From assembly GCF_000025605.1 (NCBI RefSeq), contig NC_013894.1, forward strand, positions 915,529 to 979,528: a DNA stretch of 64,000 nucleotides, given 5' to 3'. This document shows, piece after piece, positions 1 through 64,000 of the stretch. Under the pieces are notes generated by a model. The model had not been told where the DNA came from, did no database searches, and saw only the letters and a list, made by a program, of their open reading frames with translations. Numbering within the stretch: position 1 is the first letter of the stretch; the number at the start of each line of letters is the position of its first letter. Source of the DNA: Thermocrinis albus DSM 14484 (GTDB lineage Bacteria > Aquificota > Aquificia > Aquificales > Aquificaceae). The position numbers were made by a program, and so were the translations under genes.

Positions 1-320
1 TTGAGAAAACCTATCCAGTCGGTGTTGTAAGCCTTTATGATACCGTCTTCCAAAAGGAGGGTGTTGGCAGCTCCTATGACCTCTGTGTGATGATCCATCC
101 AGTCTACCAAATCCAAAACCCTCTCTTTGTGAGGTATAGTAACGTTAACACCCCTCACACCGAGAACTTTAAGCCCCTTGATGGCCTCACTCAGATCCTC
201 CGGCTTCACCTCAAAAGGTACATAGATGGCATCAACTCCCAGATACCGGAGAGCGAAGTTTTGAAAGACAGGAGATAGGGAGTGGGAGACCGGATATCCT
301 ATGAGTCCGTACAAAAGCAT
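1..320 (-). CDS. aroE: Shikimate dehydrogenase, N-terminal part (runs off the left edge)
   Basis: This gene is cut by the window edge; about 106 N-terminal residues are visible. They carry the shikimate-binding motif SHSLSP (residues 12-17), the NVTIPHK motif with the catalytic lysine at residue 65, an AANT motif and NTDW, all standard for AroE. The family reduces 3-dehydroshikimate to shikimate with NADPH in aromatic amino-acid synthesis. The ATG lies one base after the stop of the NifU-like gene, so it is probably the last visible member of the minus-strand operon that starts at iscU or fabZ. The NADP-binding half lies outside the window. Confidence 0.93.
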   Translation of the reverse strand, partial: MLLYGLIGYPVSHSLSPVFQNFALRYLGVDAIYVPFEVKPEDLSEAIKGLKVLGVRGVNVTIPHKERVLDLVDWMDHHTEVIGAANTLLLEDGIIKAYNTDWIGFL

Positions 321-321
321 A

Positions 322-573
322 TCACCTAAGTTGGTACTTAGGTGTTACTATCTCCACCTTCTGAGCCCACGGTATGTTGCCCCGTATGGCTATGTCCACT
401 ACATCTTTCACACTGGCATCCACTATGGGACAGTCGGTACATCCTCCTTCAAACTGAAGGTATATCTCACCCTCCCTTATGTCTACCACCTTCAGATTTC
501 CATGATGTTCCTTCAGAGCCGGCCTTATCTTCTCCAAAACTGCCTCCACTTCTCTCAGCTTTTCTTCCTCCAT
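322..573 (-). CDS. NifU C-terminal-domain-like protein (Fe-S/thiol carrier)
   Basis: An 83-residue protein matching the stand-alone NifU C-terminal (Nfu) fold: an amphipathic helix, a VDIREGEIYLQF strand, then GGCTDC with the CxxC pair expected to bind a transient [4Fe-4S] cluster. In Nfu proteins this domain carries clusters to target enzymes. The ATG follows a strong GGAGGTG ribosome-binding site and lies 4 bp after the preceding gene. The spacer inside the CxxC (Thr-Asp) differs from the more usual Pro-Ser-type surroundings, so a sulfur-relay role is also possible. Its position beside IscU and TusA supports Fe-S or sulfur transfer. Confidence 0.85.
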   Translation of the reverse strand: MEEEKLREVEAVLEKIRPALKEHHGNLKVVDIREGEIYLQFEGGCTDCPIVDASVKDVVDIAIRGNIPWAQKVEIVTPKYQLR

Positions 574-577
574 GATA

Positions 578-814
578 TCACACCTCCGACTCTTTTATAA
601 GATCTTGGATCTGCATCCAGAGATCTCCTTGTGTGTCCTCATCTATGTCCATGAGCCTCATAAAACCCTTGAGAGTGAGCTTGTCCAGAACTACGGGGGC
701 TATATCGTCCTCCTCCAACTTACAAAGACCGTAGTTCCAAAGGAGATCCTTCACCTTCGGGTACTTTTCCAAAAGATCCTTCATTACAGTGTCAAGCGTG
801 ACTCTATCCTTCAT
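578..814 (-). CDS. Small DUF1858-like protein
   Basis: A 78-residue protein. The first half (TLDTVMKDLLEKYPKVKDLL then WNYGLCKL) has the pattern of DUF1858 domains, which usually read ...EKYPE...L...G..C..C. Here only one cysteine remains, so the usual CxxC is lost. The rest is helical and acidic. The ATG overlaps the TusA-like stop codon (ATGA). DUF1858 domains often sit near redox, hybrid-cluster or sulfur-transfer proteins, and its place between TusA-like and NifU-like genes suggests an adaptor role. No enzymatic activity can be assigned. Confidence 0.6.
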   Translation of the reverse strand: MKDRVTLDTVMKDLLEKYPKVKDLLWNYGLCKLEEDDIAPVVLDKLTLKGFMRLMDIDEDTQGDLWMQIQDLIKESEV

Positions 815-1059
815 AGTTCTTTCACCTTCCTCACAAAGAGATGATACTCACCACCCTCCTCGTACATACCCAAAAACTCCTGGCCGGTTGCCTTACACCA
901 AGCAGGTATATCCTCCACCACCCCCGGATCATCTGCTATAAGTTCCAGAACTTGTCCTATCTGCATCTGCTTTACCATCTTGGCAGTCTCTGCCACAGGA
1001 ACTGGGCAAAAGGTACCTACCACGTCATGTACCACGTCAGCCTTTATATCCTCCATCAT
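811..1059 (-). CDS. TusA-family sulfur-carrier protein
   Basis: An 82-residue TusA-type protein. The CPxP motif (CPVP, Cys18) is the persulfide-carrying cysteine of the family, followed by the expected helix, a GQVLELIADDPG strand-turn and the AWCKATGQEFLG segment typical of TusA/YeeD/SirA folds. A second cysteine lies in AWCK. TusA proteins pass sulfane sulfur from cysteine desulfurase to tRNA thiolation enzymes or to sulfur oxidation systems. The start overlaps the stop of the PP-loop thiolation gene (ATGA), which fits a role as sulfur donor to that enzyme. Two consecutive ATG codons are possible starts. Confidence 0.85.
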   Translation of the reverse strand: MMEDIKADVVHDVVGTFCPVPVAETAKMVKQMQIGQVLELIADDPGVVEDIPAWCKATGQEFLGMYEEGGEYHLFVRKVKEL

Positions 1060-2096
1060 GTCACACCCGCCCTGTGATGTATTTTAATCTGGTCAAGAAA
1101 CTCATCCTCTGCAGGAACACCCCGCAAGACAACCTCTCTACCATCCGATAAATGTATAAGCACCTCAGCTTCCTCCCTTTTGGAGTACCTTGCCACTATG
1201 TTGGCTATAAGTTGAAGGTCTTCCTCACTGGGGTCTCCCTTTATTAGGGCAAAGGTTCCTTTACCGTCAAGGCGACGTGCGTAAGAGTATCTACTCCTGA
1301 AACCCTGCAGAAAGTTCACCTCGCCTTCGTGGCGTGCTACTATTACCTTTACTCCTGAGGGGAGTCTCAGATGTCTTCCCACCGAGAAAAGGACTAGGTC
1401 ATCTTCCGTAATCTTACCCTCCACGCTGAGAGCTTCTTTAAACCTGAAAGCGTAGGTTTCATCAGTAAGATAACAACATCCACCCGCCGGTTGTTGGTAC
1501 TCAAGACCGTACCTCTTGGCAAGTTCTATCTGTACTTTCCTACCTCTTCCTCTGATACCCAGTAGTCTCTCTCTGTCTACCCATCCCAGCTTTTCAGGAA
1601 TGGTGGGTGGTAAAAGCTTTGCGGAAAGGGGTCTAAGTACTAGGCCTTTGAGATCTGCCTCTTCTTCTATAAGCATAAGACGTTGGTATGTCTGACTCAT
1701 AGGTCTCTGGCCTAGCACTTCTCCCGTTACCACAAACTGGTAGCCCTCCTTCTCCATTATCTCCTTAGCTTTTCTAAGCATCATTATCCTACAGTCTACG
1801 CAAGGGTTCACATTCTTCCCATAACCGTACTTGGGATTCAGCAGGACATGAATGTACTCCTTAGAGATATCCACTATCTCTATGGGGACACCCAGCTGGG
1901 CTGCTGCTCGAAGAGCTGGGTTGACATACTGCTGTCCGTCTTCTCTCCGCAGGCCAAGGCGTCTCTTGTGCTCCGTTATACAGAAACCTGTGTAAAAGTG
2001 AAGGGCCTTTATCTCTACGCCTTGGTCCTGCAGGAGGCGGACAGCTAGAGAACTATCAAGCCCTCCTGAGAGAAGAGCAACAGCCCTTACCTTCAT
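1056..2096 (-). CDS. MnmA/ThiI-like PP-loop tRNA thiolation enzyme with NFACT-R-like C-terminus
   Basis: A 346-residue protein. The N-terminal PP-loop SGGLDSS (about residues 10-16) marks an adenylating ATPase of the ThiI/MnmA/TtuA group. NPCVDCR around residue 100 resembles the NPCV.C motif of MnmA, and a GGCCYL segment around residue 208 adds two cysteines, so three or more cysteines could hold an Fe-S cluster or act as thiol donors. The last ~90 residues (VIVARHEGEVNFL..., then an acidic tail) look like the NFACT-R/DUF814 RNA-binding module fused to such PP-loop proteins elsewhere. Predicted role is tRNA 2- or 4-thiouridine synthesis; the exact base is unknown. It overlaps iscU upstream and the TusA-like gene downstream by 4 bp each. 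Confidence 0.8.
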   Translation of the reverse strand: MKVRAVALLSGGLDSSLAVRLLQDQGVEIKALHFYTGFCITEHKRRLGLRREDGQQYVNPALRAAAQLGVPIEIVDISKEYIHVLLNPKYGYGKNVNPCVDCRIMMLRKAKEIMEKEGYQFVVTGEVLGQRPMSQTYQRLMLIEEEADLKGLVLRPLSAKLLPPTIPEKLGWVDRERLLGIRGRGRKVQIELAKRYGLEYQQPAGGCCYLTDETYAFRFKEALSVEGKITEDDLVLFSVGRHLRLPSGVKVIVARHEGEVNFLQGFRSRYSYARRLDGKGTFALIKGDPSEEDLQLIANIVARYSKREEAEVLIHLSDGREVVLRGVPAEDEFLDQIKIHHRAGVT

Positions 2097-2554
2097 GTGG
2101 ACAGAAACTCAAACTCCTTGCTGTCTTCTTCCTCTTCCTCGTAGCAACCGGGTATCTTCTCAGCTTCTTCCAGTCTACCTTGTTTGATGAGGTAGTCCTT
2201 TATAGCCACGTGAAGGGTTTCCAAACCCAGGTTGGTGCAATGAATCTTTTGAGGAGGAAGACCTCCCAGCTCATCGAAGATGTCCTTGTAGGTAAGATTG
2301 AGAGCGTAGCTGATGGGTTTACCCTTTATCATCTCTGTGAGCATAGAAGAAACAGCTATGGCAGAACCACACCCGAAGGTCTTAAACCTTACATCCTCTA
2401 TAACGTCGTTTTCGGGGTTTATCTTAAGGGTAAAGAGCATGGCGTCACCACAGGCGGGGTTTCCGCATTGACCTACCGCATTAGCATCTTCCAAAACTCC
2501 CACGTTCCTGGGGTTAAGGAAATGGTCCAGCACCTTCTCACTGTATTCAAACAT
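2093..2554 (-). CDS. iscU: IscU-type iron-sulfur cluster scaffold
   Basis: A 153-residue scaffold with the classic FEYSEKVLDHFLNPRNVG start, NPACGDAM (Cys35-Gly-Asp), FKTFGCGSAIA with the second cysteine, and KIHCTNLG with the third. These three cysteines assemble a [2Fe-2S] cluster in IscU. An acidic tail (about 20 residues) follows. A GTG at 2563 is in frame, but it lies inside the strong AGGAGGTG ribosome-binding site, so I start at the ATG at 2554, 6-8 bases downstream. No cysteine desulfurase is adjacent. Its operon partners point to use in both Fe-S and tRNA-thiolation chemistry. Confidence 0.95.
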   Translation of the reverse strand: MFEYSEKVLDHFLNPRNVGVLEDANAVGQCGNPACGDAMLFTLKINPENDVIEDVRFKTFGCGSAIAVSSMLTEMIKGKPISYALNLTYKDIFDELGGLPPQKIHCTNLGLETLHVAIKDYLIKQGRLEEAEKIPGCYEEEEEDSKEFEFLST

Positions 2555-2627
2555 TTCTATCACCTCCTTTCCGGGTATTTACGGTTATCAATATATGTGA
2601 TCCAGAAAGATGTTACTATGATGCTTA

Positions 2628-3089
2628 TCAAGAATCTTTGCGAGTTATTTCTGAAAGTTCACGGGCAGCGGCATACAGAACAGCTTCTGCCACCACCTGG
2701 CCGTTCACTTTTGCTACACCCTTCATCTTGGAGAGGGTTTTCTTGAGGGATATAACCTCCAGCTCCAGAAGAAGCTGATCTCCCGGAAACACAGGTTTTT
2801 TAAAACGTGCCTCGTCTATACCTGCAAACACCACCGCGTACTTACCCACCTGTAGGTCCAGGGACTTTATCATGAGAATACCACCCACCTGGGCCATAGC
2901 CTCCAGTATGTACACTCCCGGCATGAGAGGAAAACCAGGAAAGTGTCCCTGAAAGTAAGGCTCGTTAACGGAAACGTTCTTTACACCCACTATCCTCTTA
3001 CCCAGCTCCATGTGAAGGATCTTATCTACAAGGAGTAGGGGGTAGCGGTGAGGAAGGATCTCCATAATCTGTCTTGCATCCAGTTCCAT
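2628..3089 (-). CDS. fabZ: 3-hydroxyacyl-ACP dehydratase FabZ
   Basis: A 153-residue hotdog-fold protein with both FabZ active-site elements: the HRYP..LVDK region at the start, and [20 protein letters not shown] with the catalytic His and Glu. It removes water from 3-hydroxyacyl-ACP in the fatty-acid elongation cycle. The length is normal for the family. It lies 73 bp upstream of iscU on the same strand and diverges from the DUF1232 gene across a 21-bp gap. It has its own short promoter region, so cotranscription with iscU is possible but not shown. Confidence 0.97.
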
Positions 3090-3110
3090 GGTGAGAGTAT
3101 TATATATCTC
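3090..3110. promoter_or_regulatory. 21-bp divergent promoter region, fabZ / DUF1232 gene
   Basis: The start codons of two divergent genes are separated by only 21 bp. The gap is AT-rich and contains TATTATATAT, which can serve as a -10 element in either direction within about 10 bases of each start codon. No Shine-Dalgarno sequence precedes the plus-strand gene. This suggests leaderless or near-leaderless transcripts; inferred from spacing only. Confidence 0.4.
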
Positions 3111-3473
3111 ATGGAGGAGAAACTCAGGAAGTATTGCAAAGAGACGGACATTCCTCAGCTGGTAAAGAGGGTGGAAGAAAAACTGAAGAGGACCTCTCCT
3201 ACCATGGAGTACGTGAGGAACCTTATCTTGGATGTGAAGCTCTTTTTGAGGCTACTCACCGACGAGGAGTTTGATCTTAAAGAAGAGGCTAAGAGGGATA
3301 TGGTGTGTGCCCTCCTGTACTTTGTGGAAGAGAAGGACAGTATACCTGACTGGTTTCCCATCATAGGATTATGGGATGACTATAAAGTGGTAAGATACGT
3401 CAAAAATAAGCATGCTGACGAGATAGCGAGATATTTTTCTGTAACTAAGCATTTTATAGCCAACTATTTCTGA
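3111..3473 (+). CDS. DUF1232 (YkvA-like) small protein
   Basis: A 120-residue protein, mostly charged helices, ending with a DUF1232 signature: [19 protein letters not shown] (compare the family's LIPDxIPxxGxxDDxxV). The function of the domain is unknown; members are often membrane-associated. An upstream in-frame ATG at 3048 lies inside divergent fabZ, so the ATG at 3111, just after the promoter-like TATATAT, is preferred. The stop codon overlaps the ATG of the permease gene by one base (TGATG), so translation is probably coupled. Confidence 0.75.
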
Positions 3474-4408
3474 TGGTTAGGTTTCTTTTGACACGATTTT
3501 TTCAGAGTATTTTGGTGCTTTTGAGTGTCACTTTTATATCCTTTACCCTTATTAAACTCTCACCGGCAGACTATTTTGAACAGTTCAAACTTAACCCTCA
3601 GATATCACCGGAAACTATACAAAAACTGAGGAAAATGTATGGATTGGATGATCCTCTCCTCCTTCAGTACTTTAAATGGCTTACAGCAGCGCTACGCTTT
3701 GATCTTGGGATATCCCTCCAGTACAACACTCCTGTGACAGATCTCATAAGGGAGAGGATAGGTAAAACACTGGCTCTTACTGTTCCATCTGCGGTAATAT
3801 CGTGGGTGGCAGCTTCCTTTCTAGGGCTACTGGCAGGCTTTAGAGAAGGAACATGGATAGACAGAGCTGTACGTATCTTCTCTTATACCTTCATGTCCAT
3901 GCCTTCCTTCTTCCTGGCCTTTATACTGCTCTTTTTCCTCGCGCGAGGGGGGTATCTTCAACCTGGTGGCACCTCCAGTCTCCTGGTAGGCATAACCACC
4001 CTGAGCTTGATATCCACCGCCGGTCTTGTGAGACTTATGCGTAGCGCTGTGATAGAGGTTCTCCACAGTCCCACGGTGGTGATGCTGAGGGCAAAAGGTG
4101 CCACCACAGGGGTTATGATGAAACATGTGGTGAGAAACGCTATGAACCCTTTCATCACCTTGATAGGGTATGAGATAGCGGGGCTTATATCCGGTGCTGC
4201 CCTTATAGAGGTGGTGGTAGGCTGGCCAGGACTGGGAGAGCTTATGCTGAACGCTGTTCTCTCACAGGATCTCTTTTTGGTCATGGGTGGCCTGTACATA
4301 GGAACTATAATGCTGATAGTGGGAAACCTCATAGCAGACATAATCCTTGCCCTGGTGGACCCAAGGGTAAGGGAAAAGGAGATAAAACTTAAGGAGGTAA
4401 AGCTATGA
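3473..4408 (+). CDS. DppB-type ABC transporter permease (peptide/nickel family)
   Basis: A 311-residue inner-membrane permease with about six hydrophobic segments, an N-terminal VRFLLTRFFQSILVLLSVTFISF helix typical of DppB/OppB, and the EAA-type loop (LRAKGATTGVMMKHVVRNAMNPFI) that contacts the ATPase. The family imports oligopeptides, dipeptides or nickel. No second permease (DppC), binding protein or ATPase is adjacent; a matching oligopeptide-type ATPase gene lies at 22452-23345. It overlaps the DUF1232 gene upstream and the DJ-1 gene downstream. Confidence 0.87.
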   Translation: MVRFLLTRFFQSILVLLSVTFISFTLIKLSPADYFEQFKLNPQISPETIQKLRKMYGLDDPLLLQYFKWLTAALRFDLGISLQYNTPVTDLIRERIGKTLALTVPSAVISWVAASFLGLLAGFREGTWIDRAVRIFSYTFMSMPSFFLAFILLFFLARGGYLQPGGTSSLLVGITTLSLISTAGLVRLMRSAVIEVLHSPTVVMLRAKGATTGVMMKHVVRNAMNPFITLIGYEIAGLISGAALIEVVVGWPGLGELMLNAVLSQDLFLVMGGLYIGTIMLIVGNLIADIILALVDPRVREKEIKLKEVKL

Positions 4409-4956
4409 AGAAAGTGGCGATACTTTTGGCAGACGGTTTTGAAGAAGTGGAAGCTATAGCAGTCATAGATGTGTTGAGGCGAGGTGGCGTGCAGGTTCTG
4501 ATAGCGGGACTCAGTAAAGACCCCGTGAGTAGCGCCCGTCAGGTGAGGGTTTTGCCCGACGTGAGTGTGGACCAGCTTAATCCCGAAGAACTGGACATGG
4601 TGGTTTTACCGGGAGGTACGGAAGGTGTGGAAAAACTTAAGGCTGATCCCCGTGTAGAGAAACTGATTCAGGCTATGTACCAAAAGAGGAAACTGGTGGG
4701 TGCCATCTGTGCAGCTCCCACAGCTCTGGCCAAGTTCGGCGTGCTGGAGGGTAAAAAAGCCACCGTATACCCTTCCCTGGTGGAGCAGATAAAACCCGCC
4801 ACCTTTGTAAATGAAAAGGTAGTGGAAGACGATAATGTGGTGACCAGCCAAGGACCAGGGACAGCTCTCCTCTTTGGTCTGAAACTGCTAGAAAAGCTGG
4901 AAGGAAGGGAGAAGGCTGTGGAGGTGGCCAAACGTATGCTGGTAGATTACACATGA
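4405..4956 (+). CDS. DJ-1/PfpI family protein
   Basis: A 183-residue DJ-1/PfpI-fold protein. Recognisable elements are ILLADGFEEVEA with the conserved Glu, VLPGG, and the nucleophile elbow GAICAAPTALAK with the reactive cysteine, followed by TSQGPGTAL. Length and motifs match the DJ-1/ThiJ/YajL subgroup, whose members act in protein or metabolite glyoxal repair and oxidative-stress protection; the exact activity here is inferred. Its ATG overlaps the permease stop, and its own stop overlaps the next start. Confidence 0.92.
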   Translation: MKKVAILLADGFEEVEAIAVIDVLRRGGVQVLIAGLSKDPVSSARQVRVLPDVSVDQLNPEELDMVVLPGGTEGVEKLKADPRVEKLIQAMYQKRKLVGAICAAPTALAKFGVLEGKKATVYPSLVEQIKPATFVNEKVVEDDNVVTSQGPGTALLFGLKLLEKLEGREKAVEVAKRMLVDYT

Positions 4957-6128
4957 TTCAGGTAAGAGTAAGACCAGGTATAGAAGACAAGATAAAAGGC
5001 TTTTTCCCATGGGTTTATAAACCAGAAATAGCCAGTGTAAGTAAGAAACCAGGCAAGGGTGACTGGGTGGTGGTGAGGGATGCTGGGGGTCATTTCCTAG
5101 GCTACGGGTACATAAATCCTGAAACCAAGATAAGTGTAAGACTTCTGTCTTTCCAAAAGGAGGAAAAGCCCAGCAAAGAGCTCATAAAGAAACGTTTAGA
5201 GGAAGCTTACAGCTATAGGAAGAGACTGTATATCAACAGCAACGCCTACAGATTGGTGCATTCGGAGGGAGATCTGTTACCTGGCCTTATAGTGGATGTT
5301 TACGATAGGTACGTGGTGGTGGAGTTTACCACCTACGGCATGTACAAGATGAAGGACTGGATAGTATCCTCCTTGGTTGAGCTTTTGAACCCGGTAGGTG
5401 TGTACGAAAAAGTCAACGAGTTTGCCAAGAGTGTAGAGGGATTTGATGCAGAAGAGGGTGTTCTTTACGGAGAGGTTCCTCAGGAGGTGATCATATGGGA
5501 ACACGATCTTAAGTACTACGTCAACATAGTGAAAGGCCAAAAGACTGGATTCTTTTTAGACCAAAGGAAGGCAAGGAAACTCATAAGGGATCTTGTAGAG
5601 CCAGGTGATCTGTGTCTGGACCTCTTCTGTCATACAGGGGGATTTGCCCTCAACATGAAGAGAAAGGGTGCCAAGGAGGTGATAGCGGTAGATATATCCG
5701 CACCGGCTTTGGAGACAGGTAAAAAGAACGCTCAACTCAACAACCTGGACGGAATTCACTGGGTTGAAGACAACGCCTTTGACTTCCTCAGAAAGATGCA
5801 CAAAGAGGGAAACCAGTTTGATGTAGTGGTCATTGATCCTCCATCTTTTACCAAGACGAAAGCTTCTTTGGAGAACGCTCTGAGAGGTTACAAAGAGCTG
5901 TGTGTGAGAGGCCTGCATGTAACAAAGAGGGGTGGATACCTGGCTATATACTCCTGCTCCTTTCACATCACCCGTGAACATCTCCTTCAAGTGATAACAG
6001 AGGCGGCCAAAGACACAAAGAGGATGGTGAGAGTTATAGGAGAGAGTACCCAGGATTTAGATCATCCGTGGATCCTGCAGATGCCTAACACCCTCTACCT
6101 TAAAGGTATTTACCTGGAGGTGTTGTGA
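4953..6128 (+). CDS. RlmI-like 23S rRNA cytosine-C5 methyltransferase
   Basis: A 391-residue protein with an N-terminal PUA domain (about residues 1-80), an EEHVV-type middle domain, and a Rossmann SAM-methyltransferase domain: GQKTGFFLDQR, LDLFCHTGGFAL (SAM-binding motif I) and VVIDPPSFTK (motif IV). YSCSFH carries the cysteine expected of an m5C enzyme. This matches the RlmI (YccW) family, which makes m5C in 23S rRNA; the exact rRNA position is inferred. It overlaps the DJ-1 and uppP genes. Confidence 0.9.
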   Translation: MIQVRVRPGIEDKIKGFFPWVYKPEIASVSKKPGKGDWVVVRDAGGHFLGYGYINPETKISVRLLSFQKEEKPSKELIKKRLEEAYSYRKRLYINSNAYRLVHSEGDLLPGLIVDVYDRYVVVEFTTYGMYKMKDWIVSSLVELLNPVGVYEKVNEFAKSVEGFDAEEGVLYGEVPQEVIIWEHDLKYYVNIVKGQKTGFFLDQRKARKLIRDLVEPGDLCLDLFCHTGGFALNMKRKGAKEVIAVDISAPALETGKKNAQLNNLDGIHWVEDNAFDFLRKMHKEGNQFDVVVIDPPSFTKTKASLENALRGYKELCVRGLHVTKRGGYLAIYSCSFHITREHLLQVITEAAKDTKRMVRVIGESTQDLDHPWILQMPNTLYLKGIYLEVL

Positions 6129-6898
6129 TGGAAGCTTATCAGGCTGTACTGCTGGGAGTGGTAGAAGGTCTTACAGAGTTTTTACCCATATCTTCCACCG
6201 GACACCTTATTCTCACAAGCCACATCATGGGTATTCCCCAGGATTCCTTCACCAAGAGTTTTGAGATATCCATACAGATGGGTGCTATAATGGCGGTGCT
6301 TTTCCTTTACTGGAGACGCATAGTGAAGAACCCCCAACTCTGGAAGAGGATCATAGTGGCCTTCTTTCCGACAGGTGTTTTGGGCTTTCTCCTTTACAAG
6401 CTTGTAAAGAACTACCTTATAGGAAACGATCTGGTCACTTCACTGGCGCTGATAGGGGGAGGACTGTTCCTCCTGGTGGCTGACAGGGTGTGTAGTAAAT
6501 TCTGTTACATAAGAAACGTGGAAGATCTACCTCTTCTTAGGGCCTTTGCCATAGGTGTCTTTCAGGCATTGGCGATGGTACCCGGAGTATCACGCAGTGG
6601 TGCCACCATCATCGGAGGTATGTTGATGGGTCTTAACAGGAAGGCGGCCACCGAGTTCTCCTTCCTTCTGGCTATACCCACCATGATGGCGGCCACATCT
6701 TATGACCTCTACAAGAGCCACCACAACTTTCAGTGGCAAGAGTGGCATCTTCTTCTTCTGGGTTTTGTTTCCGCCTTTCTCAGTGCTCTTCTGGCCGTTA
6801 AAGTTTTTCTTCGGTTTGTATCCTCTCACAGCTTTGTTCCCTTTGGTGTCTACAGAATACTGGTGGGAGCTCTGTATTTATCCATCTTTTATCTTTGA
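6125..6898 (+). CDS. uppP: Undecaprenyl-diphosphatase (BacA/UppP)
   Basis: A 257-residue integral membrane protein with the two UppP signatures: GVVEGLTEFLPISSTGHL near the N-terminus (catalytic Glu and Ser/Thr) and PGVSRSGATI around residue 160. It recycles undecaprenyl pyrophosphate to the monophosphate carrier used for peptidoglycan and O-antigen assembly. About eight hydrophobic helices are visible and the length is standard. The ATG overlaps the preceding stop, so it closes the plus-strand operon that began at 3111. Confidence 0.97.
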   Translation: MMEAYQAVLLGVVEGLTEFLPISSTGHLILTSHIMGIPQDSFTKSFEISIQMGAIMAVLFLYWRRIVKNPQLWKRIIVAFFPTGVLGFLLYKLVKNYLIGNDLVTSLALIGGGLFLLVADRVCSKFCYIRNVEDLPLLRAFAIGVFQALAMVPGVSRSGATIIGGMLMGLNRKAATEFSFLLAIPTMMAATSYDLYKSHHNFQWQEWHLLLLGFVSAFLSALLAVKVFLRFVSSHSFVPFGVYRILVGALYLSIFYL

Positions 6899-6941
6899 GG
6901 AACTAACTTATAAAATATATCTTCTCTTTTGAGGTGGAAAG

Positions 6942-9900
6942 ATGGTGATGATGGAACACGATTCGTGCGGTGTAGGTTTTGTTTGTCACACAAGAGGTGA
7001 AAGGAGCCACCAGATAGTAGAGTGGGGTGTGACGGCCGTCAAGAACCTCACCCACAGAGGTGCCGTCGGTGGTGACGGTAAGACGGGTGATGGCGCAGGT
7101 GTTATGATAGAGATCCCCAGGCGTTTCTTTCAGGATGTTATACAAGAGGAGGGTATGGAGATATCTCATATAGACAACCTGGCCGTCGGCGCTGTGTTTC
7201 TGTACGAAGACGTAAGATCTCAGATAGAGGAGCATATAAGAAGATCTCCTTTCCGTCTCGTGGGATGGAGGGAAGTACCCATTGATAAGTCCGCAGTAGG
7301 CGAGTCTGCCCTTAAGGTTATGCCCAAAATATTTCACCTTCTTTTGGATACAGAGAGGGTGGAAGAGCCCCTAAGGGAGCTGGAGCTCTATCTTCTGAGA
7401 CGTTCCATAGAGACAGATAAGAAACTGAAGGATAAAGTGTACTTTTCCTCTCTCTCCTCCAGAAAACTGGTTTACAAAGGTATGCTGGTGGCTACCCAGC
7501 TGGATATCTTTTATCCGGAGTTAAAGGACCCCCGCATAGAATCTTCCTTCTGTCTGTTCCATCAAAGATACTCCACCAACACATTTCCCAACTGGAAACT
7601 GGCACAACCCTTCAGATACTTGGCCCACAACGGAGAAATCAACACCATACTGGGTAACAGAAACTGGATGCTGGCTATACAACACGAACTGGAACACGAG
7701 CTTTTTCAGGACAGGATAAAGCTGGTAAAACCTCTGGTGTCTCACGATGAGAGTGATTCGGCTTCTTTGGATAGAGTCTTTGAGCTCCTTGTACTGGTAG
7801 GGTTCTCGCCGGAACATGCCATCAACATGCTGATACCTCCCGCCTGGGAGAGTGTGCCGTGGCTGTCGGAGGATGTGAAGGCTTTCTTTGAGTATCAGGT
7901 ACTCCTTATGAAACCGTGGGATGGTCCTGCTTCAATAGCCTTTACTGATGGTAGAGTTATAGGAGCTCACTTAGACAGAAACGGACTTCGCCCGGCCAGA
8001 TATGTCCTTACAGAGGACGGCATACTGGTCTTAGGCTCCGAAGTGGGTATGGTGGATCTTCAGGGGAAAAAGATAAAGGAGAAGGGAAGACTCGGACCGG
8101 GAGATACTCTATCGGTGGATATGTCAAAGGGTACCATCAAGAAAACGGAGGAGATACTCAAAGAACTCTCTTCTAGAAAGCCCTACAGAGAGTGGATAGA
8201 GAAGTATCTGGTTAGGTTATCGCAACTTGTGAAAGAAGAGCGTATAGATATAAAGGAGGACCCCGAGTTATTGAGAAAGCAGGTGGCCTTCGGCTACACT
8301 CAGGAGGAGATCAAAAACATACTTTCCTACATGGCAGAAGAAGGTAAAGAGCTCACCTTCTCTATGGGAGATGACACACCTATACCTCCTCTCTCCGAAA
8401 AACCTCCTTTGCTTTTCAGGTACTTCAAACAGAGGTTCGCCCAAGTTACGAACCCTCCTATAGATCCCATAAGAGAAAGGAGTGTTATGTCCCTGCGCAT
8501 GAACTTGGGACACAAGAGGAACTTCCTCAAGGAAACACCAGAGCATGCCAGAAGGCTGCAGATAGACAGTCCCATACTGCTACCTTACCAGATGAAAGCT
8601 CTTGAAGAACAGCCCTACTTTAAGGTGGTACGTATTCCCATGACCTACCCCAAGGAGAGGAGCTACTGTATAGTGGAACTGCAAGATATGGCAGGCGAAA
8701 GGCGTATAACGGATATTCTGTACGACGCTATGTACGAAGGGATACAGATATGTGATCTGAGACTGGGTGTAGAACTGGTGTGCAGGCGTGTGGAGGAGGC
8801 TGTAAGGGAAGGAGCTGAGATCATCATACTGTCTGACTGGAACATAAGTCAGTATAGACTCGCTGTACCAAGCCTTCTGGCGGTCTCGGCAGTGTTCAAG
8901 TGGCTGTCGGAAAGGGGTCTTTCCAACAAGGTATCCATAGTGGTAGAAACGGGGGAGGCCCGTGATACACACCATATGGCTTGTCTTATAGGCTACGGTG
9001 CTTCGGCCATATACCCTTACCTGGCCTATCAGACCATAAAGGATCTGTGTGAGAGGGGAGAGATAAAAGTTCCCTTTGAAAAAGCTATCCTCAACTATAA
9101 GAAGGCCTTGGAGGAAGGTCTTCTCAAGATAATGGCCAAGATGGGTATCTCCACCCTCAACTCCTATCAGGGAGCCAAGATCTTTGACACGGTATGTTTA
9201 AACAGGGATTTTGTAGAGGAATACTTCCCAGGAACTCCCGTCACCTTAGAGGCGGATGGTATCTTTGAAGTGCAGGACAGTTTGCTGGCAAGACACAACG
9301 CTGCTTACAATACCGATAAGCCGCAACTGGATTACGGTGGTCACATGAAGTTTAGAAAGGGTGGAGAGTGGCATGCTTGGTCCCCCTTTGTGGTCCGTGC
9401 CCTCCATAAGTTCTTGGAAACTAAGGATTACCAAGATTACAAAGAGTTCTCTCGTATAGCCAACGAAGAGAGACCCACCTTCATAAGGCATCTCCTCACT
9501 TACAAGAAAGGAGAGAAACCCGTCCCCATAGAGGAAGTGGAGCCTGTAGAGAACATCTTGCGTAGGTTTGTGACGGGTGGTATGTCTTTGGGTGCCCTTT
9601 CTCCGGAAGCTCACGAAGTTCTGGCAGAAGCGTGCAACAGATTGGGTATGAAAAGCAACTCCGGAGAGGGAGGAGAAGATCCAGAAAGGTACTGGACTAT
9701 AAAGAACTCTGCCATAAAGCAGGTGGCCAGCGGACGTTTCGGTGTTACGCCCACATACCTAGCATCCGCTCAGGACATAGAGATAAAAATAGCACAAGGT
9801 GCTAAACCGGGAGAAGGTGGCCAGCTGCCCGGTCACAAAGTGAGCGAGTATATAGCAAAACTGAGACACGCTCAGCCGGGTATATCCCTCATATCACCCC

Positions 9901-11447
9901 CGCCTCACCATGACATCTACTCCATAGAGGATCTTGCTCAGCTCATCAACGACCTTAAGGAGGCAAATCCCAACGCCAAGGTGTGTGTCAAGCTGGTGGC
10001 AGAGACAGGTGTGGGAACTGTAGCGGCCGGTGTGGCCAAAGCGTATGCTGACATAATACAGATAAGTGGTGCCGAAGGTGGTACAGGTGCGAGCCCTTAC
10101 TCTTCCATCAAAAACGCAGGTAACTATTGGGAGATAGGTCTTGCCGAGACACAGAGGGTCCTTATGGAGAACAACCTACGTGACAAGGTGAGGTTAAGGG
10201 TAGACGGTGGTATGCGCACCGGGAAAGACGTGATAATAGCCGCCCTACTGGGTGCGGAGGAGTTTGGTTTTGGAACAGCGGCTATGATAGCAGAAGGTTG
10301 TGTCATGGCACGCCTCTGTCATACCAACCAGTGTCCCACCGGTGTAGCTACACAAGATCCTCGCTACAGAGAGAAGTTTAAGGGTAAGGTGGAAAACGTT
10401 ATGGCATACTTTAAAGCCGTTGCCCAGGAGGTACGTGAGATCCTCGCTGAGATGGGTTTCAGGAGCCTCGATGAGATAATAGGCAGAAGAGATCTTTTGG
10501 AGGTGGTGACCTACGATCATATACCTGGCTCCAAAAGGGTCAAGCTGGAAGAGTTCCTGAAAGAAGGTTATCCTGAAGGCAAACCCCTAAAGTGTATGGT
10601 GCAGAGAAACGATAACCCCCATAGAAGTAAGCTGGCTCAGATATTGGAAGAGGAGATACTCCCCTTCATAGAGAGAGCTCAGAAAGTAAGCAGAGAGTAT
10701 AGGATAAGCAACATAGACAGAAGCATACCCACACGCCTAGCGTATCACATAGCGGTACGCTACAGGGATCAGGGGCTGCCGGAAGACACTGTTTGCCTTA
10801 CCTTCGTGGGTACAGCAGGGCAAAGTTTCGGTGCCTTTAACCACAGGGGTATGTCCCTCACCCTCATAGGAGATGCCAACGATTACGTAGGGAAAGGTAT
10901 GTACGGGGGCAGGATAGTGATAAAACCTTCCGATGTGAGAGAAACAAACCTTCACGTCATCATGGGTAACACATGCCTGTACGGAGCTACAGGCGGTGAG
11001 CTATACGCAGCAGGTAGGGCAGGAGAGAGGTTTGCTGTACGTAACAGTGGTGCTATAGCGGTTATAGAAGGTGCTGGCATGCACTGCTGTGAGTACATGA
11101 CGGGTGGAGTGGTGGTAGTTCTCGGTCCTGTGGGCTTTAACGTAGGCGCTGGTATGACTGGCGGTTATGCCTACATTTTGGACGATGAGTTAGAGAAAAA
11201 GATAAACCCCCATTACGTGACAGTGCGCAGACTGAAAGAGGATGAGGTAGCAGAACTTAGAGGTCTCATAGAGAAACATCACAGGTACACGGAGAGTCCA
11301 TGGGCAGCTCTCATTCTTAACAACTGGCCAGAGTTCTCTCAACGCTTCTATAAGGTTATACCCTTAGAGCAGTGTAAGAGGGACTCCTTCGGAGAAACAG
11401 ACGAGTGCCAACTGATAGAACAGGGTAAAGGTTCAACTGGCCTTTGA
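6942..11447 (+). CDS. gltB: Glutamate synthase large subunit
   Basis: A full-length 1501-residue GOGAT large subunit. Cys9 in HDSCGVGF is the nucleophile of the class-II glutaminase domain (residues ~10-400), exposed after removal of a short N-terminal peptide. A central domain follows, then the FMN-binding synthase domain with the GEGGEDPERY and QVASGRFGVTP motifs and the cysteine cluster CVMARLCHTNQCPTG for a [3Fe-4S] centre. The C-terminal GXGXG beta-helix domain (MGNTCLYGATGG...) closes it. It makes glutamate from glutamine and 2-oxoglutarate. No small subunit gltD is adjacent. A GAGGTGG site lies 4-5 bases before the ATG; in-frame ATGs at 6948 and 6951 are less well placed. Confidence 0.97.
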   Translation: MVMMEHDSCGVGFVCHTRGERSHQIVEWGVTAVKNLTHRGAVGGDGKTGDGAGVMIEIPRRFFQDVIQEEGMEISHIDNLAVGAVFLYEDVRSQIEEHIRRSPFRLVGWREVPIDKSAVGESALKVMPKIFHLLLDTERVEEPLRELELYLLRRSIETDKKLKDKVYFSSLSSRKLVYKGMLVATQLDIFYPELKDPRIESSFCLFHQRYSTNTFPNWKLAQPFRYLAHNGEINTILGNRNWMLAIQHELEHELFQDRIKLVKPLVSHDESDSASLDRVFELLVLVGFSPEHAINMLIPPAWESVPWLSEDVKAFFEYQVLLMKPWDGPASIAFTDGRVIGAHLDRNGLRPARYVLTEDGILVLGSEVGMVDLQGKKIKEKGRLGPGDTLSVDMSKGTIKKTEEILKELSSRKPYREWIEKYLVRLSQLVKEERIDIKEDPELLRKQVAFGYTQEEIKNILSYMAEEGKELTFSMGDDTPIPPLSEKPPLLFRYFKQRFAQVTNPPIDPIRERSVMSLRMNLGHKRNFLKETPEHARRLQIDSPILLPYQMKALEEQPYFKVVRIPMTYPKERSYCIVELQDMAGERRITDILYDAMYEGIQICDLRLGVELVCRRVEEAVREGAEIIILSDWNISQYRLAVPSLLAVSAVFKWLSERGLSNKVSIVVETGEARDTHHMACLIGYGASAIYPYLAYQTIKDLCERGEIKVPFEKAILNYKKALEEGLLKIMAKMGISTLNSYQGAKIFDTVCLNRDFVEEYFPGTPVTLEADGIFEVQDSLLARHNAAYNTDKPQLDYGGHMKFRKGGEWHAWSPFVVRALHKFLETKDYQDYKEFSRIANEERPTFIRHLLTYKKGEKPVPIEEVEPVENILRRFVTGGMSLGALSPEAHEVLAEACNRLGMKSNSGEGGEDPERYWTIKNSAIKQVASGRFGVTPTYLASAQDIEIKIAQGAKPGEGGQLPGHKVSEYIAKLRHAQPGISLISPPPHHDIYSIEDLAQLINDLKEANPNAKVCVKLVAETGVGTVAAGVAKAYADIIQISGAEGGTGASPYSSIKNAGNYWEIGLAETQRVLMENNLRDKVRLRVDGGMRTGKDVIIAALLGAEEFGFGTAAMIAEGCVMARLCHTNQCPTGVATQDPRYREKFKGKVENVMAYFKAVAQEVREILAEMGFRSLDEIIGRRDLLEVVTYDHIPGSKRVKLEEFLKEGYPEGKPLKCMVQRNDNPHRSKLAQILEEEILPFIERAQKVSREYRISNIDRSIPTRLAYHIAVRYRDQGLPEDTVCLTFVGTAGQSFGAFNHRGMSLTLIGDANDYVGKGMYGGRIVIKPSDVRETNLHVIMGNTCLYGATGGELYAAGRAGERFAVRNSGAIAVIEGAGMHCCEYMTGGVVVVLGPVGFNVGAGMTGGYAYILDDELEKKINPHYVTVRRLKEDEVAELRGLIEKHHRYTESPWAALILNNWPEFSQRFYKVIPLEQCKRDSFGETDECQLIEQGKGSTGL

Positions 11448-11759
11448 ACCCTCCCTCACTTCCCTGTCAGGTACCAAAAGGGAGAGGCTTTCCCCATCCG
11501 AGACTGCCAGCACCATCCCCTGTGACTCTATCCCCATGATCCTTCTGGGTTTCAGATTGGCCAGTATGAGTACCTTCTTTCCTATCAGATCCTCAGGAGC
11601 ATAGTATTTGGCTATACCAGCCACCAGCGTTCTTTCTTCCTCTCCTAAGGAGACCCTCAGCCTTAGGAGTTTTTCGGAGCCTTTTACTCTCTCTGCCTCC
11701 AGTATCTTCGCCAACCTAAGATCTAACTTCAGAAAGTCCTCAATACCTATGAGCTCCAT
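11433..11759 (-). CDS. Methionyl-tRNA synthetase beta subunit / tRNA-binding (Trbp111-type) protein
   Basis: A 108-residue OB-fold tRNA-binding domain. DFLKLDLRLAKILEAERVKGSEKLLRLRV and ILANLKPRRIMGIESQGMVLA are the signature of the C-terminal appended domain of MetRS and of Trbp111. Aquifex is known to split MetRS into a catalytic alpha subunit and a separate beta subunit of this kind, so this is most likely the beta subunit. The catalytic subunit is not in the window. Its 3' end overlaps convergent gltB by 15 bp, and a GAGG-type site precedes the ATG. Confidence 0.85.
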   Translation of the reverse strand: MELIGIEDFLKLDLRLAKILEAERVKGSEKLLRLRVSLGEEERTLVAGIAKYYAPEDLIGKKVLILANLKPRRIMGIESQGMVLAVSDGESLSLLVPDREVREGSKAS

Positions 11760-11761
11760 CT

Positions 11762-12133
11762 TTACCTCACCTGAATCTCTTTGATATCCTTAAGATAAAA
11801 ACTAGCCCTGCCTATAGGAGAGGAGGCCCTACAGAAGGTGTCTGCAGATACTCTTACCTCCTCCTCCCTACCGTCCTTGAAGGTAAGCCTCATAACCAGA
11901 TCCTTCCCCTCCTTTCTTAAAACCACCCCACGACTCAACTGAGAGAAACTCACCACATACTCCACCAGCCCCTCCCTTACAGGTAAGAAGGGTCTTCCGT
12001 CACACACAGGACCGTTAAGAAGGTGCTCCTTTCCCGCAGCATCTATCACCAGAAGGGAGATTTTAGTATCGGTGCGCAAAGGTTCTGCCATAGAAAGAAG
12101 GAATGGAAGCACAAAGAGAAGATACCTTCGCAT
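11762..12133 (-). CDS. Hypothetical exported protein
   Basis: A 123-residue protein with an N-terminal signal peptide (MRRYLLFVLPFLLSMAEP) and a beta-rich remainder of about 100 residues. Two cysteines (in PVCDGRP and DTFCRAS) could form a periplasmic disulfide. I recognise no family. It lies between cimA and the MetRS beta gene on the same strand with very short gaps, so it is probably cotranscribed with them, but the context gives no functional hint. Confidence 0.6.
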   Translation of the reverse strand: MRRYLLFVLPFLLSMAEPLRTDTKISLLVIDAAGKEHLLNGPVCDGRPFLPVREGLVEYVVSFSQLSRGVVLRKEGKDLVMRLTFKDGREEEVRVSADTFCRASSPIGRASFYLKDIKEIQVR

Positions 12134-12136
12134 GAG

Positions 12137-13720
12137 CTATATTATACCCTCCTCCTCATCCTTCATAAGTTTGTAAACAATGCTGTCTGTGAGGGCGATC
12201 CAGGACGCCTCTATGATGTTTTCCGACACACCCACTGTACCCCACCTTCTTTTACCATCTGTGGACTCTATGAGAACCCTCACTTTGGCAGATGTACCCT
12301 CCGATTCGTTGACTATCCTCACCTTGTAGTCCACCAGCTGGACTTCCTTTAGACTGGGGTAAAACTCTTCAAGAGCCTTACGGAGAGCTCTATCTAAAGC
12401 ACTCACAGGACCGTTTCCGAGGGAAGCTGTGTGTTCCATAAGCTCACCCACCTTCAGACGAACGGTGGCTTCCGATACAGGCGTGTTATCGGTACTCCTT
12501 TTGGCAATGAGAACTCTGTAAGCGTCCAGATCAAAGTAATTCCTCACTAAGCCAAAGTGACGCTTACACAAGAGCTCAAAGGATGCCTCCGCTGCCTCAA
12601 AATGATAACCCTCTTTTTCCATATCCTTTATCTTCTCTACCAGTTTTATCAGCTCGGGAGATCTCTCATCAACCTCTATGCCCATCTCCCTCAACTTGTA
12701 AACTACGTTACTTCTCCCCGAAAGATCAGAAACGGTAACCTTTCTACGGTTCCCCACAACACTGGGATCTACGTGTTCGTAAGTCCTACTACTTTTAAGA
12801 ACAGCCGATGCATGAACACCTGCTTTGTGAGCAAAAGCACTTTCTCCCACGTAAGGCATATTACGGGGTAGAGGTACGTTAGCTATCTCTGCCACAAAGT
12901 GAGCCAGATCGGTGAGCTTACGCAAGCTTTCCTCTGGAACCACCTGCATACCCATCTTAAGTTGAAGGTTCGGAATTATAGAGCACAGATTGGCATTACC
13001 CGTCCTCTCACCTATGCCGTTTATGGTCCCGTGAACTTGTCTTGCACCAGCCAGCACAGCCATAAGGGAGTTGGCTACAGCGGTATCCGAGTCGTTGTGG
13101 GCATGAATACCTATCTTGGCTTGAGGAAATTTTTCCTTCACCTTTTTGGTGATCTCGTACACCTCGTGAGGAAGACTTCCGCCGTTGGTATCACAGAGAA
13201 CCACCCAGTCGGCACCTCCCCTTATAGCCGCTTCCAGAACGGCTAAGGCATACTCAGGATTGTGTTTAAAACCGTCAAAGAAATGCTCAGCATCAAAGAT
13301 AACTTCATCCACGTACCTCTTGAGGTACTCCACTGTCTCATAAACCATACTGAGGTTCTCCTCAAGAGTAGTCTTAAGGGCTTCTGTCACATGAAAGTCC
13401 CAGCTTTTACCAAAAATGGTCACCACAGGTGACTCCGCCTTCACCAGATTCTCTACCTGAGGATCTTCCTTCACCTTTCTGTTAGGCCTTCTGGTGGCAC
13501 CGAAGGCCACAACCTTAGAGTGATGTAACTTCATCTTCTTTATTCTCTCAAAAAGGACCGTGTCTTTGGGATTGGCACCCGGCCAACCACACTCCACGTA
13601 ATCCATATGGAACTCGTCCAGTTTCTGCAAGATACGTATCTTATCCTCTAAAGAGAAGCTCACACCTTCTGCCTGAGAACCATCTCTCAAAGTAGTGTCA
13701 TAAAGGAAAACCTTCTCCAT
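12137..13720 (-). CDS. cimA: (R)-citramalate synthase
   Basis: A 527-residue DRE-TIM metallolyase. The [22 protein letters not shown] start, GWPGANPKD, the metal-binding [13 protein letters not shown] and [12 protein letters not shown] are the pattern of the CimA/AksA branch rather than canonical isopropylmalate synthase. The C-terminal ~150 residues form the LeuA-type regulatory domain. It condenses pyruvate and acetyl-CoA to citramalate, the threonine-independent entry to isoleucine. A separate leuA lies at 43793. It diverges from the transaldolase region, and TATAAATTAATAAAG lies just before the ATG. Confidence 0.95.
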
Positions 13721-13733
13721 GACTTTATTAATT

Positions 13734-13739
13734 TATAAT
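13734..13739 (+). promoter_or_regulatory. -10 element driving the structured leader / transaldolase
   Basis: A perfect TATAAT lies between divergent cimA and the GC-rich structured segment. A start site about 7 bases downstream falls at about 13746, the base of the first predicted helix, so this element probably drives the RNA below and the transaldolase. The -35 match is poor. The same AT-rich block can act as a -10 for cimA on the other strand. Confidence 0.5.
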
Positions 13740-13744
13740 TTTTC

Positions 13745-13846
13745 TTGCTGGCATGGGCGCCCAAATGCCGCCTGCCGGGTACGTGGGCGCTTTGCGAAAA
13801 GGCGGGGTACAAGTAGCCCGGCGCCGGCTGAGACATTGGCCGGCAA
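13745..13846 (+). ncRNA. GC-rich structured leader or small RNA, unrecognised
   Basis: About 100 nt of strikingly GC-rich sequence lies in an otherwise AT-rich gap, as expected for a folded RNA in a thermophile. The ends pair (13745-13752 with 13839-13846, 8 bp). Inside, GCCGGGTAC (13774-13782) pairs with GTAGCCCGGC (13813-13822, one bulge), and CCGCCT (13768-13773) with AGGCGG (13800-13805). GCCGGC at 13823-13828 can instead pair with 13839-13844 and would compete with the closing helix. It lies right after a TATAAT box and ends 11 nt before the transaldolase ATG, so a cis-regulatory leader or a separate sRNA are both possible. It does not match tRNA, SRP, tmRNA, 6S, TPP, cobalamin or glycine riboswitch consensus features that I know. 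Confidence 0.5.
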
Positions 13847-13857
13847 AAGAGATAAAG

Positions 13858-14511
13858 ATGCAGTTCTTTTTAGACACAGGTAACGTAGAGGAGATAAAGC
13901 AAGCCCTGGACTGGGGTATTCTTGATGGAGTTACCACAAACCCAACTCTCATAGCCAAGACAGGAAGACCTTTTATGGAGGTAGCTCGCGAAATAGTAAA
14001 ACTGGTAGACGGACCTGTAAGTTTAGAAACGGTGTCTCTTGACGCCGAAGGCATGGTGAGAGAAGGAAGAATGTTGGCAGAGTTGGGAGATAACGTGGTG
14101 GTGAAGATACCTATGACTCCGGAAGGCATGAAGGCGGTACGCATTTTAGAATCGGAAGGGATACCCACCAACGTAACTCTTGTATTTTCCCCTACACAGG
14201 CTCTCATAGCGGCCAAAGCCGGCGCTACCTTTGTCTCTCCTTTTGTAGGAAGGTTAGACGACATATCGTCGGATGGTTTAAAACTCATAAGGGAGATAAA
14301 GCAGATTTTTGAAAACTATGACATAGACACTCAGATCATAGTGGCAAGCGTACGTCATCCTATGCATGTGGTGGAGGCTGCCCTCATAGGAGCTGACATA
14401 TGTACCATGCCCTTCGATGTTATGAAAAAACTATTCATGCACCCTCTAACGGAAAGAGGTATAGAACTGTTCCTGAAAGACTGGGAGAAGGTTCCTGACA
14501 GACCCTTCTAA
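13858..14511 (+). CDS. Transaldolase / fructose-6-phosphate aldolase-like (TalC type)
   Basis: A 217-residue short transaldolase. [31 protein letters not shown], the catalytic-lysine strand [26 protein letters not shown], and SPFVGRLDD are all family signatures. It transfers dihydroxyacetone units in the pentose phosphate pathway; short forms can also act as fructose-6-phosphate aldolase. The open frame extends upstream to 13753, but the extra 35 residues do not resemble the family and come from the structured RNA segment, so I start at the ATG at 13858. No strong Shine-Dalgarno is present (AAAGAGATAAAG). The stop overlaps the 3' end of convergent rseP. Confidence 0.94.
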
Positions 14512-15791
14512 TTTTTACCCAACAACCGCAGAAGATCGTTGAAGATCACAAAGATAGAGAGGGCTATTATGAGAGCCATACCTAGCCTGGCCCATACCTC
14601 TTTAAAGCTGTCAGGTAATGGTCTCCTGAGTATGGCTTCCACCAGAAAGAGTAAGATGAGACCTCCATCCAGAACGGGGAGGGGGATGAGGTTGAAAACA
14701 GCCAGCTGCACAGATATAAAAGCCATAAGACCTAAGAAGGTCTGAACTCCCTGTTGGGCAGATTCGCCTGCCATCTGAGCTATGGCTATGGGACCGCCTA
14801 AGGTACGGATAGACAACTCTCCAGTCGCCAGCTTGCCTAAAGCGGTTAGGGTGAGTACGGTAAGCTGGTTAACCTTTTCTGTAGCGTGTTTCAACGCTTC
14901 AGAGGGAGAGTACCTGATCTTTATAGTACCGATAGAAGGAGATAGGCCTATCACGTAGTTACCGGTACGCGGGTCCTTCTTAGGTACTACTGTAACGTCG
15001 AGGATCTGATCCTTCCTCTTTAAACGGATGGTGAGAGGTTTCCCTCCGGAGTTTCTTATAGCAGATACCGCATCGTACCAAGAAGTTATAGGTCTTCCCT
15101 CTACCTGAATCAGTCTGTCTCCCGGCCGTATACCAACCTGCCAAGCAGGACTGCCCTCCAACACTTTACCCACCACAGGCTCCAGTAGAGGTTCAGCTCC
15201 GAAAGGTTCCGGTTTGTTCCTTTGGGTATGTAAGTAAATTACCTGCCCTTCTCTGAGAATCTTTACCGTAAGCTCTCTTTTAAGTACGGTCTTGGAAAGA
15301 ACTTCTTCCACATCCCTCCAACTCTTTACCGGATTGCCGTTTATCTCCAAAAGGAGATCTCCCTCCTTTATTCCCATACTTTGGGCTAAACTCTTATCCA
15401 AAACATACCCCACCCTGGGCTCCTGAAGATAGTAAGAGGGCACTTCTCTCCCCCACACGTAGATAAAGGTCAGAAGGAAGATGGCTAACACAAAGTTAAA
15501 GAAAGGTCCTGCAAAGGCCACCAGTATCTTCTGCCATGCTGGTCTTGAAGAGAAGGAAGATGGGTCGTCAGTTTTGCCCTCTTCTCCATAAAGTTTTACG
15601 TACCCTCCAAGGGGTAACAGGGATACTCTGTACTCGGTATCTCCATAACGCCTACTCAGTAAAGGTGGACCAAAACCTATGGAAAACACTTCCACCTTTA
15701 TCCCCAACAGCTTTGCCATAAGGAAATGTCCCAATTCGTGAAACCATACTAAAACGCCGATCAAAACCAAAAAGGCTATAACATACTCCAT
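14508..15791 (-). CDS. rseP: Site-2 intramembrane metalloprotease RseP
   Basis: A 427-residue membrane protease. The zinc motif HELGH (residues 18-22) lies in the first transmembrane helix, two PDZ domains follow (about 120-200 and 205-285), and the C-terminal [11 protein letters not shown] supplies the third zinc ligand. RseP-type proteases cut anti-sigma factors or leftover signal peptides within the membrane. The ATG overlaps the yjbQ stop by one base. The substrate cannot be read from the context. Confidence 0.95.
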
Positions 15792-16192
15792 CAGCTCTCT
15801 CCTATCACCTTTACCACCACTTTTCTCTCCCTCGGTCCATCAAACTCTGCTAAGAATATAGCCTCCCATGTTCCTAAGAGAAGTGCCCCGTTCTCTACGG
15901 GAACAACCCTTGAGTTACCTATAATGGCGCTACGTATGTGGGCGGCCGAGTTGCCTTCTGCATGGGCATAGGCTTTATCTTCCCACGGTATCAGTTTTTC
16001 CAGAGCGTAGGATATATCTTTTATCACGTCTGGATCAGCACCTTCGTTTATAAAGACAGCAGCTGTAGTGTGAGGAACATATATGACGCATAGTCCCGAT
16101 CTTACTCCGGACCTTCTTACCTCCTCTCTCACCAGGTGGGTTATGTTAACAAAACTGGTCCTTTTGGTGGTTTTTACCTTAATCACACCCAT
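15791..16192 (-). CDS. yjbQ: YjbQ/UPF0047 family protein
   Basis: A 133-residue UPF0047 protein with VPHTTAAVFINE, YAHAEGNSAAHIRS and LGTWEAIFLAEFDGPR, the signature histidine-rich set. E. coli YjbQ has weak thiamine-phosphate synthase activity, and the physiological role of the family is unclear. It sits between the V4R gene (1-bp gap) and rseP, with overlapping or adjacent stops and starts. Confidence 0.93.
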   Translation of the reverse strand: MGVIKVKTTKRTSFVNITHLVREEVRRSGVRSGLCVIYVPHTTAAVFINEGADPDVIKDISYALEKLIPWEDKAYAHAEGNSAAHIRSAIIGNSRVVPVENGALLLGTWEAIFLAEFDGPRERKVVVKVIGES

Positions 16193-16193
16193 G

Positions 16194-16679
16194 CTAGCCC
16201 AAGATTATCTTAAAGGTACATCTCTCGTGCCCTTGTGCTGCACAACTGACTTCTTTCACAGAGATCTTCCTCTCCAGAAGCTCACTGAGGAAACCCTCAA
16301 AAAAACCCGCCATAGGTTCACAGACTGGCTTATCACTCTTCCCTATGGCCTCCACCAGTATAGATCCCTCCACCCTTATCTCCATAGTCTCTGTATCGTA
16401 ATCAAAGACCTCTAAAAGACGCGATGACTCTGCTATCACCGTAAGCACATCAAGGGCCTCATCCAGTGTATCCACCGTCACTCCGTACCTCTCCTTCAGT
16501 ATCTTCCCCCCTTTGCTGCCACCGTAGCGGGCAGCTTTTTTGATGAGTTTATCTATACCGAACTTGCTGTACTTATGAATATCCCTGTAGCCGTCTATAA
16601 GGGCCTCCCTGTGAATAAGAACAGACTCTCTTTCTATAGCCTCTGCCAAGGCTCTGAACCTGTCCCTCAGATGTTCCAT
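16194..16679 (-). CDS. V4R (4-vinyl reductase) domain protein
   Basis: A 161-residue protein. The C-terminal ~80 residues match the V4R domain: an acidic strand, KPVCEPMAGFFEGFLSELL, then VKEVSCAAQGHERCTFKI, with the conserved cysteines thought to bind zinc. The N-terminal half is helical. V4R domains act as small-molecule or metal sensors, for example in XylR and in BchJ. Its start overlaps the MIP18-family gene by 13 bp, so the two proteins are probably made together. Its target is unknown. Confidence 0.82.
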   Translation of the reverse strand: MEHLRDRFRALAEAIERESVLIHREALIDGYRDIHKYSKFGIDKLIKKAARYGGSKGGKILKERYGVTVDTLDEALDVLTVIAESSRLLEVFDYDTETMEIRVEGSILVEAIGKSDKPVCEPMAGFFEGFLSELLERKISVKEVSCAAQGHERCTFKIILG

Positions 16680-16981
16680 CCCATACTCCTCAGAATGGTC
16701 TTTCCTTCCTCAGATATTTTATCTTTATCCCAAGGTGGTTCAAAGACAAAGTTCACTACCACATCCTTAAGCTGAGGTATTTGAGAAAGGACAAACTCCC
16801 TTATGTAATGAGCAAAGTAACTCTTCGCGGGACAACCTTGCACTGTTAAGGTCATATCCACATAAGCTATGCCATCCTTTACCTGAACGCCGTACACAAG
16901 ACCCAGGTTCACTATATCCAGGGGTATTTCAGGGTCCTTCACTTTTTTCAAACTTTCCAAGATCAGCTCCTCAAGAGTCAT
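16667..16981 (-). CDS. MIP18/DUF59 family protein (SufT-like)
   Basis: A 104-residue DUF59 protein with KVKDPEIPLDIVNLGLVYGVQV and LTVQGCPAKSYF carrying the conserved cysteine. The family includes SufT, PaaD and eukaryotic MIP18, which help iron-sulfur protein maturation. The length equals the isolated domain. It overlaps galE upstream (11 bp) and the V4R gene downstream (13 bp). A general Fe-S maturation role is inferred from the family. Confidence 0.88.
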   Translation of the reverse strand: MTLEELILESLKKVKDPEIPLDIVNLGLVYGVQVKDGIAYVDMTLTVQGCPAKSYFAHYIREFVLSQIPQLKDVVVNFVFEPPWDKDKISEEGKTILRSMGWNI

Positions 16982-17954
16982 GTTTTTCTAATATAAGCTC
17001 CCACTCCCACAAAGTCTTTACAATAAAGGAAAGATCATCAAAGGATGGTTTCCAACCTGTCAAAGTAACTAGCTTGGCGGGATCAGCCACCAGCTCAGGA
17101 GGGTCTCCTTCTCTTCTCTCCGTGTAGCGTACCTCGAAATCTCTTCCCGTAACTTCCTTCACCACCCTTATTACCTCCAGTACTGAGTAACCTTTACCGT
17201 ACCCTACGTTAAACACATCACTTTGACCACCTTCCAAAAGGTACTCCAGTACTCTAAGGTGAGCGTTGCAAAGATCGGTAACGTGTATGTAGTCCCTTAC
17301 ACATGTACCATCAGGTGTGGGATAGTCGGTACCGTAAACCTCCAGATAGGGTATATCACCTTTTGCCACTTTTACCGCCCTCGCTATAAGATGTGTAGGA
17401 TTCTGCTTTACAGGACCTAGTTTCAGCTCAGGATCAGCGCCTGCCACGTTGAAGTACCTGAGTATCCCAAACTTCAAGCCCTCTGCTCTGGCAAAGTCCT
17501 CCACCATCCTCTCACCCATCAGCTTACTCCACCCGTAGGGGTTTATAGGAACCGTGGGATCTGACTCCTTGACAGGTAGGGAGGAAGGAGTGCCATATAC
17601 TGCCGCACTGGAGGAGAAAATCATGTACTTGACACCTGCTCTCTTCATAGCTCTCAGAAGGTTCCAAGTGGCCTGAAGGTTATTCTCGTAATACTCTAGA
17701 GGTTTTCTTACACTTTCGTGAACCAGTATCTTGGCAGCGAAGTGCATAACAATATCAGGTCTAAAGTCCAGCATTAATTCTTCCAGCGGTGCATAAAGGA
17801 GAAGATCCAAAACCACCAACCTGCCGTAAAGGACAGCCTCACGTTTCCCTGTACTAAGGTTGTCTACCACAAGGACTTGGTAACCCTTTTCTCCCAACAG
17901 TTTCACCATGTGGGAGCCTATGTATCCCGCACCTCCAGTCACCAACACTTTCAT
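16971..17954 (-). CDS. galE: UDP-glucose 4-epimerase
   Basis: A 327-residue extended short-chain dehydrogenase. GGAGYIGSH is the NAD-binding motif, YGWSKLMGE supplies the catalytic Tyr-x3-Lys, and DGTCVRDYIHVTDL is typical of GalE. It interconverts UDP-glucose and UDP-galactose for surface sugars. An in-frame start at 17996 would add 14 residues that overlap the upstream gene; the ATG at 17954 starts directly at MKVLVTGGAGYIGS and overlaps the upstream stop (ATGA), so it is preferred. Confidence 0.95.
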   Translation of the reverse strand: MKVLVTGGAGYIGSHMVKLLGEKGYQVLVVDNLSTGKREAVLYGRLVVLDLLLYAPLEELMLDFRPDIVMHFAAKILVHESVRKPLEYYENNLQATWNLLRAMKRAGVKYMIFSSSAAVYGTPSSLPVKESDPTVPINPYGWSKLMGERMVEDFARAEGLKFGILRYFNVAGADPELKLGPVKQNPTHLIARAVKVAKGDIPYLEVYGTDYPTPDGTCVRDYIHVTDLCNAHLRVLEYLLEGGQSDVFNVGYGKGYSVLEVIRVVKEVTGRDFEVRYTERREGDPPELVADPAKLVTLTGWKPSFDDLSFIVKTLWEWELILEKHDS

Positions 17955-18919
17955 ACCGTTATCTCCCTCAGCCAGTCCCAGTTTTCCAGAAACCACTCCA
18001 CCGTTCTTCTTATTCCTTCTTCTAAACTAACCTGAGGCTCCCATCCCAGTAGGTCCTTGGCCTTACCTATGTCCGCCCACGTGGCCTGCATATCGGCCTT
18101 GTGGAAATCTCCGTACTGCAACTGTACTTTCTTTCCAGTGTACTTTTCCACAAGGTCTATGACCTCTAAAAGGCTGTGAGGTCTGTTACCTCCCAAGTTT
18201 ATTATCTGGTAACCCAAAGGTGTGAGAGCTCTTACTGTACCTTCTGCTATGTCATCTATGTAGGTAAAGTCCCTCTTCTGACTTCCGTCTCCAAAAACCT
18301 GGATAGGTTTTCCTTCAAGAGCCCATTTGATGAACCTGAAAACACTCATGTCAGGTCTTCCTGCAGGACCGTAGACGGTAAAGTAACGTAGAACGGTCAC
18401 GTCTATACCGTAGAGGTAGTGGTAGGTGTAGGCTATCACCTCGGCAGCCTTCTTGGAGGCCGCATAAGGTGATATGGGAGTGTTAACAGGAAGATCTTCA
18501 CGAAAGGGCATACTCTGCCCTGCGTATAGGGAGGATGTGGAAGCGAGGACGAATTTCTGGACACCGTATCGCTTACAAAGATCCAGAAGATGGAGGGTCC
18601 CTAAGGCGTTGGTTCTCATATAGACGAAGGGGTCTTCCATAGAGGAACGTACACCCGCTCTAGCTGCTTCGTTGATGACAGCATCAAACTTATGTACCTG
18701 AAACACAACACTGAGAGCCTCCATGTTCTCCACATCCACCTGATAGAAGACAAAGGATGGAAATCTCTTAAGGTTCTCCAAGCGATGCCATTTAAGGCGC
18801 ACGTCGTAGTAATGGTTAAGGTTGTCTATCCCCACTACATGGAAACCTTTTTCCAGAAGTTTTTGTGAAACCTTCCATCCGATAAAGCCTGCACAACCGG
18901 TTACGAGAATAGTGGGCAT
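17951..18919 (-). CDS. NAD-dependent sugar-nucleotide epimerase (UDP-glucuronate 4-epimerase-like)
   Basis: About 322 residues of an extended SDR. VTGCAGFIGWKVSQ binds NAD, SPYAASKKAAE gives the catalytic Tyr and Lys, and GPAGRPDMSVFRF with GDGSQKRDFTYIDD resembles CapI-type UDP-glucuronate epimerases. Substrate assignment is by family only. Two ATGs lie six bases apart (18925, 18919). The TATAAT box touches the first, so transcription should begin near the second, and I use 18919 as a leaderless start. It forms a pair with galE for polysaccharide precursors. Confidence 0.87.
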   Translation of the reverse strand: MPTILVTGCAGFIGWKVSQKLLEKGFHVVGIDNLNHYYDVRLKWHRLENLKRFPSFVFYQVDVENMEALSVVFQVHKFDAVINEAARAGVRSSMEDPFVYMRTNALGTLHLLDLCKRYGVQKFVLASTSSLYAGQSMPFREDLPVNTPISPYAASKKAAEVIAYTYHYLYGIDVTVLRYFTVYGPAGRPDMSVFRFIKWALEGKPIQVFGDGSQKRDFTYIDDIAEGTVRALTPLGYQIINLGGNRPHSLLEVIDLVEKYTGKKVQLQYGDFHKADMQATWADIGKAKDLLGWEPQVSLEEGIRRTVEWFLENWDWLREITV

Positions 18920-18925
18920 TGGCAT

Positions 18926-18931
18926 ATTATA
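18926..18931 (-). promoter_or_regulatory. -10 element of the epimerase-galE operon
   Basis: A perfect TATAAT on the minus strand lies between the initiator tRNA and the epimerase. The expected start site falls at about 18919, on the second ATG, which predicts a leaderless mRNA. Confidence 0.55.
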
Positions 18932-18947
18932 CAGAACTTTTTGAAAA

Positions 18948-19021
18948 TTGCGGGGGCGGGATTTGAACCCGCGACCTCTGGCTTATGAGGCCAGCGAGCT
19001 ACCGGGCTGCTCCACCCCGCG
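18948..19021 (-). tRNA. Initiator tRNA-fMet (CAT)
   Basis: A complete cloverleaf of 74 nt without an encoded CCA. The acceptor stem begins with C1 facing A72, the mismatch that marks bacterial initiator tRNA, followed by six G/C pairs. The D-arm GAGCAGCCCGGTAGCTC, the anticodon loop CTCATAA and the T-loop TTCAAAT also fit initiators. The three pairs below the anticodon loop read GGC/GCC rather than the usual GGG/CCC. It has its own promoter upstream. Confidence 0.97.
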
Positions 19022-19035
19022 TCAGAACCTTAAAT

Positions 19036-19063
19036 ATTATAACTCATATAATCACAAGGTCAA
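19036..19063 (-). promoter_or_regulatory. Sigma-70-type promoter of tRNA-fMet
   Basis: On the minus strand TTGACC (19063-19058) is followed after 16 bp by TATAAT (19041-19036), and the tRNA begins 14 bases further on. The -35 part lies inside the 3' end of the M24 peptidase gene. Confidence 0.75.
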
Positions 19064-20105
19064 GGGATATCTCCGAAAGAGGTTCCGCAGAAGAACTTTT
19101 CACCACCACTATGTTTTCTAACCTAACACCCCACTTACCGGGTAAATACACACCCGGCTCTATAGTGAACACCATACCCTCCTCTATGTAATCCTTCACA
19201 TTCTTGTAAACCCTCGGATATTCGTGTATCTCAACCCCTACACCGTGACCGGTAGAGTGGTTGAAGAACTTACCTAAACCTTTTCGGGTTATGTGATCTC
19301 TAGCTGCTCTGTCTACATCTGCCAATCTGTTACCCACCTTGGCCTTTTCTAAAGCATACATGTGCGCGTCTCTCACCACCGTGTACACCTTTATAAACTC
19401 CTCATCTGGTTTACCTATATGGATGGTTCTTGTAAAATCGGTGCAGTATCCTTTGTAAAGGATTCCCATGTCTATGAGGAGGGGGCCCTTATCTCCTATG
19501 GTACGGTGAGATGTCTCCCAGTGGGGTATGGAGGACCCTTCACCAAAGGCCACTATGGCTGGAAAACTCTCACCTGTGGCACCTACCTCAAATGCCCTTT
19601 GCACTATGAAGGCTCTGATATCCATCTCTTTCATACCCGGCTTCACGATAGATAGAACATCCCTGTATATACCATCTGCTTTAAGCACACCTTCCTTCAT
19701 TATGGATATCTCCTCGCTGGTTTTAACAGCCCTTACCCTGTCCAAAAAGCCCACAAAACCCACCCACCTAACATCCTTCGTCCTCAACTTCTTTCTGAAC
19801 TGGCAGGTGACCCTGTCTATCTCAAAACCAACGCGCCTCAAACCCAACTCCCTCACCATCTGTTTGAGAAATCCAAAAAAGCTTCCCCGGATCTCCAGCA
19901 CCTTCCAGTCTTTAAGAAGATCTTTGGCACGATGATAGTATCTTCCATCCGTCATAAAATAAGCGTCCCCTTGAGTGAGGAGTACGTAAGCGTTGCTGGA
20001 CCTAAAACGGGAGAGATAAAACACGTTTGCCTGCGAGCTGAAAAGAAAGCCGTCCAGATCCTTCTCCACCACTAGGTTCTTTACCTTACCCAGAATGTCT
20101 TTCAT
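19044..20105 (-). CDS. M24 family aminopeptidase (Xaa-Pro type)
   Basis: A 353-residue pita-bread metallopeptidase. The N-terminal ~120 residues form the creatinase-like domain. The C-terminal catalytic domain carries the five metal ligands: LIDMG and CTDFTRT (Asp, Asp), STGHGVGVEIHE (His), FTIEPGVY (Glu) and VRLENIV (Glu). Members remove N-terminal residues before proline. It overlaps the 3' end of rpoN by 20 bp, so it is the last gene of the hemN-rpoN operon. Confidence 0.92.
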   Translation of the reverse strand: MKDILGKVKNLVVEKDLDGFLFSSQANVFYLSRFRSSNAYVLLTQGDAYFMTDGRYYHRAKDLLKDWKVLEIRGSFFGFLKQMVRELGLRRVGFEIDRVTCQFRKKLRTKDVRWVGFVGFLDRVRAVKTSEEISIMKEGVLKADGIYRDVLSIVKPGMKEMDIRAFIVQRAFEVGATGESFPAIVAFGEGSSIPHWETSHRTIGDKGPLLIDMGILYKGYCTDFTRTIHIGKPDEEFIKVYTVVRDAHMYALEKAKVGNRLADVDRAARDHITRKGLGKFFNHSTGHGVGVEIHEYPRVYKNVKDYIEEGMVFTIEPGVYLPGKWGVRLENIVVVKSSSAEPLSEISLDLVII

Positions 20106-21225
20106 GGGACAACATTCTCCTGTACTTACATACTGTGCGTCTCGCTAGGTTTATACCCTTGGCCCTAAGAGCTTCGCAGAGTTTTCTGTCACTAACATCG
20201 CCCAGCTGCTGTATGACCTCCTTTACCGCTCTTAAAACCTCCTCGGTACTGTACCCGTCCTTACTTTCCCTCTTGAAGAAGAACTTAATGGGAAAAATCC
20301 CCACAGGTGTTTTGACGTACTTGTTGGATAGGACTCTACTTACCGATGAAAGACTCACGTTGACCACTTGTGCCAGCTCCCTCATGGTGAGACTCTTGAG
20401 GGGCCCCTTTCCTAAAAGGAAATCCTTCTGCCTCTCCAGTATAAGCTCACCGGCCTTCCTTAGGATGTTCCTTCTCAAAGATAAAAGAACGTTCCAGCGT
20501 TTTACCTTTTCCAGAACCTCCTTGGGGAGATCTTCCTCTCCTCCTATCTCTATAAAGTCATCTCTGACCACCACGTACCACTCCTCGCCGTCCCACTCTA
20601 AGAGGAGATCCACACTACCTGAAGAGTACTCGGTAGTTTCATCTTCCGCAGGATAAAGCTTCAGTCTACCGGCAAGCTCCTTCACAGCTTTAGAGGCCCT
20701 TCCCGTTCTGAAAAACTCCAAAACTTCTTTAAGCAGATCCCCATTATCTGGAAACATCTCCTCTATCTGAACCTTTATAAACTCCTCCATACTCTTACTG
20801 GCTATACCTGTAGGCTCCAGTTCCTTCATGATGAACTCTCTTATGTCCTCCACATAGTCGGGATGCACACCCCATCTTTCCGCTATAGAGTTAACATCTC
20901 CTCTAAAGAAACCTCTGTCGTCAAGACAGTAGATGATATCCATAGCTACATCCAGTTCTGTACCGTCAAGTTCCATCTTGATCTGCTGCAGAATGCTTTC
21001 CCACCAACTCCTCTTGCTGGCCACTTGAGGAGCCGGTAGATCCTGGCGAAACCACCTGACACGTCTGCTCATAGTCTGAAAAACATAAGGAGCATCCTTC
21101 AGGTCCTCTTCCAAAATGGCCTGAAGTTCCTCGGAGGGTACCGTGAGAAGTTGAAGGTGCCCCTTGAGAAGTATGGTAAGATTGAGCTTTGCCTCTACCG
21201 AGGCCTTTACCTGATTCCTCAGCAT
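20086..21225 (-). CDS. rpoN: RNA polymerase sigma-54 factor
   Basis: A 379-residue sigma-54. The N-terminal activator region is short but retains LNLTILLKGHLQLLTVPSEEL. The central core-binding domain follows. The DNA-binding part has a helix-turn-helix (LAQVVNVSLSSVSRVLSNKYV) and the RpoN box at the very end (ARRTVCKYRRML), which reads -24 elements. It directs activator-dependent transcription, so enhancer-binding proteins should exist elsewhere. A TATAAT box overlapping the upstream gene's stop codon gives it its own promoter. No clear GG-N10-GC promoter was found in the window. Confidence 0.94.
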   Translation of the reverse strand: MLRNQVKASVEAKLNLTILLKGHLQLLTVPSEELQAILEEDLKDAPYVFQTMSRRVRWFRQDLPAPQVASKRSWWESILQQIKMELDGTELDVAMDIIYCLDDRGFFRGDVNSIAERWGVHPDYVEDIREFIMKELEPTGIASKSMEEFIKVQIEEMFPDNGDLLKEVLEFFRTGRASKAVKELAGRLKLYPAEDETTEYSSGSVDLLLEWDGEEWYVVVRDDFIEIGGEEDLPKEVLEKVKRWNVLLSLRRNILRKAGELILERQKDFLLGKGPLKSLTMRELAQVVNVSLSSVSRVLSNKYVKTPVGIFPIKFFFKRESKDGYSTEEVLRAVKEVIQQLGDVSDRKLCEALRAKGINLARRTVCKYRRMLSHERHSG

Positions 21226-21234
21226 GTACTTTAA

Positions 21235-21240
21235 ATTATA
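21235..21240 (-). promoter_or_regulatory. -10 element of rpoN
   Basis: TATAAT on the minus strand overlaps the TAA stop codon of the upstream CNNM gene (21236-21238). The rpoN ATG follows after 9 bases, so the leader would be only about 3 nt long. Confidence 0.5.
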
Positions 21241-22483
21241 CTTTCTCCTCCTCCATAGCTATGATGAGAACACTGACTACTCTGTTACCTTCCATTTTGT
21301 CTACTCTGAACTTGTAGCCATCGTACACAAACTCATCTCCTTCGTCTGGCATCTTACCTAACTGAGCCATGACGAACCCTCCTACCGTGTCATACTCGTA
21401 ATCTTCCGGAAGCTCAAAACCCAATAACTTGGAAACCCTCTCCACATCTACCCAACCGTAAACCTTGTAAGCCTCTCTGGATATTTTGACTATATCCTCC
21501 TCCCAACTTTCTGGCAGTTCCTCAAAGATAAACTCAAGAAGATCATGGAGGGTTACTATACCCACCAAGTCACCGTGCTCCCCTACTACCACAGCCATCT
21601 GACTTCCTGCAGCTTTCATCTCAGCCAGAAGACGGTCCAAAGTGAGCATATGGGGCACCACCAAGAGATCCCTTTTGTAGTCCTTAAGAGGTTTGTCCAT
21701 CTTGTCTTCCACAGGTATGAGATCCTTTACCCAAACCACTCCTGTCACATTGTCGGGATTATCACGGTACAGGGGTATCCTGCTATGCTTGTGTTTAAGG
21801 ATCTTGTCCCACACTTCTCCCACCTTACTCTCCTCCTCCAAAAGAAAGAGTTCGGTTCTTGGTGTCATGACTTCCTTAACGGTGACCTCAGAAAAGCTGA
21901 GAGCCCTCTCCGCAAGACTTTTCTCCATCTCCTCTATGGCACCTTGCCACACACCTACTTCCAGAAGTTCCACAAACACGTCCCTGTGGGAAGGGTTTTT
22001 CAGCTCCGTATCCAACGCCCTGAGAAACCTCTCTACAGGTTTCATGAGAAGGAACCTCACAGGAGAAAGGAGTTGATGCACCACATAGAAAGGCACAGCG
22101 TACAACAGAGAAAGACGTGTGGCATAGTGGAGAACTACGTTCTTGGGAATAACCTCCCCCAAGAAGAATATAAGAACGCTCATGAGGACTACCGATAGGC
22201 CTGCTCCCTCTTGCCCCATCAAGGACACAAAGATCTTGGTTCCGTAAGAGGAGATGAGCACGTTAGCTATCTCGTTGCCCAAAAGGATGGAGAGGAGAAC
22301 CTGCTTAGGGTCCCTGAGAAGTTTAACGAGGATAGGGTATATCTTCTTGTTCTGGTACCTGCGTAAAAGGTATCTGTTAAGACCAAAAAGTACCACCTCC
22401 GAAGAGGAGAAGAATCCTGAAAGAAAAAGGAAGAAGATGATGACAGATATGTCAGTAAAGATTGCAGGCAACGAACCTTCCAT
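21236..22483 (-). CDS. CNNM/CorC-HlyC family membrane protein
   Basis: A 415-residue protein with the CNNM layout: an N-terminal DUF21 membrane domain with about four hydrophobic helices (ISVIIFFLFLSGFFSSSEVVLFGLNRY), a pair of CBS domains (from VKEVMTPRTELF to about residue 325), and a C-terminal CorC_HlyC domain. The family is linked to magnesium and cobalt export or sensing; older hemolysin names are not supported by function. Its start overlaps the ABC ATPase gene by 32 bp. Confidence 0.93.
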   Translation of the reverse strand: MEGSLPAIFTDISVIIFFLFLSGFFSSSEVVLFGLNRYLLRRYQNKKIYPILVKLLRDPKQVLLSILLGNEIANVLISSYGTKIFVSLMGQEGAGLSVVLMSVLIFFLGEVIPKNVVLHYATRLSLLYAVPFYVVHQLLSPVRFLLMKPVERFLRALDTELKNPSHRDVFVELLEVGVWQGAIEEMEKSLAERALSFSEVTVKEVMTPRTELFLLEEESKVGEVWDKILKHKHSRIPLYRDNPDNVTGVVWVKDLIPVEDKMDKPLKDYKRDLLVVPHMLTLDRLLAEMKAAGSQMAVVVGEHGDLVGIVTLHDLLEFIFEELPESWEEDIVKISREAYKVYGWVDVERVSKLLGFELPEDYEYDTVGGFVMAQLGKMPDEGDEFVYDGYKFRVDKMEGNRVVSVLIIAMEEEKV

Positions 22484-23345
22484 CTACGATAACCTCCCTC
22501 AAACTTCTCTCACACTCTTCTTTACGGTACCTGCACATACTGTAAAAAGGACACGCCGCATCAAAGAACGGAACCGTTTCCGTCCATTCTCCTTTACTTC
22601 TGAGGGAAGGGTGGCGTGCAGGTACGTGGTCAAGAAGATAACGAGTGTAGGGATGTAGAGGCTCCAAAAGAAGTTTCTCCTTGTCCCCATACTCCAACAG
22701 TTTACCCCTGTAAAGGACGTAGAGAATGTCTGCAGTGTACTTGACGGCAGTTATGTCATGGGTTATGAGAAGCACACCTGTTCCCATACTCCTTAACTCC
22801 ACAAAGAGGTCCAGAATGTCCCTCTTTCTACTGGCATCCAAGGAAGCTGTTGGTTCGTCTGCCACTATGAAGGCAGGCTTTAGCGCCATGGCTCTAGCTA
22901 TGGCTACCCTCTGCCTTTGCCCTCCTGAAAGCTGATGAGGTTTCCTATCTAAGAAGCTGTTGTCCAATCCCACCTTCTGTAAGGCCTCCACCACTACCTT
23001 CTCTCTATCCTTCACCTTGTGAACCACCAAAGGCTCCTCCAGTATCTCCCTCACTCTCATACGAGGATTGAGGGAGGTGGTAGGATCCTGGAAAACCACC
23101 GAGACCATACGCGTGTACTCCTTTCCCATGGCAAAGATGTCCATACCTCCCAGCAACACCCTTCCGGAAGTAGGTCTCTCCAGCCGCAGTATTATCTTTC
23201 CCAAAGTGGACTTCCCGGAACCTGACTCTCCCACCAGAGCGGTGATCCTACCTTTTGGAAGAACCATAGAGATGTCCCTCAAAGCCCAGAAGGAACTTCC
23301 GAACCTCTTAGAGACTTTTTCCAGCCTAAGATCCAGCTCCTTCAT
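22452..23345 (-). CDS. Oligopeptide-type ABC transporter ATPase (DppF/OppF-like)
   Basis: A 297-residue ATPase with Walker A GESGSGKS, the ABC signature LSGGQRQRVAIARA, Walker B FIVADEPTASLD, and the C-terminal oligopeptide extension with HPYTRYLL and four cysteines (CPFYSMCRYRKEEC and CNLY). These cysteines resemble those that bind an Fe-S cluster in some DppF/OppF proteins. No permease or binding protein is adjacent; the DppB-type permease lies at 3473. It overlaps hemN upstream (ATGA). Confidence 0.9.
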   Translation of the reverse strand: MKELDLRLEKVSKRFGSSFWALRDISMVLPKGRITALVGESGSGKSTLGKIILRLERPTSGRVLLGGMDIFAMGKEYTRMVSVVFQDPTTSLNPRMRVREILEEPLVVHKVKDREKVVVEALQKVGLDNSFLDRKPHQLSGGQRQRVAIARAMALKPAFIVADEPTASLDASRKRDILDLFVELRSMGTGVLLITHDITAVKYTADILYVLYRGKLLEYGDKEKLLLEPLHPYTRYLLDHVPARHPSLRSKGEWTETVPFFDAACPFYSMCRYRKEECERSLREVIVDGRFVACNLY

Positions 23346-24712
23346 ATGGTCCTAGAAAACCTGCTCTCCCTCCTACTTCTTACGTACTCATCAAAGACCA
23401 TAGCTATATTCCTTATCAAGAGTCTACCTCTCGGAAGGACCTGAATACTTCTGTCGGATATCCTCAGAAGATCATCCTTCTCCATGTCAGAAAGCTGTTC
23501 TAACTCCCACGCAAAATGTTCCTCAAACCGGATACCGAACATCTCCTCTATCTTATCAAAGGAACAGTAAAAGTTACACATAAGATCCATTATTACCTCT
23601 CGGCGCAGGAGATCCTCCTCGGAGAGGAGAAATCCTCTCATGGTGGCCAACCGGCCTTCATCTAAGGCAGCGTAATACTCCCTTATAGTTTTGTAGTTCT
23701 GGAAATAAGAATCCTGAAGCATACCTATGGAGGTGGCTCCTATACCTATTAGATCTACACCTTTACGTGTTGTGTAGCCCTGGAAGTTTCTCCAAAGGGT
23801 TCCATTCCTCTGAGCTTCCGCTAGTTCATCGTTGGGTTTGGCAAAGTGATCCATACCTATGTAAACGTAACCAGCTGACTGGAACATCTCTATGGTTAGC
23901 TCCAACATACTGAGCTTTTCCTCGGGAGGTGGAAGTGTAGAAGGATCTATCTTACGCTGTAGAGGCTTTAACCAAGGAACATAGGCGAAGTTGAAGACGG
24001 CAACTCTATCAGGGTCCAACTCTATAGTTTTTTCTATAGTTCTCTTAAACTTCTCCACGTTCTGGAAGGGAAGACCGTAGATGAGATCTATGTTTATACT
24101 GGAAAAGCCTAAATCCCTCAGGTTCTTCATCACCTCTCGCATAAGAGATTCAGGCTGCAGTCTGTTTATAGCTCTCTGCACGTCTTCGTTTATGTCCTGA
24201 AGGCCCATACTTATACGGTTGAAACCCAACCTTTTGAGGGTTTCCAGCTGACCCTCCTGAAGATATCGGGGATCTATCTCTACACTTATCTCAGCATCCT
24301 GAGAAAACCGGAAATGTTCCTTTATCCTATCAAAAAGCTCCTCTATCTCTTGCGGACTCAAAAAGTTGGGTGTGCCTCCACCCCAGTGAAGTTGAACAAC
24401 TGGCCTTGATGTGTCCAGAAGTTCTGCTAACATTCTGAGTTCTTTCGTTACGTAGCTGAGATACCTACCCGTTACGTCCTTACGGTGGGATATTATGACG
24501 TTACACCCACAGAACCAACAGGCACTTTCACAGAAAGGGATGTGAAAATAAAGAGAGAGAGGTCTTTTGGTTTCATTGCTTTCCACAAGCTTTCTCCTGT
24601 AGTCTTCGTGGGTGACCCCCTCGTGAAACTCGGTAGCGGGAGGGTAACTGGTGTAGCGGGGCCCTGGTCTATCGTACTTTTCTATAAGCTTTCTATCAAA
24701 CACTGTGCGCAT
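23342..24712 (-). CDS. hemN: Oxygen-independent coproporphyrinogen III oxidase
   Basis: A 456-residue radical-SAM enzyme. CESACWFCGC (Cys61, 65, 68 and 70) is the exact HemN cluster motif, including the extra fourth cysteine, preceded by YTSYPPATEF and LYFHIPF. HWGGGTPNFL is also diagnostic. It decarboxylates coproporphyrinogen III to protoporphyrinogen IX without oxygen, using two SAM molecules. It heads the minus-strand operon hemN-ABC ATPase-CNNM-rpoN-peptidase. hemB lies 1 kb away on the other strand. Confidence 0.97.
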   Translation of the reverse strand: MRTVFDRKLIEKYDRPGPRYTSYPPATEFHEGVTHEDYRRKLVESNETKRPLSLYFHIPFCESACWFCGCNVIISHRKDVTGRYLSYVTKELRMLAELLDTSRPVVQLHWGGGTPNFLSPQEIEELFDRIKEHFRFSQDAEISVEIDPRYLQEGQLETLKRLGFNRISMGLQDINEDVQRAINRLQPESLMREVMKNLRDLGFSSINIDLIYGLPFQNVEKFKRTIEKTIELDPDRVAVFNFAYVPWLKPLQRKIDPSTLPPPEEKLSMLELTIEMFQSAGYVYIGMDHFAKPNDELAEAQRNGTLWRNFQGYTTRKGVDLIGIGATSIGMLQDSYFQNYKTIREYYAALDEGRLATMRGFLLSEEDLLRREVIMDLMCNFYCSFDKIEEMFGIRFEEHFAWELEQLSDMEKDDLLRISDRSIQVLPRGRLLIRNIAMVFDEYVRSRRESRFSRTI

Positions 24713-24736
24713 GGTAATTAATTTAAGTAAAATTCT
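24713..24736. promoter_or_regulatory. 24-bp divergent promoter region, hemN / moxR
   Basis: Only 24 bp separate the divergent start codons. The gap is nearly all A and T, with TAAAAT 5-10 bases before the moxR ATG and AT-rich -10-like sequence toward hemN. Neither gene has a Shine-Dalgarno sequence here, which suggests leaderless or very short leaders. Inferred from spacing. Confidence 0.35.
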
Positions 24737-25660
24737 ATGAGCATGCTGGATGTAGAGAGAGTTATCGCATCGGTGGAACAGGTTATCAAGGGGAAAAGGG
24801 ATGTGATACTAAACTCCCTTGTGTGCTTTCTGTCAGGTGGTCATCTTCTTTTGGAGGATGTTCCTGGAGTAGGTAAGACCACACTGGCGCTGGCTCTGGC
24901 CAAAAGCCTTGGCCTTTCCTTCGCACGGATACAGTTTACCAGTGACCTTCTCCCCAGTGACATACTGGGGATAAATGTATACGACCAGTCTAAGAGGAGT
25001 TTTGTATTCAAGCACGGCCCAATATTTCACAACATCCTTCTGGCAGATGAGATAAACAGAGCTACACCCAAAACGCAGAGCGCCCTGTTGGAAGCTATGG
25101 CGGAGGGTAAGGTGTCAGTAGACGGTGTAACCTACGAACTACCCAAACCATTCTTTGTAATAGCCACTCAGAACCCTCTGGAACAACACGGTACATTCCC
25201 TCTCCCTGAGTCCCAGTTAGATAGATTCAGTATGTGCCTGTCAATAGGCTATCCGGACCCAGAGACGGAAGCACTGATTCTCAGAGGTGAGAACTTGTTA
25301 CATAAGTTGGAAAGACTACAACCTGTGGTAAGATTACAGGACATTCTCTCCACCATGGAGCATATCTCACGTTTCTATGTGTCTCAGGAGGTTGCCAAGC
25401 TGGCAGTAGAGATAGCCACAGAGACGAGAAACCATCCTAACGTGATAATGGGAGTTTCTACAAGAGGTCTGGTCCATCTGATAAGTTGTGCCAAAGCGCT
25501 TGCTTTCATAAGAGGAAGGGACTTTGTGGTACCTGAGGATGTGATAGACCTGGCACCTGTCTGTCTGTCTCACCGTATAGTGGTGAGGGAAGGATCAGAC
25601 GGAAGAACGGTGATGGAAGAGATCCTACAGAGGATACGCCGCAAACAGGTTTATACTTAA
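24737..25660 (+). CDS. MoxR-family AAA+ ATPase
   Basis: A 307-residue AAA+ protein with Walker A GVGKTT (around residue 44), Walker [10 protein letters not shown], sensor motif [22 protein letters not shown] and the MoxR lid domain. MoxR proteins act as chaperones that mature other complexes, usually with DUF58 and von Willebrand A proteins encoded next door. None is here; hemB follows after 5 bp. The partner is unknown. Confidence 0.93.
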
Positions 25661-25665
25661 AGATT

Positions 25666-26655
25666 ATGGAGTTTCCTAAACTTAGACCCAGAAGACTCAG
25701 GCTCAAGGAAAACATAAGGAGCCTTGTACGGGAAACAGTCATCACCTTAGATGACCTGATATACCCCATCTTCGTAAGGTATGGAGAAAACATAGTGGAA
25801 GAAGTACCATCCATGCCAGGAGTTTTTAGATACTCGGTAGACAAGGTGGCAGATGCCGTCAAGGAAGTGAGAGATCTTGGTATAAAGGCCGTTATCCTCT
25901 TTGGTATACCAGAGCACAAGGATGAGGTAGGTTCCGATACATGGAGCAACGAAGGGATAATCCAGAGGGCACTGAGAGTTATAAAGAAGGAAGTACCTGA
26001 GATGTACGTGATAACGGATGTATGCTTCTGTGAGTATACTACCCACGGTCACTGTGGCGTTCTGAAGGGAGACACAGTGGACAACGATCTGACCTTAGAG
26101 AACCTGAAGAAACAGGCGGTATCTCATGCCGAAAACGGGGCAGATATGCTGGCTCCCTCCGGTATGATGGACGGTATGGTGAGGGCCATAAGGTCGGCAC
26201 TGGACGAAGCAGGATACACCCATATACCCATAATGGCATACTCCGCCAAGTTTGCCTCCGCCTTCTACGGTCCCTTCAGAGAGGCAGCTGAGTCTGCACC
26301 CGCTTTTGGAGACAGGAGAAGCTACCAGATGGATCCTGCTAACGCAAGAGAAGCCCTCAAAGAGGTAATCCTGGATGTTACAGAAGGAGCAGACATCGTT
26401 ATGGTAAAGCCTGCCCTCGCTTACCTAGACATCATATACAGAGTACGCCAGATGACATTACTACCGGTATGTGCCTACAACGTGAGTGGTGAGTACTCCC
26501 TCATAAAGGCTGCAGGAAAGATGGGGTGGGTAGATGAGAGGAAAGTCATGTGGGAAGTCCTCACCTCCATAAAGCGTGCAGGCGCCGACATGATAATTAC
26601 GTACTTCGCCAAGGAAGTAGCACAAGACATCATCAAAGGTCGGTTACCTTACTGA
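25666..26655 (+). CDS. hemB: Delta-aminolevulinic acid dehydratase (porphobilinogen synthase)
   Basis: A 329-residue enzyme with the zinc-type cysteine cluster [14 protein letters not shown] (around residues 119-131) and the two Schiff-base lysines in [15 protein letters not shown] and [10 protein letters not shown]. It joins two 5-aminolevulinate molecules into porphobilinogen, an early heme step. TATACT lies before the ATG, so it may have an internal promoter as well as reading through from moxR. The 3' end overlaps convergent ubiA by 23 bp. Confidence 0.98.
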
Positions 26656-27490
26656 TCAAAACCACCAGAAAGTAAAGAAGGCTCACCCAAGCGTTAACGG
26701 TAAAGAAAGCTCTGTTGAGATGGGAAAGATCTGACTCCTTTACGAGAGAGTGCTCGTACACAAGGAGAAGAGCTATAAAAAATAGACCCACCACATAAAG
26801 AAAACCAAAGAAATCCACCAACAGAACAAGAAGTAAGAGAGACAGGAAGGTACCTATGTGCAAAAGTCGTGCTACTTTGAGAGCTTTACCTATGCCGTAC
26901 TTTACAGCTAGAGATTTGACACCGTACTGGCGATCAAAATCATAATCCTGAAGAGAGTAGAGGATATCAAATCCTGACACCCATAGGGCCATAGCTGTTC
27001 CTAAAACTAAAGCTGTCCAAGACACGCGGGTGTTGAGGGCCACGTCTACAGCTACAGGTATGAGAAAGTACACAAGACCTAAAACAAAATGAGGATAGTA
27101 AGTTACCCTCTTGGCATAAGGATAGAACCACAAAAGGAAGAGAACGAAAGGAGAAAGAAAGAAGGCCAACCAGTTGATCATGAGAGAAGAGAGCACGAAA
27201 ACCAAGGAAGAAACCAGAGCTATCTGTCTTATCTCCTGCTCCTTCACATGACCTGTAGCGTGGGGCCAGATAGATGTACGTGGGTTAGCTTTGTCTATAG
27301 GTAGATCTATCCATCTGTTGAAGGCCATGCCTGCCGTTCTTGCGGCCACAAAAGCCACCAGCAGCCAGAACATCTTTCCAAAAGGAGGTGTTTCTTGGTA
27401 AAGGATTACTACGGAGGAGAGAAGAAAGGGCAGGGCAAAGAAGGTGTGCTCCAACTTCAGAAGCTTAGCGTAAAGACTCAGCTTATCCAT
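26633..27490 (-). CDS. UbiA-family prenyltransferase (quinone biosynthesis)
   Basis: A 285-residue membrane protein with about eight helices. [15 protein letters not shown] is the first Asp-rich motif (NxxxDxxxD type) and [19 protein letters not shown] the second, which bind the magnesium-diphosphate of the prenyl donor. The family attaches the isoprenoid tail to the quinone ring. Aquificales use menaquinone-type quinones, so it may be the futalosine-pathway prenyltransferase rather than true UbiA; sequence alone does not decide. Last gene of the dapB operon. Confidence 0.9.
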
Positions 27491-27492
27491 CT

Positions 27493-27909
27493 TTAAATAT
27501 CAAATATCACCTCCGCCACATAGCTACCATCTTCCTTCTCCAATCGGAGACGATGATAGGTAGCCGCTTTGATAACAAGGCGTGACTCATTCTTCGCAGG
27601 GTCAAATCTGCCACCTTTCAGTTTTACCCTCAGTAGGTGTTCCTTAAGCTCTAAAACATGACACTCTTTAGCTACAAAGCCTTTAGATTCATGTAGCACA
27701 AGAGCCTCGTTGATAATGTCAGCCAGCGAGTAAGGCAGTGAAGACCTTACTTCCAAGATATACTCTTCCTCAGGCTCTATGACCTCTATGTTGGTTATCT
27801 CGTTGAAGGTGGCCAGTATGGCCTTACAAATCACCTCCTCCACACTGGATCCCCTCACCCTTATACCGGCATCGGCGGTTATGTCATCTATGCTCTCGTA
27901 GAAGCTCAC
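27493..27909 (-). CDS. Archease
   Basis: A 138-residue archease: DITADAGIRVRGSSVEEV near the start, LHESKGF in the middle and IKAATYHRLRLEK near the C-terminus, including the metal-binding Asp and His residues of the family. Archease activates the RNA ligase RtcB by helping its guanylylation. No rtcB is in the window. It overlaps dapB by 4 bp and ubiA follows after 2 bp. Confidence 0.93.
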   Translation of the reverse strand: MSFYESIDDITADAGIRVRGSSVEEVICKAILATFNEITNIEVIEPEEEYILEVRSSLPYSLADIINEALVLHESKGFVAKECHVLELKEHLLRVKLKGGRFDPAKNESRLVIKAATYHRLRLEKEDGSYVAEVIFDI

Positions 27910-28697
27910 AGGCCCAGGACCTCCATCATACTGTAGAAGCCCGGTTTTTGGGAGGCTATCCAGCGGCAGGCTTCTATTGCTCCCCGTGCAAATATATCCC
28001 GTGATGTGGCTCTGTGGATGAGCTCAAGCCTCTCCCCGTTTCCTATAAAGAAAACAGTATGCTCACCTACCACATCACCACCACGCAGAGCCATGACACC
28101 CACCTCTTCACCCCTCGGAGCTATACCTTCCCTACCTGACACCAATTTAACATCTCCTAGCTCATTTCTTATTACTTCGGCCAAACGTAGAGCTGTACCA
28201 CTGGGAGCATCTTTCTTATATCTGTGATGTATTTCCAGTATCTCCACATCAAAACCCTTTTCTTTGAGAACTTTAGTGGCCAGTTCCACCAGCTTGATGA
28301 GTAGGTTAACCCCCAAGCTCATGTTGGGAGACACCAAAACAGGTATATCCTTGGACAACTCGCGAAGATCCTCAAGATGGGACCTTTCTAAGCCGGTGGT
28401 TCCTATAACAACACCTTTTCCGTAAGCAGCCGCAAGGCGCGCGTGTCCAACAGCTGCTTCAGGATTGCCGGAAAAATCCAACACCACCTGACCCAACCCT
28501 ATCACTTCCTCCAGTCTACTGGTAAGAGGTACTCCCGTAAACTCCCTTATACCCGATGCTTGTCCTAGGTCGGTAGATGAAAGACAGTCAGGATGTTCTA
28601 CCCCCGCCACCACTCTTACATCTTGGTACTCTAAGGAAAGCCGCAGAATGGCTTTACCCATCCTACCGAGAGCACCACAGAGAACAACCTCAGTCAT
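27906..28697 (-). CDS. dapB: 4-hydroxy-tetrahydrodipicolinate reductase
   Basis: A 263-residue enzyme with the NAD(P)-binding start VVLCGALGRMGKAI, GTTGL, SPNMSLGVN, and the catalytic EIHHRYKKDAPSGTALRLAE. It reduces dihydrodipicolinate in lysine and diaminopimelate synthesis. It overlaps the small acidic gene upstream and archease downstream, both with ATGA junctions. Confidence 0.97.
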   Translation of the reverse strand: MTEVVLCGALGRMGKAILRLSLEYQDVRVVAGVEHPDCLSSTDLGQASGIREFTGVPLTSRLEEVIGLGQVVLDFSGNPEAAVGHARLAAAYGKGVVIGTTGLERSHLEDLRELSKDIPVLVSPNMSLGVNLLIKLVELATKVLKEKGFDVEILEIHHRYKKDAPSGTALRLAEVIRNELGDVKLVSGREGIAPRGEEVGVMALRGGDVVGEHTVFFIGNGERLELIHRATSRDIFARGAIEACRWIASQKPGFYSMMEVLGL

Positions 28698-28942
28698 TCC
28701 TCTTCCTCACCCCATATCATATCTTCCAGTTCCTCCACAGCTTCCTCCGCTTGGTCAGGTGGAACCACGGACGGATATATGGCCACCTGAACACCCTCCG
28801 TGAAGAGGAAACGGGAAAGGATCTCCTGGAGCTTCTCTAACTCTTCCGGACTAAGATCCGTTCTTATACTCTCCTCTATGGGCTTACTGGTGAAGAAAAA
28901 ACCTACCAAACTGAAAGGCACAGCGTAAACTTGTTCTTCCAT
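28694..28942 (-). CDS. Small acidic hypothetical protein
   Basis: An 82-residue acidic protein, first gene of the dapB-archease-ubiA operon. It has a hydrophobic N-terminal segment (YAVPFSLVGFFF), a helical middle (LSPEELEKLQEILSRFLF) and a Glu-rich tail. I recognise no family. Tight coupling to dapB (ATGA) shows it is translated. It might be a regulator or a small structural protein; nothing further can be said. Confidence 0.65.
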   Translation of the reverse strand: MEEQVYAVPFSLVGFFFTSKPIEESIRTDLSPEELEKLQEILSRFLFTEGVQVAIYPSVVPPDQAEEAVEELEDMIWGEEEE

Positions 28943-29048
28943 GACCTTCTCCTTAACCTTTGTTGAAAAGATAGTATAACACAGAGTGGTATCTGCTGAA
29001 AATCATATTGAAACACACCAAGAAGCATATATTTTCCTTTACTCATAA

Positions 29049-32764
<3,716 letters not shown>

Positions 32765-33253
32765 CCTTTTTCTTTTCTTCTCCCTTTATCTATTTTATCT
32801 CTATAGATAATAATAATAGGGGGTGTGAGAATAATTCTCATTTGTAGAAAAATGAAGGTTTTTCGTGAACTTAGCCTTAGAGAATTTCACACTCTATTCA
32901 CACCCCCTCTTTCTTCTCTTTGATTCTGTAGGATTTCCTTTCATGAAAATTGTAACGAGATTTCGTAAACTTATGAAGTGTATTCACATCTCTCACACCC
33001 TTCGATATAACTTCACGAAAATGCTGGATTTTTCCTCGTGCGAAAAATGAAGATTTTACGGTGAGTTATCTTTGAGGATGTGAAAACTGCATAAGTTTGC
33101 GATATTACGTCATTTTCTTTTGTGAAAATCTTTGTTGGAAAGTGGTAGCAATTTCGCCAACTTATGTAGAGGGAGATGAAGGAGGGTCACAGGGGTGTGA
33201 ATGGATGTGAATGGGGATGTGAAATTCTCGCCTTCTAAGTTGCAGAAATCGCG
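32765..33253. other. Repeat-rich non-coding region; candidate replication origin or multi-site protein-binding locus
   Basis: The largest gene-free stretch in the window (489 bp), between rlmB and the AI-2E gene. It starts with AT-rich DNA (32765-32818, with GATAATAATAATA), then carries interleaved copies of two short repeat families in both orientations and a perfect 7-1-7 palindrome (32826-32840). The 10-mer GGRTGTGAAT, reverse complement ATTCACAYCC, is close to the relaxed DnaA box TTATNCACA. AT-rich DNA, a G tract and clustered DnaA-like boxes are the layout expected of oriC. No dnaA or dnaN is near, so the call is tentative. A 61-codon frame at 32865 lies across the repeats and is not believed. 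Confidence 0.6.
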
Positions 33254-33276
33254 TCACTTTTCTTGGGGATGTGAAT
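32821..33276. repeat. Repeat family 1: GGRTGTGARW, nine copies
   Basis: Copies on the plus strand: 32821-32830, 33076-33085, 33193-33202, 33203-33212, 33215-33224 and 33267-33276. Copies as reverse complement: 32896-32905, 32981-32990 and 32991-33000. 33193-33202 and 33203-33212 abut exactly. The copy at 33267 lies inside the rlmB coding sequence. The core ATTCACA on the opposite strand resembles a DnaA box. Confidence 0.85.
32861..33249. repeat. Repeat family 2: ATTTCGTVAACTTATG, six copies
   Basis: Plus-strand copies begin near 32861 (TTTCGTGAACTTAG), 32960 (ending 32975) and 33151 (ATTTCGCCAACTTATG). Minus-strand copies lie at 33007-33020, 33090-33106 and 33235-33249. A seventh, weaker copy may lie at 33054-33069. 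The first copy is preceded by GAAAAATGAAGG, repeated as GAAAAATGAAGA at 33042. Copies are 46-100 bp apart and alternate with family 1. Confidence 0.8.
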
Positions 33277-34000
33277 GAGGAGGGAGGTGTTTCTTTATTG
33301 TCTCCCATATAGCTATGGCACCTGCGGAGGAGACATTTAAGGAGGTTATTTTCCCTCCCATAGGTATGGATACGATGAGATCTGCTATTTCCATCACGCT
33401 TTTGGAGACACCCTCACCTTCGGATCCAAGTACCAGAGCACAGGGAAGAGGTATATCCACCTGTCTTATATCTTTCCCTCCCCTCTCCACCACCACTATC
33501 CACCCTCCCACTCTCTTAAAGTTTTCCAGAGATCTCCTAAGACTAGATACACGTGACAGTAGGAGGTGAAAAACAGCACCTGATGAAGCCTTTATCACAG
33601 TCTGGTTTATAGGACATGACCTGTCTTTAGGTAGTAGAGCACCTACACCACCCAGTACCTCGCATGTTCTTAATAGGTTTCCTACGTTCTGGGGATCTGT
33701 GAGATGATCCAACACTAACAGAAAGCTTCCCCTTTCTAACGTTTTACGGAAAAGTTCCTCCTCCTTCACATAATGGACAGGACTGAGAATAGCTAATACA
33801 CCTTGAGTTTTCTTTGTGCCAGCCAGCTCCTCTATCTTTTTCCTAGGCACTTTTTGAAGTTTTATGTTTTTCTCCTTACAGAGTTTAACCAGCTGGTGGG
33901 GTGGATGAGAGTCGTGAGCTACCAGCACCTTTTCCACACTCCTGCCGGATCTTATGGCCTCTAAAACGGGATTTCTTCCGTAAATAATCAATTTTGTCAT
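33254..34000 (-). CDS. rlmB: RlmB-like 23S rRNA 2'-O-ribose methyltransferase (SpoU family)
   Basis: A 248-residue SpoU methyltransferase. IYGRNPVLEAIRSG starts the small RNA-binding domain; the knotted SAM domain has LVLDHLTDPQNVGNLLRTCE, VLGSEGEGVS and IPMGGKITSLNVSSAGAIAIWE. RlmB methylates G2251 of 23S rRNA in E. coli; TrmH-like tRNA activity cannot be excluded. I use the ATG at 34000, which overlaps the ispF stop (ATGA), over the start at 34030. The final residues HSHPQEK are encoded by one of the adjacent short repeats. Confidence 0.92.
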   Translation of the reverse strand: MTKLIIYGRNPVLEAIRSGRSVEKVLVAHDSHPPHQLVKLCKEKNIKLQKVPRKKIEELAGTKKTQGVLAILSPVHYVKEEELFRKTLERGSFLLVLDHLTDPQNVGNLLRTCEVLGGVGALLPKDRSCPINQTVIKASSGAVFHLLLSRVSSLRRSLENFKRVGGWIVVVERGGKDIRQVDIPLPCALVLGSEGEGVSKSVMEIADLIVSIPMGGKITSLNVSSAGAIAIWETIKKHLPPHSHPQEK

Positions 34001-34473
34001 GCCTTTACTAAGAGCACTACACAGAAACACGCCACACTGTCATCTTTACAGAAACCTTCCCTCGTTTTTCCTTTCACCGACACACGACACGGATCCAATT
34101 CCATCAACTGAGCTATGTTTTCCTCTATGAGTTTTCTATAGGGAGCTATACGAGGTTCGTCCGCCACCACCGTGCAGTCCACGTTCATTATCATATACCC
34201 CTTTTCTTTCACCCTTTTTAGGGCCTCCATTAGGAATACTCTAGAATCAGCTCCCTTCCACATAGGATCTGTGTCAGGAAAAAGTTGACCTATGTCAGGT
34301 TCTTTACAGGCAGACAGCAGAGCATCTGTGAGGGCGTGTAGTAGCACATCCCCATCGGAATGTCCCTTCAAACCTTTCGGGTAATCTATCTTGACCCCCC
34401 CCAACTTTAGTTCTAACCCTTCCTCCAATCTGTGGCCATCAAAGCCTAAACCTATCCTTATATCTTCAATCAT
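33997..34473 (-). CDS. ispF: 2-C-methyl-D-erythritol 2,4-cyclodiphosphate synthase
   Basis: A 158-residue IspF: GLGFDGHRLEEG with the Asp-x-His zinc ligands, GHSDGDVLLHALTDALL, DIGQLFPDTDP and VKGKTREG are all present. It catalyses the cyclisation step of the MEP isoprenoid pathway. It overlaps the UPF0114 gene upstream by 8 bp and rlmB downstream by 4 bp. Confidence 0.98.
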   Translation of the reverse strand: MIEDIRIGLGFDGHRLEEGLELKLGGVKIDYPKGLKGHSDGDVLLHALTDALLSACKEPDIGQLFPDTDPMWKGADSRVFLMEALKRVKEKGYMIMNVDCTVVADEPRIAPYRKLIEENIAQLMELDPCRVSVKGKTREGFCKDDSVACFCVVLLVKA

Positions 34474-34930
34474 GGCTCTCCTTTACTTTGTAGTAGAAGA
34501 CCAAAACAGCTATAACCACGGCAACAGCTATACCAAACATGAGGGTCTCCAGAGCATTTTTCCATTCCACCAGCTTCTTTGTAAAAGTTATGGCCAGTAT
34601 CAGAACGATGACACTGCTGAGTTTTGCCTTTAAGTTATCTATATTTCCTATTTTAAGCCATTCAGGCACGTTGAGCTTATCTACGAAGAGTTCATATAAT
34701 CCCACAGCGAAGATATACAGAACAACGGAAAGAAGGTGAATGTCCATTATAGATATGAATTTTGTGGAAAGATAGGTGGTATCCCTCATGGTAGGGTCTG
34801 TTATAGCTTTGTAAAGGGTCTCCACGAGCAAGAAGACCCCATACATGCCCAGAAAAACCGCACCTACAAAGAGACTGAGGGAAGGCAAAAGTGCTATGCT
34901 CTTACCGTTCTCAAGAAGTTTCCTCCACAT
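34466..34930 (-). CDS. UPF0114 (YqhA-like) membrane protein
   Basis: A 154-residue protein with four hydrophobic segments. ISIMDIHLLSVVLYIFAVGLYELFV followed by NIDNLKAKLSSVIVLILAI closely follows the YqhA pattern (DxxLxxxLxxMxxxGYExFVS then SLKxKVxxSIVxI). The function of the family is unknown. It lies between resB (20-bp overlap) and ispF (8-bp overlap). Confidence 0.87.
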   Translation of the reverse strand: MWRKLLENGKSIALLPSLSLFVGAVFLGMYGVFLLVETLYKAITDPTMRDTTYLSTKFISIMDIHLLSVVLYIFAVGLYELFVDKLNVPEWLKIGNIDNLKAKLSSVIVLILAITFTKKLVEWKNALETLMFGIAVAVVIAVLVFYYKVKESHD

Positions 34931-36554
34931 CTCCCAACTCCTTAAGTTTTATTATCATACTCTTTCTGTACTCTTCTTTGAACTTATGGGACCAGAAAGC
35001 CACTTTCAAGATACCAGCCTGGTACTTTATCCACACCTTTCTATGAACAGTGTAAAAGGCCAAGATCAGACCTAAAACCAGTAGGGCTGATCCTGTCCAT
35101 ATGACCCACATGCCGGGACTGTAAGTTATTTGAAAACCGCTGAAGAACCTAGGTTTGAACTCTTCCATAAAGAAGATGTAAGGAAAGTCCTTCAGTTGTG
35201 GTATCTGGCTGTAAGCAAATATGGTGAGTTCAGGGGAGTATATGACGGGGACGTCATAGCTACGGTGATCTTTGATGACTTTCAGAATAATGGCAGGTTT
35301 AAATTCACCGTTGAACCCTGCCTGTTCGTTCTCTATGTTGAGGGTAGATCTATCTATAGAGAGGAGCATTCCTCTAAAATCTCCCACCTGCCCTGCCTTT
35401 AGCTTAACGGTGCCTAAGAAGGCTGTCTGGGGATCCCTTTCCTGGAAAAGCTTTTGGCGATCGTAAACTGTGAGGAGAACCTCTCCCGCTTCGCCTGTAA
35501 GACCATAAGAGGCCTGAAATATGCGGTAAGGTCCGTACCTAAAGGGATTGTTTACGGCTGTTATACCCTGAGCTACTACCTGTCCTCCTTGCACTATCTT
35601 TATGTTACTTTCATAACTGGCCACCGCATCCTTTATACTGGGATCGCCTCTAAAGACCCTTCCCTCTCTTTTTGCTTCCTCTTCGTAGGTTACTATGTGA
35701 AAGCTTTCTAAATGTATCTGGAAGGGGAGTTTTAAAACTTTATCTTTTCCGGGAATAACCAGCCTGTCTTCTCTTGAACCTTCGGCCACAGTAAGGTTAC
35801 CTCTTACACCCATGAGGGCATCTAAAAGTCCACCTGCCATGATAACAAGAAGGGCTATATGTACCACAAACACACCTAACCGAGAGAATCTACCTTTTTC
35901 GCCATACAGATACAGGGTGTTCTCTTCCTTATTAACGAAAACTTTAAAACCTTCCTTTTTCACAAATTTTACCAGCATATCTTCAGTTATATCGGTTTTC
36001 GGATATACCAGAAGAGGTCTCATATGCCTTTCCATTTTTTCATCCAGTTTTAAGAACCTTTCTTTTCCAAAAGAGTGTTTCCACACAGATGGAAGTCTCT
36101 TTATAGAACAGACAGTAAGATTTATGGCCAGCAAAACTATAAGAAGTATGTAATACCACGAATGAAAAACGTCATTAAGCCAAAGTTTCCATATCCATAG
36201 ACCTATATCCGCTCCGTATCTGTCTAGGTAGAACCCTATAGGTTGGTTCTGTTGTATATATGTGGAACCCAGCATGGAAACTATGCCTATAGTGAGCATA
36301 AGAAAAATGGCAAGTTTTAGAGAAGCAAAAAAGTCATACAGAAATCCAAGAATGTTTCCTTGCTTTTTGTAATCTTTCAAAAGATCTCTTATCGCTGCAA
36401 AAGTAACATTAGCAGAGGCTACAAGGAACAGGGATAAAGCTAAAAGTAGAACAAAGTAATACATATAACCTCTTTCTTCCATATGGAACACACCTACCAC
36501 AACAGTGCCCACCAGAAATAGAAAGGACAGAACGAAGAAGGGAAAACCTTTCAA
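34911..36554 (-). CDS. resB: Cytochrome c biogenesis protein ResB
   Basis: A 547-residue System II cytochrome c assembly protein. Several N-terminal helices are followed by DFFASLKLAIFLMLTIGIVSMLGSTYI, the ResB signature, then SRLGVFVVHIALLVIMAGGLLDA, a large periplasmic domain (about residues 260-480) and a final helix. With CcsA/ResC it delivers heme to apocytochromes. No ccsA is adjacent, but ccdA lies at 41664. The start is TTG overlapping the SpoVG-like stop (TTGA), with GGAGG about 9 bases upstream. Confidence 0.93.
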   Translation of the reverse strand: MKGFPFFVLSFLFLVGTVVVGVFHMEERGYMYYFVLLLALSLFLVASANVTFAAIRDLLKDYKKQGNILGFLYDFFASLKLAIFLMLTIGIVSMLGSTYIQQNQPIGFYLDRYGADIGLWIWKLWLNDVFHSWYYILLIVLLAINLTVCSIKRLPSVWKHSFGKERFLKLDEKMERHMRPLLVYPKTDITEDMLVKFVKKEGFKVFVNKEENTLYLYGEKGRFSRLGVFVVHIALLVIMAGGLLDALMGVRGNLTVAEGSREDRLVIPGKDKVLKLPFQIHLESFHIVTYEEEAKREGRVFRGDPSIKDAVASYESNIKIVQGGQVVAQGITAVNNPFRYGPYRIFQASYGLTGEAGEVLLTVYDRQKLFQERDPQTAFLGTVKLKAGQVGDFRGMLLSIDRSTLNIENEQAGFNGEFKPAIILKVIKDHRSYDVPVIYSPELTIFAYSQIPQLKDFPYIFFMEEFKPRFFSGFQITYSPGMWVIWTGSALLVLGLILAFYTVHRKVWIKYQAGILKVAFWSHKFKEEYRKSMIIKLKELGDVEETS

Positions 36555-36787
36555 AACCTAACCTCCTTATATTTGTCTACCACCACTCTCCTTATACTTT
36601 CAAGGAGTTTCTTGTCTTTTATTTCTACAGTAGGTTCTGGGAGCTGTACAAAGTAGCCTCCGTTCTTAGCCTCAAAAAGCTTAACACCTCTTATAACAAG
36701 AATGTTCTCCAACTCCACATCTGCAAACCCTAACAACCTGGGTCTTCTGAAGGATAAGGGAAAAGGGTAAAATTTAATCAGCTTCAC
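36551..36787 (-). CDS. SpoVG-like protein
   Basis: A 78-residue SpoVG-family protein: KFYPF..RRPRLLGFADVELENILVIRGVKLFEAKNGGYFVQLPEP follows the family pattern of a conserved DVRIRPF start, GxASVxIDDxFVVRDIRIIEG and GLFVAMP. SpoVG binds nucleic acid and affects division and gene expression in Gram-positives. I use the GTG at 36787, inside the def 3' end; an ATG at 36817 is an alternative. The stop overlaps the resB TTG start. Confidence 0.8.
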   Translation of the reverse strand: MKLIKFYPFPLSFRRPRLLGFADVELENILVIRGVKLFEAKNGGYFVQLPEPTVEIKDKKLLESIRRVVVDKYKEVRF

Positions 36788-37298
36788 CTCGTATTGTTTG
36801 TCTCTGGAGTTTTCCATACTTTTCAAGGGCCAGCCTCCTACGAAGCCCACTCAACCTGTCTATGAAGGTTATTCCGTTGAGATGATCCAGCTCGTGCTGA
36901 AAAACTATAGCAGGGAAACCTTCCAGCTGGTACTCTTTTTCTTCTCCAGAAAGGTCCAGAGCTCTAAACCTCACCTTACTGTACCTTGTCACTTCCACCG
37001 AAAGGCCTGGAAAGGACAAACAGCCCTCCCTGTAGGTTATATGCCCTTCCGCTTCTATGAGTTGTGGGTTTATGAGAACCAGCTTCACGGGTGGGGATTC
37101 TCTTTTAGGTGTTGTGTCTATAACCATTATGCGTAGAGGCTCTCCTATCTGGTTGGCAGCGAGTCCTACGCCTTCCTCCGCGTACATGGTATCCCACATA
37201 TCCTGTACTAGCTTAAGTATCTCACTGTCTATAACGTCCACCTTTAGAGTTGGTTGCTTGAGAAGGGGATGAGGGTACTTCAGTACAGATCTCACCAT
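36774..37298 (-). CDS. def: Peptide deformylase
   Basis: A 174-residue deformylase with all three motifs: GVGLAANQIG, EGCLSFPG and QHELDH, supplying the Cys and two His metal ligands and the catalytic Glu. It removes the formyl group from nascent proteins. A TTG at 37307 is possible, but the ATG at 37298, 5 bp after the epmA stop, is preferred. It overlaps the SpoVG-like gene. Confidence 0.97.
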   Translation of the reverse strand: MVRSVLKYPHPLLKQPTLKVDVIDSEILKLVQDMWDTMYAEEGVGLAANQIGEPLRIMVIDTTPKRESPPVKLVLINPQLIEAEGHITYREGCLSFPGLSVEVTRYSKVRFRALDLSGEEKEYQLEGFPAIVFQHELDHLNGITFIDRLSGLRRRLALEKYGKLQRQTIRGEAD

Positions 37299-37303
37299 GG
37301 CTA

Positions 37304-38176
37304 TCAATAATAAATGAGTCTTCTTATGTCGTCAATGTTGTGGATCACCATAAAGAGTCTTTCCAGTCCTATGGAGCAGCCCGCACAGGGTGGCATACTC
37401 TCCATAGCTTTGATGAGTTCTTCATCTACAGGAAGATCCCTACCTCTGCTGAAGGTTTCCATCCTCTGCCTGATAATGGTGGGATCCGTCTCCTCCGTCC
37501 AGCCGTTGGCTATCTCCACACCCTTTATGTAAAGTTCGAATCTTTCTGCATAACCGTCTTTCACCTTGGAGTATATGGCAAGCCTTTGGGGAAACTTTAC
37601 CAAGAAGGTGGGTTTCTCCTGCCCTAAGTGTTTTTCTACGTCTATGTATACTCTGTAAAACAGAGCTTCCCAATCCTCCTGCATATCAAACTCGTATCCG
37701 TATGCCATAAGGTTGTTCTTAAATATCTCTTCCTCTTCAGAAAGGATAACACCCGCATATTCTTCAAAGGCCTCCTCTACCGTTACGGTCTCGTAATCTC
37801 CACTCAGTCCAAGGTACTTCAAAAGATCCACTATGTCCTGTATGAGGAGGTTGTAATCGGCATTTATCCTATACCACTCTAGCATGGTAAACTCAGGGTG
37901 ATGGAACCTTCCCCACTCACCGTTTCTAAAAACCTTGCATATCTGGAAAATGTCTTTTTTCTCCTTAGAAAGGATCTTTTTCATAGCGTGCTCGGGTGAT
38001 GTGTGGAGCCACATTTTCTTTTTTCCTTCCTTCTCCTTCACCAAAACTTCCATAGGTTCCACATTGGGATCTAAGTTGGGATACTGCTGAAGTATCGGAG
38101 TGTGAACCTCCAGAAAACCTCTCTCTTTAAAAAAACTTCTGACCTTATCTATAAACTTGGACCATTGGGATATCAT
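37304..38176 (-). CDS. epmA: EpmA/GenX: elongation factor P lysine ligase-like
   Basis: A 290-residue class-II lysyl-tRNA-synthetase-like catalytic domain without an anticodon-binding domain. EVHTPILQQYPNLDPNVEPM, LHTSPEHAMKKIL, FRNGEWGRFHHPEFTMLEWY (motif 2) and GCSIGLERLFMV (motif 3) are all visible. This length and lack of the OB domain match EpmA (PoxA/GenX), which attaches beta-lysine to EF-P; EpmB is not in the window. It heads a seven-gene operon down to rlmB. Confidence 0.93.
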   Translation of the reverse strand: MISQWSKFIDKVRSFFKERGFLEVHTPILQQYPNLDPNVEPMEVLVKEKEGKKKMWLHTSPEHAMKKILSKEKKDIFQICKVFRNGEWGRFHHPEFTMLEWYRINADYNLLIQDIVDLLKYLGLSGDYETVTVEEAFEEYAGVILSEEEEIFKNNLMAYGYEFDMQEDWEALFYRVYIDVEKHLGQEKPTFLVKFPQRLAIYSKVKDGYAERFELYIKGVEIANGWTEETDPTIIRQRMETFSRGRDLPVDEELIKAMESMPPCAGCSIGLERLFMVIHNIDDIRRLIYY

Positions 38177-38202
38177 CTGGAGTATTATAAACTATTTTGT
38201 CT

Positions 38203-38279
38203 TGGGGAGGGTGACGGGACTCGAACCCGCGACCCGTGGATCCACAGTCCACTGCTCTACCAGCTGAGCTACACCCTCC
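38203..38279 (-). tRNA. tRNA-His (GTG)
   Basis: A complete cloverleaf. The acceptor stem GAGGGTG pairs with CACCCTC; an extra G at position -1 (38279) faces C73, the hallmark of tRNA-His. The anticodon loop CTGTGGA carries GTG, and the T-loop TTCGAGT is standard. CCA is encoded (38205-38203), unlike in the tRNA-fMet of this window. Confidence 0.98.
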
Positions 38280-38292
38280 TTCTGTAAAAATA

Positions 38293-38298
38293 ATTATA
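38293..38298 (-). promoter_or_regulatory. -10 element of tRNA-His
   Basis: TATAAT on the minus strand, 13 bases before G-1 of the tRNA, with a weak -35 (TTTACT) about 17 bp further upstream. It overlaps the start codon of the divergent glycosyltransferase gene. Confidence 0.5.
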
Positions 38299-39602
38299 TG
38301 CATACCCTATCTTTAAGTAAAGGTCTTGTCTTTCTGTTCTTTGTTCTTGCCTTTCTATCATTGCTGCCTAACCTAAACACGTATGCCCTCCGCAACGAGG
38401 AAAGTAGACGGTTAGAGATAGCCTTTGAAATGTACAGTAGTGGAAATTACATGCAGCCTACCTTTATGGGGGAGTTGTACTTTAATAAACCACCTCTCTT
38501 TAACTGGTTGATAATCTTTGCTAGCAATCTTGTAGGATGGGGAGAGTTAACACCTCGGGTGGTGAGTGTTTTCTTCCTCTTCCTTACCTGCCTATCCACT
38601 GGGTTTTTTACCTATTACCTTTTTAGAAAGCTTGATTTATCTCTCCTTGCTTCTCTTGTATTTCTCACTTTCGGTAATGTTCTTTTCTTTTACGGATACC
38701 TCGGTGAGATAGATATGACCTTTACCTTCTTTGTGTCAGCCTTCATATTCATCCTTTATGTATCCCTCGATAAGCCTTATCTCTTTCCTTTGGCAGGATT
38801 CCTTGGAGGGTTAAGTTTCCTTCTTAAGGGATTTCCTGCCTTTGGCTTTTTCTTTCTTACCCTCTTTTCACTTCTGTTACAGAGAAAAGATCTAAGACCT
38901 GCCATTAGTCTGTGGTCTTTTTCAGCGTACTTTCTTCTTTTTGTGATACCCTTCCTTTGGCTCTTTGCCACTCCGTACCCCACTAAGTACCTAACTGCCC
39001 TCATTTCAGAAAGTAGTTCACGCTTTGAAGCCCAAAGAAGTTTGCTACATTACGCTTCTTTCTTCTTGATTTTTTTCAAGGATCTTCTTCCTCACTCTCT
39101 TCTGTTGTTGGTTGCTCTGATTACTCTCTTTAAAAAGAAGGAGCTCAGCTTACCTCACACCATTAGTTCCCTTTTATATGTTCTGTTTTTTAACCTTCTG
39201 CCATACTTGATAGCTCTATCCGGAGGAAGATATCTACTTCCCCTCTATCCTATAATGGCTGTTGTTGTGTCTTACTACTATCAGATAGCTTTAGAAAAGG
39301 GAAGATTCGCAAAGCTGTTTTACGTTTCTATGGTTTTTGTAATTTTTCTCAGGTTAGCCTACGGTCTTTTCTACTTTCCCTACTATTCGAGCAGAGATGA
39401 ATCTGAGAAAGTGATAGCTTATAAGCTTTATAAGGCTATTCCTTCTTCTACAGAGGTGGCGTGTGAATGTCCTCAAAGACATGGAGTGTGTGCCTATATC
39501 TCCCTCATGACAGGTAAACCTACCAAACGCATCATTTACGTACCTAACGCCAAGGCAGTCATCGTATGTCCCGAAGGGAAACCATCACTCCTTCTTAGAT
39601 AG
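38298..39602 (+). CDS. ArnT/PMT-type membrane glycosyltransferase
   Basis: A 434-residue GT-C enzyme with about ten transmembrane helices. The first luminal loop has NEESRRLEIAFEMYSSGNYMQPTFMGELYFNKPPLFNWL, matching the (D/E)E..Y...A..M...G....P...G..Y..KPP motif of PMT/ArnT proteins, which transfer sugars from polyprenyl phosphates to lipid A or other acceptors. A conserved GRYLLPLYP follows the core. The last ~60 residues contain CECPQRHGVC. The base composition is more T-rich than its neighbours because of the Leu/Phe content. The acceptor is unknown. Confidence 0.87.
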   Translation: MHTLSLSKGLVFLFFVLAFLSLLPNLNTYALRNEESRRLEIAFEMYSSGNYMQPTFMGELYFNKPPLFNWLIIFASNLVGWGELTPRVVSVFFLFLTCLSTGFFTYYLFRKLDLSLLASLVFLTFGNVLFFYGYLGEIDMTFTFFVSAFIFILYVSLDKPYLFPLAGFLGGLSFLLKGFPAFGFFFLTLFSLLLQRKDLRPAISLWSFSAYFLLFVIPFLWLFATPYPTKYLTALISESSSRFEAQRSLLHYASFFLIFFKDLLPHSLLLLVALITLFKKKELSLPHTISSLLYVLFFNLLPYLIALSGGRYLLPLYPIMAVVVSYYYQIALEKGRFAKLFYVSMVFVIFLRLAYGLFYFPYYSSRDESEKVIAYKLYKAIPSSTEVACECPQRHGVCAYISLMTGKPTKRIIYVPNAKAVIVCPEGKPSLLLR

Positions 39603-40199
39603 TTGGAATGGGATCTTGAGGACTTTTCTCTCTTTTCCTATACTGTACTGGATTACCAAGGTAAGGTTATCCCCGCTCTGTACGTGTGGAAAGTACACAA
39701 AACCTTCCGTCCATTGGTTTGGTGGTAGGCTCCCGTATCGGAAAGCCTTGTTTACCACATCAGGATACACAAACCTTCTCGGTTCGTAGTAAGGATACCA
39801 ACCTATCCCCCACCAGAAGGGATAGGCATAGTAACCGTAACCCAACGATACAGAGAAGGTGGTGGAGTAAGAGACGTAAACTTCCGATGGAGGGATGGGT
39901 TTTATCTGCCTGTCACCCGCCAGTATATAAACGCCATCGGAGGCTACCTCCAGTGTATCCTGAGAGGAGTTCTTCACCTTTATAAACACCGGCAAGTAGT
40001 ATCTCGTAAGGTCACTGGGAGAATAACGCCAGGAGCCGAAGGATACTTCCCACTGGGTCTTCCCATCTTGGTACAAGGCTCTGCTGTCCTGTATCTGCAA
40101 ACCTTCGGAAGGTAAAGGTAGATAGGTGTATCTTACCGCACATCCCCAAGTAAGGAGAGAAAAGGCGGCTACAATAAGAGGACCTCTCACCCTTCTCAT
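39585..40199 (-). CDS. Predicted lipoprotein, unknown function
   Basis: A 204-residue protein with a signal peptide and lipobox (FSLLTWGC, Cys20). The rest is beta-rich, with an aromatic GYGYYAYPFWWGIGWYPYYEP segment, and looks like an Ig-like outer-membrane-anchored domain. I recognise no named family. It is divergent from the aldehyde dehydrogenase across 22 bp and its 3' end overlaps the glycosyltransferase. Confidence 0.77.
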   Translation of the reverse strand: MRRVRGPLIVAAFSLLTWGCAVRYTYLPLPSEGLQIQDSRALYQDGKTQWEVSFGSWRYSPSDLTRYYLPVFIKVKNSSQDTLEVASDGVYILAGDRQIKPIPPSEVYVSYSTTFSVSLGYGYYAYPFWWGIGWYPYYEPRRFVYPDVVNKAFRYGSLPPNQWTEGFVYFPHVQSGDNLTLVIQYSIGKERKVLKIPFQLSKKE

Positions 40200-40221
40200 G
40201 CTTCGTTATAATTTAAGTCTT
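40200..40221. promoter_or_regulatory. 22-bp divergent promoter region, lipoprotein / aldehyde dehydrogenase
   Basis: The two start codons are 22 bp apart. GTTATAAT holds TATAAT (40207-40212) on the plus strand, 9 bases before the ATG, and the same block gives TATAAC on the minus strand, about 6 bases before the other ATG. Both mRNAs would have leaders of only a few bases. Confidence 0.5.
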
Positions 40222-41655
40222 ATGCTGGAAAAACCTCTCATATTAGGTGGGGAACGCAGAAGTACAGGCAAATGGCTGGATGTTGTATATCCTTACACCG
40301 GTGAGGTGATAGGTAGGGCTTCCTTGGCCTCTGAGGAGGATGTTCACACTGCGGTAGAAAGAGCGATAGAAGGCCATAAACAGATGGCCTCTCTTACTCC
40401 TTACGAAAGATATAGGATCCTCATGAAAGCTGCTCAGCTTCTGGAAGAGAGAGCTGAAGTCTTTGCCAGAACTCTGGTACTGGAAGTAGGGAAGACTATA
40501 AGGGAAGCGCGGACGGAGGTACAGAGGGCTCTGCAAACTCTCATCTTTTCGGCGGAAGAGGCAAAGAGAATAGGGGGTGAAGTTATACCTTTGGACGCGC
40601 ATCCTAACGGAAAGGGTAAGGTGGGTTTCTACATAAGGGAGCCAGTAGGTATAGTGGGTGCTATAACTCCCTTCAACTTTCCCCTCAACCTTTCCATGCA
40701 TAAGGTGGCACCGGCTCTGGCCGCTGGGAACGCTGTGATTTTGAAGCCTTCTGAGAGGACTCCCCTGACACCCATAATGCTGGGAGAGCTTCTTCTTGAG
40801 GCTGGTGTCCCTCCTATGGCTATATCAGTACTTCCTGGTTTCGGTGATGTAGGTAAGGCCATAAGTACCCATCCTCAGATAAGGGTTATATCTTTCACAG
40901 GAAGCAGGAAGGTGGGGGACATTATAACAAGACAGGCCGGTATTAAAAAGGTGGTTTTGGAACTGGGATCTAACTCAGCCGTGGTAGTTCATAAAGATGG
41001 TGATATAACGAAAGCTGTTCAGAAGGTTATAGCTGGAGGTTACGCTATAGCCGGTCAGGTGTGCATCTCTGTTCAGAGAGTTTTTGTACACGAGGAGGTT
41101 TACGAAAAGTTTCTTATGGAACTGACATCTCAGGTGGAGAAGCTGAAAGTGGGAGACCCTATGGATGAAAGTACGGACGTGGGACCTATGATAAGCGTTT
41201 CGGAAGTGGAGAGAATTCAAAGCTGGATAGACGAAGCTGTCAGTATGGGTGCCCAGTTGGTAACTGGTGGTGTTTCCTGCGGTGATAAGGTAGCCAGCAT
41301 CCTTACCCCTACCGTGGTGAGTTTGGTACCATCCAACGCCAAGCTGTTCAGGGAGGAGGCCTTTGCTCCCGTAGTGGTGGTTAATCCTTACAGGGAGGTG
41401 GATGAAGCTATAAGTATGGTAAACGATTCTGACTACGGTCTTCAAGTTGGTGTGTTTACGAGAGATATAAAAGTGGCGTGGGAGTTTATAAGAGGTGTCC
41501 AGGCCGGTGGAGTTCTCATCAACGAAGGACCCAACTTTAGAGCCGATCACATGCCCTACGGAGGTGTAAAACAGTCCGGCATAGGAAGGGAGGGACCACG
41601 CTTTGCTATAGAGGACTACACGGAGGTAAAGATGGTTATATTTGATCTCAGTTGA
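40222..41655 (+). CDS. Aldehyde dehydrogenase family protein (lactaldehyde/GAPN-like)
   Basis: A 477-residue NAD(P)-dependent [45 protein letters not shown], the general-base Glu in VLELGSN and the nucleophile Cys in AGQVCISVQR are all in place. The overall pattern is closest to archaeal-type lactaldehyde or non-phosphorylating glyceraldehyde-3-phosphate dehydrogenases; the substrate is not certain. The frame is open to 40126, but the extension lies inside the lipoprotein gene, so the ATG at 40222 after TATAAT is chosen. Confidence 0.94.
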   Translation: MLEKPLILGGERRSTGKWLDVVYPYTGEVIGRASLASEEDVHTAVERAIEGHKQMASLTPYERYRILMKAAQLLEERAEVFARTLVLEVGKTIREARTEVQRALQTLIFSAEEAKRIGGEVIPLDAHPNGKGKVGFYIREPVGIVGAITPFNFPLNLSMHKVAPALAAGNAVILKPSERTPLTPIMLGELLLEAGVPPMAISVLPGFGDVGKAISTHPQIRVISFTGSRKVGDIITRQAGIKKVVLELGSNSAVVVHKDGDITKAVQKVIAGGYAIAGQVCISVQRVFVHEEVYEKFLMELTSQVEKLKVGDPMDESTDVGPMISVSEVERIQSWIDEAVSMGAQLVTGGVSCGDKVASILTPTVVSLVPSNAKLFREEAFAPVVVVNPYREVDEAISMVNDSDYGLQVGVFTRDIKVAWEFIRGVQAGGVLINEGPNFRADHMPYGGVKQSGIGREGPRFAIEDYTEVKMVIFDLS

Positions 41656-41663
41656 GGTATGCC

Positions 41664-42479
41664 ATGTCAGATGTAAGTTTTCTGATAGCCTTCAGTGCCG
41701 GTCTTCTGTCCTTTCTCTCACCTTGTGTACTACCCATAATTCCCGGTTACATATCTTACCTTTCGGGTATGGGTGGTACTGGAAGAGCAGGTCGTGTAGT
41801 TCTCTCCGCTTTTTTCTTTGTTCTTGGTTTCACTGTGGTATTTACTCTCATGGGTGCAAGCGCCACCTTCGTAGGCCAGCTACTGAGAGATTATCAACTA
41901 TACATAGCGCGTCTGGGTGGTGGTCTTGTGGTGTTCTTTGGATTTCACTTTGCCGGTCTTTTCCTCAGAGAGAACTTTATGAGAGAGTTTGGTGCCATCA
42001 TGGCCTTCACAGTGGCCCTCTACACCTTTGGAGTTTTGAGTCAGAGGACCTTTATGGATGTGTTGGGTGTGCTCCTTGTGGTCTTAGCTCTCTATCTTCT
42101 TAACGTACACCAGAAACTTTATCAGCAGATGAGGTTAGAAAGTAAGGGACAGCTTCCTATAGTGGGTTCCTTCTTGGTGGGTGTTGCCTTTGCATCGGGT
42201 TGGACTCCCTGTATTGGTCCCGTCCTGGGTACAATTCTCCTCTACGCGTCTCAACAAGAAACAGCAAGGCAAGGTGCCTTGCTTCTCCTCTCCTACTCCA
42301 TGGGTTTAGGAGTGCCTTTCATACTGGCCGGACTTTTCCTTTCTGCTTTTTTGGGGTTTGTCAGGCGTTTCAGCAAGTTCTTTAGGTGGGTGGAGATAGT
42401 GGGTGGTGTCCTGTTGGTGACGATAGGGCTTCTGTTGGCTACCGGGAAACTGGCTGTTCTGTCCGGTGTGCTACAATGA
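41664..42479 (+). CDS. ccdA: Cytochrome c biogenesis protein CcdA
   Basis: A 271-residue membrane thiol carrier with about six or seven helices. SPCVLPIIPGYISYLSGM and GWTPCIGPVLGTIL carry the two redox cysteines that pass electrons across the membrane. It supports cytochrome c assembly together with ResB (34911). A TTG at 41652 is in frame, but the ATG at 41664 has GAGG 7 bases upstream. Its stop overlaps hisH (ATGA). Confidence 0.93.
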   Translation: MSDVSFLIAFSAGLLSFLSPCVLPIIPGYISYLSGMGGTGRAGRVVLSAFFFVLGFTVVFTLMGASATFVGQLLRDYQLYIARLGGGLVVFFGFHFAGLFLRENFMREFGAIMAFTVALYTFGVLSQRTFMDVLGVLLVVLALYLLNVHQKLYQQMRLESKGQLPIVGSFLVGVAFASGWTPCIGPVLGTILLYASQQETARQGALLLLSYSMGLGVPFILAGLFLSAFLGFVRRFSKFFRWVEIVGGVLLVTIGLLLATGKLAVLSGVLQ

Positions 42480-43090
42480 GGGTTGCACTGGTAGATTACG
42501 GTATGGGAAACTTGCTAAGTGTAAGAAAGGCTCTTCAGGTGGTGGGTCTTGAAGTTGTTCAGACATCAGATCCTGACTTTCTGCCAGAGGCCGATGCTAT
42601 AGTTCTTCCTGGTGTAGGAGCTTTTAGGGATGCTGTTAGAAACCTTAAGGCCAGTGGTATCTGGGACCAACTCAAGAAACAGATAGAGGAAGGGAAACCC
42701 TTCTTGGGAATTTGCTTAGGACTACAGCTTCTCTTTGAGAGAAGTTATGAGTTTGGAGAGGAGGAGGGTCTAGGAGTACTGAGGGGAGAGGTGGTTTTAC
42801 TACCTCACACTGTGCGTGTACCCCACATAGGTTGGAACCAGATATTCAGAAAAAAAGACTCTCCGGTACTGGAGGGTGTACCAGATGGTGCTTACCTTTA
42901 CTTTGTCCATTCCTACCACGTGGTACCTAAGGACCCATCCTGTATCCTCACTGTTACCGACTATGGTATAGACTTTGTATCTTCGGTAGAATGGGAGAAC
43001 GTTCTGGCGGTGCAGTTTCATCCCGAAAAGAGTCAGAAGATGGGTTTAAGGATCCTGAAAAACTGGGCGAAGAGGATAATGGATGGCTAA
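42476..43090 (+). CDS. hisH: Imidazole glycerol phosphate synthase glutaminase subunit
   Basis: A 204-residue class-I amidotransferase: DYGMGNLLSVRKAL start, LPGVGAFRDA, the nucleophile in GICLGLQLLFE, and VQFHPEKSQ with the His and Glu of the triad. It supplies ammonia to HisF in histidine synthesis; hisF is not adjacent. The frame runs back to 42386, inside ccdA, but homology starts at the ATG at 42476. Confidence 0.97.
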   Translation: MRVALVDYGMGNLLSVRKALQVVGLEVVQTSDPDFLPEADAIVLPGVGAFRDAVRNLKASGIWDQLKKQIEEGKPFLGICLGLQLLFERSYEFGEEEGLGVLRGEVVLLPHTVRVPHIGWNQIFRKKDSPVLEGVPDGAYLYFVHSYHVVPKDPSCILTVTDYGIDFVSSVEWENVLAVQFHPEKSQKMGLRILKNWAKRIMDG

Positions 43091-43751
43091 ACTCTGCATA
43101 GCTCTTGACACTCACATAGAGAAGGCTCTGTCCCTGATAGAAGCTCTTGCAGGACTTCCTATAGTTTTTAAGGTAGGACCTTCCATGATTCTGGATCATC
43201 ACAGAAGGGTTGTAGATGCCGTAAAGGAGAGAGGTTTCGAGCTTTTTTTAGATTTAAAACTTCACGATATTCCCAACACTGTGGCTTTAGCTGTGGAATC
43301 TGCCGAGAGATTAAGTGCCGATTATCTCACCCTTCATCTTTCCTCTGGATACGAGGCTCTGAAAGCCGCCGTTGAGGTAAGAAGAAAGATAAAACTGCTA
43401 GGTGTTGCTCTTCTTACAAGTCTAGATGAAGATTTCCTTAGGGATGTGGGGGTGTGCCTTCCCAAAGATGAGTACTTTACAAAACTCATGGATGTAGGAA
43501 TAAAAGCTGGTATAGATGGTTTTGTATGCTCAGTTTACGAACTACCTATAGTGAAGGAGAGAGGTTTCATGGCGGTGGTGCCGGGCGTAAGGGTTGAGGG
43601 TGACCCTACCGATGACCAAAAAAGGGTGGCTACGCTAAGGGAGGCTGTGGAGGGTAAAGCGGATATGGTGGTTGTAGGTAGAAGCATTCTGAGGGCAGAG
43701 GACCCAATCAAACGCGTGGAAGAAATCTTACACCTCTTGACGAAAGATTAA
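43083..43751 (+). CDS. pyrF: Orotidine 5'-phosphate decarboxylase
   Basis: A 222-residue TIM-barrel enzyme. CIALDT, KVGPSMI, the catalytic FLDLKLHDIPNTV and the phosphate-binding VPGVR and VVVGRSI are all present. It makes UMP from OMP. It overlaps hisH by 8 bp. The -35 of the leuA promoter lies in its last codons. Confidence 0.97.
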   Translation: MAKLCIALDTHIEKALSLIEALAGLPIVFKVGPSMILDHHRRVVDAVKERGFELFLDLKLHDIPNTVALAVESAERLSADYLTLHLSSGYEALKAAVEVRRKIKLLGVALLTSLDEDFLRDVGVCLPKDEYFTKLMDVGIKAGIDGFVCSVYELPIVKERGFMAVVPGVRVEGDPTDDQKRVATLREAVEGKADMVVVGRSILRAEDPIKRVEEILHLLTKD

Positions 43752-43767
43752 TTGAGAATTATTATCA
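43737..43767 (+). promoter_or_regulatory. leuA promoter with overlapping Fur-like palindrome
   Basis: TTGACG (43737-43742) and TATTAT (43760-43765) with a 17-bp spacer form a good sigma-70 promoter. TGAGAATTATTATCA (43753-43767) overlaps the spacer and the -10. It fits the 7-1-7 Fur consensus TGATAATNATTATCA with one change, so a bound regulator would block polymerase. Confidence 0.6.
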
Positions 43768-43792
43768 TCTACACTAAGGAGGTAAAAGAGCT

Positions 43793-45352
43793 ATGGAAAA
43801 AGTTTACATCTTTGATACTACTTTGAGAGACGGAGAACAGGCACCGGGGTTTTCCATGACTTCGGAAGAAAAACTCCAGATGGCCCTCCAGTTGGCGCGC
43901 TTGGGTGTAGATGTTCTGGAAGCTGGGTTTGCCGCAGCTTCTAAAGGTGATTACGAAGCTGTGAAACTTATAGCTCAGGAGGTTAAAGGTCCTGTTATAT
44001 GTTCTCTCGCTAGAGCTCTTGAGAAAGACATAGATCTTGCTGCGGAAGCTTTGGCACCTGCTGAAAGGAAAAGGATACACACCTTCATAGCTACATCCGA
44101 GATACACATGCGCTACAAACTGAGGATGTCTCCCCAAGATGTGTTGGAGAGGGCAAAGAGAGCTGTGTCTTATGCCAGAAGGTACACGGATGATGTAGAG
44201 TTTTCGTGTGAAGATGCCACAAGAAGTCAGAGGGAGTTTCTCTACCGAGTCATAGAGGAGGCCATAAAGGCCGGAGCTACCGTCATCAATATACCTGACA
44301 CGGTGGGTTATTCCGTACCAGAGGAGTTTGCCCAGCTCATAGAGGACATAAGAAACAATGTCCCTAATATAGACAAGGTCATAATAAGTGTTCACTGTCA
44401 CGACGATCTTGGGTTGGCTGTAGCTAACTCCCTCATGGCTGTTAAACATGGTGCCAGACAGGTGGAGTGCACCATAAACGGTATAGGAGAGAGAGCAGGA
44501 AACGCCGCTCTGGAAGAGGTGGTTATGGCTCTTAAAGTGAGAAAGGACTTCTTTGGAGATCTTTATACTTCCATCAACACCAAAGAGATATATAAGACCA
44601 GTAGACTCCTGTGTCGCATAACCGGTAGCTTTGTACAGCCCAATAAGGCCATAGTAGGTGACAACGCTTTCTCTCACGAATCTGGCATACACCAGCACGG
44701 AGTGTTGTCTAATCCCCTCACCTATGAGATAATGAATCCGGAAGATGTAGGATTTCCCTCCAGCAGGATAATTCTCGGAAAGCATTCAGGACGCCACGCC
44801 CTTAAGAAGAAACTGCAGCAGATGGGCATAGAAGTATCCGAAGCCGAGTTGGAGAGGATCTTTGAGAAGTTTAAAGAACTGGCCGATAAGAAGAAGGAGA
44901 TATACGACGAAGATTTGGAAGCGTTGGTGTATGAGGAAGTTATGAAACTACCTGACGATCAACCTGTCTCCGTCTTGCACTATCAGGTACAGACGGGGGA
45001 CAAACTTCTTCCTACCGCTACCGTTGTTATACGGTATATGGGTCAGGAAAGGACAGCCACCGCAACAGGAAACGGTCCGGTGGATGCTGTTATAAAGGCC
45101 ATACAGAAAGCTCTGGACCTTGACACTAAACTTCTGGATTTCTCCATAAAAGCTCTCACCCCCAACACAGACGCACAGGCTGAGGCTAGACTGGTTATAG
45201 AGCTGGACGGTGTTAGGTCTTCCGGTAGGGGTGTGGATGTGGACATTATAAAAGCCAGTGTGGTGGGTTTTGTGGACGCCGTTAACAGAGCGCTTCTGAG
45301 GAAGAGCTACATCCTATCTAAGGATCGTATAAGGGAGGAGGGGACCGTTTGA
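43793..45352 (+). CDS. leuA: 2-isopropylmalate synthase
   Basis: A 519-residue LeuA: FDTTLRDGEQAPGFSM, ATSEIHM, VEFSCEDATRS, SVHCHDDLGLAVANSL, NGIGERAGNAALEEVV and HESGIHQHG are typical, followed by the C-terminal leucine-binding regulatory domain. It makes 2-isopropylmalate from 2-oxoisovalerate and acetyl-CoA. AAGGAGGT precedes the ATG. The final 46 bp overlap convergent selD. Confidence 0.95.
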   Translation: MEKVYIFDTTLRDGEQAPGFSMTSEEKLQMALQLARLGVDVLEAGFAAASKGDYEAVKLIAQEVKGPVICSLARALEKDIDLAAEALAPAERKRIHTFIATSEIHMRYKLRMSPQDVLERAKRAVSYARRYTDDVEFSCEDATRSQREFLYRVIEEAIKAGATVINIPDTVGYSVPEEFAQLIEDIRNNVPNIDKVIISVHCHDDLGLAVANSLMAVKHGARQVECTINGIGERAGNAALEEVVMALKVRKDFFGDLYTSINTKEIYKTSRLLCRITGSFVQPNKAIVGDNAFSHESGIHQHGVLSNPLTYEIMNPEDVGFPSSRIILGKHSGRHALKKKLQQMGIEVSEAELERIFEKFKELADKKKEIYDEDLEALVYEEVMKLPDDQPVSVLHYQVQTGDKLLPTATVVIRYMGQERTATATGNGPVDAVIKAIQKALDLDTKLLDFSIKALTPNTDAQAEARLVIELDGVRSSGRGVDVDIIKASVVGFVDAVNRALLRKSYILSKDRIREEGTV

Positions 45353-46365
45353 GTTTTTATTACCCTCAGGCCAGAGCCCTCCTCCACCCAGCCTATCCGC
45401 CATACGTCCACTCCCAGATCTCTTGCTCTCTCCTCCACAAGGAGCGCTCTGTCTTCTGGTACCGTAAACAGTAATCCGCCCGATGTTACAGGATCTGTCA
45501 ACAGAAGCAGTTCCCACCATTGAAGATGTGGGGCGTTCAGCTGATCCTTCACAAACTGGTAGTTATCCACAGCACCTTTCGGATACACCTTCTGCTGCAC
45601 TAGGTAGTAGGCCACTTCGTACACGGGAACGGAGGAAGCGTCTATGGTGAGTCTCACTCCCGACTTGCGGGATATGTTCAAGGCATGTCCCAGTAAACCG
45701 AATCCCGTAACGTCAGTACAGGCTGTTGCACCCAATTCCTTAGCAAGTTTGCTGGCCGTATAGTTAAGCTTTAGCATGTTTTCTATCACGTGACTTACCT
45801 TTTCCTCCTTCAGTACTCTCTCCTTTATGCCCTTCACCACTATACCTGTCCCGATGGGCTTCGTGAGAAAAAGGATATCCTTAGGTCTTGCTCCCTTCTG
45901 TGTCAGGAAAGTTCCATCAGGACACACGCCTGTGACCGCAAGTCCAAACTTTGGTTCTCTGTCGTCCAAAGTGTGTCCTCCTAGTAGAACAGTGCCGGCT
46001 TCTTCCAACTTTTTGCATGCACCTTTGAGAACTTCCTTAAGAATATCTATGCTCATCTCACAACTGTTGAAACCTACTATTGCCAAGGCCGTCAGTGGAT
46101 AGCATCCCATAGCGTAGACGTCACTCAGAGAGTTGGCAGCACTTATAGCTCCCCAAAGGTAAGGATCGTTAACCACGGGCGTTATAATGTCCACTGTGTG
46201 CACCAACACACTATCGCCGTATCGGTACACCCCTGCGTCGTCACCTATACCCAGTAGTGTGTTGGGGTCCGTGTATATCTGCAGATCGCTGACCAGTGCT
46301 TCTAGGTCCCCCGGACCTACCTTAGCAGCTCAACCTGATGCTCGCACCAACCTCAACAGCTCCAT
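45307..46365 (-). CDS. selD: Selenide,water dikinase, itself a selenoprotein (UGA = Sec12)
   Basis: A 352-residue selenophosphate synthase when the UGA at 46332-46330 is read as selenocysteine. The 11 codons before it (MELLRLVRASG) have an ATG with GGAGG 8 bases upstream; after it AAKVGPGDL continues the SelD active-site motif SG(C/U)AAK, then GIGDDAGVY and HTVDIITP. The frame is open from there to the stop. It makes selenophosphate for Sec-tRNA. A hairpin follows the UGA. Aquifex SelD is also known to carry Sec at this place. No selA, selB or selC is in the window. Standard gene calling would start it too late, at 46230. Confidence 0.95.
46288..46332 (-). promoter_or_regulatory. Bacterial SECIS-like hairpin in selD
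   Basis: Directly 3' of the UGA codon, TAGGTCC (46319-46313) pairs with GGACCTA (46309-46303) around a GGG loop, and a lower helix pairs GCTG (46329-46326) with CAGC (46291-46288). The apical helix starts 10 nt and the loop 17 nt after the UGA, in the range for SelB-binding elements inside bacterial coding regions. Confidence 0.7.
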
Positions 46366-46388
46366 GGTAGAACCTCCGTGTTTTTCCT

Positions 46389-46394
46389 TATAAT
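46389..46394. promoter_or_regulatory. Shared -10 block between selD and the dienelactone hydrolase gene
   Basis: CTTATAATT gives TATAAT toward the plus-strand gene (46389-46394) and TATAAG toward selD. The divergent starts are 56 bp apart, and here both genes keep a proper Shine-Dalgarno (AAGGAGG and GGAGG). Confidence 0.45.
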
Positions 46395-46421
46395 TTTCTC
46401 AAAACTTGAAGGAGGTTTGGC

Positions 46422-47129
46422 ATGGGCCAGATGATAAGTTTCACCAGGGATGGTGTGGAGGTTTCAGGTTATCTGGCACAGCCTGAGGTTATGGAAAAAC
46501 AGGCACCTCTCATAATGGTGTTTCATGAATGGTGGGGGCTTGTTCCTCACATAAAGGACGTGTGTGATCGGTTTGCTCGCGAGGGTTTTTACGCCTTCGG
46601 TATAGATCTCTATAAGGGAAGGACAGCGGACAATCCCGAAGATGCCGGAAAGCTCATGATGGATCTTATGAAGAACAGACTGGACGAGGCTGAGAGGATG
46701 GTGAAAGCCTCTCTCAGTTACTTCAGAGAGCAAGATATAGGATACGTACCACGCACGGGAGAGTTCATGTTCGGAGCTACCGGGTTCTGTTGTGGTGGAA
46801 CATGCACGTGGTACTTCGGAAGCAAAATAGAAGATTTTAAAGCTCTCGTACCCTTCTACGGGCTTTACTCCCTTGCTCCTATAGATTTTTCTAGAATAAA
46901 AGCTCCTGTTCTAGCTATACACGCAGGTAGGGACCAGTTCATTCCCCTGTCGGAAGTTATGGCCGCCGTGGAAGAGTGTAACAAAAATAACGTGGATGCC
47001 CAGTTCCTTATCTATTCCGGTGTAGACCACGCCTTCTTTAATGACACAAGGCCAGAGGTTTATCACGAGGAGTACGCTAAGGACGTTTGGGAGAAGACGG
47101 TGGCCTTCTTCAACAAACACTTAAGATGA
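46422..47129 (+). CDS. Dienelactone hydrolase family protein
   Basis: A 235-residue alpha/beta hydrolase. HEWWGLVPHIKDVCDRFAREGFYAFGIDLYKGR is the DLH oxyanion region, GATGFCCGG holds the cysteine nucleophile, and AGRDQFIP and GVDHAFFND supply the Asp and His of the triad. Family members open lactones, but the natural substrate in a chemolithotroph is unclear. AAGGAGG precedes the ATG. The stop overlaps the cstA start (ATGA). Confidence 0.9.
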   Translation: MGQMISFTRDGVEVSGYLAQPEVMEKQAPLIMVFHEWWGLVPHIKDVCDRFAREGFYAFGIDLYKGRTADNPEDAGKLMMDLMKNRLDEAERMVKASLSYFREQDIGYVPRTGEFMFGATGFCCGGTCTWYFGSKIEDFKALVPFYGLYSLAPIDFSRIKAPVLAIHAGRDQFIPLSEVMAAVEECNKNNVDAQFLIYSGVDHAFFNDTRPEVYHEEYAKDVWEKTVAFFNKHLR

Positions 47130-49138
47130 GATGGAAAGACCACCTGTTACTGTTGACACTGGCTCTTCTCGCCGCGCTTTCTTTTTATACGCTGGCTTTA
47201 CATAAAGGTGAACGACCCGGTGCCATATGGGTTGTTCTTGCTGCTCTTAGCCTATACACTTTGGGTTACAGGTATTACAGCTGGTTTATAGCTTACAGGG
47301 TTCTAGGTGTGGATGACAGTAATCCAACACCCGCTCACAGGTACTACAACGGTGTAGATTATGTTCCCACCAACAGATGGGTACTTTTTGGCCATCACTT
47401 CGCTTCAATATCGGGAGCTGGTCCTCTGGTAGGTCCTGTATTGGCGGCCCAGATGGGTTATCTGCCGAGCGTACTCTGGATACCCATAGGTGCGGTGATA
47501 GCTGGTGCTGTGCAGGATATGACGGTACTCTTTGTTTCTACGCGTATGAAGGGGCGCAGTCTTGGTAGTATAGCCAGAGAGCTCCTGGGTCCTAAGGGAG
47601 GGTTCCTCGTCCTCGTGGTGATATACTCCATTCTCGTACTCCTTTTGGCTGTTTTGGCTCTTGTTGTAGTAAAAGCTCTTGCGGAGAGTCCATGGAGTAG
47701 CTTCTCTACCTTTATGACCATCCCCATAGCTCTCTTAATGGGTATCTACATGTGGTACATAAGACCCGGTGATGTTGTCACCGCTTCTGTCATAGGAGTT
47801 ACCCTGCTACTTCTGTCTCTCGTAGGTGGATACTGGATCTATAAACATCCCCTTCTTTCCCAAATGTTTTACTTTTCTGAAGTGCAGCTCTCTTTTGCCA
47901 TTATGATATACGGCTTCTTTGCCTCTGTCCTTCCCGTATGGCTTCTTTTAGTACCCAGGGACTATCTGAGCACCTTCATGAAGTTGGGAACCGTCATCTT
48001 CTTGGCGCTGGTGGTGATTTTGGTAAATCCCACCGTGAAGATGCCACCTCTCACCCAATACGCCTATACGGGAATAGGTCCCGTTTGGCAAGGTAGTCTG
48101 TTTCCCTTCCTAATGATCACCATAGCGTGTGGTGCTGTATCGGGCTTTCATTCCTTAGTCTCTTCGGGAACAACACCTAAGCTGTTGGACAAGGAAAGTC
48201 ACGTAAGGTTGGTAGGTTATGGTGGTATGTTGGGAGAGTCCTTGGTGGCCACCGTGGCCCTCGTGGCAGCTGTCTCTATGGAACCCGGTCTTTACTTTGC
48301 CATAAACAGCCCGGCCTCCCTCATAGGTAAAACGGTGGAGGAGGCTTCCAAAGTTATAACTTCCTGGGGTTTTCCTATATCTCCTGATTACCTGCGTTAC
48401 GTTACTCAACTGGTAGGAGAAGAGACTATTCTTTCCAGAACGGGTGGTGCTCCTGCCTTTGCACTAGGTATGGCCCTTGTTTTAGCTCGCATCACCGGCG
48501 AACACCTTCTGGCCTTTTGGTATCACTTTGCGGTACTCTTCGAAGCCATATTCATACTGACCACCATAGACGCAGGGACACGCATAGGTAGGTACATACT
48601 TCACGACCTTTTGGGTGTAGCCATACCTTTCTTCAGAGATTACTCCAACAAACTTGGAAACGTCATCACCAGCTTCATAACGGTAAGTCTGTGGGGATAC
48701 CTCCTCTACGCTGGTGTTGTGGATCCTTACGGCGGTATAAGAAGCCTCTGGCCCCTATTCGGTATATCTAACCAACTTCTGGCTACCGTGGCTCTGAGTA
48801 TCGTCACCCTTTACCTAGTTAAGAACAACAGGCATAGGTATGCTTGGGTGACCGGTGTACCCGCTATCCTTATGGCCATCAACACTTTAAGTGCAGGTCT
48901 CATAAAGGTATTTCATCCCAACGAGAAGATAGGCTTTCTTGCCCATGCTACCACCTTAAGGGAAGCTGTTCTGTCAGGTCTTTTACCTCCCGGTATAAAG
49001 TCGGTAAGTGTGGCCCACAGAGTTATCTTTAACGATTATCTCAATGCCTTTCTGGCCTTCTCCTACGTGCTACTGGTAGGTTTGGTGATCCTTTTGATAG
49101 TAAAGCATGTGATCAGATCATGGCCAAGAAGCTCCTGA
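47126..49138 (+). CDS. cstA: Carbon starvation protein A (CstA) family transporter
   Basis: A 670-residue membrane protein with many helices. DDSNPTPAHRYYNGVDYVPTNRWVLFGHHFASISGAGPLVGPVLAAQMGYLPS is the defining CstA stretch, followed by GAVQDM and SGFHSLVSSGTTPK. E. coli members import pyruvate or peptides during starvation. The frame is open to 47087, but the ATG at 47126, overlapping the hydrolase stop, is preferred. Confidence 0.95.
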   Translation: MRWKDHLLLLTLALLAALSFYTLALHKGERPGAIWVVLAALSLYTLGYRYYSWFIAYRVLGVDDSNPTPAHRYYNGVDYVPTNRWVLFGHHFASISGAGPLVGPVLAAQMGYLPSVLWIPIGAVIAGAVQDMTVLFVSTRMKGRSLGSIARELLGPKGGFLVLVVIYSILVLLLAVLALVVVKALAESPWSSFSTFMTIPIALLMGIYMWYIRPGDVVTASVIGVTLLLLSLVGGYWIYKHPLLSQMFYFSEVQLSFAIMIYGFFASVLPVWLLLVPRDYLSTFMKLGTVIFLALVVILVNPTVKMPPLTQYAYTGIGPVWQGSLFPFLMITIACGAVSGFHSLVSSGTTPKLLDKESHVRLVGYGGMLGESLVATVALVAAVSMEPGLYFAINSPASLIGKTVEEASKVITSWGFPISPDYLRYVTQLVGEETILSRTGGAPAFALGMALVLARITGEHLLAFWYHFAVLFEAIFILTTIDAGTRIGRYILHDLLGVAIPFFRDYSNKLGNVITSFITVSLWGYLLYAGVVDPYGGIRSLWPLFGISNQLLATVALSIVTLYLVKNNRHRYAWVTGVPAILMAINTLSAGLIKVFHPNEKIGFLAHATTLREAVLSGLLPPGIKSVSVAHRVIFNDYLNAFLAFSYVLLVGLVILLIVKHVIRSWPRSS

Positions 49139-50481
49139 TCCTCTCTTCCGACAGGTACGTTTTTGCTTTTCTTCTGGAAGGCTTCGATGTGGTGAAGATG
49201 GATATGGAAGATAGGAAAGCTCCTCGGATTTTGGGTAGTATCTTCAAGGGGAAAGTCCTTAGGGTGGTGAAAGGGTTGGAGGGAGCTTTTGTGGACATAG
49301 GTTTGGGAAAGGAGGCCTATCTACCTCTCAAGGACCTACAGGTAAAGGTGGGAGACACTCTCCTTGTGCAGGCGGTGAGGGAGGAGGTGGGACAGAAGGG
49401 GGTGAGACTTACCGACAAGATCAGGATTCCTGGCAAGTACATAGTTTACTTTCCCTCCCTGGGAGAGATAAGGTGCTCTTCAAAACTGGATAAGGAAGGT
49501 AGGTGCAGATGGGTAAGCGTGCTTTCACCTCATCTGGAGGGAGAGGGTGTTATAGTAAGGACGGGATCCGTCTATGCTTCTGAAGAGGAGGTTTTGCAAG
49601 AACTGGCTCAGCTTCGTAACCTTTACCGCGAGCTACAGAATAGGGTGAAGAGGTTAAAAAAGCCCAAGATGGTTCTGGAAGAGTACCCTTGCTATAAGAG
49701 GTTCATAAGGGACCACTGGCACGAGTTGGAGGAGATATACTGTGATGATCCCGTCCTGTGGAACGACATAGCCTCTTTTCTGGACAGTTTTCATCCTCCT
49801 CTCTTAGAACGCAGTGTCTACGTAAGGGATCCCACACCCCTCATAAACAGGTATCACATAAGGGAGCTTTTCAGAAGGCTTTTCAGTAAATACGTTTGGC
49901 TTAAAAGCGGAGGGTACATAGTGATAGAGGAAACGGAAGCTATGACCGTTATAGACGTCAACAGCGGAGAACCTTGTGGAAATTCTCAAGAAGAGAGCGC
50001 GCTGAGAACCAACTTGGAAGCTGCCAAAGAAATAGCAAAACAGGTGATCCTTAGGAACCTTGGAGGAATAATCATCGTGGACTTTATAGACATGAAGAGA
50101 CCGGAAAACAGGGAGGCTGTGACAAAAGCTTTAAAAGAAGCTTTTGGTGAAGATGGTTGTAATGTGCAGTTCTATGGTTTTACCCGCCTCGGTCTTTTTG
50201 AAATGGTACGTAGAAAAACCAAAGAAAGTTTTCCCCACCTCTTATCTTCATCTTGTCCTGTGTGTGGTGGAAGTGGTAGAATAAAGGCAGAAAACCTTTT
50301 CCTCTTTGAGTTGGAGAAGGATCTCAAGTCGGTGGTGGCTTCCAGGATGAGGGTGAGGGTGAGACCTGAGAGGTCTAAGGAAGTGGAGAAACTCCTTGAG
50401 AGGTTAGGTGTAAGGAGCGCAGAGGTAGAAGCTACGGAAGATGTAGATTACAATGATTATGAGGTGGAGTATGAAAAATAG
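49120..50481 (+). CDS. rng: Ribonuclease G/E family endoribonuclease
   Basis: A 453-residue RNase G-type enzyme. An S1 domain lies near the start (GKVLRVVKGLEGAFVDIGLGKEAYLPL). The catalytic metal-binding aspartates are in TVIDVNSGEP and IVDFIDMKRPENR, and SCPVCGGSGR is the zinc link for dimer pairing. There is no long RNase E C-terminal scaffold. It processes rRNA and mRNA 5' ends. It overlaps cstA by 19 bp and the lipoprotein gene by 11 bp. Confidence 0.95.
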   Translation: MAKKLLILSSDRYVFAFLLEGFDVVKMDMEDRKAPRILGSIFKGKVLRVVKGLEGAFVDIGLGKEAYLPLKDLQVKVGDTLLVQAVREEVGQKGVRLTDKIRIPGKYIVYFPSLGEIRCSSKLDKEGRCRWVSVLSPHLEGEGVIVRTGSVYASEEEVLQELAQLRNLYRELQNRVKRLKKPKMVLEEYPCYKRFIRDHWHELEEIYCDDPVLWNDIASFLDSFHPPLLERSVYVRDPTPLINRYHIRELFRRLFSKYVWLKSGGYIVIEETEAMTVIDVNSGEPCGNSQEESALRTNLEAAKEIAKQVILRNLGGIIIVDFIDMKRPENREAVTKALKEAFGEDGCNVQFYGFTRLGLFEMVRRKTKESFPHLLSSSCPVCGGSGRIKAENLFLFELEKDLKSVVASRMRVRVRPERSKEVEKLLERLGVRSAEVEATEDVDYNDYEVEYEK

Positions 50482-51376
50482 GAATCTAATTGGGTTCTTC
50501 TTGCTATTACTTCTGTTGGGGAGTTGTGCCAAAGTTACTGAGGAGAAGCGCGCCAAAATAGCACAGGATCTATACTCGGAGGGTATGGCTGCTTACGCCA
50601 GTAGGGACTACGGAAAGGCCATAGAGAGACTGAAGGAAGCCTTACGCTATCTGGAGAACCTCACACCTTCTCAGATAAAGGATGCCAAGTATGCCATAGC
50701 GGACAGCTACTATATGAAGAAGGACTATGTTAACGCGGTGGTTTACCTTGAGGACTTTGTGGCCAGTTACCCGGGTCTTCCCGAAACGGAGAGAGCTTTT
50801 TACCAGTTGGTGGACAGCTACATGAAGGTGGCACCCGATGCTTACAGAGACCAAAGTTACACCCTAAAGGCTCTCGATAAGGCGAGGGAGTTTCTCAGTA
50901 AGTATCCATCCAGTCCCTACGCTGATAAGGTAGGCGATCTCATACAGCAAGCCGTTGAAAAACTGGCCAAACACCAGTATCTCATAGCACGCTTTTATGA
51001 AGATTACGGTTACTACTACTCTGCAGCCCTACGTTATAGAGACCTTCTCATCAACTACCCCGAACAGATATCGGATGCAGAGGTTTCCTACAGATACATA
51101 AGATCTCTGCTTCTTGTTAGGAAACAAGCTGATAAAAGGAAAGAGTACTACCAAGGTCTCATAGAGGATGCTTACAAGAGCCTTGCCGCCGCGCGATCGG
51201 AAGATGAAAAACGGGCCATAGGGAAGAGGATTAACTTCCTAAAATCCCAAGTGGAAAGATGGGAGAGAATAGCTGATGAGAGTTATAAAGAAGGTATAAA
51301 AGCTCTGCAAAAGTACAGAGAAGTTTACGGAGAAAACAACTATTACAGAGAATTGGAGAAACTCTCTAGAAGATGA
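50471..51376 (+). CDS. BamD-like TPR lipoprotein
   Basis: A 301-residue lipoprotein: signal peptide ending LLLLLLGSC, then TPR-like helices (YSEGMAAYASRDYGKAIERLKEALRYL, YYMKKDYVNAVVYLEDFVASYPGLPETERAFYQLVDSYM, ARFYEDYGYYYSAALRYRDLLINYPEQISDAEVSYRYI). Layout and the DxxYxxAxxxFxxxxxxYP-like repeats follow BamD/YfiO of the outer-membrane assembly machine, with a longer charged C-terminus. The ATG at 50471 after GAGGTGGAGT is chosen over 50453. It could also be a general TPR lipoprotein. Confidence 0.78.
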   Translation: MKNRNLIGFFLLLLLLGSCAKVTEEKRAKIAQDLYSEGMAAYASRDYGKAIERLKEALRYLENLTPSQIKDAKYAIADSYYMKKDYVNAVVYLEDFVASYPGLPETERAFYQLVDSYMKVAPDAYRDQSYTLKALDKAREFLSKYPSSPYADKVGDLIQQAVEKLAKHQYLIARFYEDYGYYYSAALRYRDLLINYPEQISDAEVSYRYIRSLLLVRKQADKRKEYYQGLIEDAYKSLAAARSEDEKRAIGKRINFLKSQVERWERIADESYKEGIKALQKYREVYGENNYYRELEKLSRR

Positions 51377-51705
51377 AGGATCTTCTGTTAAAGATAAAGA
51401 AGCTTTTGGAGGATAAAAAGGCCGAAGACATAGTGATACTGGATGTTTCTTCTTTGACCAATCTGGCTGATTACTTCGTGATAGCTACCGCCAACTCACC
51501 CACTCACGCTCGCGCTTTGGCTGACTACCTTGTGGAAGAGCTTGAGAAGATGGGGATAAGACCCGACCATGTGGAAGGCTTAGATTACGCCAATTGGATT
51601 CTTGTGGATCTTATAGATATAATAGTACACATATTCCAAAAAGAATGGAGAGAATACTATGATCTTGAATGGTTGTACTCCACAGCCAAGAGGTGGGAAG
51701 AATGA
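51373..51705 (+). CDS. rsfS: Ribosomal silencing factor RsfS
   Basis: A 110-residue RsfS (Iojap): DIVILDVSSLTNLADYFVIATANSPTHARALADYL, WILVDLIDIIVHIFQKEWREYYDLEWLY. It binds L14 on the large ribosomal subunit and prevents subunit joining when nutrients are low. It overlaps its neighbours on both sides with ATGA junctions. Confidence 0.95.
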   Translation: MKDLLLKIKKLLEDKKAEDIVILDVSSLTNLADYFVIATANSPTHARALADYLVEELEKMGIRPDHVEGLDYANWILVDLIDIIVHIFQKEWREYYDLEWLYSTAKRWEE

Positions 51706-52817
51706 AGATCCTTAAGCTGATACTCCTATCCCTCCTGATATTAGTATTCTTAGTATTTACTTTACAGAACTCAGGTTTTGTGGAGATATCTTTTTGGGGT
51801 ACAAAAGGCTATGTTCCCCTCTTTCTCTTAGTGCTTTCATCAGTAGCGCTCGGCGTCCTATTACCGGCTCTCTATTTTGTACCTAAGGAGTTTTTCTTAA
51901 GGAGAAAGCTGTCCTCTCTGGAGGACGTGGCAACTGCTATGAAGACCGGTTTTTACCAGAGAGTGCGTAAGATGTCGGAGGGAAAAGGTGGGGCTGCTTA
52001 TACCTTTTTCAAGGCGGAGGCCAGTTACAGAATGGAAGACCTGGATGATCTTGTTACCACAGAGGATCCATACGCTCTGGCCCTTGCGGTGAGACTAGGT
52101 TATCCTGACAGAGCGATAGACAAACTTTCTGCCTTCCTGGAGGGAGAGACAAAAGACCTCAACCTCCTCAAAGCGTGCAGGGACGCTTTTTTTTCGTTGG
52201 GAGATATAGAGAAGGCAGTAGAGGCTCAGAAAAGGGTAGTAGGCCTATGTGAGAGATGGGAGAAGGATCGTCAGAGAGCTATTTTGGCAGAGCTTATGGC
52301 TCTGCAGGCTTTAAACACCAATTCCCTCTCTCTTGCAGAGAAGGCTGTTGATACCTACAGGACACCCTACAGTATGGCGGTTTTACTACGGCTCCTTTCC
52401 CAATCAGAAAGAACCAAAGACCTCAGAAAAACCTTCGATAAGGTGTTGGAGCTGGGTTTTCAAAATGATGTTCTTTTTATGGTGATGGAAGACGAAAAGA
52501 CATTGATAAAACTTATGGATGTTTTGAGGGAGGAGTTGGAGGCTTTGGATCCCAACGTTGCCGCTCTATTGTTCCTCAAGCTCAACATGCCCTCTCACGT
52601 CGAGAAAGTGAAGGATAAACTGAATCCTACCGTTTCGTTGCTGGCGGATACCTACTTCTCTCACAGAGAACAGGAAAGAAAGTGTGCCACCATACTGCAG
52701 GAGCTTTACACACCGTGGGTCTGTGTCTGTGGGAGGGCTTACAGGAGATACAGTCTCATGTGTTCCTCCTGTGGCCGTTGGCTGAAAATAAGATACGTAG
52801 GTGGGTATAATAGGTAA
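51702..52817 (+). CDS. LapA-LapB fusion-like protein: two TM helices, TPR-like middle, zinc-ribbon end
   Basis: A 371-residue protein. The N-terminus has a LapA (DUF1049) look: one helix (ILLSLLILVFLVFTL), then QNSGFVEISFWG, then a second helix (VPLFLLVLSSVALGVLLPALYF). Residues ~90-330 are helical repeats resembling TPRs. The C-terminus has CVCG (Cys341, 343) and CSSCGRW (Cys354, 357), like the rubredoxin-type zinc domain of LapB. In E. coli lapA and lapB are separate neighbours that tune LpxC turnover and LPS assembly; here both sets of parts are in one chain. The start at 51702 overlaps the rsfS stop. Confidence 0.77.
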   Translation: MKILKLILLSLLILVFLVFTLQNSGFVEISFWGTKGYVPLFLLVLSSVALGVLLPALYFVPKEFFLRRKLSSLEDVATAMKTGFYQRVRKMSEGKGGAAYTFFKAEASYRMEDLDDLVTTEDPYALALAVRLGYPDRAIDKLSAFLEGETKDLNLLKACRDAFFSLGDIEKAVEAQKRVVGLCERWEKDRQRAILAELMALQALNTNSLSLAEKAVDTYRTPYSMAVLLRLLSQSERTKDLRKTFDKVLELGFQNDVLFMVMEDEKTLIKLMDVLREELEALDPNVAALLFLKLNMPSHVEKVKDKLNPTVSLLADTYFSHREQERKCATILQELYTPWVCVCGRAYRRYSLMCSSCGRWLKIRYVGGYNR

Positions 52818-52829
52818 AGGGGGTAAAGG

Positions 52830-53402
52830 ATGTTGATAGATACCGAAAGGGGGATCGTAAGACTTAAGGTAGTGTACTACGGACCTGCTATGTCTGGGAA
52901 AACCACCAACCTGGAAAAACTGGCTTCTCTGGAAGGTCTTTCTATGACCAAGATAGACACAGCCGGGGAGAGAACGCTGGTTTTTGATTTCGCCACCAAA
53001 AAGGTGCCCTTAGGCAAGCTGAATGTGTCCTTCGCTCTCTATACGGTGCCAGGACAAGATATATACAGAGATATGAGACTCACTGTGCTCAAAGGTGTAG
53101 ACGGACTGGTGTTTGTGGCGGACTCCAGCGCCAAAAGACTGGAGGAAAACAAAAGGTTTTTGGAGCTCCTCAGGATGGACCTACCGAGGGTAGGAAAAAC
53201 TTACGGACAGGTTCCTATTGTCATTCAGTACAACAAGATGGATCTTCCGGACGCGCTGGATTACTACCTGTTGGAGAGGGAACTTAACGTAGATAGATGG
53301 TCTTCTGTGTGTGCTTCCGCCATAAGGGGGGAAGGTGTCAGAGAGACTTTTGATCTTCTGGAAGGACTGCTTTTGGCCAGACTGGAAAGATTGATGGGAT
53401 GA
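52830..53402 (+). CDS. MglA-family small GTPase
   Basis: A 190-residue bacterial Ras-like GTPase. G1 is GPAMSGKTTN (residues 18-27), TLVFDF matches the MglA-type switch, G3 is TVPGQ instead of DxxG, and G4 is NKMD. MglA sets cell polarity and type IV pilus activity in Myxococcus and Thermus, normally with the GAP MglB. No Roadblock/MglB gene is next door; the downstream gene overlaps by 4 bp and is the likely partner. AAGGGGGTAAAGG precedes the ATG. Confidence 0.9.
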   Translation: MLIDTERGIVRLKVVYYGPAMSGKTTNLEKLASLEGLSMTKIDTAGERTLVFDFATKKVPLGKLNVSFALYTVPGQDIYRDMRLTVLKGVDGLVFVADSSAKRLEENKRFLELLRMDLPRVGKTYGQVPIVIQYNKMDLPDALDYYLLERELNVDRWSSVCASAIRGEGVRETFDLLEGLLLARLERLMG

Positions 53403-54808
53403 TATCCGGATATATAAGTTCTCGTCAAGATCTGGTGGATCTGGTAAATGGTTGCCTTCTGGGAAAGAATGGTACGTTAGATCTTTTTATGGGAGGAAGA
53501 TACATATCCCTTCGCTTGGAGATGGGGAACATAACCGCCTTCTGGGATCAAGAGATACAGCAACTCTTTCCCGAAGAATCAAGACCTTCTTCCCTTCTTC
53601 TGTACCGTCTTCTAGAGATGCTGGAAGACCCTCAAGGCTTTTTTACCTTCAGGGAAGAAACCTCTTCTACCTGGACACCTTTGGAGAGACCTATTTCGGT
53701 AGATGAGCTAGTCCTTCAGCTACAGGCTCTGAGAGAGGAGTTTAAAGCCCTAATGCAGATAGTGATGACACCTCTCGCTGTAGTGAAGGTGGATAAACCT
53801 TTTGAGGATATGAACCGTTACGAAGGTAGGAGTGTACTTCACATACTTCTGACATCTCATACAGACCTACTCAGTGGTATAAGAAAACTCAGGGAGCTCT
53901 TTGGGGGAGGATATCTGGACATACACCAGTTTTACAGCCCCGAAGTAGAAAGCTCTTCGCCCCATCTGGAGTATGTTCTTAAGGACGTGGAGGTGAGTAA
54001 AGTCAACCTCTTTACCCTTATGGAGAGTTTGAGACTCAGTAAGTTCAGTGGACTGCTCATTATGAGATCTTCTGACGGGGAGTACAACCTCTACTACAGA
54101 AAGGGAAAACCGGTGGCTCTGTATCCTTACTCGTCAGACCTGATGGAGGTGTTACTGAATCCTGACGGAGAGATGAGGATCACCGTTATAGGTATGGAGG
54201 ATTCTATCCTGGAGATATTCATGTTGAGAGAGGTTCAGGATCCTTTGGTGAAGGGTTTAGAGGATGAGTTGGTGGAGTTGGGAAAGGTTTTTATGGGAAT
54301 GAGCAGAAAGGGTTATACAGGTCTCGTGGTGGTCCATTCCGCCGGGAAGAAGTACTATAACCTGTACAGAAAGGGGACGTTAACGGGCGTACTAGTGGAG
54401 GAGGGTGGTGTGCTAAGTTGGTCACACGCCCCTCTGTACTCAAGACCCTTTTGGGTAGAGATAGTACAGTACCAGTCTGTGGAGAATCTATTCTTTGTGG
54501 TACACCTCTTCCTTATAAATCTTCTGTACGGGGTTCTCCTCAGGAGAGGGCCAGCTCTGAGTCAAACCATACTGACACACCTCGCCTCCTCAGATCTTCT
54601 GATGCATCGCGAGGGAAACATCCTTTACAGACGTGCTCCGAAAGAGGAGGAAAAGGAGGTGGCGGGGTTCCTTACCTTTCTGCTGGAGTTGGGCCACAGG
54701 GTACTGGGGCAGGAACGTTTGGAGGAAGAACTGGAGGTCTCCCTACGTCCTTATAGGGATGTTCTGAAACTTCTCGATGTAGAGGAGTACTTAAGATTGG
54801 TAAAATGA
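53399..54808 (+). CDS. DUF4388/PATAN-like repeat protein, likely partner of the MglA GTPase
   Basis: A 469-residue soluble protein that I cannot name with certainty. Three stretches share a pattern of hydrophobic strand, then (Y)(N)LY(Y)RKG, then a short strand: residues ~26-49 (TLDLFMGGRYISLRLEMGNI), ~204-245 (GLLIMRSSDGEYNLYYRKGK) and ~292-340 (GLVVVHSAGKKYYNLYRKGT). This is the style of DUF4388/PATAN domains, which are often encoded beside MglA and Roadblock proteins. The middle and C-terminal parts are helical. It overlaps the GTPase gene (ATGA), so the two are made together. Confidence 0.62.
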   Translation: MISGYISSRQDLVDLVNGCLLGKNGTLDLFMGGRYISLRLEMGNITAFWDQEIQQLFPEESRPSSLLLYRLLEMLEDPQGFFTFREETSSTWTPLERPISVDELVLQLQALREEFKALMQIVMTPLAVVKVDKPFEDMNRYEGRSVLHILLTSHTDLLSGIRKLRELFGGGYLDIHQFYSPEVESSSPHLEYVLKDVEVSKVNLFTLMESLRLSKFSGLLIMRSSDGEYNLYYRKGKPVALYPYSSDLMEVLLNPDGEMRITVIGMEDSILEIFMLREVQDPLVKGLEDELVELGKVFMGMSRKGYTGLVVVHSAGKKYYNLYRKGTLTGVLVEEGGVLSWSHAPLYSRPFWVEIVQYQSVENLFFVVHLFLINLLYGVLLRRGPALSQTILTHLASSDLLMHREGNILYRRAPKEEEKEVAGFLTFLLELGHRVLGQERLEEELEVSLRPYRDVLKLLDVEEYLRLVK

Positions 54809-54815
54809 TTATGCC

Positions 54816-56528
54816 ATGCGTTGGAGTAGATACTTTTGGTATACCTCCAAAGATGATCCTGCCGATGTGGAAGCCCCATCCCATAAGTATTTGGTAAAGG
54901 GTGGGTTTATAAAACAGATAGCCTCTGGTGTATACCAATACACTCCTCCTGCTCTTAGAGTGCTGCGCAAGATAGAGAGTATAGTAAGAAAAGAGATGGA
55001 CAGAACAGGTGCACAGGAGGTTCTCTTGACGGTTCTCAACCCTGCAGAGCTCTGGCGCGAAACGGGAAGGTGGGACCTGTACGGTAGAGAACTCTTCACC
55101 CTTAAGGATAGACATGGTAGAGATTACTGTCTGGGACCTACCCATGAGGAGGAAGTAACAGATCTCTTCAGAAGTTACGTAACTTCTTATCGACAGCTGC
55201 CTTTGATTCTTTACCAGATACAGGTCAAGTTCAGGGATGAAAAGAGGCCAAGATTTGGTCTCATCAGAGCCCGTGAGTTTATTATGAAGGATGCTTACTC
55301 TTTTGATTTAGATGAGTTTTCAGCCATTATGTCCTACGAAGCTATGAAGTTTGCCTACGACAGGATCTTTAAGAAGATGCGACTGAAGACTTTGATGGTG
55401 GAAGCAAGTGTAGGAGCTATAGGTGGTAAGAGCTCTCACGAGTTTGTAGTTTTAACCGATTACGGTGAGGCACGTGTGGCCTACTGTGAAAACTGTTCTT
55501 ACGCAGCCAACGCAGAGATAGTGCCATTGGGTAAGGGTAAGGAAGAAGATGAACCGGAGATGCCTTTGCAAAAGGTGGCCACACCCGGAGTTTCTACCAT
55601 AGAGGAGCTCTCACGTTTTCTAAAGGTCCCTCCCCGTAAGATCCTCAAAGGACTTCTTTACGTGGTGGAGGAAAAAGAGCCTCTACTGGTCTTCATAAGG
55701 GGGGACAGGCAGGTGGATGAGAACAAACTGGAGGCTATCTTAGGTACCGACAATTTCCGCCTGGCAAAGGATGAGGAGATAAAGGAAATACTGGGTACCG
55801 TAAGGGGTTTCGTGGGACCTTTGTCTCTGAAGAATAACGTAAGGGTTCTGTGGGATAACTCCCTTTACGGTGTGAAGAACATGGTGGTGGCCATCAACGA
55901 ACCTGATGTACATTACGTAAACGCCAATCCCGGTAGAGACTTCCATTACGGTGATATGGTAGATGTCTGTCAGGTGGAGGAAGGAGACCCGTGTCCCAAG
56001 TGTGGTGCACCCTTAAAGGTGAACAGGGGACTGGAGGTGGGTCATATCTTCCTGCTGGGTACCCGTTACTCGGAACCTATGAAGGCTTTCGTGAAGGATT
56101 CTGAGGGTAAGGATGTTCCTGTGGTGATGGGGTGCTACGGTATAGGTATCAGTAGATGTATGTCTGCTATAGTGGAACAGCACCATGACGAAAAGGGAAT
56201 AAAGTGGCCCACTCCTGTGGCTCCCTTTGAACTTGATATAGTATGTGTCAACATATCCGACGAAGAACAGAGAGCGGTGGCGGAAAAACTCTACACCACT
56301 GCCCAGGAGATGGGTGTAGAGGTCCTTTACGACGATAGAGATGAAAGTCCGGGTTCCAAGTTTGCAGACGCAGATCTTTGCGGTTTTCCCTACAGGATAG
56401 TGGTGGGTAAAAAGGTTAAGGAGGGAAAGGTGGAGGTACAGAGCAGACACACAGGTGAGCGTTGGGATGCACCCATAGAGGAGGCGGTAGGACAAGTGAA
56501 AGAGCTTATTCACCAAGAGAAGTTATGA
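54816..56528 (+). CDS. proS: Prolyl-tRNA synthetase
   Basis: A 570-residue bacterial-type ProRS. Motif 2 (VKFRDEKRPRFGLIRAREFIMKDAYSFD), the inserted editing domain (about residues 230-390, with VLIFIRGDRQVDENKL-like LLVFIRGDRQVDE), motif 3 (VMGCYGIGISRCMSAIVEQ) and the anticodon-binding domain are all present. A zinc-like CxxC pair (CEN C and CPKC) occurs in the middle. It starts 8 bp after the previous gene. Confidence 0.98.
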   Translation: MRWSRYFWYTSKDDPADVEAPSHKYLVKGGFIKQIASGVYQYTPPALRVLRKIESIVRKEMDRTGAQEVLLTVLNPAELWRETGRWDLYGRELFTLKDRHGRDYCLGPTHEEEVTDLFRSYVTSYRQLPLILYQIQVKFRDEKRPRFGLIRAREFIMKDAYSFDLDEFSAIMSYEAMKFAYDRIFKKMRLKTLMVEASVGAIGGKSSHEFVVLTDYGEARVAYCENCSYAANAEIVPLGKGKEEDEPEMPLQKVATPGVSTIEELSRFLKVPPRKILKGLLYVVEEKEPLLVFIRGDRQVDENKLEAILGTDNFRLAKDEEIKEILGTVRGFVGPLSLKNNVRVLWDNSLYGVKNMVVAINEPDVHYVNANPGRDFHYGDMVDVCQVEEGDPCPKCGAPLKVNRGLEVGHIFLLGTRYSEPMKAFVKDSEGKDVPVVMGCYGIGISRCMSAIVEQHHDEKGIKWPTPVAPFELDIVCVNISDEEQRAVAEKLYTTAQEMGVEVLYDDRDESPGSKFADADLCGFPYRIVVGKKVKEGKVEVQSRHTGERWDAPIEEAVGQVKELIHQEKL

Positions 56529-57541
56529 CAGACAGACTTTACTGGTGGCTCAGACTCAGGGCGGTAAGGGGGCTCGGAGAGAGAAGTATAAAGAAGCTCT
56601 TCCTCAGGTGGGGTGATCCCGAAGTTATCTTTAAGGCTTCTTGGGAGGAGTTGTCCCTCTGTGTAGGTCCTGCCAAAGCTGAGGCCATAAGGAGAGGTTC
56701 CCTATCCTTCGATCCTGAAAAGGTACTCTCCTTGGTGGATAAGGAGGGTATCAGAGGTGTAACCCTCGGAGATCCTCTCTACCCCAAGCTGCTAGCACAG
56801 ATAGATGATCCACCTCCCGTTATCTTCTACATTGGAGAGCTAAAGCCCTTCGAAGGTATAGGTGTGGTGGGAACGAGAAATCCGCATCCTTACAGTCTAA
56901 AGTTCACTCACCGTTTGGTAGAGAAGATTCTCGAGGCAGGTTACGCCGTTGTTTCGGGTGGTGCGAGAGGTATAGACCAGCAGGCTCATCACTCCTGCCT
57001 TGATATGGGAGGTTACACTCTGTGCTTTGCCGGTATGGGTGTTTTGAAGGCTGCAGAGGTTCTGAAAAGCTTGGTAAAAAAAGGGGCTGTACTCCTTTCT
57101 GAGCTACTCCCTCACGAAGGTGCAGATATACACACTTACCCAAGAAGAAACAGGCTTATAAGTGGTTCTTCCCATATGCTGGTGGTGGTAGAAGCGGGTG
57201 AGACATCAGGTGCCCTCATAACCGCAAAAACAGCCCATGTTCAAAGAAGGCCGGTTTGGGCACACGTAGGTTATGGATTCAGTGAGCGTTGGAGAGGATG
57301 CATAAAGCTGGTGAACGAAGGAATGGCAAAGCTGCTAGCCGCTCCGGAGGATCTACTACTGGAAGGAAGTAAACCTGTCAAACATACAGATCCCCTCCTA
57401 AGTCTCCTTGAACTGCCACGCACATTGGAAGATCTGGTTAGTCTCACTGGAGAAGATCCTGTCAAGATTCTTCAACAGCTTACCCTGTATGAGATGAGGG
57501 GATTGGTAACCAAACAGGGAGCCTATTACATGCTTACCTAA
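56525..57541 (+). CDS. dprA: DNA processing protein DprA
   Basis: A 338-residue DprA: an N-terminal SAM-like helix region (LRAVRGLGERSIKKLF), the Rossmann core with GVVGTRNPHPYS, VVSGGARGIDQQAH, YPRRNRLISGSS and VVEAGETSGALITAKTA, and a C-terminal winged helix (about 275-338). It loads RecA on incoming single strands during natural transformation, which fits the type IV pilus genes nearby. The ATG at 56525 overlaps the proS stop. Confidence 0.96.
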   Translation: MTDRLYWWLRLRAVRGLGERSIKKLFLRWGDPEVIFKASWEELSLCVGPAKAEAIRRGSLSFDPEKVLSLVDKEGIRGVTLGDPLYPKLLAQIDDPPPVIFYIGELKPFEGIGVVGTRNPHPYSLKFTHRLVEKILEAGYAVVSGGARGIDQQAHHSCLDMGGYTLCFAGMGVLKAAEVLKSLVKKGAVLLSELLPHEGADIHTYPRRNRLISGSSHMLVVVEAGETSGALITAKTAHVQRRPVWAHVGYGFSERWRGCIKLVNEGMAKLLAAPEDLLLEGSKPVKHTDPLLSLLELPRTLEDLVSLTGEDPVKILQQLTLYEMRGLVTKQGAYYMLT

Positions 57542-57899
57542 TGGGGACGCTCTGCGGTTGGGACCGTTGCGGCACAGGTCTCTCGGCCAAAGGTCTGCAG
57601 GAAACGGTGTTTACTACAAAGGGTTCTCCCCCTGTGGTGATGCATCCATAAGCGTCATACCTGACACACTCATCAGTCTCCGCTATTATCAATCTCTTCC
57701 TCTCCGGTTCAAAGCTTATCTTACAGCGGCCACACACCTGAGGAACAAGGGCACCGGGTGATACCAAACTCTTACAGGACTCCACGTTCTCTATTATGAC
57801 GGTCCTGAGGGTTCTTCTGTACAGACCTTCTTCACCTGTTCTTACTACACCGCATGAAGAGATACCAAACACCAGTATACTCAGGATAACACTCCTCAT
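57534..57899 (-). CDS. Small cysteine-containing lipoprotein, unknown
   Basis: A 121-residue protein with a lipobox (LVFGISSC). The mature part has six cysteines (ESCKS, QVCGRCK, DECVR, YGCIT, SCRPL), which suggests disulfides or metal binding outside the cytoplasm, and a Pro/Gln-rich tail. I recognise no family. It overlaps the valS stop by 4 bp and the end of convergent dprA by 8 bp, so it depends on the valS transcript. Confidence 0.65.
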   Translation of the reverse strand: MRSVILSILVFGISSCGVVRTGEEGLYRRTLRTVIIENVESCKSLVSPGALVPQVCGRCKISFEPERKRLIIAETDECVRYDAYGCITTGGEPFVVNTVSCRPLAERPVPQRSQPQSVPIR

Positions 57900-60800
57900 A
57901 CCAGCGCCTCCTTCAGTGTTCTTAGTAACTCCTCTAACCTCTTTTCCTCCTCCAAATATTCTTCCAGCATCTGCCTTGTCCTCTCCACTTCTTCCGGTGG
58001 TGCCTTTGTGAGAAACCTCTCGTTGGAGAGGCGCTCCCTAAACTGGGATATGAGTTTTTTAGTTTCCTGAAGTTTCTTGGTGTAAGAGTTTATAAGCTCA
58101 TCCACCTTTATATCCTCTGAGGCGGATACGTAAAACTCCAGATCCTTTGAGAACTTGGCTACCGTTTTGGGTGGTCTGCTGGAGACTTTTATAAGCTCTT
58201 CCACTCGGGCGAGAGCCTTTATGTAACGCTCCATCTCCCTCACCAACTCCTCTGACTCCTCTCCTCGGTAGTACACCTTTATCTTTCTGGAGGGCTCTAT
58301 TCTGAGGTCGCTCCTGAGGGAACGTATAGAGGTTATTATCTCCTTTAACCTCTCTATCTTCTCTTTGGCTTCTGGAAAGATCTCCTGAGGGTTAAAAACA
58401 GGATACTCTGCCAAAGCAAGAAACTCCTTATGGGCCGTAGGTAGATGTCTCCAAAGCTCCTCTGTTATGAAAGGCATGAAGGGATGAAGGAGTCTAAGTA
58501 CTGTGTCCAGCACACGCAGGAGGGTAGCCTGAGCGGTTAGCTTCTCTCCTTTTACAGAAGGGTCTTCCCCTTCAGCGTAAAGTCTTATCTTGGACATCTC
58601 TATGTACCAATCACAGAACTCGGACCACACAAAGTCGTATATCTTTTGACAAGCCCGAGAAAAGTCATAACGCTCTAACGCTTCGTTAACCTCTTTCACC
58701 GTTTCGTTAAGGAGAGTAGTTATCCAGAGATCTTCCCATCTGGGAGGTGCACACATGGGAAGGTTAGCCAGAAGGTCCTCTTGCAGGTTCATGAGAACAA
58801 ACCTGGCAGCATTCCACAACTTGTTGGCAAAGTGTTTGTATCCCTCGAATCTCTTTTCGGAGAGCTTTATGTCTCTACCCTGTTGGGTGAGGATACTGAG
58901 GGTGAATCTCAACGCATCCGCACCGTACTTCTCTATTATGTCGAGGGGGTCTATCACGTTACCTTTAGTTTTGGACATCTTCTGTCCCTTTTCGTCTCTC
59001 ACAAGGGCATGTATGTAAACATCCCTGAAAGGTATGTCCTTCATAAAGTGCATACCCATCATCACCATACGTGCAACCCAGAAGAAGATTATGTCAAAAC
59101 CTGTTACCAGAAGGTCCGTGGGGTAAAGTTCACTAAGATCCTTTGTCTTTTCTGGATACCCCCATACGCCGAAGGGCCAGAGGGCAGAAGAAAACCATGT
59201 ATCCAGAACGTCTTCCTCCCACCTTAGGTTCTCGGACCCACATCTCTTACAGCGAAGCACGAACCTGAACTTCTTAGTGGAAGGATTGTACCTGTATCTG
59301 TTCCTCTTCTCCGTAAGTATGGCCATAGGGTTTGCATCTTGTGTAAAGAAGAGTCTCAGAGCGTTAGGGCTCATGTCCATAGTGTGCGGCCAGTTAAACA
59401 CGTACTGGCGATAGAAATCCAGAACCGTCATATGGGGATGTACGAAGTGGGGTGCAGAGAGAAGGGCGTGTACCTCCTCAGGTGTAAACTCTTCCGGTAA
59501 TTTACCATCCGCTATGAGGTTAAAGATGATCTTGTCGTATATTCTGTCAAAATCTTCGTCGGTGAATATGTTCTCCTCACCGCAGTCCTGACAGTACCAA
59601 ACGGGTATCCTGTGGCCCCACCATATCTGCCTGGATATACACCAGTCTTTCAGGTTCTCTATCCACTGTAGGTATATCTTTTCCCAATTTTCCGGTACGA
59701 ACCTTATCTTTTTTCTCTCTCTTTGGGATATTTTCTTTCTCTCTGTCTCTATCCTGAAGGATCCGTGTAGAGGTTCCACCTTAGCCTCCCCATTCCCCAA
59801 AGGAGTTTTTTCCGAATCTTTCATCATAATAAGCTGACCTTTCTCCAGCAGCAGTAAAACCGGCCCTTCTTTCTTTTCCTGCCCTGTCTCCCGAATTATG
59901 TAGAAGCTTCCGGATATCTTGATTAAGAGATCCGCTTGCCTGTAAGCATCGGCCTTACCTCTGGCATCCTCCAGTAGGTCTTCCCTACCCTCTGGTAAGT
60001 AGATGTAAGCTATCTCACCTTCTTTTCTCCCCACCAAAAAATCCACCCCTTCGTCGGCGTGTACCACAAGGATGGTCCTTCCTTCTTGTTCTAAACGAAG
60101 GTTAAAACCCAGCTTGCTAGTTTTCACTATCTGAGAGTAGAACTCCTTGTCTTTCACTTCCTCGTATCCTCTGACGGCGGCCAAAGCCTTCTCCTTGATG
60201 ACAGGATCACTGGTTTTGAGAAACCATTGGACAGATACCATGGGTTCTATGACCGTTTTGCATCGGTAGCATCTTCCTACCGCATGTTGGTGTTCCTCTA
60301 CTTTTTCCAACAGCCCTAGCTCCTTGAGTCGTTGGATTACAGCTTCTCTGGCTTCGTATCTGTCCATACCCATAAAGGGTCCGGCGTTCTCGTTCATTCT
60401 GGCCTTTTCATCCATAACCTTAACGAAGGGAAGCTGATGGGTCCTACCTATCTCAAAATCAAGGGGATCATGAGCGGGTGTTATTTTGACAGCACCTGTC
60501 CCAAAGTCGGGTTTTACCCTTTCGTCCGCCACGATGGGGATAACAGCCTTTACAAGGTTACCCCTGATATCTTTTCTCTCCCACTCTACCAAAGGGAGAC
60601 GCACCTTCTTACCTACCAGCTCCCTGTAACGCTCATCGTCAGGGTGGACAGCCACTGCCGTGTCTCCCAGCATAGTTTCCGGTCTTGTGGTGGCCACCGT
60701 TATGTAGCCAGATCCGTCCTCCAGAGGATACCTTATGTAGTAAAGCTTGCCATCCTCCTCCTCGTGCTCTACTTCTAAATCTGATAATGCGGTAAGGTCA

Positions 60801-61330
60801 CTGGGACACCAGTTCACTATGTACTCACCTCTGTATATGAGGCCCTCCTCGTACAACTTCCTGAAGGCGTACCTCACGAGGCGCGAAAACCCCTCGTCCA
60901 ACGTAAACCTCTCCCTCCTCCAGTCCACACTGGCACCCATTCTTATCAGCTGATTCTTTATGCTGTCACGGGAGATAGGAACCCACTCCCAAACCTTTTT
61001 TAGGAACTCCTCCCTTCCTATCTGAAAGCGACTCTTTCCCTCTTGTTGAAGCTGTCTGTCCACTACATACTGAGTGGCTATACCTGCGTGATCAAATCCG
61101 GGCACCCATACCACTCTCTTCCCTCTCATTCTGTTCCATCGGCACAGCACATCCTGAAGAGTCACGTTCAGAGCATGGCCCATGTGAAGGGATCCTGTCA
61201 CGTTGGGAGGGGGTATGACCACCGAAAACCTCTGTGAGGACTCTGTGTCAGAACTGAAGATCTTACTCTCTACGTACTCTTTGGCTATCCTCTCTTCTAT
61301 ACTCCTATGGTCATACTCTCTCAGCTCCAT
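57896..61330 (-). CDS. valS: Valyl-tRNA synthetase with two long insertions
   Basis: A 1144-residue class-I synthetase, clearly longer than the usual ~860-950. PNVTGSLHMGHALN holds the HIGH motif (residues 49-52), GDTAVAVHPDDERY and the editing domain follow, KMSKTKGNVIDP is the KMSKS loop (~785), and a coiled coil ends it. Extra segments lie at about residues 393-540 and 590-690. The first sits between the CYRC zinc area and RFVPENWEK; the second between YCQDCGEE and CKRCGSENL. No intein splice residues are seen at their edges, and catalytic motifs are intact. Confidence 0.97.
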   Translation of the reverse strand: MELREYDHRSIEERIAKEYVESKIFSSDTESSQRFSVVIPPPNVTGSLHMGHALNVTLQDVLCRWNRMRGKRVVWVPGFDHAGIATQYVVDRQLQQEGKSRFQIGREEFLKKVWEWVPISRDSIKNQLIRMGASVDWRRERFTLDEGFSRLVRYAFRKLYEEGLIYRGEYIVNWCPSDLTALSDLEVEHEEEDGKLYYIRYPLEDGSGYITVATTRPETMLGDTAVAVHPDDERYRELVGKKVRLPLVEWERKDIRGNLVKAVIPIVADERVKPDFGTGAVKITPAHDPLDFEIGRTHQLPFVKVMDEKARMNENAGPFMGMDRYEAREAVIQRLKELGLLEKVEEHQHAVGRCYRCKTVIEPMVSVQWFLKTSDPVIKEKALAAVRGYEEVKDKEFYSQIVKTSKLGFNLRLEQEGRTILVVHADEGVDFLVGRKEGEIAYIYLPEGREDLLEDARGKADAYRQADLLIKISGSFYIIRETGQEKKEGPVLLLLEKGQLIMMKDSEKTPLGNGEAKVEPLHGSFRIETERKKISQRERKKIRFVPENWEKIYLQWIENLKDWCISRQIWWGHRIPVWYCQDCGEENIFTDEDFDRIYDKIIFNLIADGKLPEEFTPEEVHALLSAPHFVHPHMTVLDFYRQYVFNWPHTMDMSPNALRLFFTQDANPMAILTEKRNRYRYNPSTKKFRFVLRCKRCGSENLRWEEDVLDTWFSSALWPFGVWGYPEKTKDLSELYPTDLLVTGFDIIFFWVARMVMMGMHFMKDIPFRDVYIHALVRDEKGQKMSKTKGNVIDPLDIIEKYGADALRFTLSILTQQGRDIKLSEKRFEGYKHFANKLWNAARFVLMNLQEDLLANLPMCAPPRWEDLWITTLLNETVKEVNEALERYDFSRACQKIYDFVWSEFCDWYIEMSKIRLYAEGEDPSVKGEKLTAQATLLRVLDTVLRLLHPFMPFITEELWRHLPTAHKEFLALAEYPVFNPQEIFPEAKEKIERLKEIITSIRSLRSDLRIEPSRKIKVYYRGEESEELVREMERYIKALARVEELIKVSSRPPKTVAKFSKDLEFYVSASEDIKVDELINSYTKKLQETKKLISQFRERLSNERFLTKAPPEEVERTRQMLEEYLEEEKRLEELLRTLKEALV

Positions 61331-61347
61331 AGATGAGTTATTTTAAC

Positions 61348-61353
61348 TATAAT
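61348..61353 (+). promoter_or_regulatory. -10 element of pilT
   Basis: A perfect TATAAT in the 42-bp gap between divergent valS and pilT, 19 bases before the pilT ATG. On the other strand the same block gives TATTAT toward valS. No good -35 is visible. Confidence 0.5.
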
Positions 61354-61372
61354 ATGTGATAGTGGGGGTCGT

Positions 61373-62446
61373 ATGGAGGATCTTCTGCTTACCGAGATCC
61401 TGTACAAGGCGGTAAAACTTAACGCCTCAGACGTGCACATAACGGCGGGCAGCAGACCGGCACTGCGTATAGATGGTAAGATAACACCTCTGGCAGAGTA
61501 CCCTGTCCTGACACCAGAGCAGACACAGAGGATGGCCTATTCGGTGATGTCGGAAAAGCACAGAAAGACTCTCGAAGAGAAGGGGCAGGTGGACTTCTCC
61601 TTCGGTATAAAGGACATAGGTAGATTTAGATCCAACGTGTTTTTCCAAAGAGGATCAGTGGCGGCTGTTTTCAGAAGACTTCCCAACAAGATAATGAGTG
61701 TAAAAGAGCTTGGTCTCTCAGAGAAGGTGCTTCAGCTCTGTCACCTCAGTATGGGACTTGTTTTGGTGACAGGACCAACGGGTAGCGGTAAGACCACCAC
61801 ACTGGCCAGCCTAATAAACTACATAAACGAGAACTTCCCCTATCACATAATCACCATAGAGGACCCTATAGAGTACGTTTTCCAGCACAGAAAGAGCATA
61901 GTGAATCAAAGAGAGATAGGCGAGGATGTGCAGGACTTTGCACAGGCACTGAGAGCAGCTCTCCGTGAAGACCCAGACGTTATCTTGGTAGGTGAGATGC
62001 GAGACCTTGAGACGGTGGAGATAGCCCTTCGTGCTGCCGAAACGGGACACCTGGTCTTTGCCACACTTCACACCAACACAGCCATATCCACCATAACACG
62101 TATCATCGACATCTTTCCCCCCGAGCAACAGGAACAGATAAGGGTTCAGCTTTCCTTCGTGTTACAGGGTGTTATATCTCAGAGATTACTTCCTAAAATA
62201 GGGGGTGGTAGGGTTCTTGCCTACGAACTACTTATCCCCAACGTCGCCATACGGAACCTCATAAGGGAAAACAAACTACAGCAGGTTTACTCTCTTATGC
62301 AGAGCGGACAGGCAGAGACAGGTATGCAGACCATGAATCAGTCCCTTTACAAACTCTACAGGTCTGGTCTCATAACTCTTGAAGATGCTTACAGGTACTC
62401 CCCCGATGTGAAAGAGTTGGAGATGATGTTGAAGAGGGCCAGCTGA
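61373..62446 (+). CDS. pilT: Type IV pilus retraction ATPase PilT
   Basis: A 357-residue secretion ATPase: an N-terminal PAS-like domain with SDVHITAGSRPALRIDG, Walker A GPTGSGKTTT, the Asp box TIEDPIEYVF, Walker B VGEMRD, the His box HLVFATLHTNTA and the PilT-specific AIRNLIREN. It powers pilus retraction for twitching and DNA uptake. The stop overlaps the pilC ATG by one base. Confidence 0.97.
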   Translation: MEDLLLTEILYKAVKLNASDVHITAGSRPALRIDGKITPLAEYPVLTPEQTQRMAYSVMSEKHRKTLEEKGQVDFSFGIKDIGRFRSNVFFQRGSVAAVFRRLPNKIMSVKELGLSEKVLQLCHLSMGLVLVTGPTGSGKTTTLASLINYINENFPYHIITIEDPIEYVFQHRKSIVNQREIGEDVQDFAQALRAALREDPDVILVGEMRDLETVEIALRAAETGHLVFATLHTNTAISTITRIIDIFPPEQQEQIRVQLSFVLQGVISQRLLPKIGGGRVLAYELLIPNVAIRNLIRENKLQQVYSLMQSGQAETGMQTMNQSLYKLYRSGLITLEDAYRYSPDVKELEMMLKRAS

Positions 62447-63669
62447 TGGCACGTTTCCGATACAGGGCTTACGACGAGAAAGGCAACGTTATAGAGAGGG
62501 AGGTGGTTTACCCCAGTCAGGAGGTACTCCTCAGCGAGTTACAAAGTCAAGGGATATATGTAGTGGAACTGGAGGTTCTGGAAGAGGAGGAGAAGAAGAA
62601 GGAGGAAAAGCCTTCCTTTTCCTTCAGAAGGAGGGTAAGTGATAGAGATATTTCCATATTCTGCAGACAGTTGGGAACAATGGTTCAAGCTGGTGTGCCT
62701 TTGGTGGAAGCACTGAACGTTATAGCGGAACAGATGCCTGACAGAAGACTATCGGAAGCCTCTCAGGAAGTGGCCCGTATGATAAGCGAAGGTATGTCGG
62801 TGTCAGCTGCCATGAGGAAGTTCCCCCATGTGTTCCCAGAACTTGTGGTAAACCTGATGCTGGTAGGTGAGGAAACCGGTAAGATAGACGTTGCTCTTTT
62901 GAAAGCTTCCGAGTATTACGAGAAGATGGCCACCATAAAGGGTAAGATCAAGAGTGCCTCCTTTTACCCCACTTTCGTGGTGATAGTTGCTGTAACGATA
63001 GTGTCCGGAATCCTTTACTTTCTGGTTCCTACCTTTGCCCAGATATACTCCTCCCTAGGTGGAGAACTACCACTCCCTACCCAGATGTTGATAGCTGCCT
63101 CCAACGCTCTCAGAAACAACCTGCCTCTGATTCTCATATTCCTGATAGGATCTGCTTTGGTCTTTCGTTATCTTTACACCACCAACTATGGCTTTCGCAG
63201 GAGTGTCCATGCCTTCATGTTGAGAATACCCAAGATGGGCTCGCTCTTTCAGAAAAGTGCGATGGCTCAGTTTGCACGTACTATGGCTACCCTTTTCTCC
63301 AGCGGTGTGGCCTTAGAGCGCAGTTTTGAGATCTCTAAACAAGTGGTAGGAAACACCATCATAAAGGAGGCTTTAGAGGCTGCAGGTAAAGGTGTGGTGG
63401 AAGGACAGCCTATGTACAGAGCGTTAGAGAAAACAGGTGTTTTCCCCAAGTTGGTGGTGGCTATGGTGAGGGTGGGTGAGGACACAGGTAAGCTGGATCA
63501 GATGCTGGAGACCATAGCCCGTTTTTACGAAGATGAGGTAGACAGAACTGTGGATGGCCTTATAAAGCTTATAGAACCCATGCTCATAGTTTTCATAGGG
63601 GGTGCGGTGGGTCTTATTCTGATAGCTCTCTACATGCCTATCTTCAAGCTGGGAGAACTTATCAAGTAG
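62446..63669 (+). CDS. pilC: Type IV pilus inner-membrane platform protein PilC
   Basis: A 407-residue GspF/PilC protein: an N-terminal FRYRAYDEKGNV domain, a Lys/Glu-rich linker, and two homologous T2SSF helical domains (ISIFCRQLGTMVQAGVPLVEAL and MAQFARTMATLFSSGVALERSF) with three transmembrane helices. It anchors the pilus motors. It is paired with PilT here; the pilin and PilB genes are elsewhere. Confidence 0.96.
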   Translation: MARFRYRAYDEKGNVIEREVVYPSQEVLLSELQSQGIYVVELEVLEEEEKKKEEKPSFSFRRRVSDRDISIFCRQLGTMVQAGVPLVEALNVIAEQMPDRRLSEASQEVARMISEGMSVSAAMRKFPHVFPELVVNLMLVGEETGKIDVALLKASEYYEKMATIKGKIKSASFYPTFVVIVAVTIVSGILYFLVPTFAQIYSSLGGELPLPTQMLIAASNALRNNLPLILIFLIGSALVFRYLYTTNYGFRRSVHAFMLRIPKMGSLFQKSAMAQFARTMATLFSSGVALERSFEISKQVVGNTIIKEALEAAGKGVVEGQPMYRALEKTGVFPKLVVAMVRVGEDTGKLDQMLETIARFYEDEVDRTVDGLIKLIEPMLIVFIGGAVGLILIALYMPIFKLGELIK

Positions 63670-63679
63670 TGTTGCATTC

Positions 63680-63695
63680 TAGGCGCAGGCGCCTA
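63680..63695. promoter_or_regulatory. Perfect inverted repeat upstream of hypE
   Basis: TAGGCGC and GCGCCTA flank an AG spacer in the 59-bp gap between pilC and hypE. It has no U-run after it, so it is a poor terminator; an operator or a hairpin in the hypE leader are alternatives. Confidence 0.45.
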
Positions 63696-63728
63696 TATTA
63701 GATGAACATCCATTCATGGAGGTCTGTT

Positions 63729-64000
63729 ATGGTAAGGGAGCTACTGCTGGCTCACGGGAATGGCGGTGAAGAAACGTGGACCATCATAAAGGATCTGTTT
63801 CTCAAATACTTGGATGATCCTATACTTTCAAAACTTGAGGACGCAGCAGTTGTTCCCTTAGAAGGCCACATCGCTGTTACCACAGATGCCTTTACCGTTA
63901 GTCCCATCTTTTTCAGGGGTGGAGACATAGGAAAGCTGGCCGTATGTGGTACCGTCAACGATCTTGCCGCTATGGGTGCAAGGCCTATGTATATGACGGT
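63729..64000 (+). CDS. hypE: Hydrogenase maturation factor HypE, N-terminal part (runs off the right edge)
   Basis: About 90 residues are visible: LLLAHGNGGEETWTIIKDLF, LEDAAVVPL, VTTDAFTVSPIFFRGGDIGKLAVCGTVNDLAAMGA, which is the HypE start with the GDIG and GTVNDLA ATP-binding motifs. HypE works with HypF to make the cyanide ligands of [NiFe]-hydrogenase from carbamoyl phosphate; its C-terminal cysteine lies outside the window. GGAGGT precedes the ATG. It shares its fold with SelD, but the sequence is clearly HypE. Confidence 0.95.
   Translation, partial: MVRELLLAHGNGGEETWTIIKDLFLKYLDDPILSKLEDAAVVPLEGHIAVTTDAFTVSPIFFRGGDIGKLAVCGTVNDLAAMGARPMYMT

Follow-up and report, generated by a model that had tools for sequence, protein, structure and literature searches.

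An MglA-type GTPase gene overlapping the gene for a three-module DUF4388/PATAN-like partner, with no Roadblock gene alongside, in the Aquificaceae

Organization of the mglA-partner locus

The window, i.e., the whole 64,000-nucleotide stretch of DNA analyzed here, occupies positions 915529-979528 of a genome assembled as one contig (G000; 1,500,577 bases). It carries two open reading frames (ORFs) on the + strand, 52830-53402 (190 aa) and 53399-54808 (469 aa), which have an ATGA sequence in common. The features of the pair and of the genes upstream of it are as follows:

49120-51705, + strand: conserved upstream operon genes, namely RNase G (rng, 49120-50481), a bamD-like lipoprotein (50453-51376), and rsfS (51373-51705)
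51669-52817, + strand: conserved upstream neighbor, a LapA-domain and TPR-like protein with a C-terminal zinc-ribbon-like motif
52830-53402, + strand: mglA (type A), Group 1 MglA small GTPase, 190 aa, assigned by Pfam, PDB match, tree, and motifs
52881-52904, + strand: G1/P-loop GPAMSGKT, aa 18-25 of MglA-A
52971-52991, + strand: arginine finger R48, G2 threonine T49, and beta2 strand (RTLVFDF), with V51 at the position of the MglB-contacting Phe56 of M. xanthus MglA
53043-53057, + strand: G3 motif TVPGQ, the Group 1 signature
53232-53243, + strand: G4 motif NKMD
53399-54808, + strand: tri-PATAN partner with three DUF4388-like modules, 469 aa, its start codon overlapping the mglA stop codon (ATGA)
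53399-53662, + strand: PATAN/DUF4388-like module 1, aa 1-88
53699-53929, + strand: aa 101-177, a long helix with a winged-helix-like segment of the kind seen in single-PATAN DUF4388 proteins
53966-54232, + strand: PATAN/DUF4388-like module 2, aa 190-278, best Pfam stretch 200-242
54278-54541, + strand: PATAN/DUF4388-like module 3, aa 294-381
54551-54805, + strand: C-terminal tail, mostly helical, aa 385-469, with conserved G437, E444, E446, and P451

The first-pass annotation had read this locus as an MglA GTPase coupled to a three-repeat DUF4388/PATAN-like protein, with no Roadblock gene next door. Both parts were borne out, the first by the ATGA overlap together with Pfam, profile, and PDB matches, and the second by the ORFs beside the pair, none of which is a Roadblock gene (those of the genome lie elsewhere).

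The type A GTPase

The 190-aa GTPase matches the Pfam Arf family (2e-12), its best PDB sequence match is the T. thermophilus MglA structure 3t12 (2.2e-34), and its closest solved relatives are the MglA proteins of T. thermophilus and M. xanthus. Judged from its motifs, it is a Group 1 MglA sensu Wuichet and Sogaard-Andersen 2014 (PMC4316618). The G1 motif of the window protein (GPAMSGKT) follows the Group 1 pattern GxxxxGK[T/S], with GKT present in 37/37 members of the A clade; G3 is TVPGQ in the window protein and TVPGQ, TIPGQ, TTPGQ, or AVPGQ across the clade; and G4 is NKMD, with the N, K, and D of the [NT]KxD pattern found in all 37 members. The GTP-binding motifs of the A-type GTPases are thus intact, and an intrinsic arginine finger, R48, stands beside the G2 threonine in the window protein (ERTLVFDF). 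The G1-G2 insertion region of these GTPases is alignable throughout, yet it is four residues shorter than in other Group 1 members.

A tree of 135 GTPases, built with a quick method, set the A-type GTPases apart as a single clade (SH-aLRT 99) alongside the remaining Group 1 MglAs. Outside this clade fell types B and C, which belong to the same family and are coupled to Roadblock; the GTPase of a named Aquificaceae genome (L090) fell inside it. The neighboring lineages being Roadblock-coupled, the absence of Roadblock from the A-type operon would most simply be explained by loss of the gene.

The tri-PATAN partner

The 469-aa partner matches Pfam DUF4388 at 32.2 bits (cut-off 25; E 1.2e-7), and 18 of 19 partner homologues match the same family at E 0.01 or better. 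Profile comparison with single-PATAN DUF4388 proteins gave three separate, non-overlapping stretches similar to DUF4388, around aa 11-88, 197-253, and 295-335, with modules 1 and 3 matching weakly. The alignment of module 1 extends into the winged-helix-like part that comes after PATAN in the single-PATAN proteins, and modules 2 and 3 resemble one another (hhalign 92%, E 6e-7). The same strand-helix order occurs three times in the predicted model of the full-length protein, which is of modest confidence (mean pLDDT 63), while the N-terminal 181 residues, comprising module 1 and the winged helix, are predicted well (pLDDT 85, pTM 0.79). The repeats had also been described as centered on LYxRKG; profiles and model uphold the three modules, but a motif of this type occurs in modules 2 and 3 only, module 1 having the divergent equivalent LRLEMG.

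Sequence comparison of the partner with the PDB returned no match up to E 1. Fold searches with the full-length and N-terminal models gave no reliable match (the best, E 3.8e-3, was to sliding clamps at TM 0.1), and the best VIA-align Z of 5.1 for these models is within background. No Roadblock fold that would point to mimicry appeared in the match lists of these searches, and no receiver domain was found in the protein.

Conservation of the pair

Across 121 genomes of the phylum, the partner was found in 46, all belonging to the family of the window genome, Aquificaceae (46 of 56 family genomes), and neither it nor the pair was found in the other families surveyed. In all 36 loci read in detail, spanning 10 Aquificaceae genera, a GTPase gene lies directly upstream of the partner on the same strand, separated by -4 bp (ATGA) in most and otherwise by 0, +1, or up to +9 bp. 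Given this adjacency and the narrow range of gaps, the pair is not a product of chance. The five genomes of genus g5 lack both genes, as do two g2 genomes. Such co-inheritance, together with the apparent translational coupling, is good evidence that the two genes form one functional unit, though it would not by itself prove binding.

As comparators, 80 MglA loci were collected by profile search of genome contigs, almost all from other phyla (one, L090, is itself A-type). Scanning 4 kb around each gene with home-made profiles, on contigs some of which end near the gene, we noted a Roadblock ORF in 60 loci, a DUF4388 ORF in 23, and both in 20. PATAN proteins are recurrent companions of MglA, normally together with Roadblock.

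Roadblock genes elsewhere in the genome

Of the Roadblock matches listed for the window and for the family genomes surveyed, none lies near the mglA-partner pair, a coupled mglB being one within four genes. The window genome does contain two Roadblock genes, each in an operon with another GTPase: one (C1:467200) in a Roadblock-DUF4388-GTPase operon and the other (C1:1068190; Pfam 4.4e-4, below the cut-off) in a Roadblock-GTPase-DUF4388/HEAT operon. Neither is free, and the genome yielded no free MglB. The claim that MglB is missing therefore stands on three observations, i.e., that none is adjacent, that none is free elsewhere in the genome to accompany this mglA, and that the MglB-responsive region of the GTPase has diverged (see below).

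A T-operon or C-operon Roadblock could instead serve MglA-A in trans, in which case this would be a usual MglA-MglB-PATAN system whose mglB lies at a distance. Pfam gives one or more Roadblock matches in every genome that carries the pair, G000 having its two genes, and the MglB-contacting positions F57 and F59 are mostly kept in the A clade. Each Roadblock of the window genome, however, adjoins a GTPase of its own, and the T-type GTPase is of a different class, with Thr at the arginine position and GTPGQ. In the ~99%-complete genomes G016 and G020, the Roadblock profile found only the T-type Roadblock, and Pfam lists a second match in G016. Considering also the changes in the switch that are described in the next section, we regard service in trans as rather unlikely.

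The other GTPase operons deserve a brief description. The second (L009:6418-8646, - strand; G000:C1:1066417-1068645) encodes a Roadblock protein of 152 aa, which falls below Pfam's cut-off, an MglA-like GTPase of 179 aa, and a DUF4388, zinc-ribbon, and HEAT protein of 420 aa. Beside it (L009:8718-11690) lie tandemly duplicated genes for small secreted proteins, in which a ~122-aa protein occurs twice, alternating with three copies of another family, and in a relative (L083), an EAL/GGDEF protein follows the second-type operon. The third operon (L010:5186-6786) has the order Roadblock-DUF4388-GTPase, its GTPase carrying GTPGQ and Thr at the arginine position, and matches of this type to Roadblock and DUF4388 turn up in three or more families of the phylum. 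Many relatives have a further operon (L053, L055, L057, L058, L060, L062, and L063), in which the genes for a Roadblock protein and an MglA-like GTPase are joined by those for a ~380-aa protein and for a membrane protein with Tll0287/HAMP; the ~380-aa protein has no Pfam match and is weakly like the tri-PATAN protein in some of these loci. This arrangement was not found in the window genome.

An altered MglB-responsive site

In the known systems, MglB contacts beta2 of MglA (Phe56, 57, and 59) and repositions Arg53, while the C-terminal helix of MglB docks close to the beta2-beta3 loop (PMC6785124, PMC6876712). We compared this region in 37 A members with that of 96 further GTPases of MglA type, of which 79 belong to other phyla, 6 to the sister family, and 11 to types B and C. 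Counting from the P-loop lysine up to the arginine finger, there are 25 residues in 37/37 A members and 28 to 31 in the comparators (29 in 75/79 of those from other phyla), the arginine-finger loop of the A clade being four residues shorter throughout. The equivalent of M. xanthus Phe56 is valine (V51) in 37/37 A members and aromatic in 96/96 comparators. The arginine finger, present in all 96 comparators, is replaced by lysine (R48K) in 12 of the 37 (G007, G009, G019, G020, G023, G032, G039, G048, G058, G065, G101, and G104), with about six changes of state on the A tree, at least four of them forced; most A-type GTPases, including that of the window, retain the arginine. A screen for fixed differences between the A clade and 83 Group 1 proteins returned five internal substitutions, of which three fall at residues 37, 51, and 56, and a one-residue deletion in the beta2-beta3 loop.

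The shortened loop and V51, both invariant in the clade, argue against a Roadblock protein acting in trans, and the diverged region supports a module that may be independent of MglB. V51 alone does not prove a loss of MglB binding, since the Roadblock-coupled B-type GTPases also vary at the MglB interface (F57V, F59M).

Could the partner be a GAP?

The first-pass annotation left it open whether the repeat protein takes the place of MglB as GAP or as effector. As a GAP, it would order switch 1 or give a catalytic residue in trans, turning MglA-A off. Where relatives have Roadblock in the operon, this protein is the invariable partner, lysine has replaced the intrinsic finger in 12 of 37 clade members through recurrent changes, and the partner itself has an arginine, Arg162, that is invariant among homologues. 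We know of no PATAN protein that acts as a GAP, however, and the co-occurrence of PATAN and Roadblock genes in other phyla (20/80 loci) suggests that the two have different jobs. Nor does the partner offer a convincing compensating arginine; the differences that go with R48K GTPases are confounded with lineage, position 443 among them, and this candidate was rejected. An effector or adaptor role fits better, and we consider a GAP role improbable. Equally improbable is the fuller scenario in which this MglA lineage has abandoned Roadblock-type GAP control altogether, with the three-PATAN partner gating the cycle and possibly completing catalysis in trans where the finger is lysine.

Genomic context and the pilus

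The best-conserved neighbors of the pair are rng, the bamD-like gene, rsfS, and the lapA/TPR gene, and the order rng-bamD-rsfS-lapA/TPR-mglA-partner is kept in seven genera (g1, to which the window belongs, g2, g3, g4, g6, g7, and g8), with lapA/TPR present in g9 as well. The LapA-domain protein (51669-52817) resembles a LapA-LapB fusion and is encoded directly upstream of mglA in most genera. An OmpR regulator and a histidine kinase lie downstream of the pair in g1 (outside the window genome), g2, g3, and g4.

The module might accordingly serve envelope biogenesis, not pili, either with the LapA/TPR and bamD-like products or under the downstream two-component system; this is compatible with an effector role for the partner. 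The conserved order, the downstream regulators, and a pilT proximity that is not conserved (see below) all lend it weight. Bacterial operons often mix functions, however, and rng and rsfS are housekeeping genes; in G015 the lapA/TPR block is missing beside the pair; and in the window genome the downstream response regulator has its closest relative (69% identical) at another site, for which reason the two-component system was rejected as an obligate part. We regard an output in envelope biogenesis as rather unlikely.

Steering of a nearby pilus system had also been proposed, but the genomic link to it is weak. In the window, pilT lies 8 kb from the pair, in two g8 genomes 2-3 kb, and in most others compared far away, so that a close pilT is seen only in G000, G042, and G056 among these genomes and recurs only in g8. 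PilT is present in 61/61 family genomes, including those of g5, which lack the pair. We therefore rejected pilT linkage as functional evidence. The case for pilus control therefore comes by analogy, from PATAN regulators known to bind PilB, and not from gene proximity: a PATAN domain of the cyanobacterium Synechocystis is reported to contact this pilus motor (PMC7690835, PMC10519157). The type IV pilus as a target of the module is speculative.

A proposed mode of action

The mechanism that we find most likely, and consider somewhat probable, is that the tri-PATAN protein serves, in a GTP-dependent way, as effector or adaptor of an MglA that has left Roadblock control; direct binding between MglA-A and its partner, the effector role, and the loss of MglB regulation are inferred. 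MglA-A would cycle between GTP and GDP, and the tri-PATAN protein, made from the same message, would bind it as a dedicated effector or adaptor, its PATAN modules passing the GTP signal to a cell-envelope or surface machine, a candidate being the type IV pilus motor. Most relatives have an adjacent Roadblock gene; along the stem leading to the A clade of the Aquificaceae, this gene would have been lost from the operon, after which the GTPase may have drifted from MglB regulation.

In known MglA regulation, a Roadblock protein repositions an arginine already in the switch. The A clade offers a natural experiment on MglA without Roadblock, with the switch kept, the contact altered, and the arginine repeatedly lost. 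PATAN domains may be general outputs of bacterial small GTPases, and the two genes, small and thermophile-derived, are directly testable.

Comparison with known systems

MglA-PATAN neighborhoods are already known: PATAN genes occur occasionally near Group 1 and 5 MglAs, and 59 of 449 MglAs are orphans (Wuichet and Sogaard-Andersen 2014, PMC4316618). Our literature search returned no paper treating both MglA and DUF4388, and a single one that mentions DUF4388. New here are a three-PATAN arrangement free of Roadblock and the changes at the MglB-responsive site.

With the MglA-MglB polarity module of M. xanthus and T. thermophilus, the A-type system shares the Group 1 TVPGQ, NKxD, and the arginine-finger position, along with the 2.2e-34 match to 3t12; it differs in an operon without MglB, the arginine loop four residues shorter, Val at Phe56, lysine for arginine in a third of the clade, and a dedicated tri-PATAN partner. 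Orphan MglAs, such as SofG of M. xanthus and MglA of Bdellovibrio, likewise have no coupled MglB gene, but the A-type switch has a constant, translationally coupled PATAN partner. Even the other-phyla comparators without a nearby Roadblock all keep Arg48 and an aromatic residue at 51, in contrast to the A clade. The Roadblock-MglA-DUF4388 operons of Roseiflexus and Herpetosiphonaceae (L100, L123) also have a same-strand DUF4388/PATAN gene directly downstream of MglA; they include an upstream Roadblock and a single-PATAN protein of ~267 aa, whereas the window pair has no Roadblock and three PATAN-like modules. Finally, the PATAN-CheY response regulators (PixE, PixG, and the PatA family) share the PATAN domain, but no receiver domain was found in the tri-PATAN protein, and control would run via a small GTPase, not phosphorylation.
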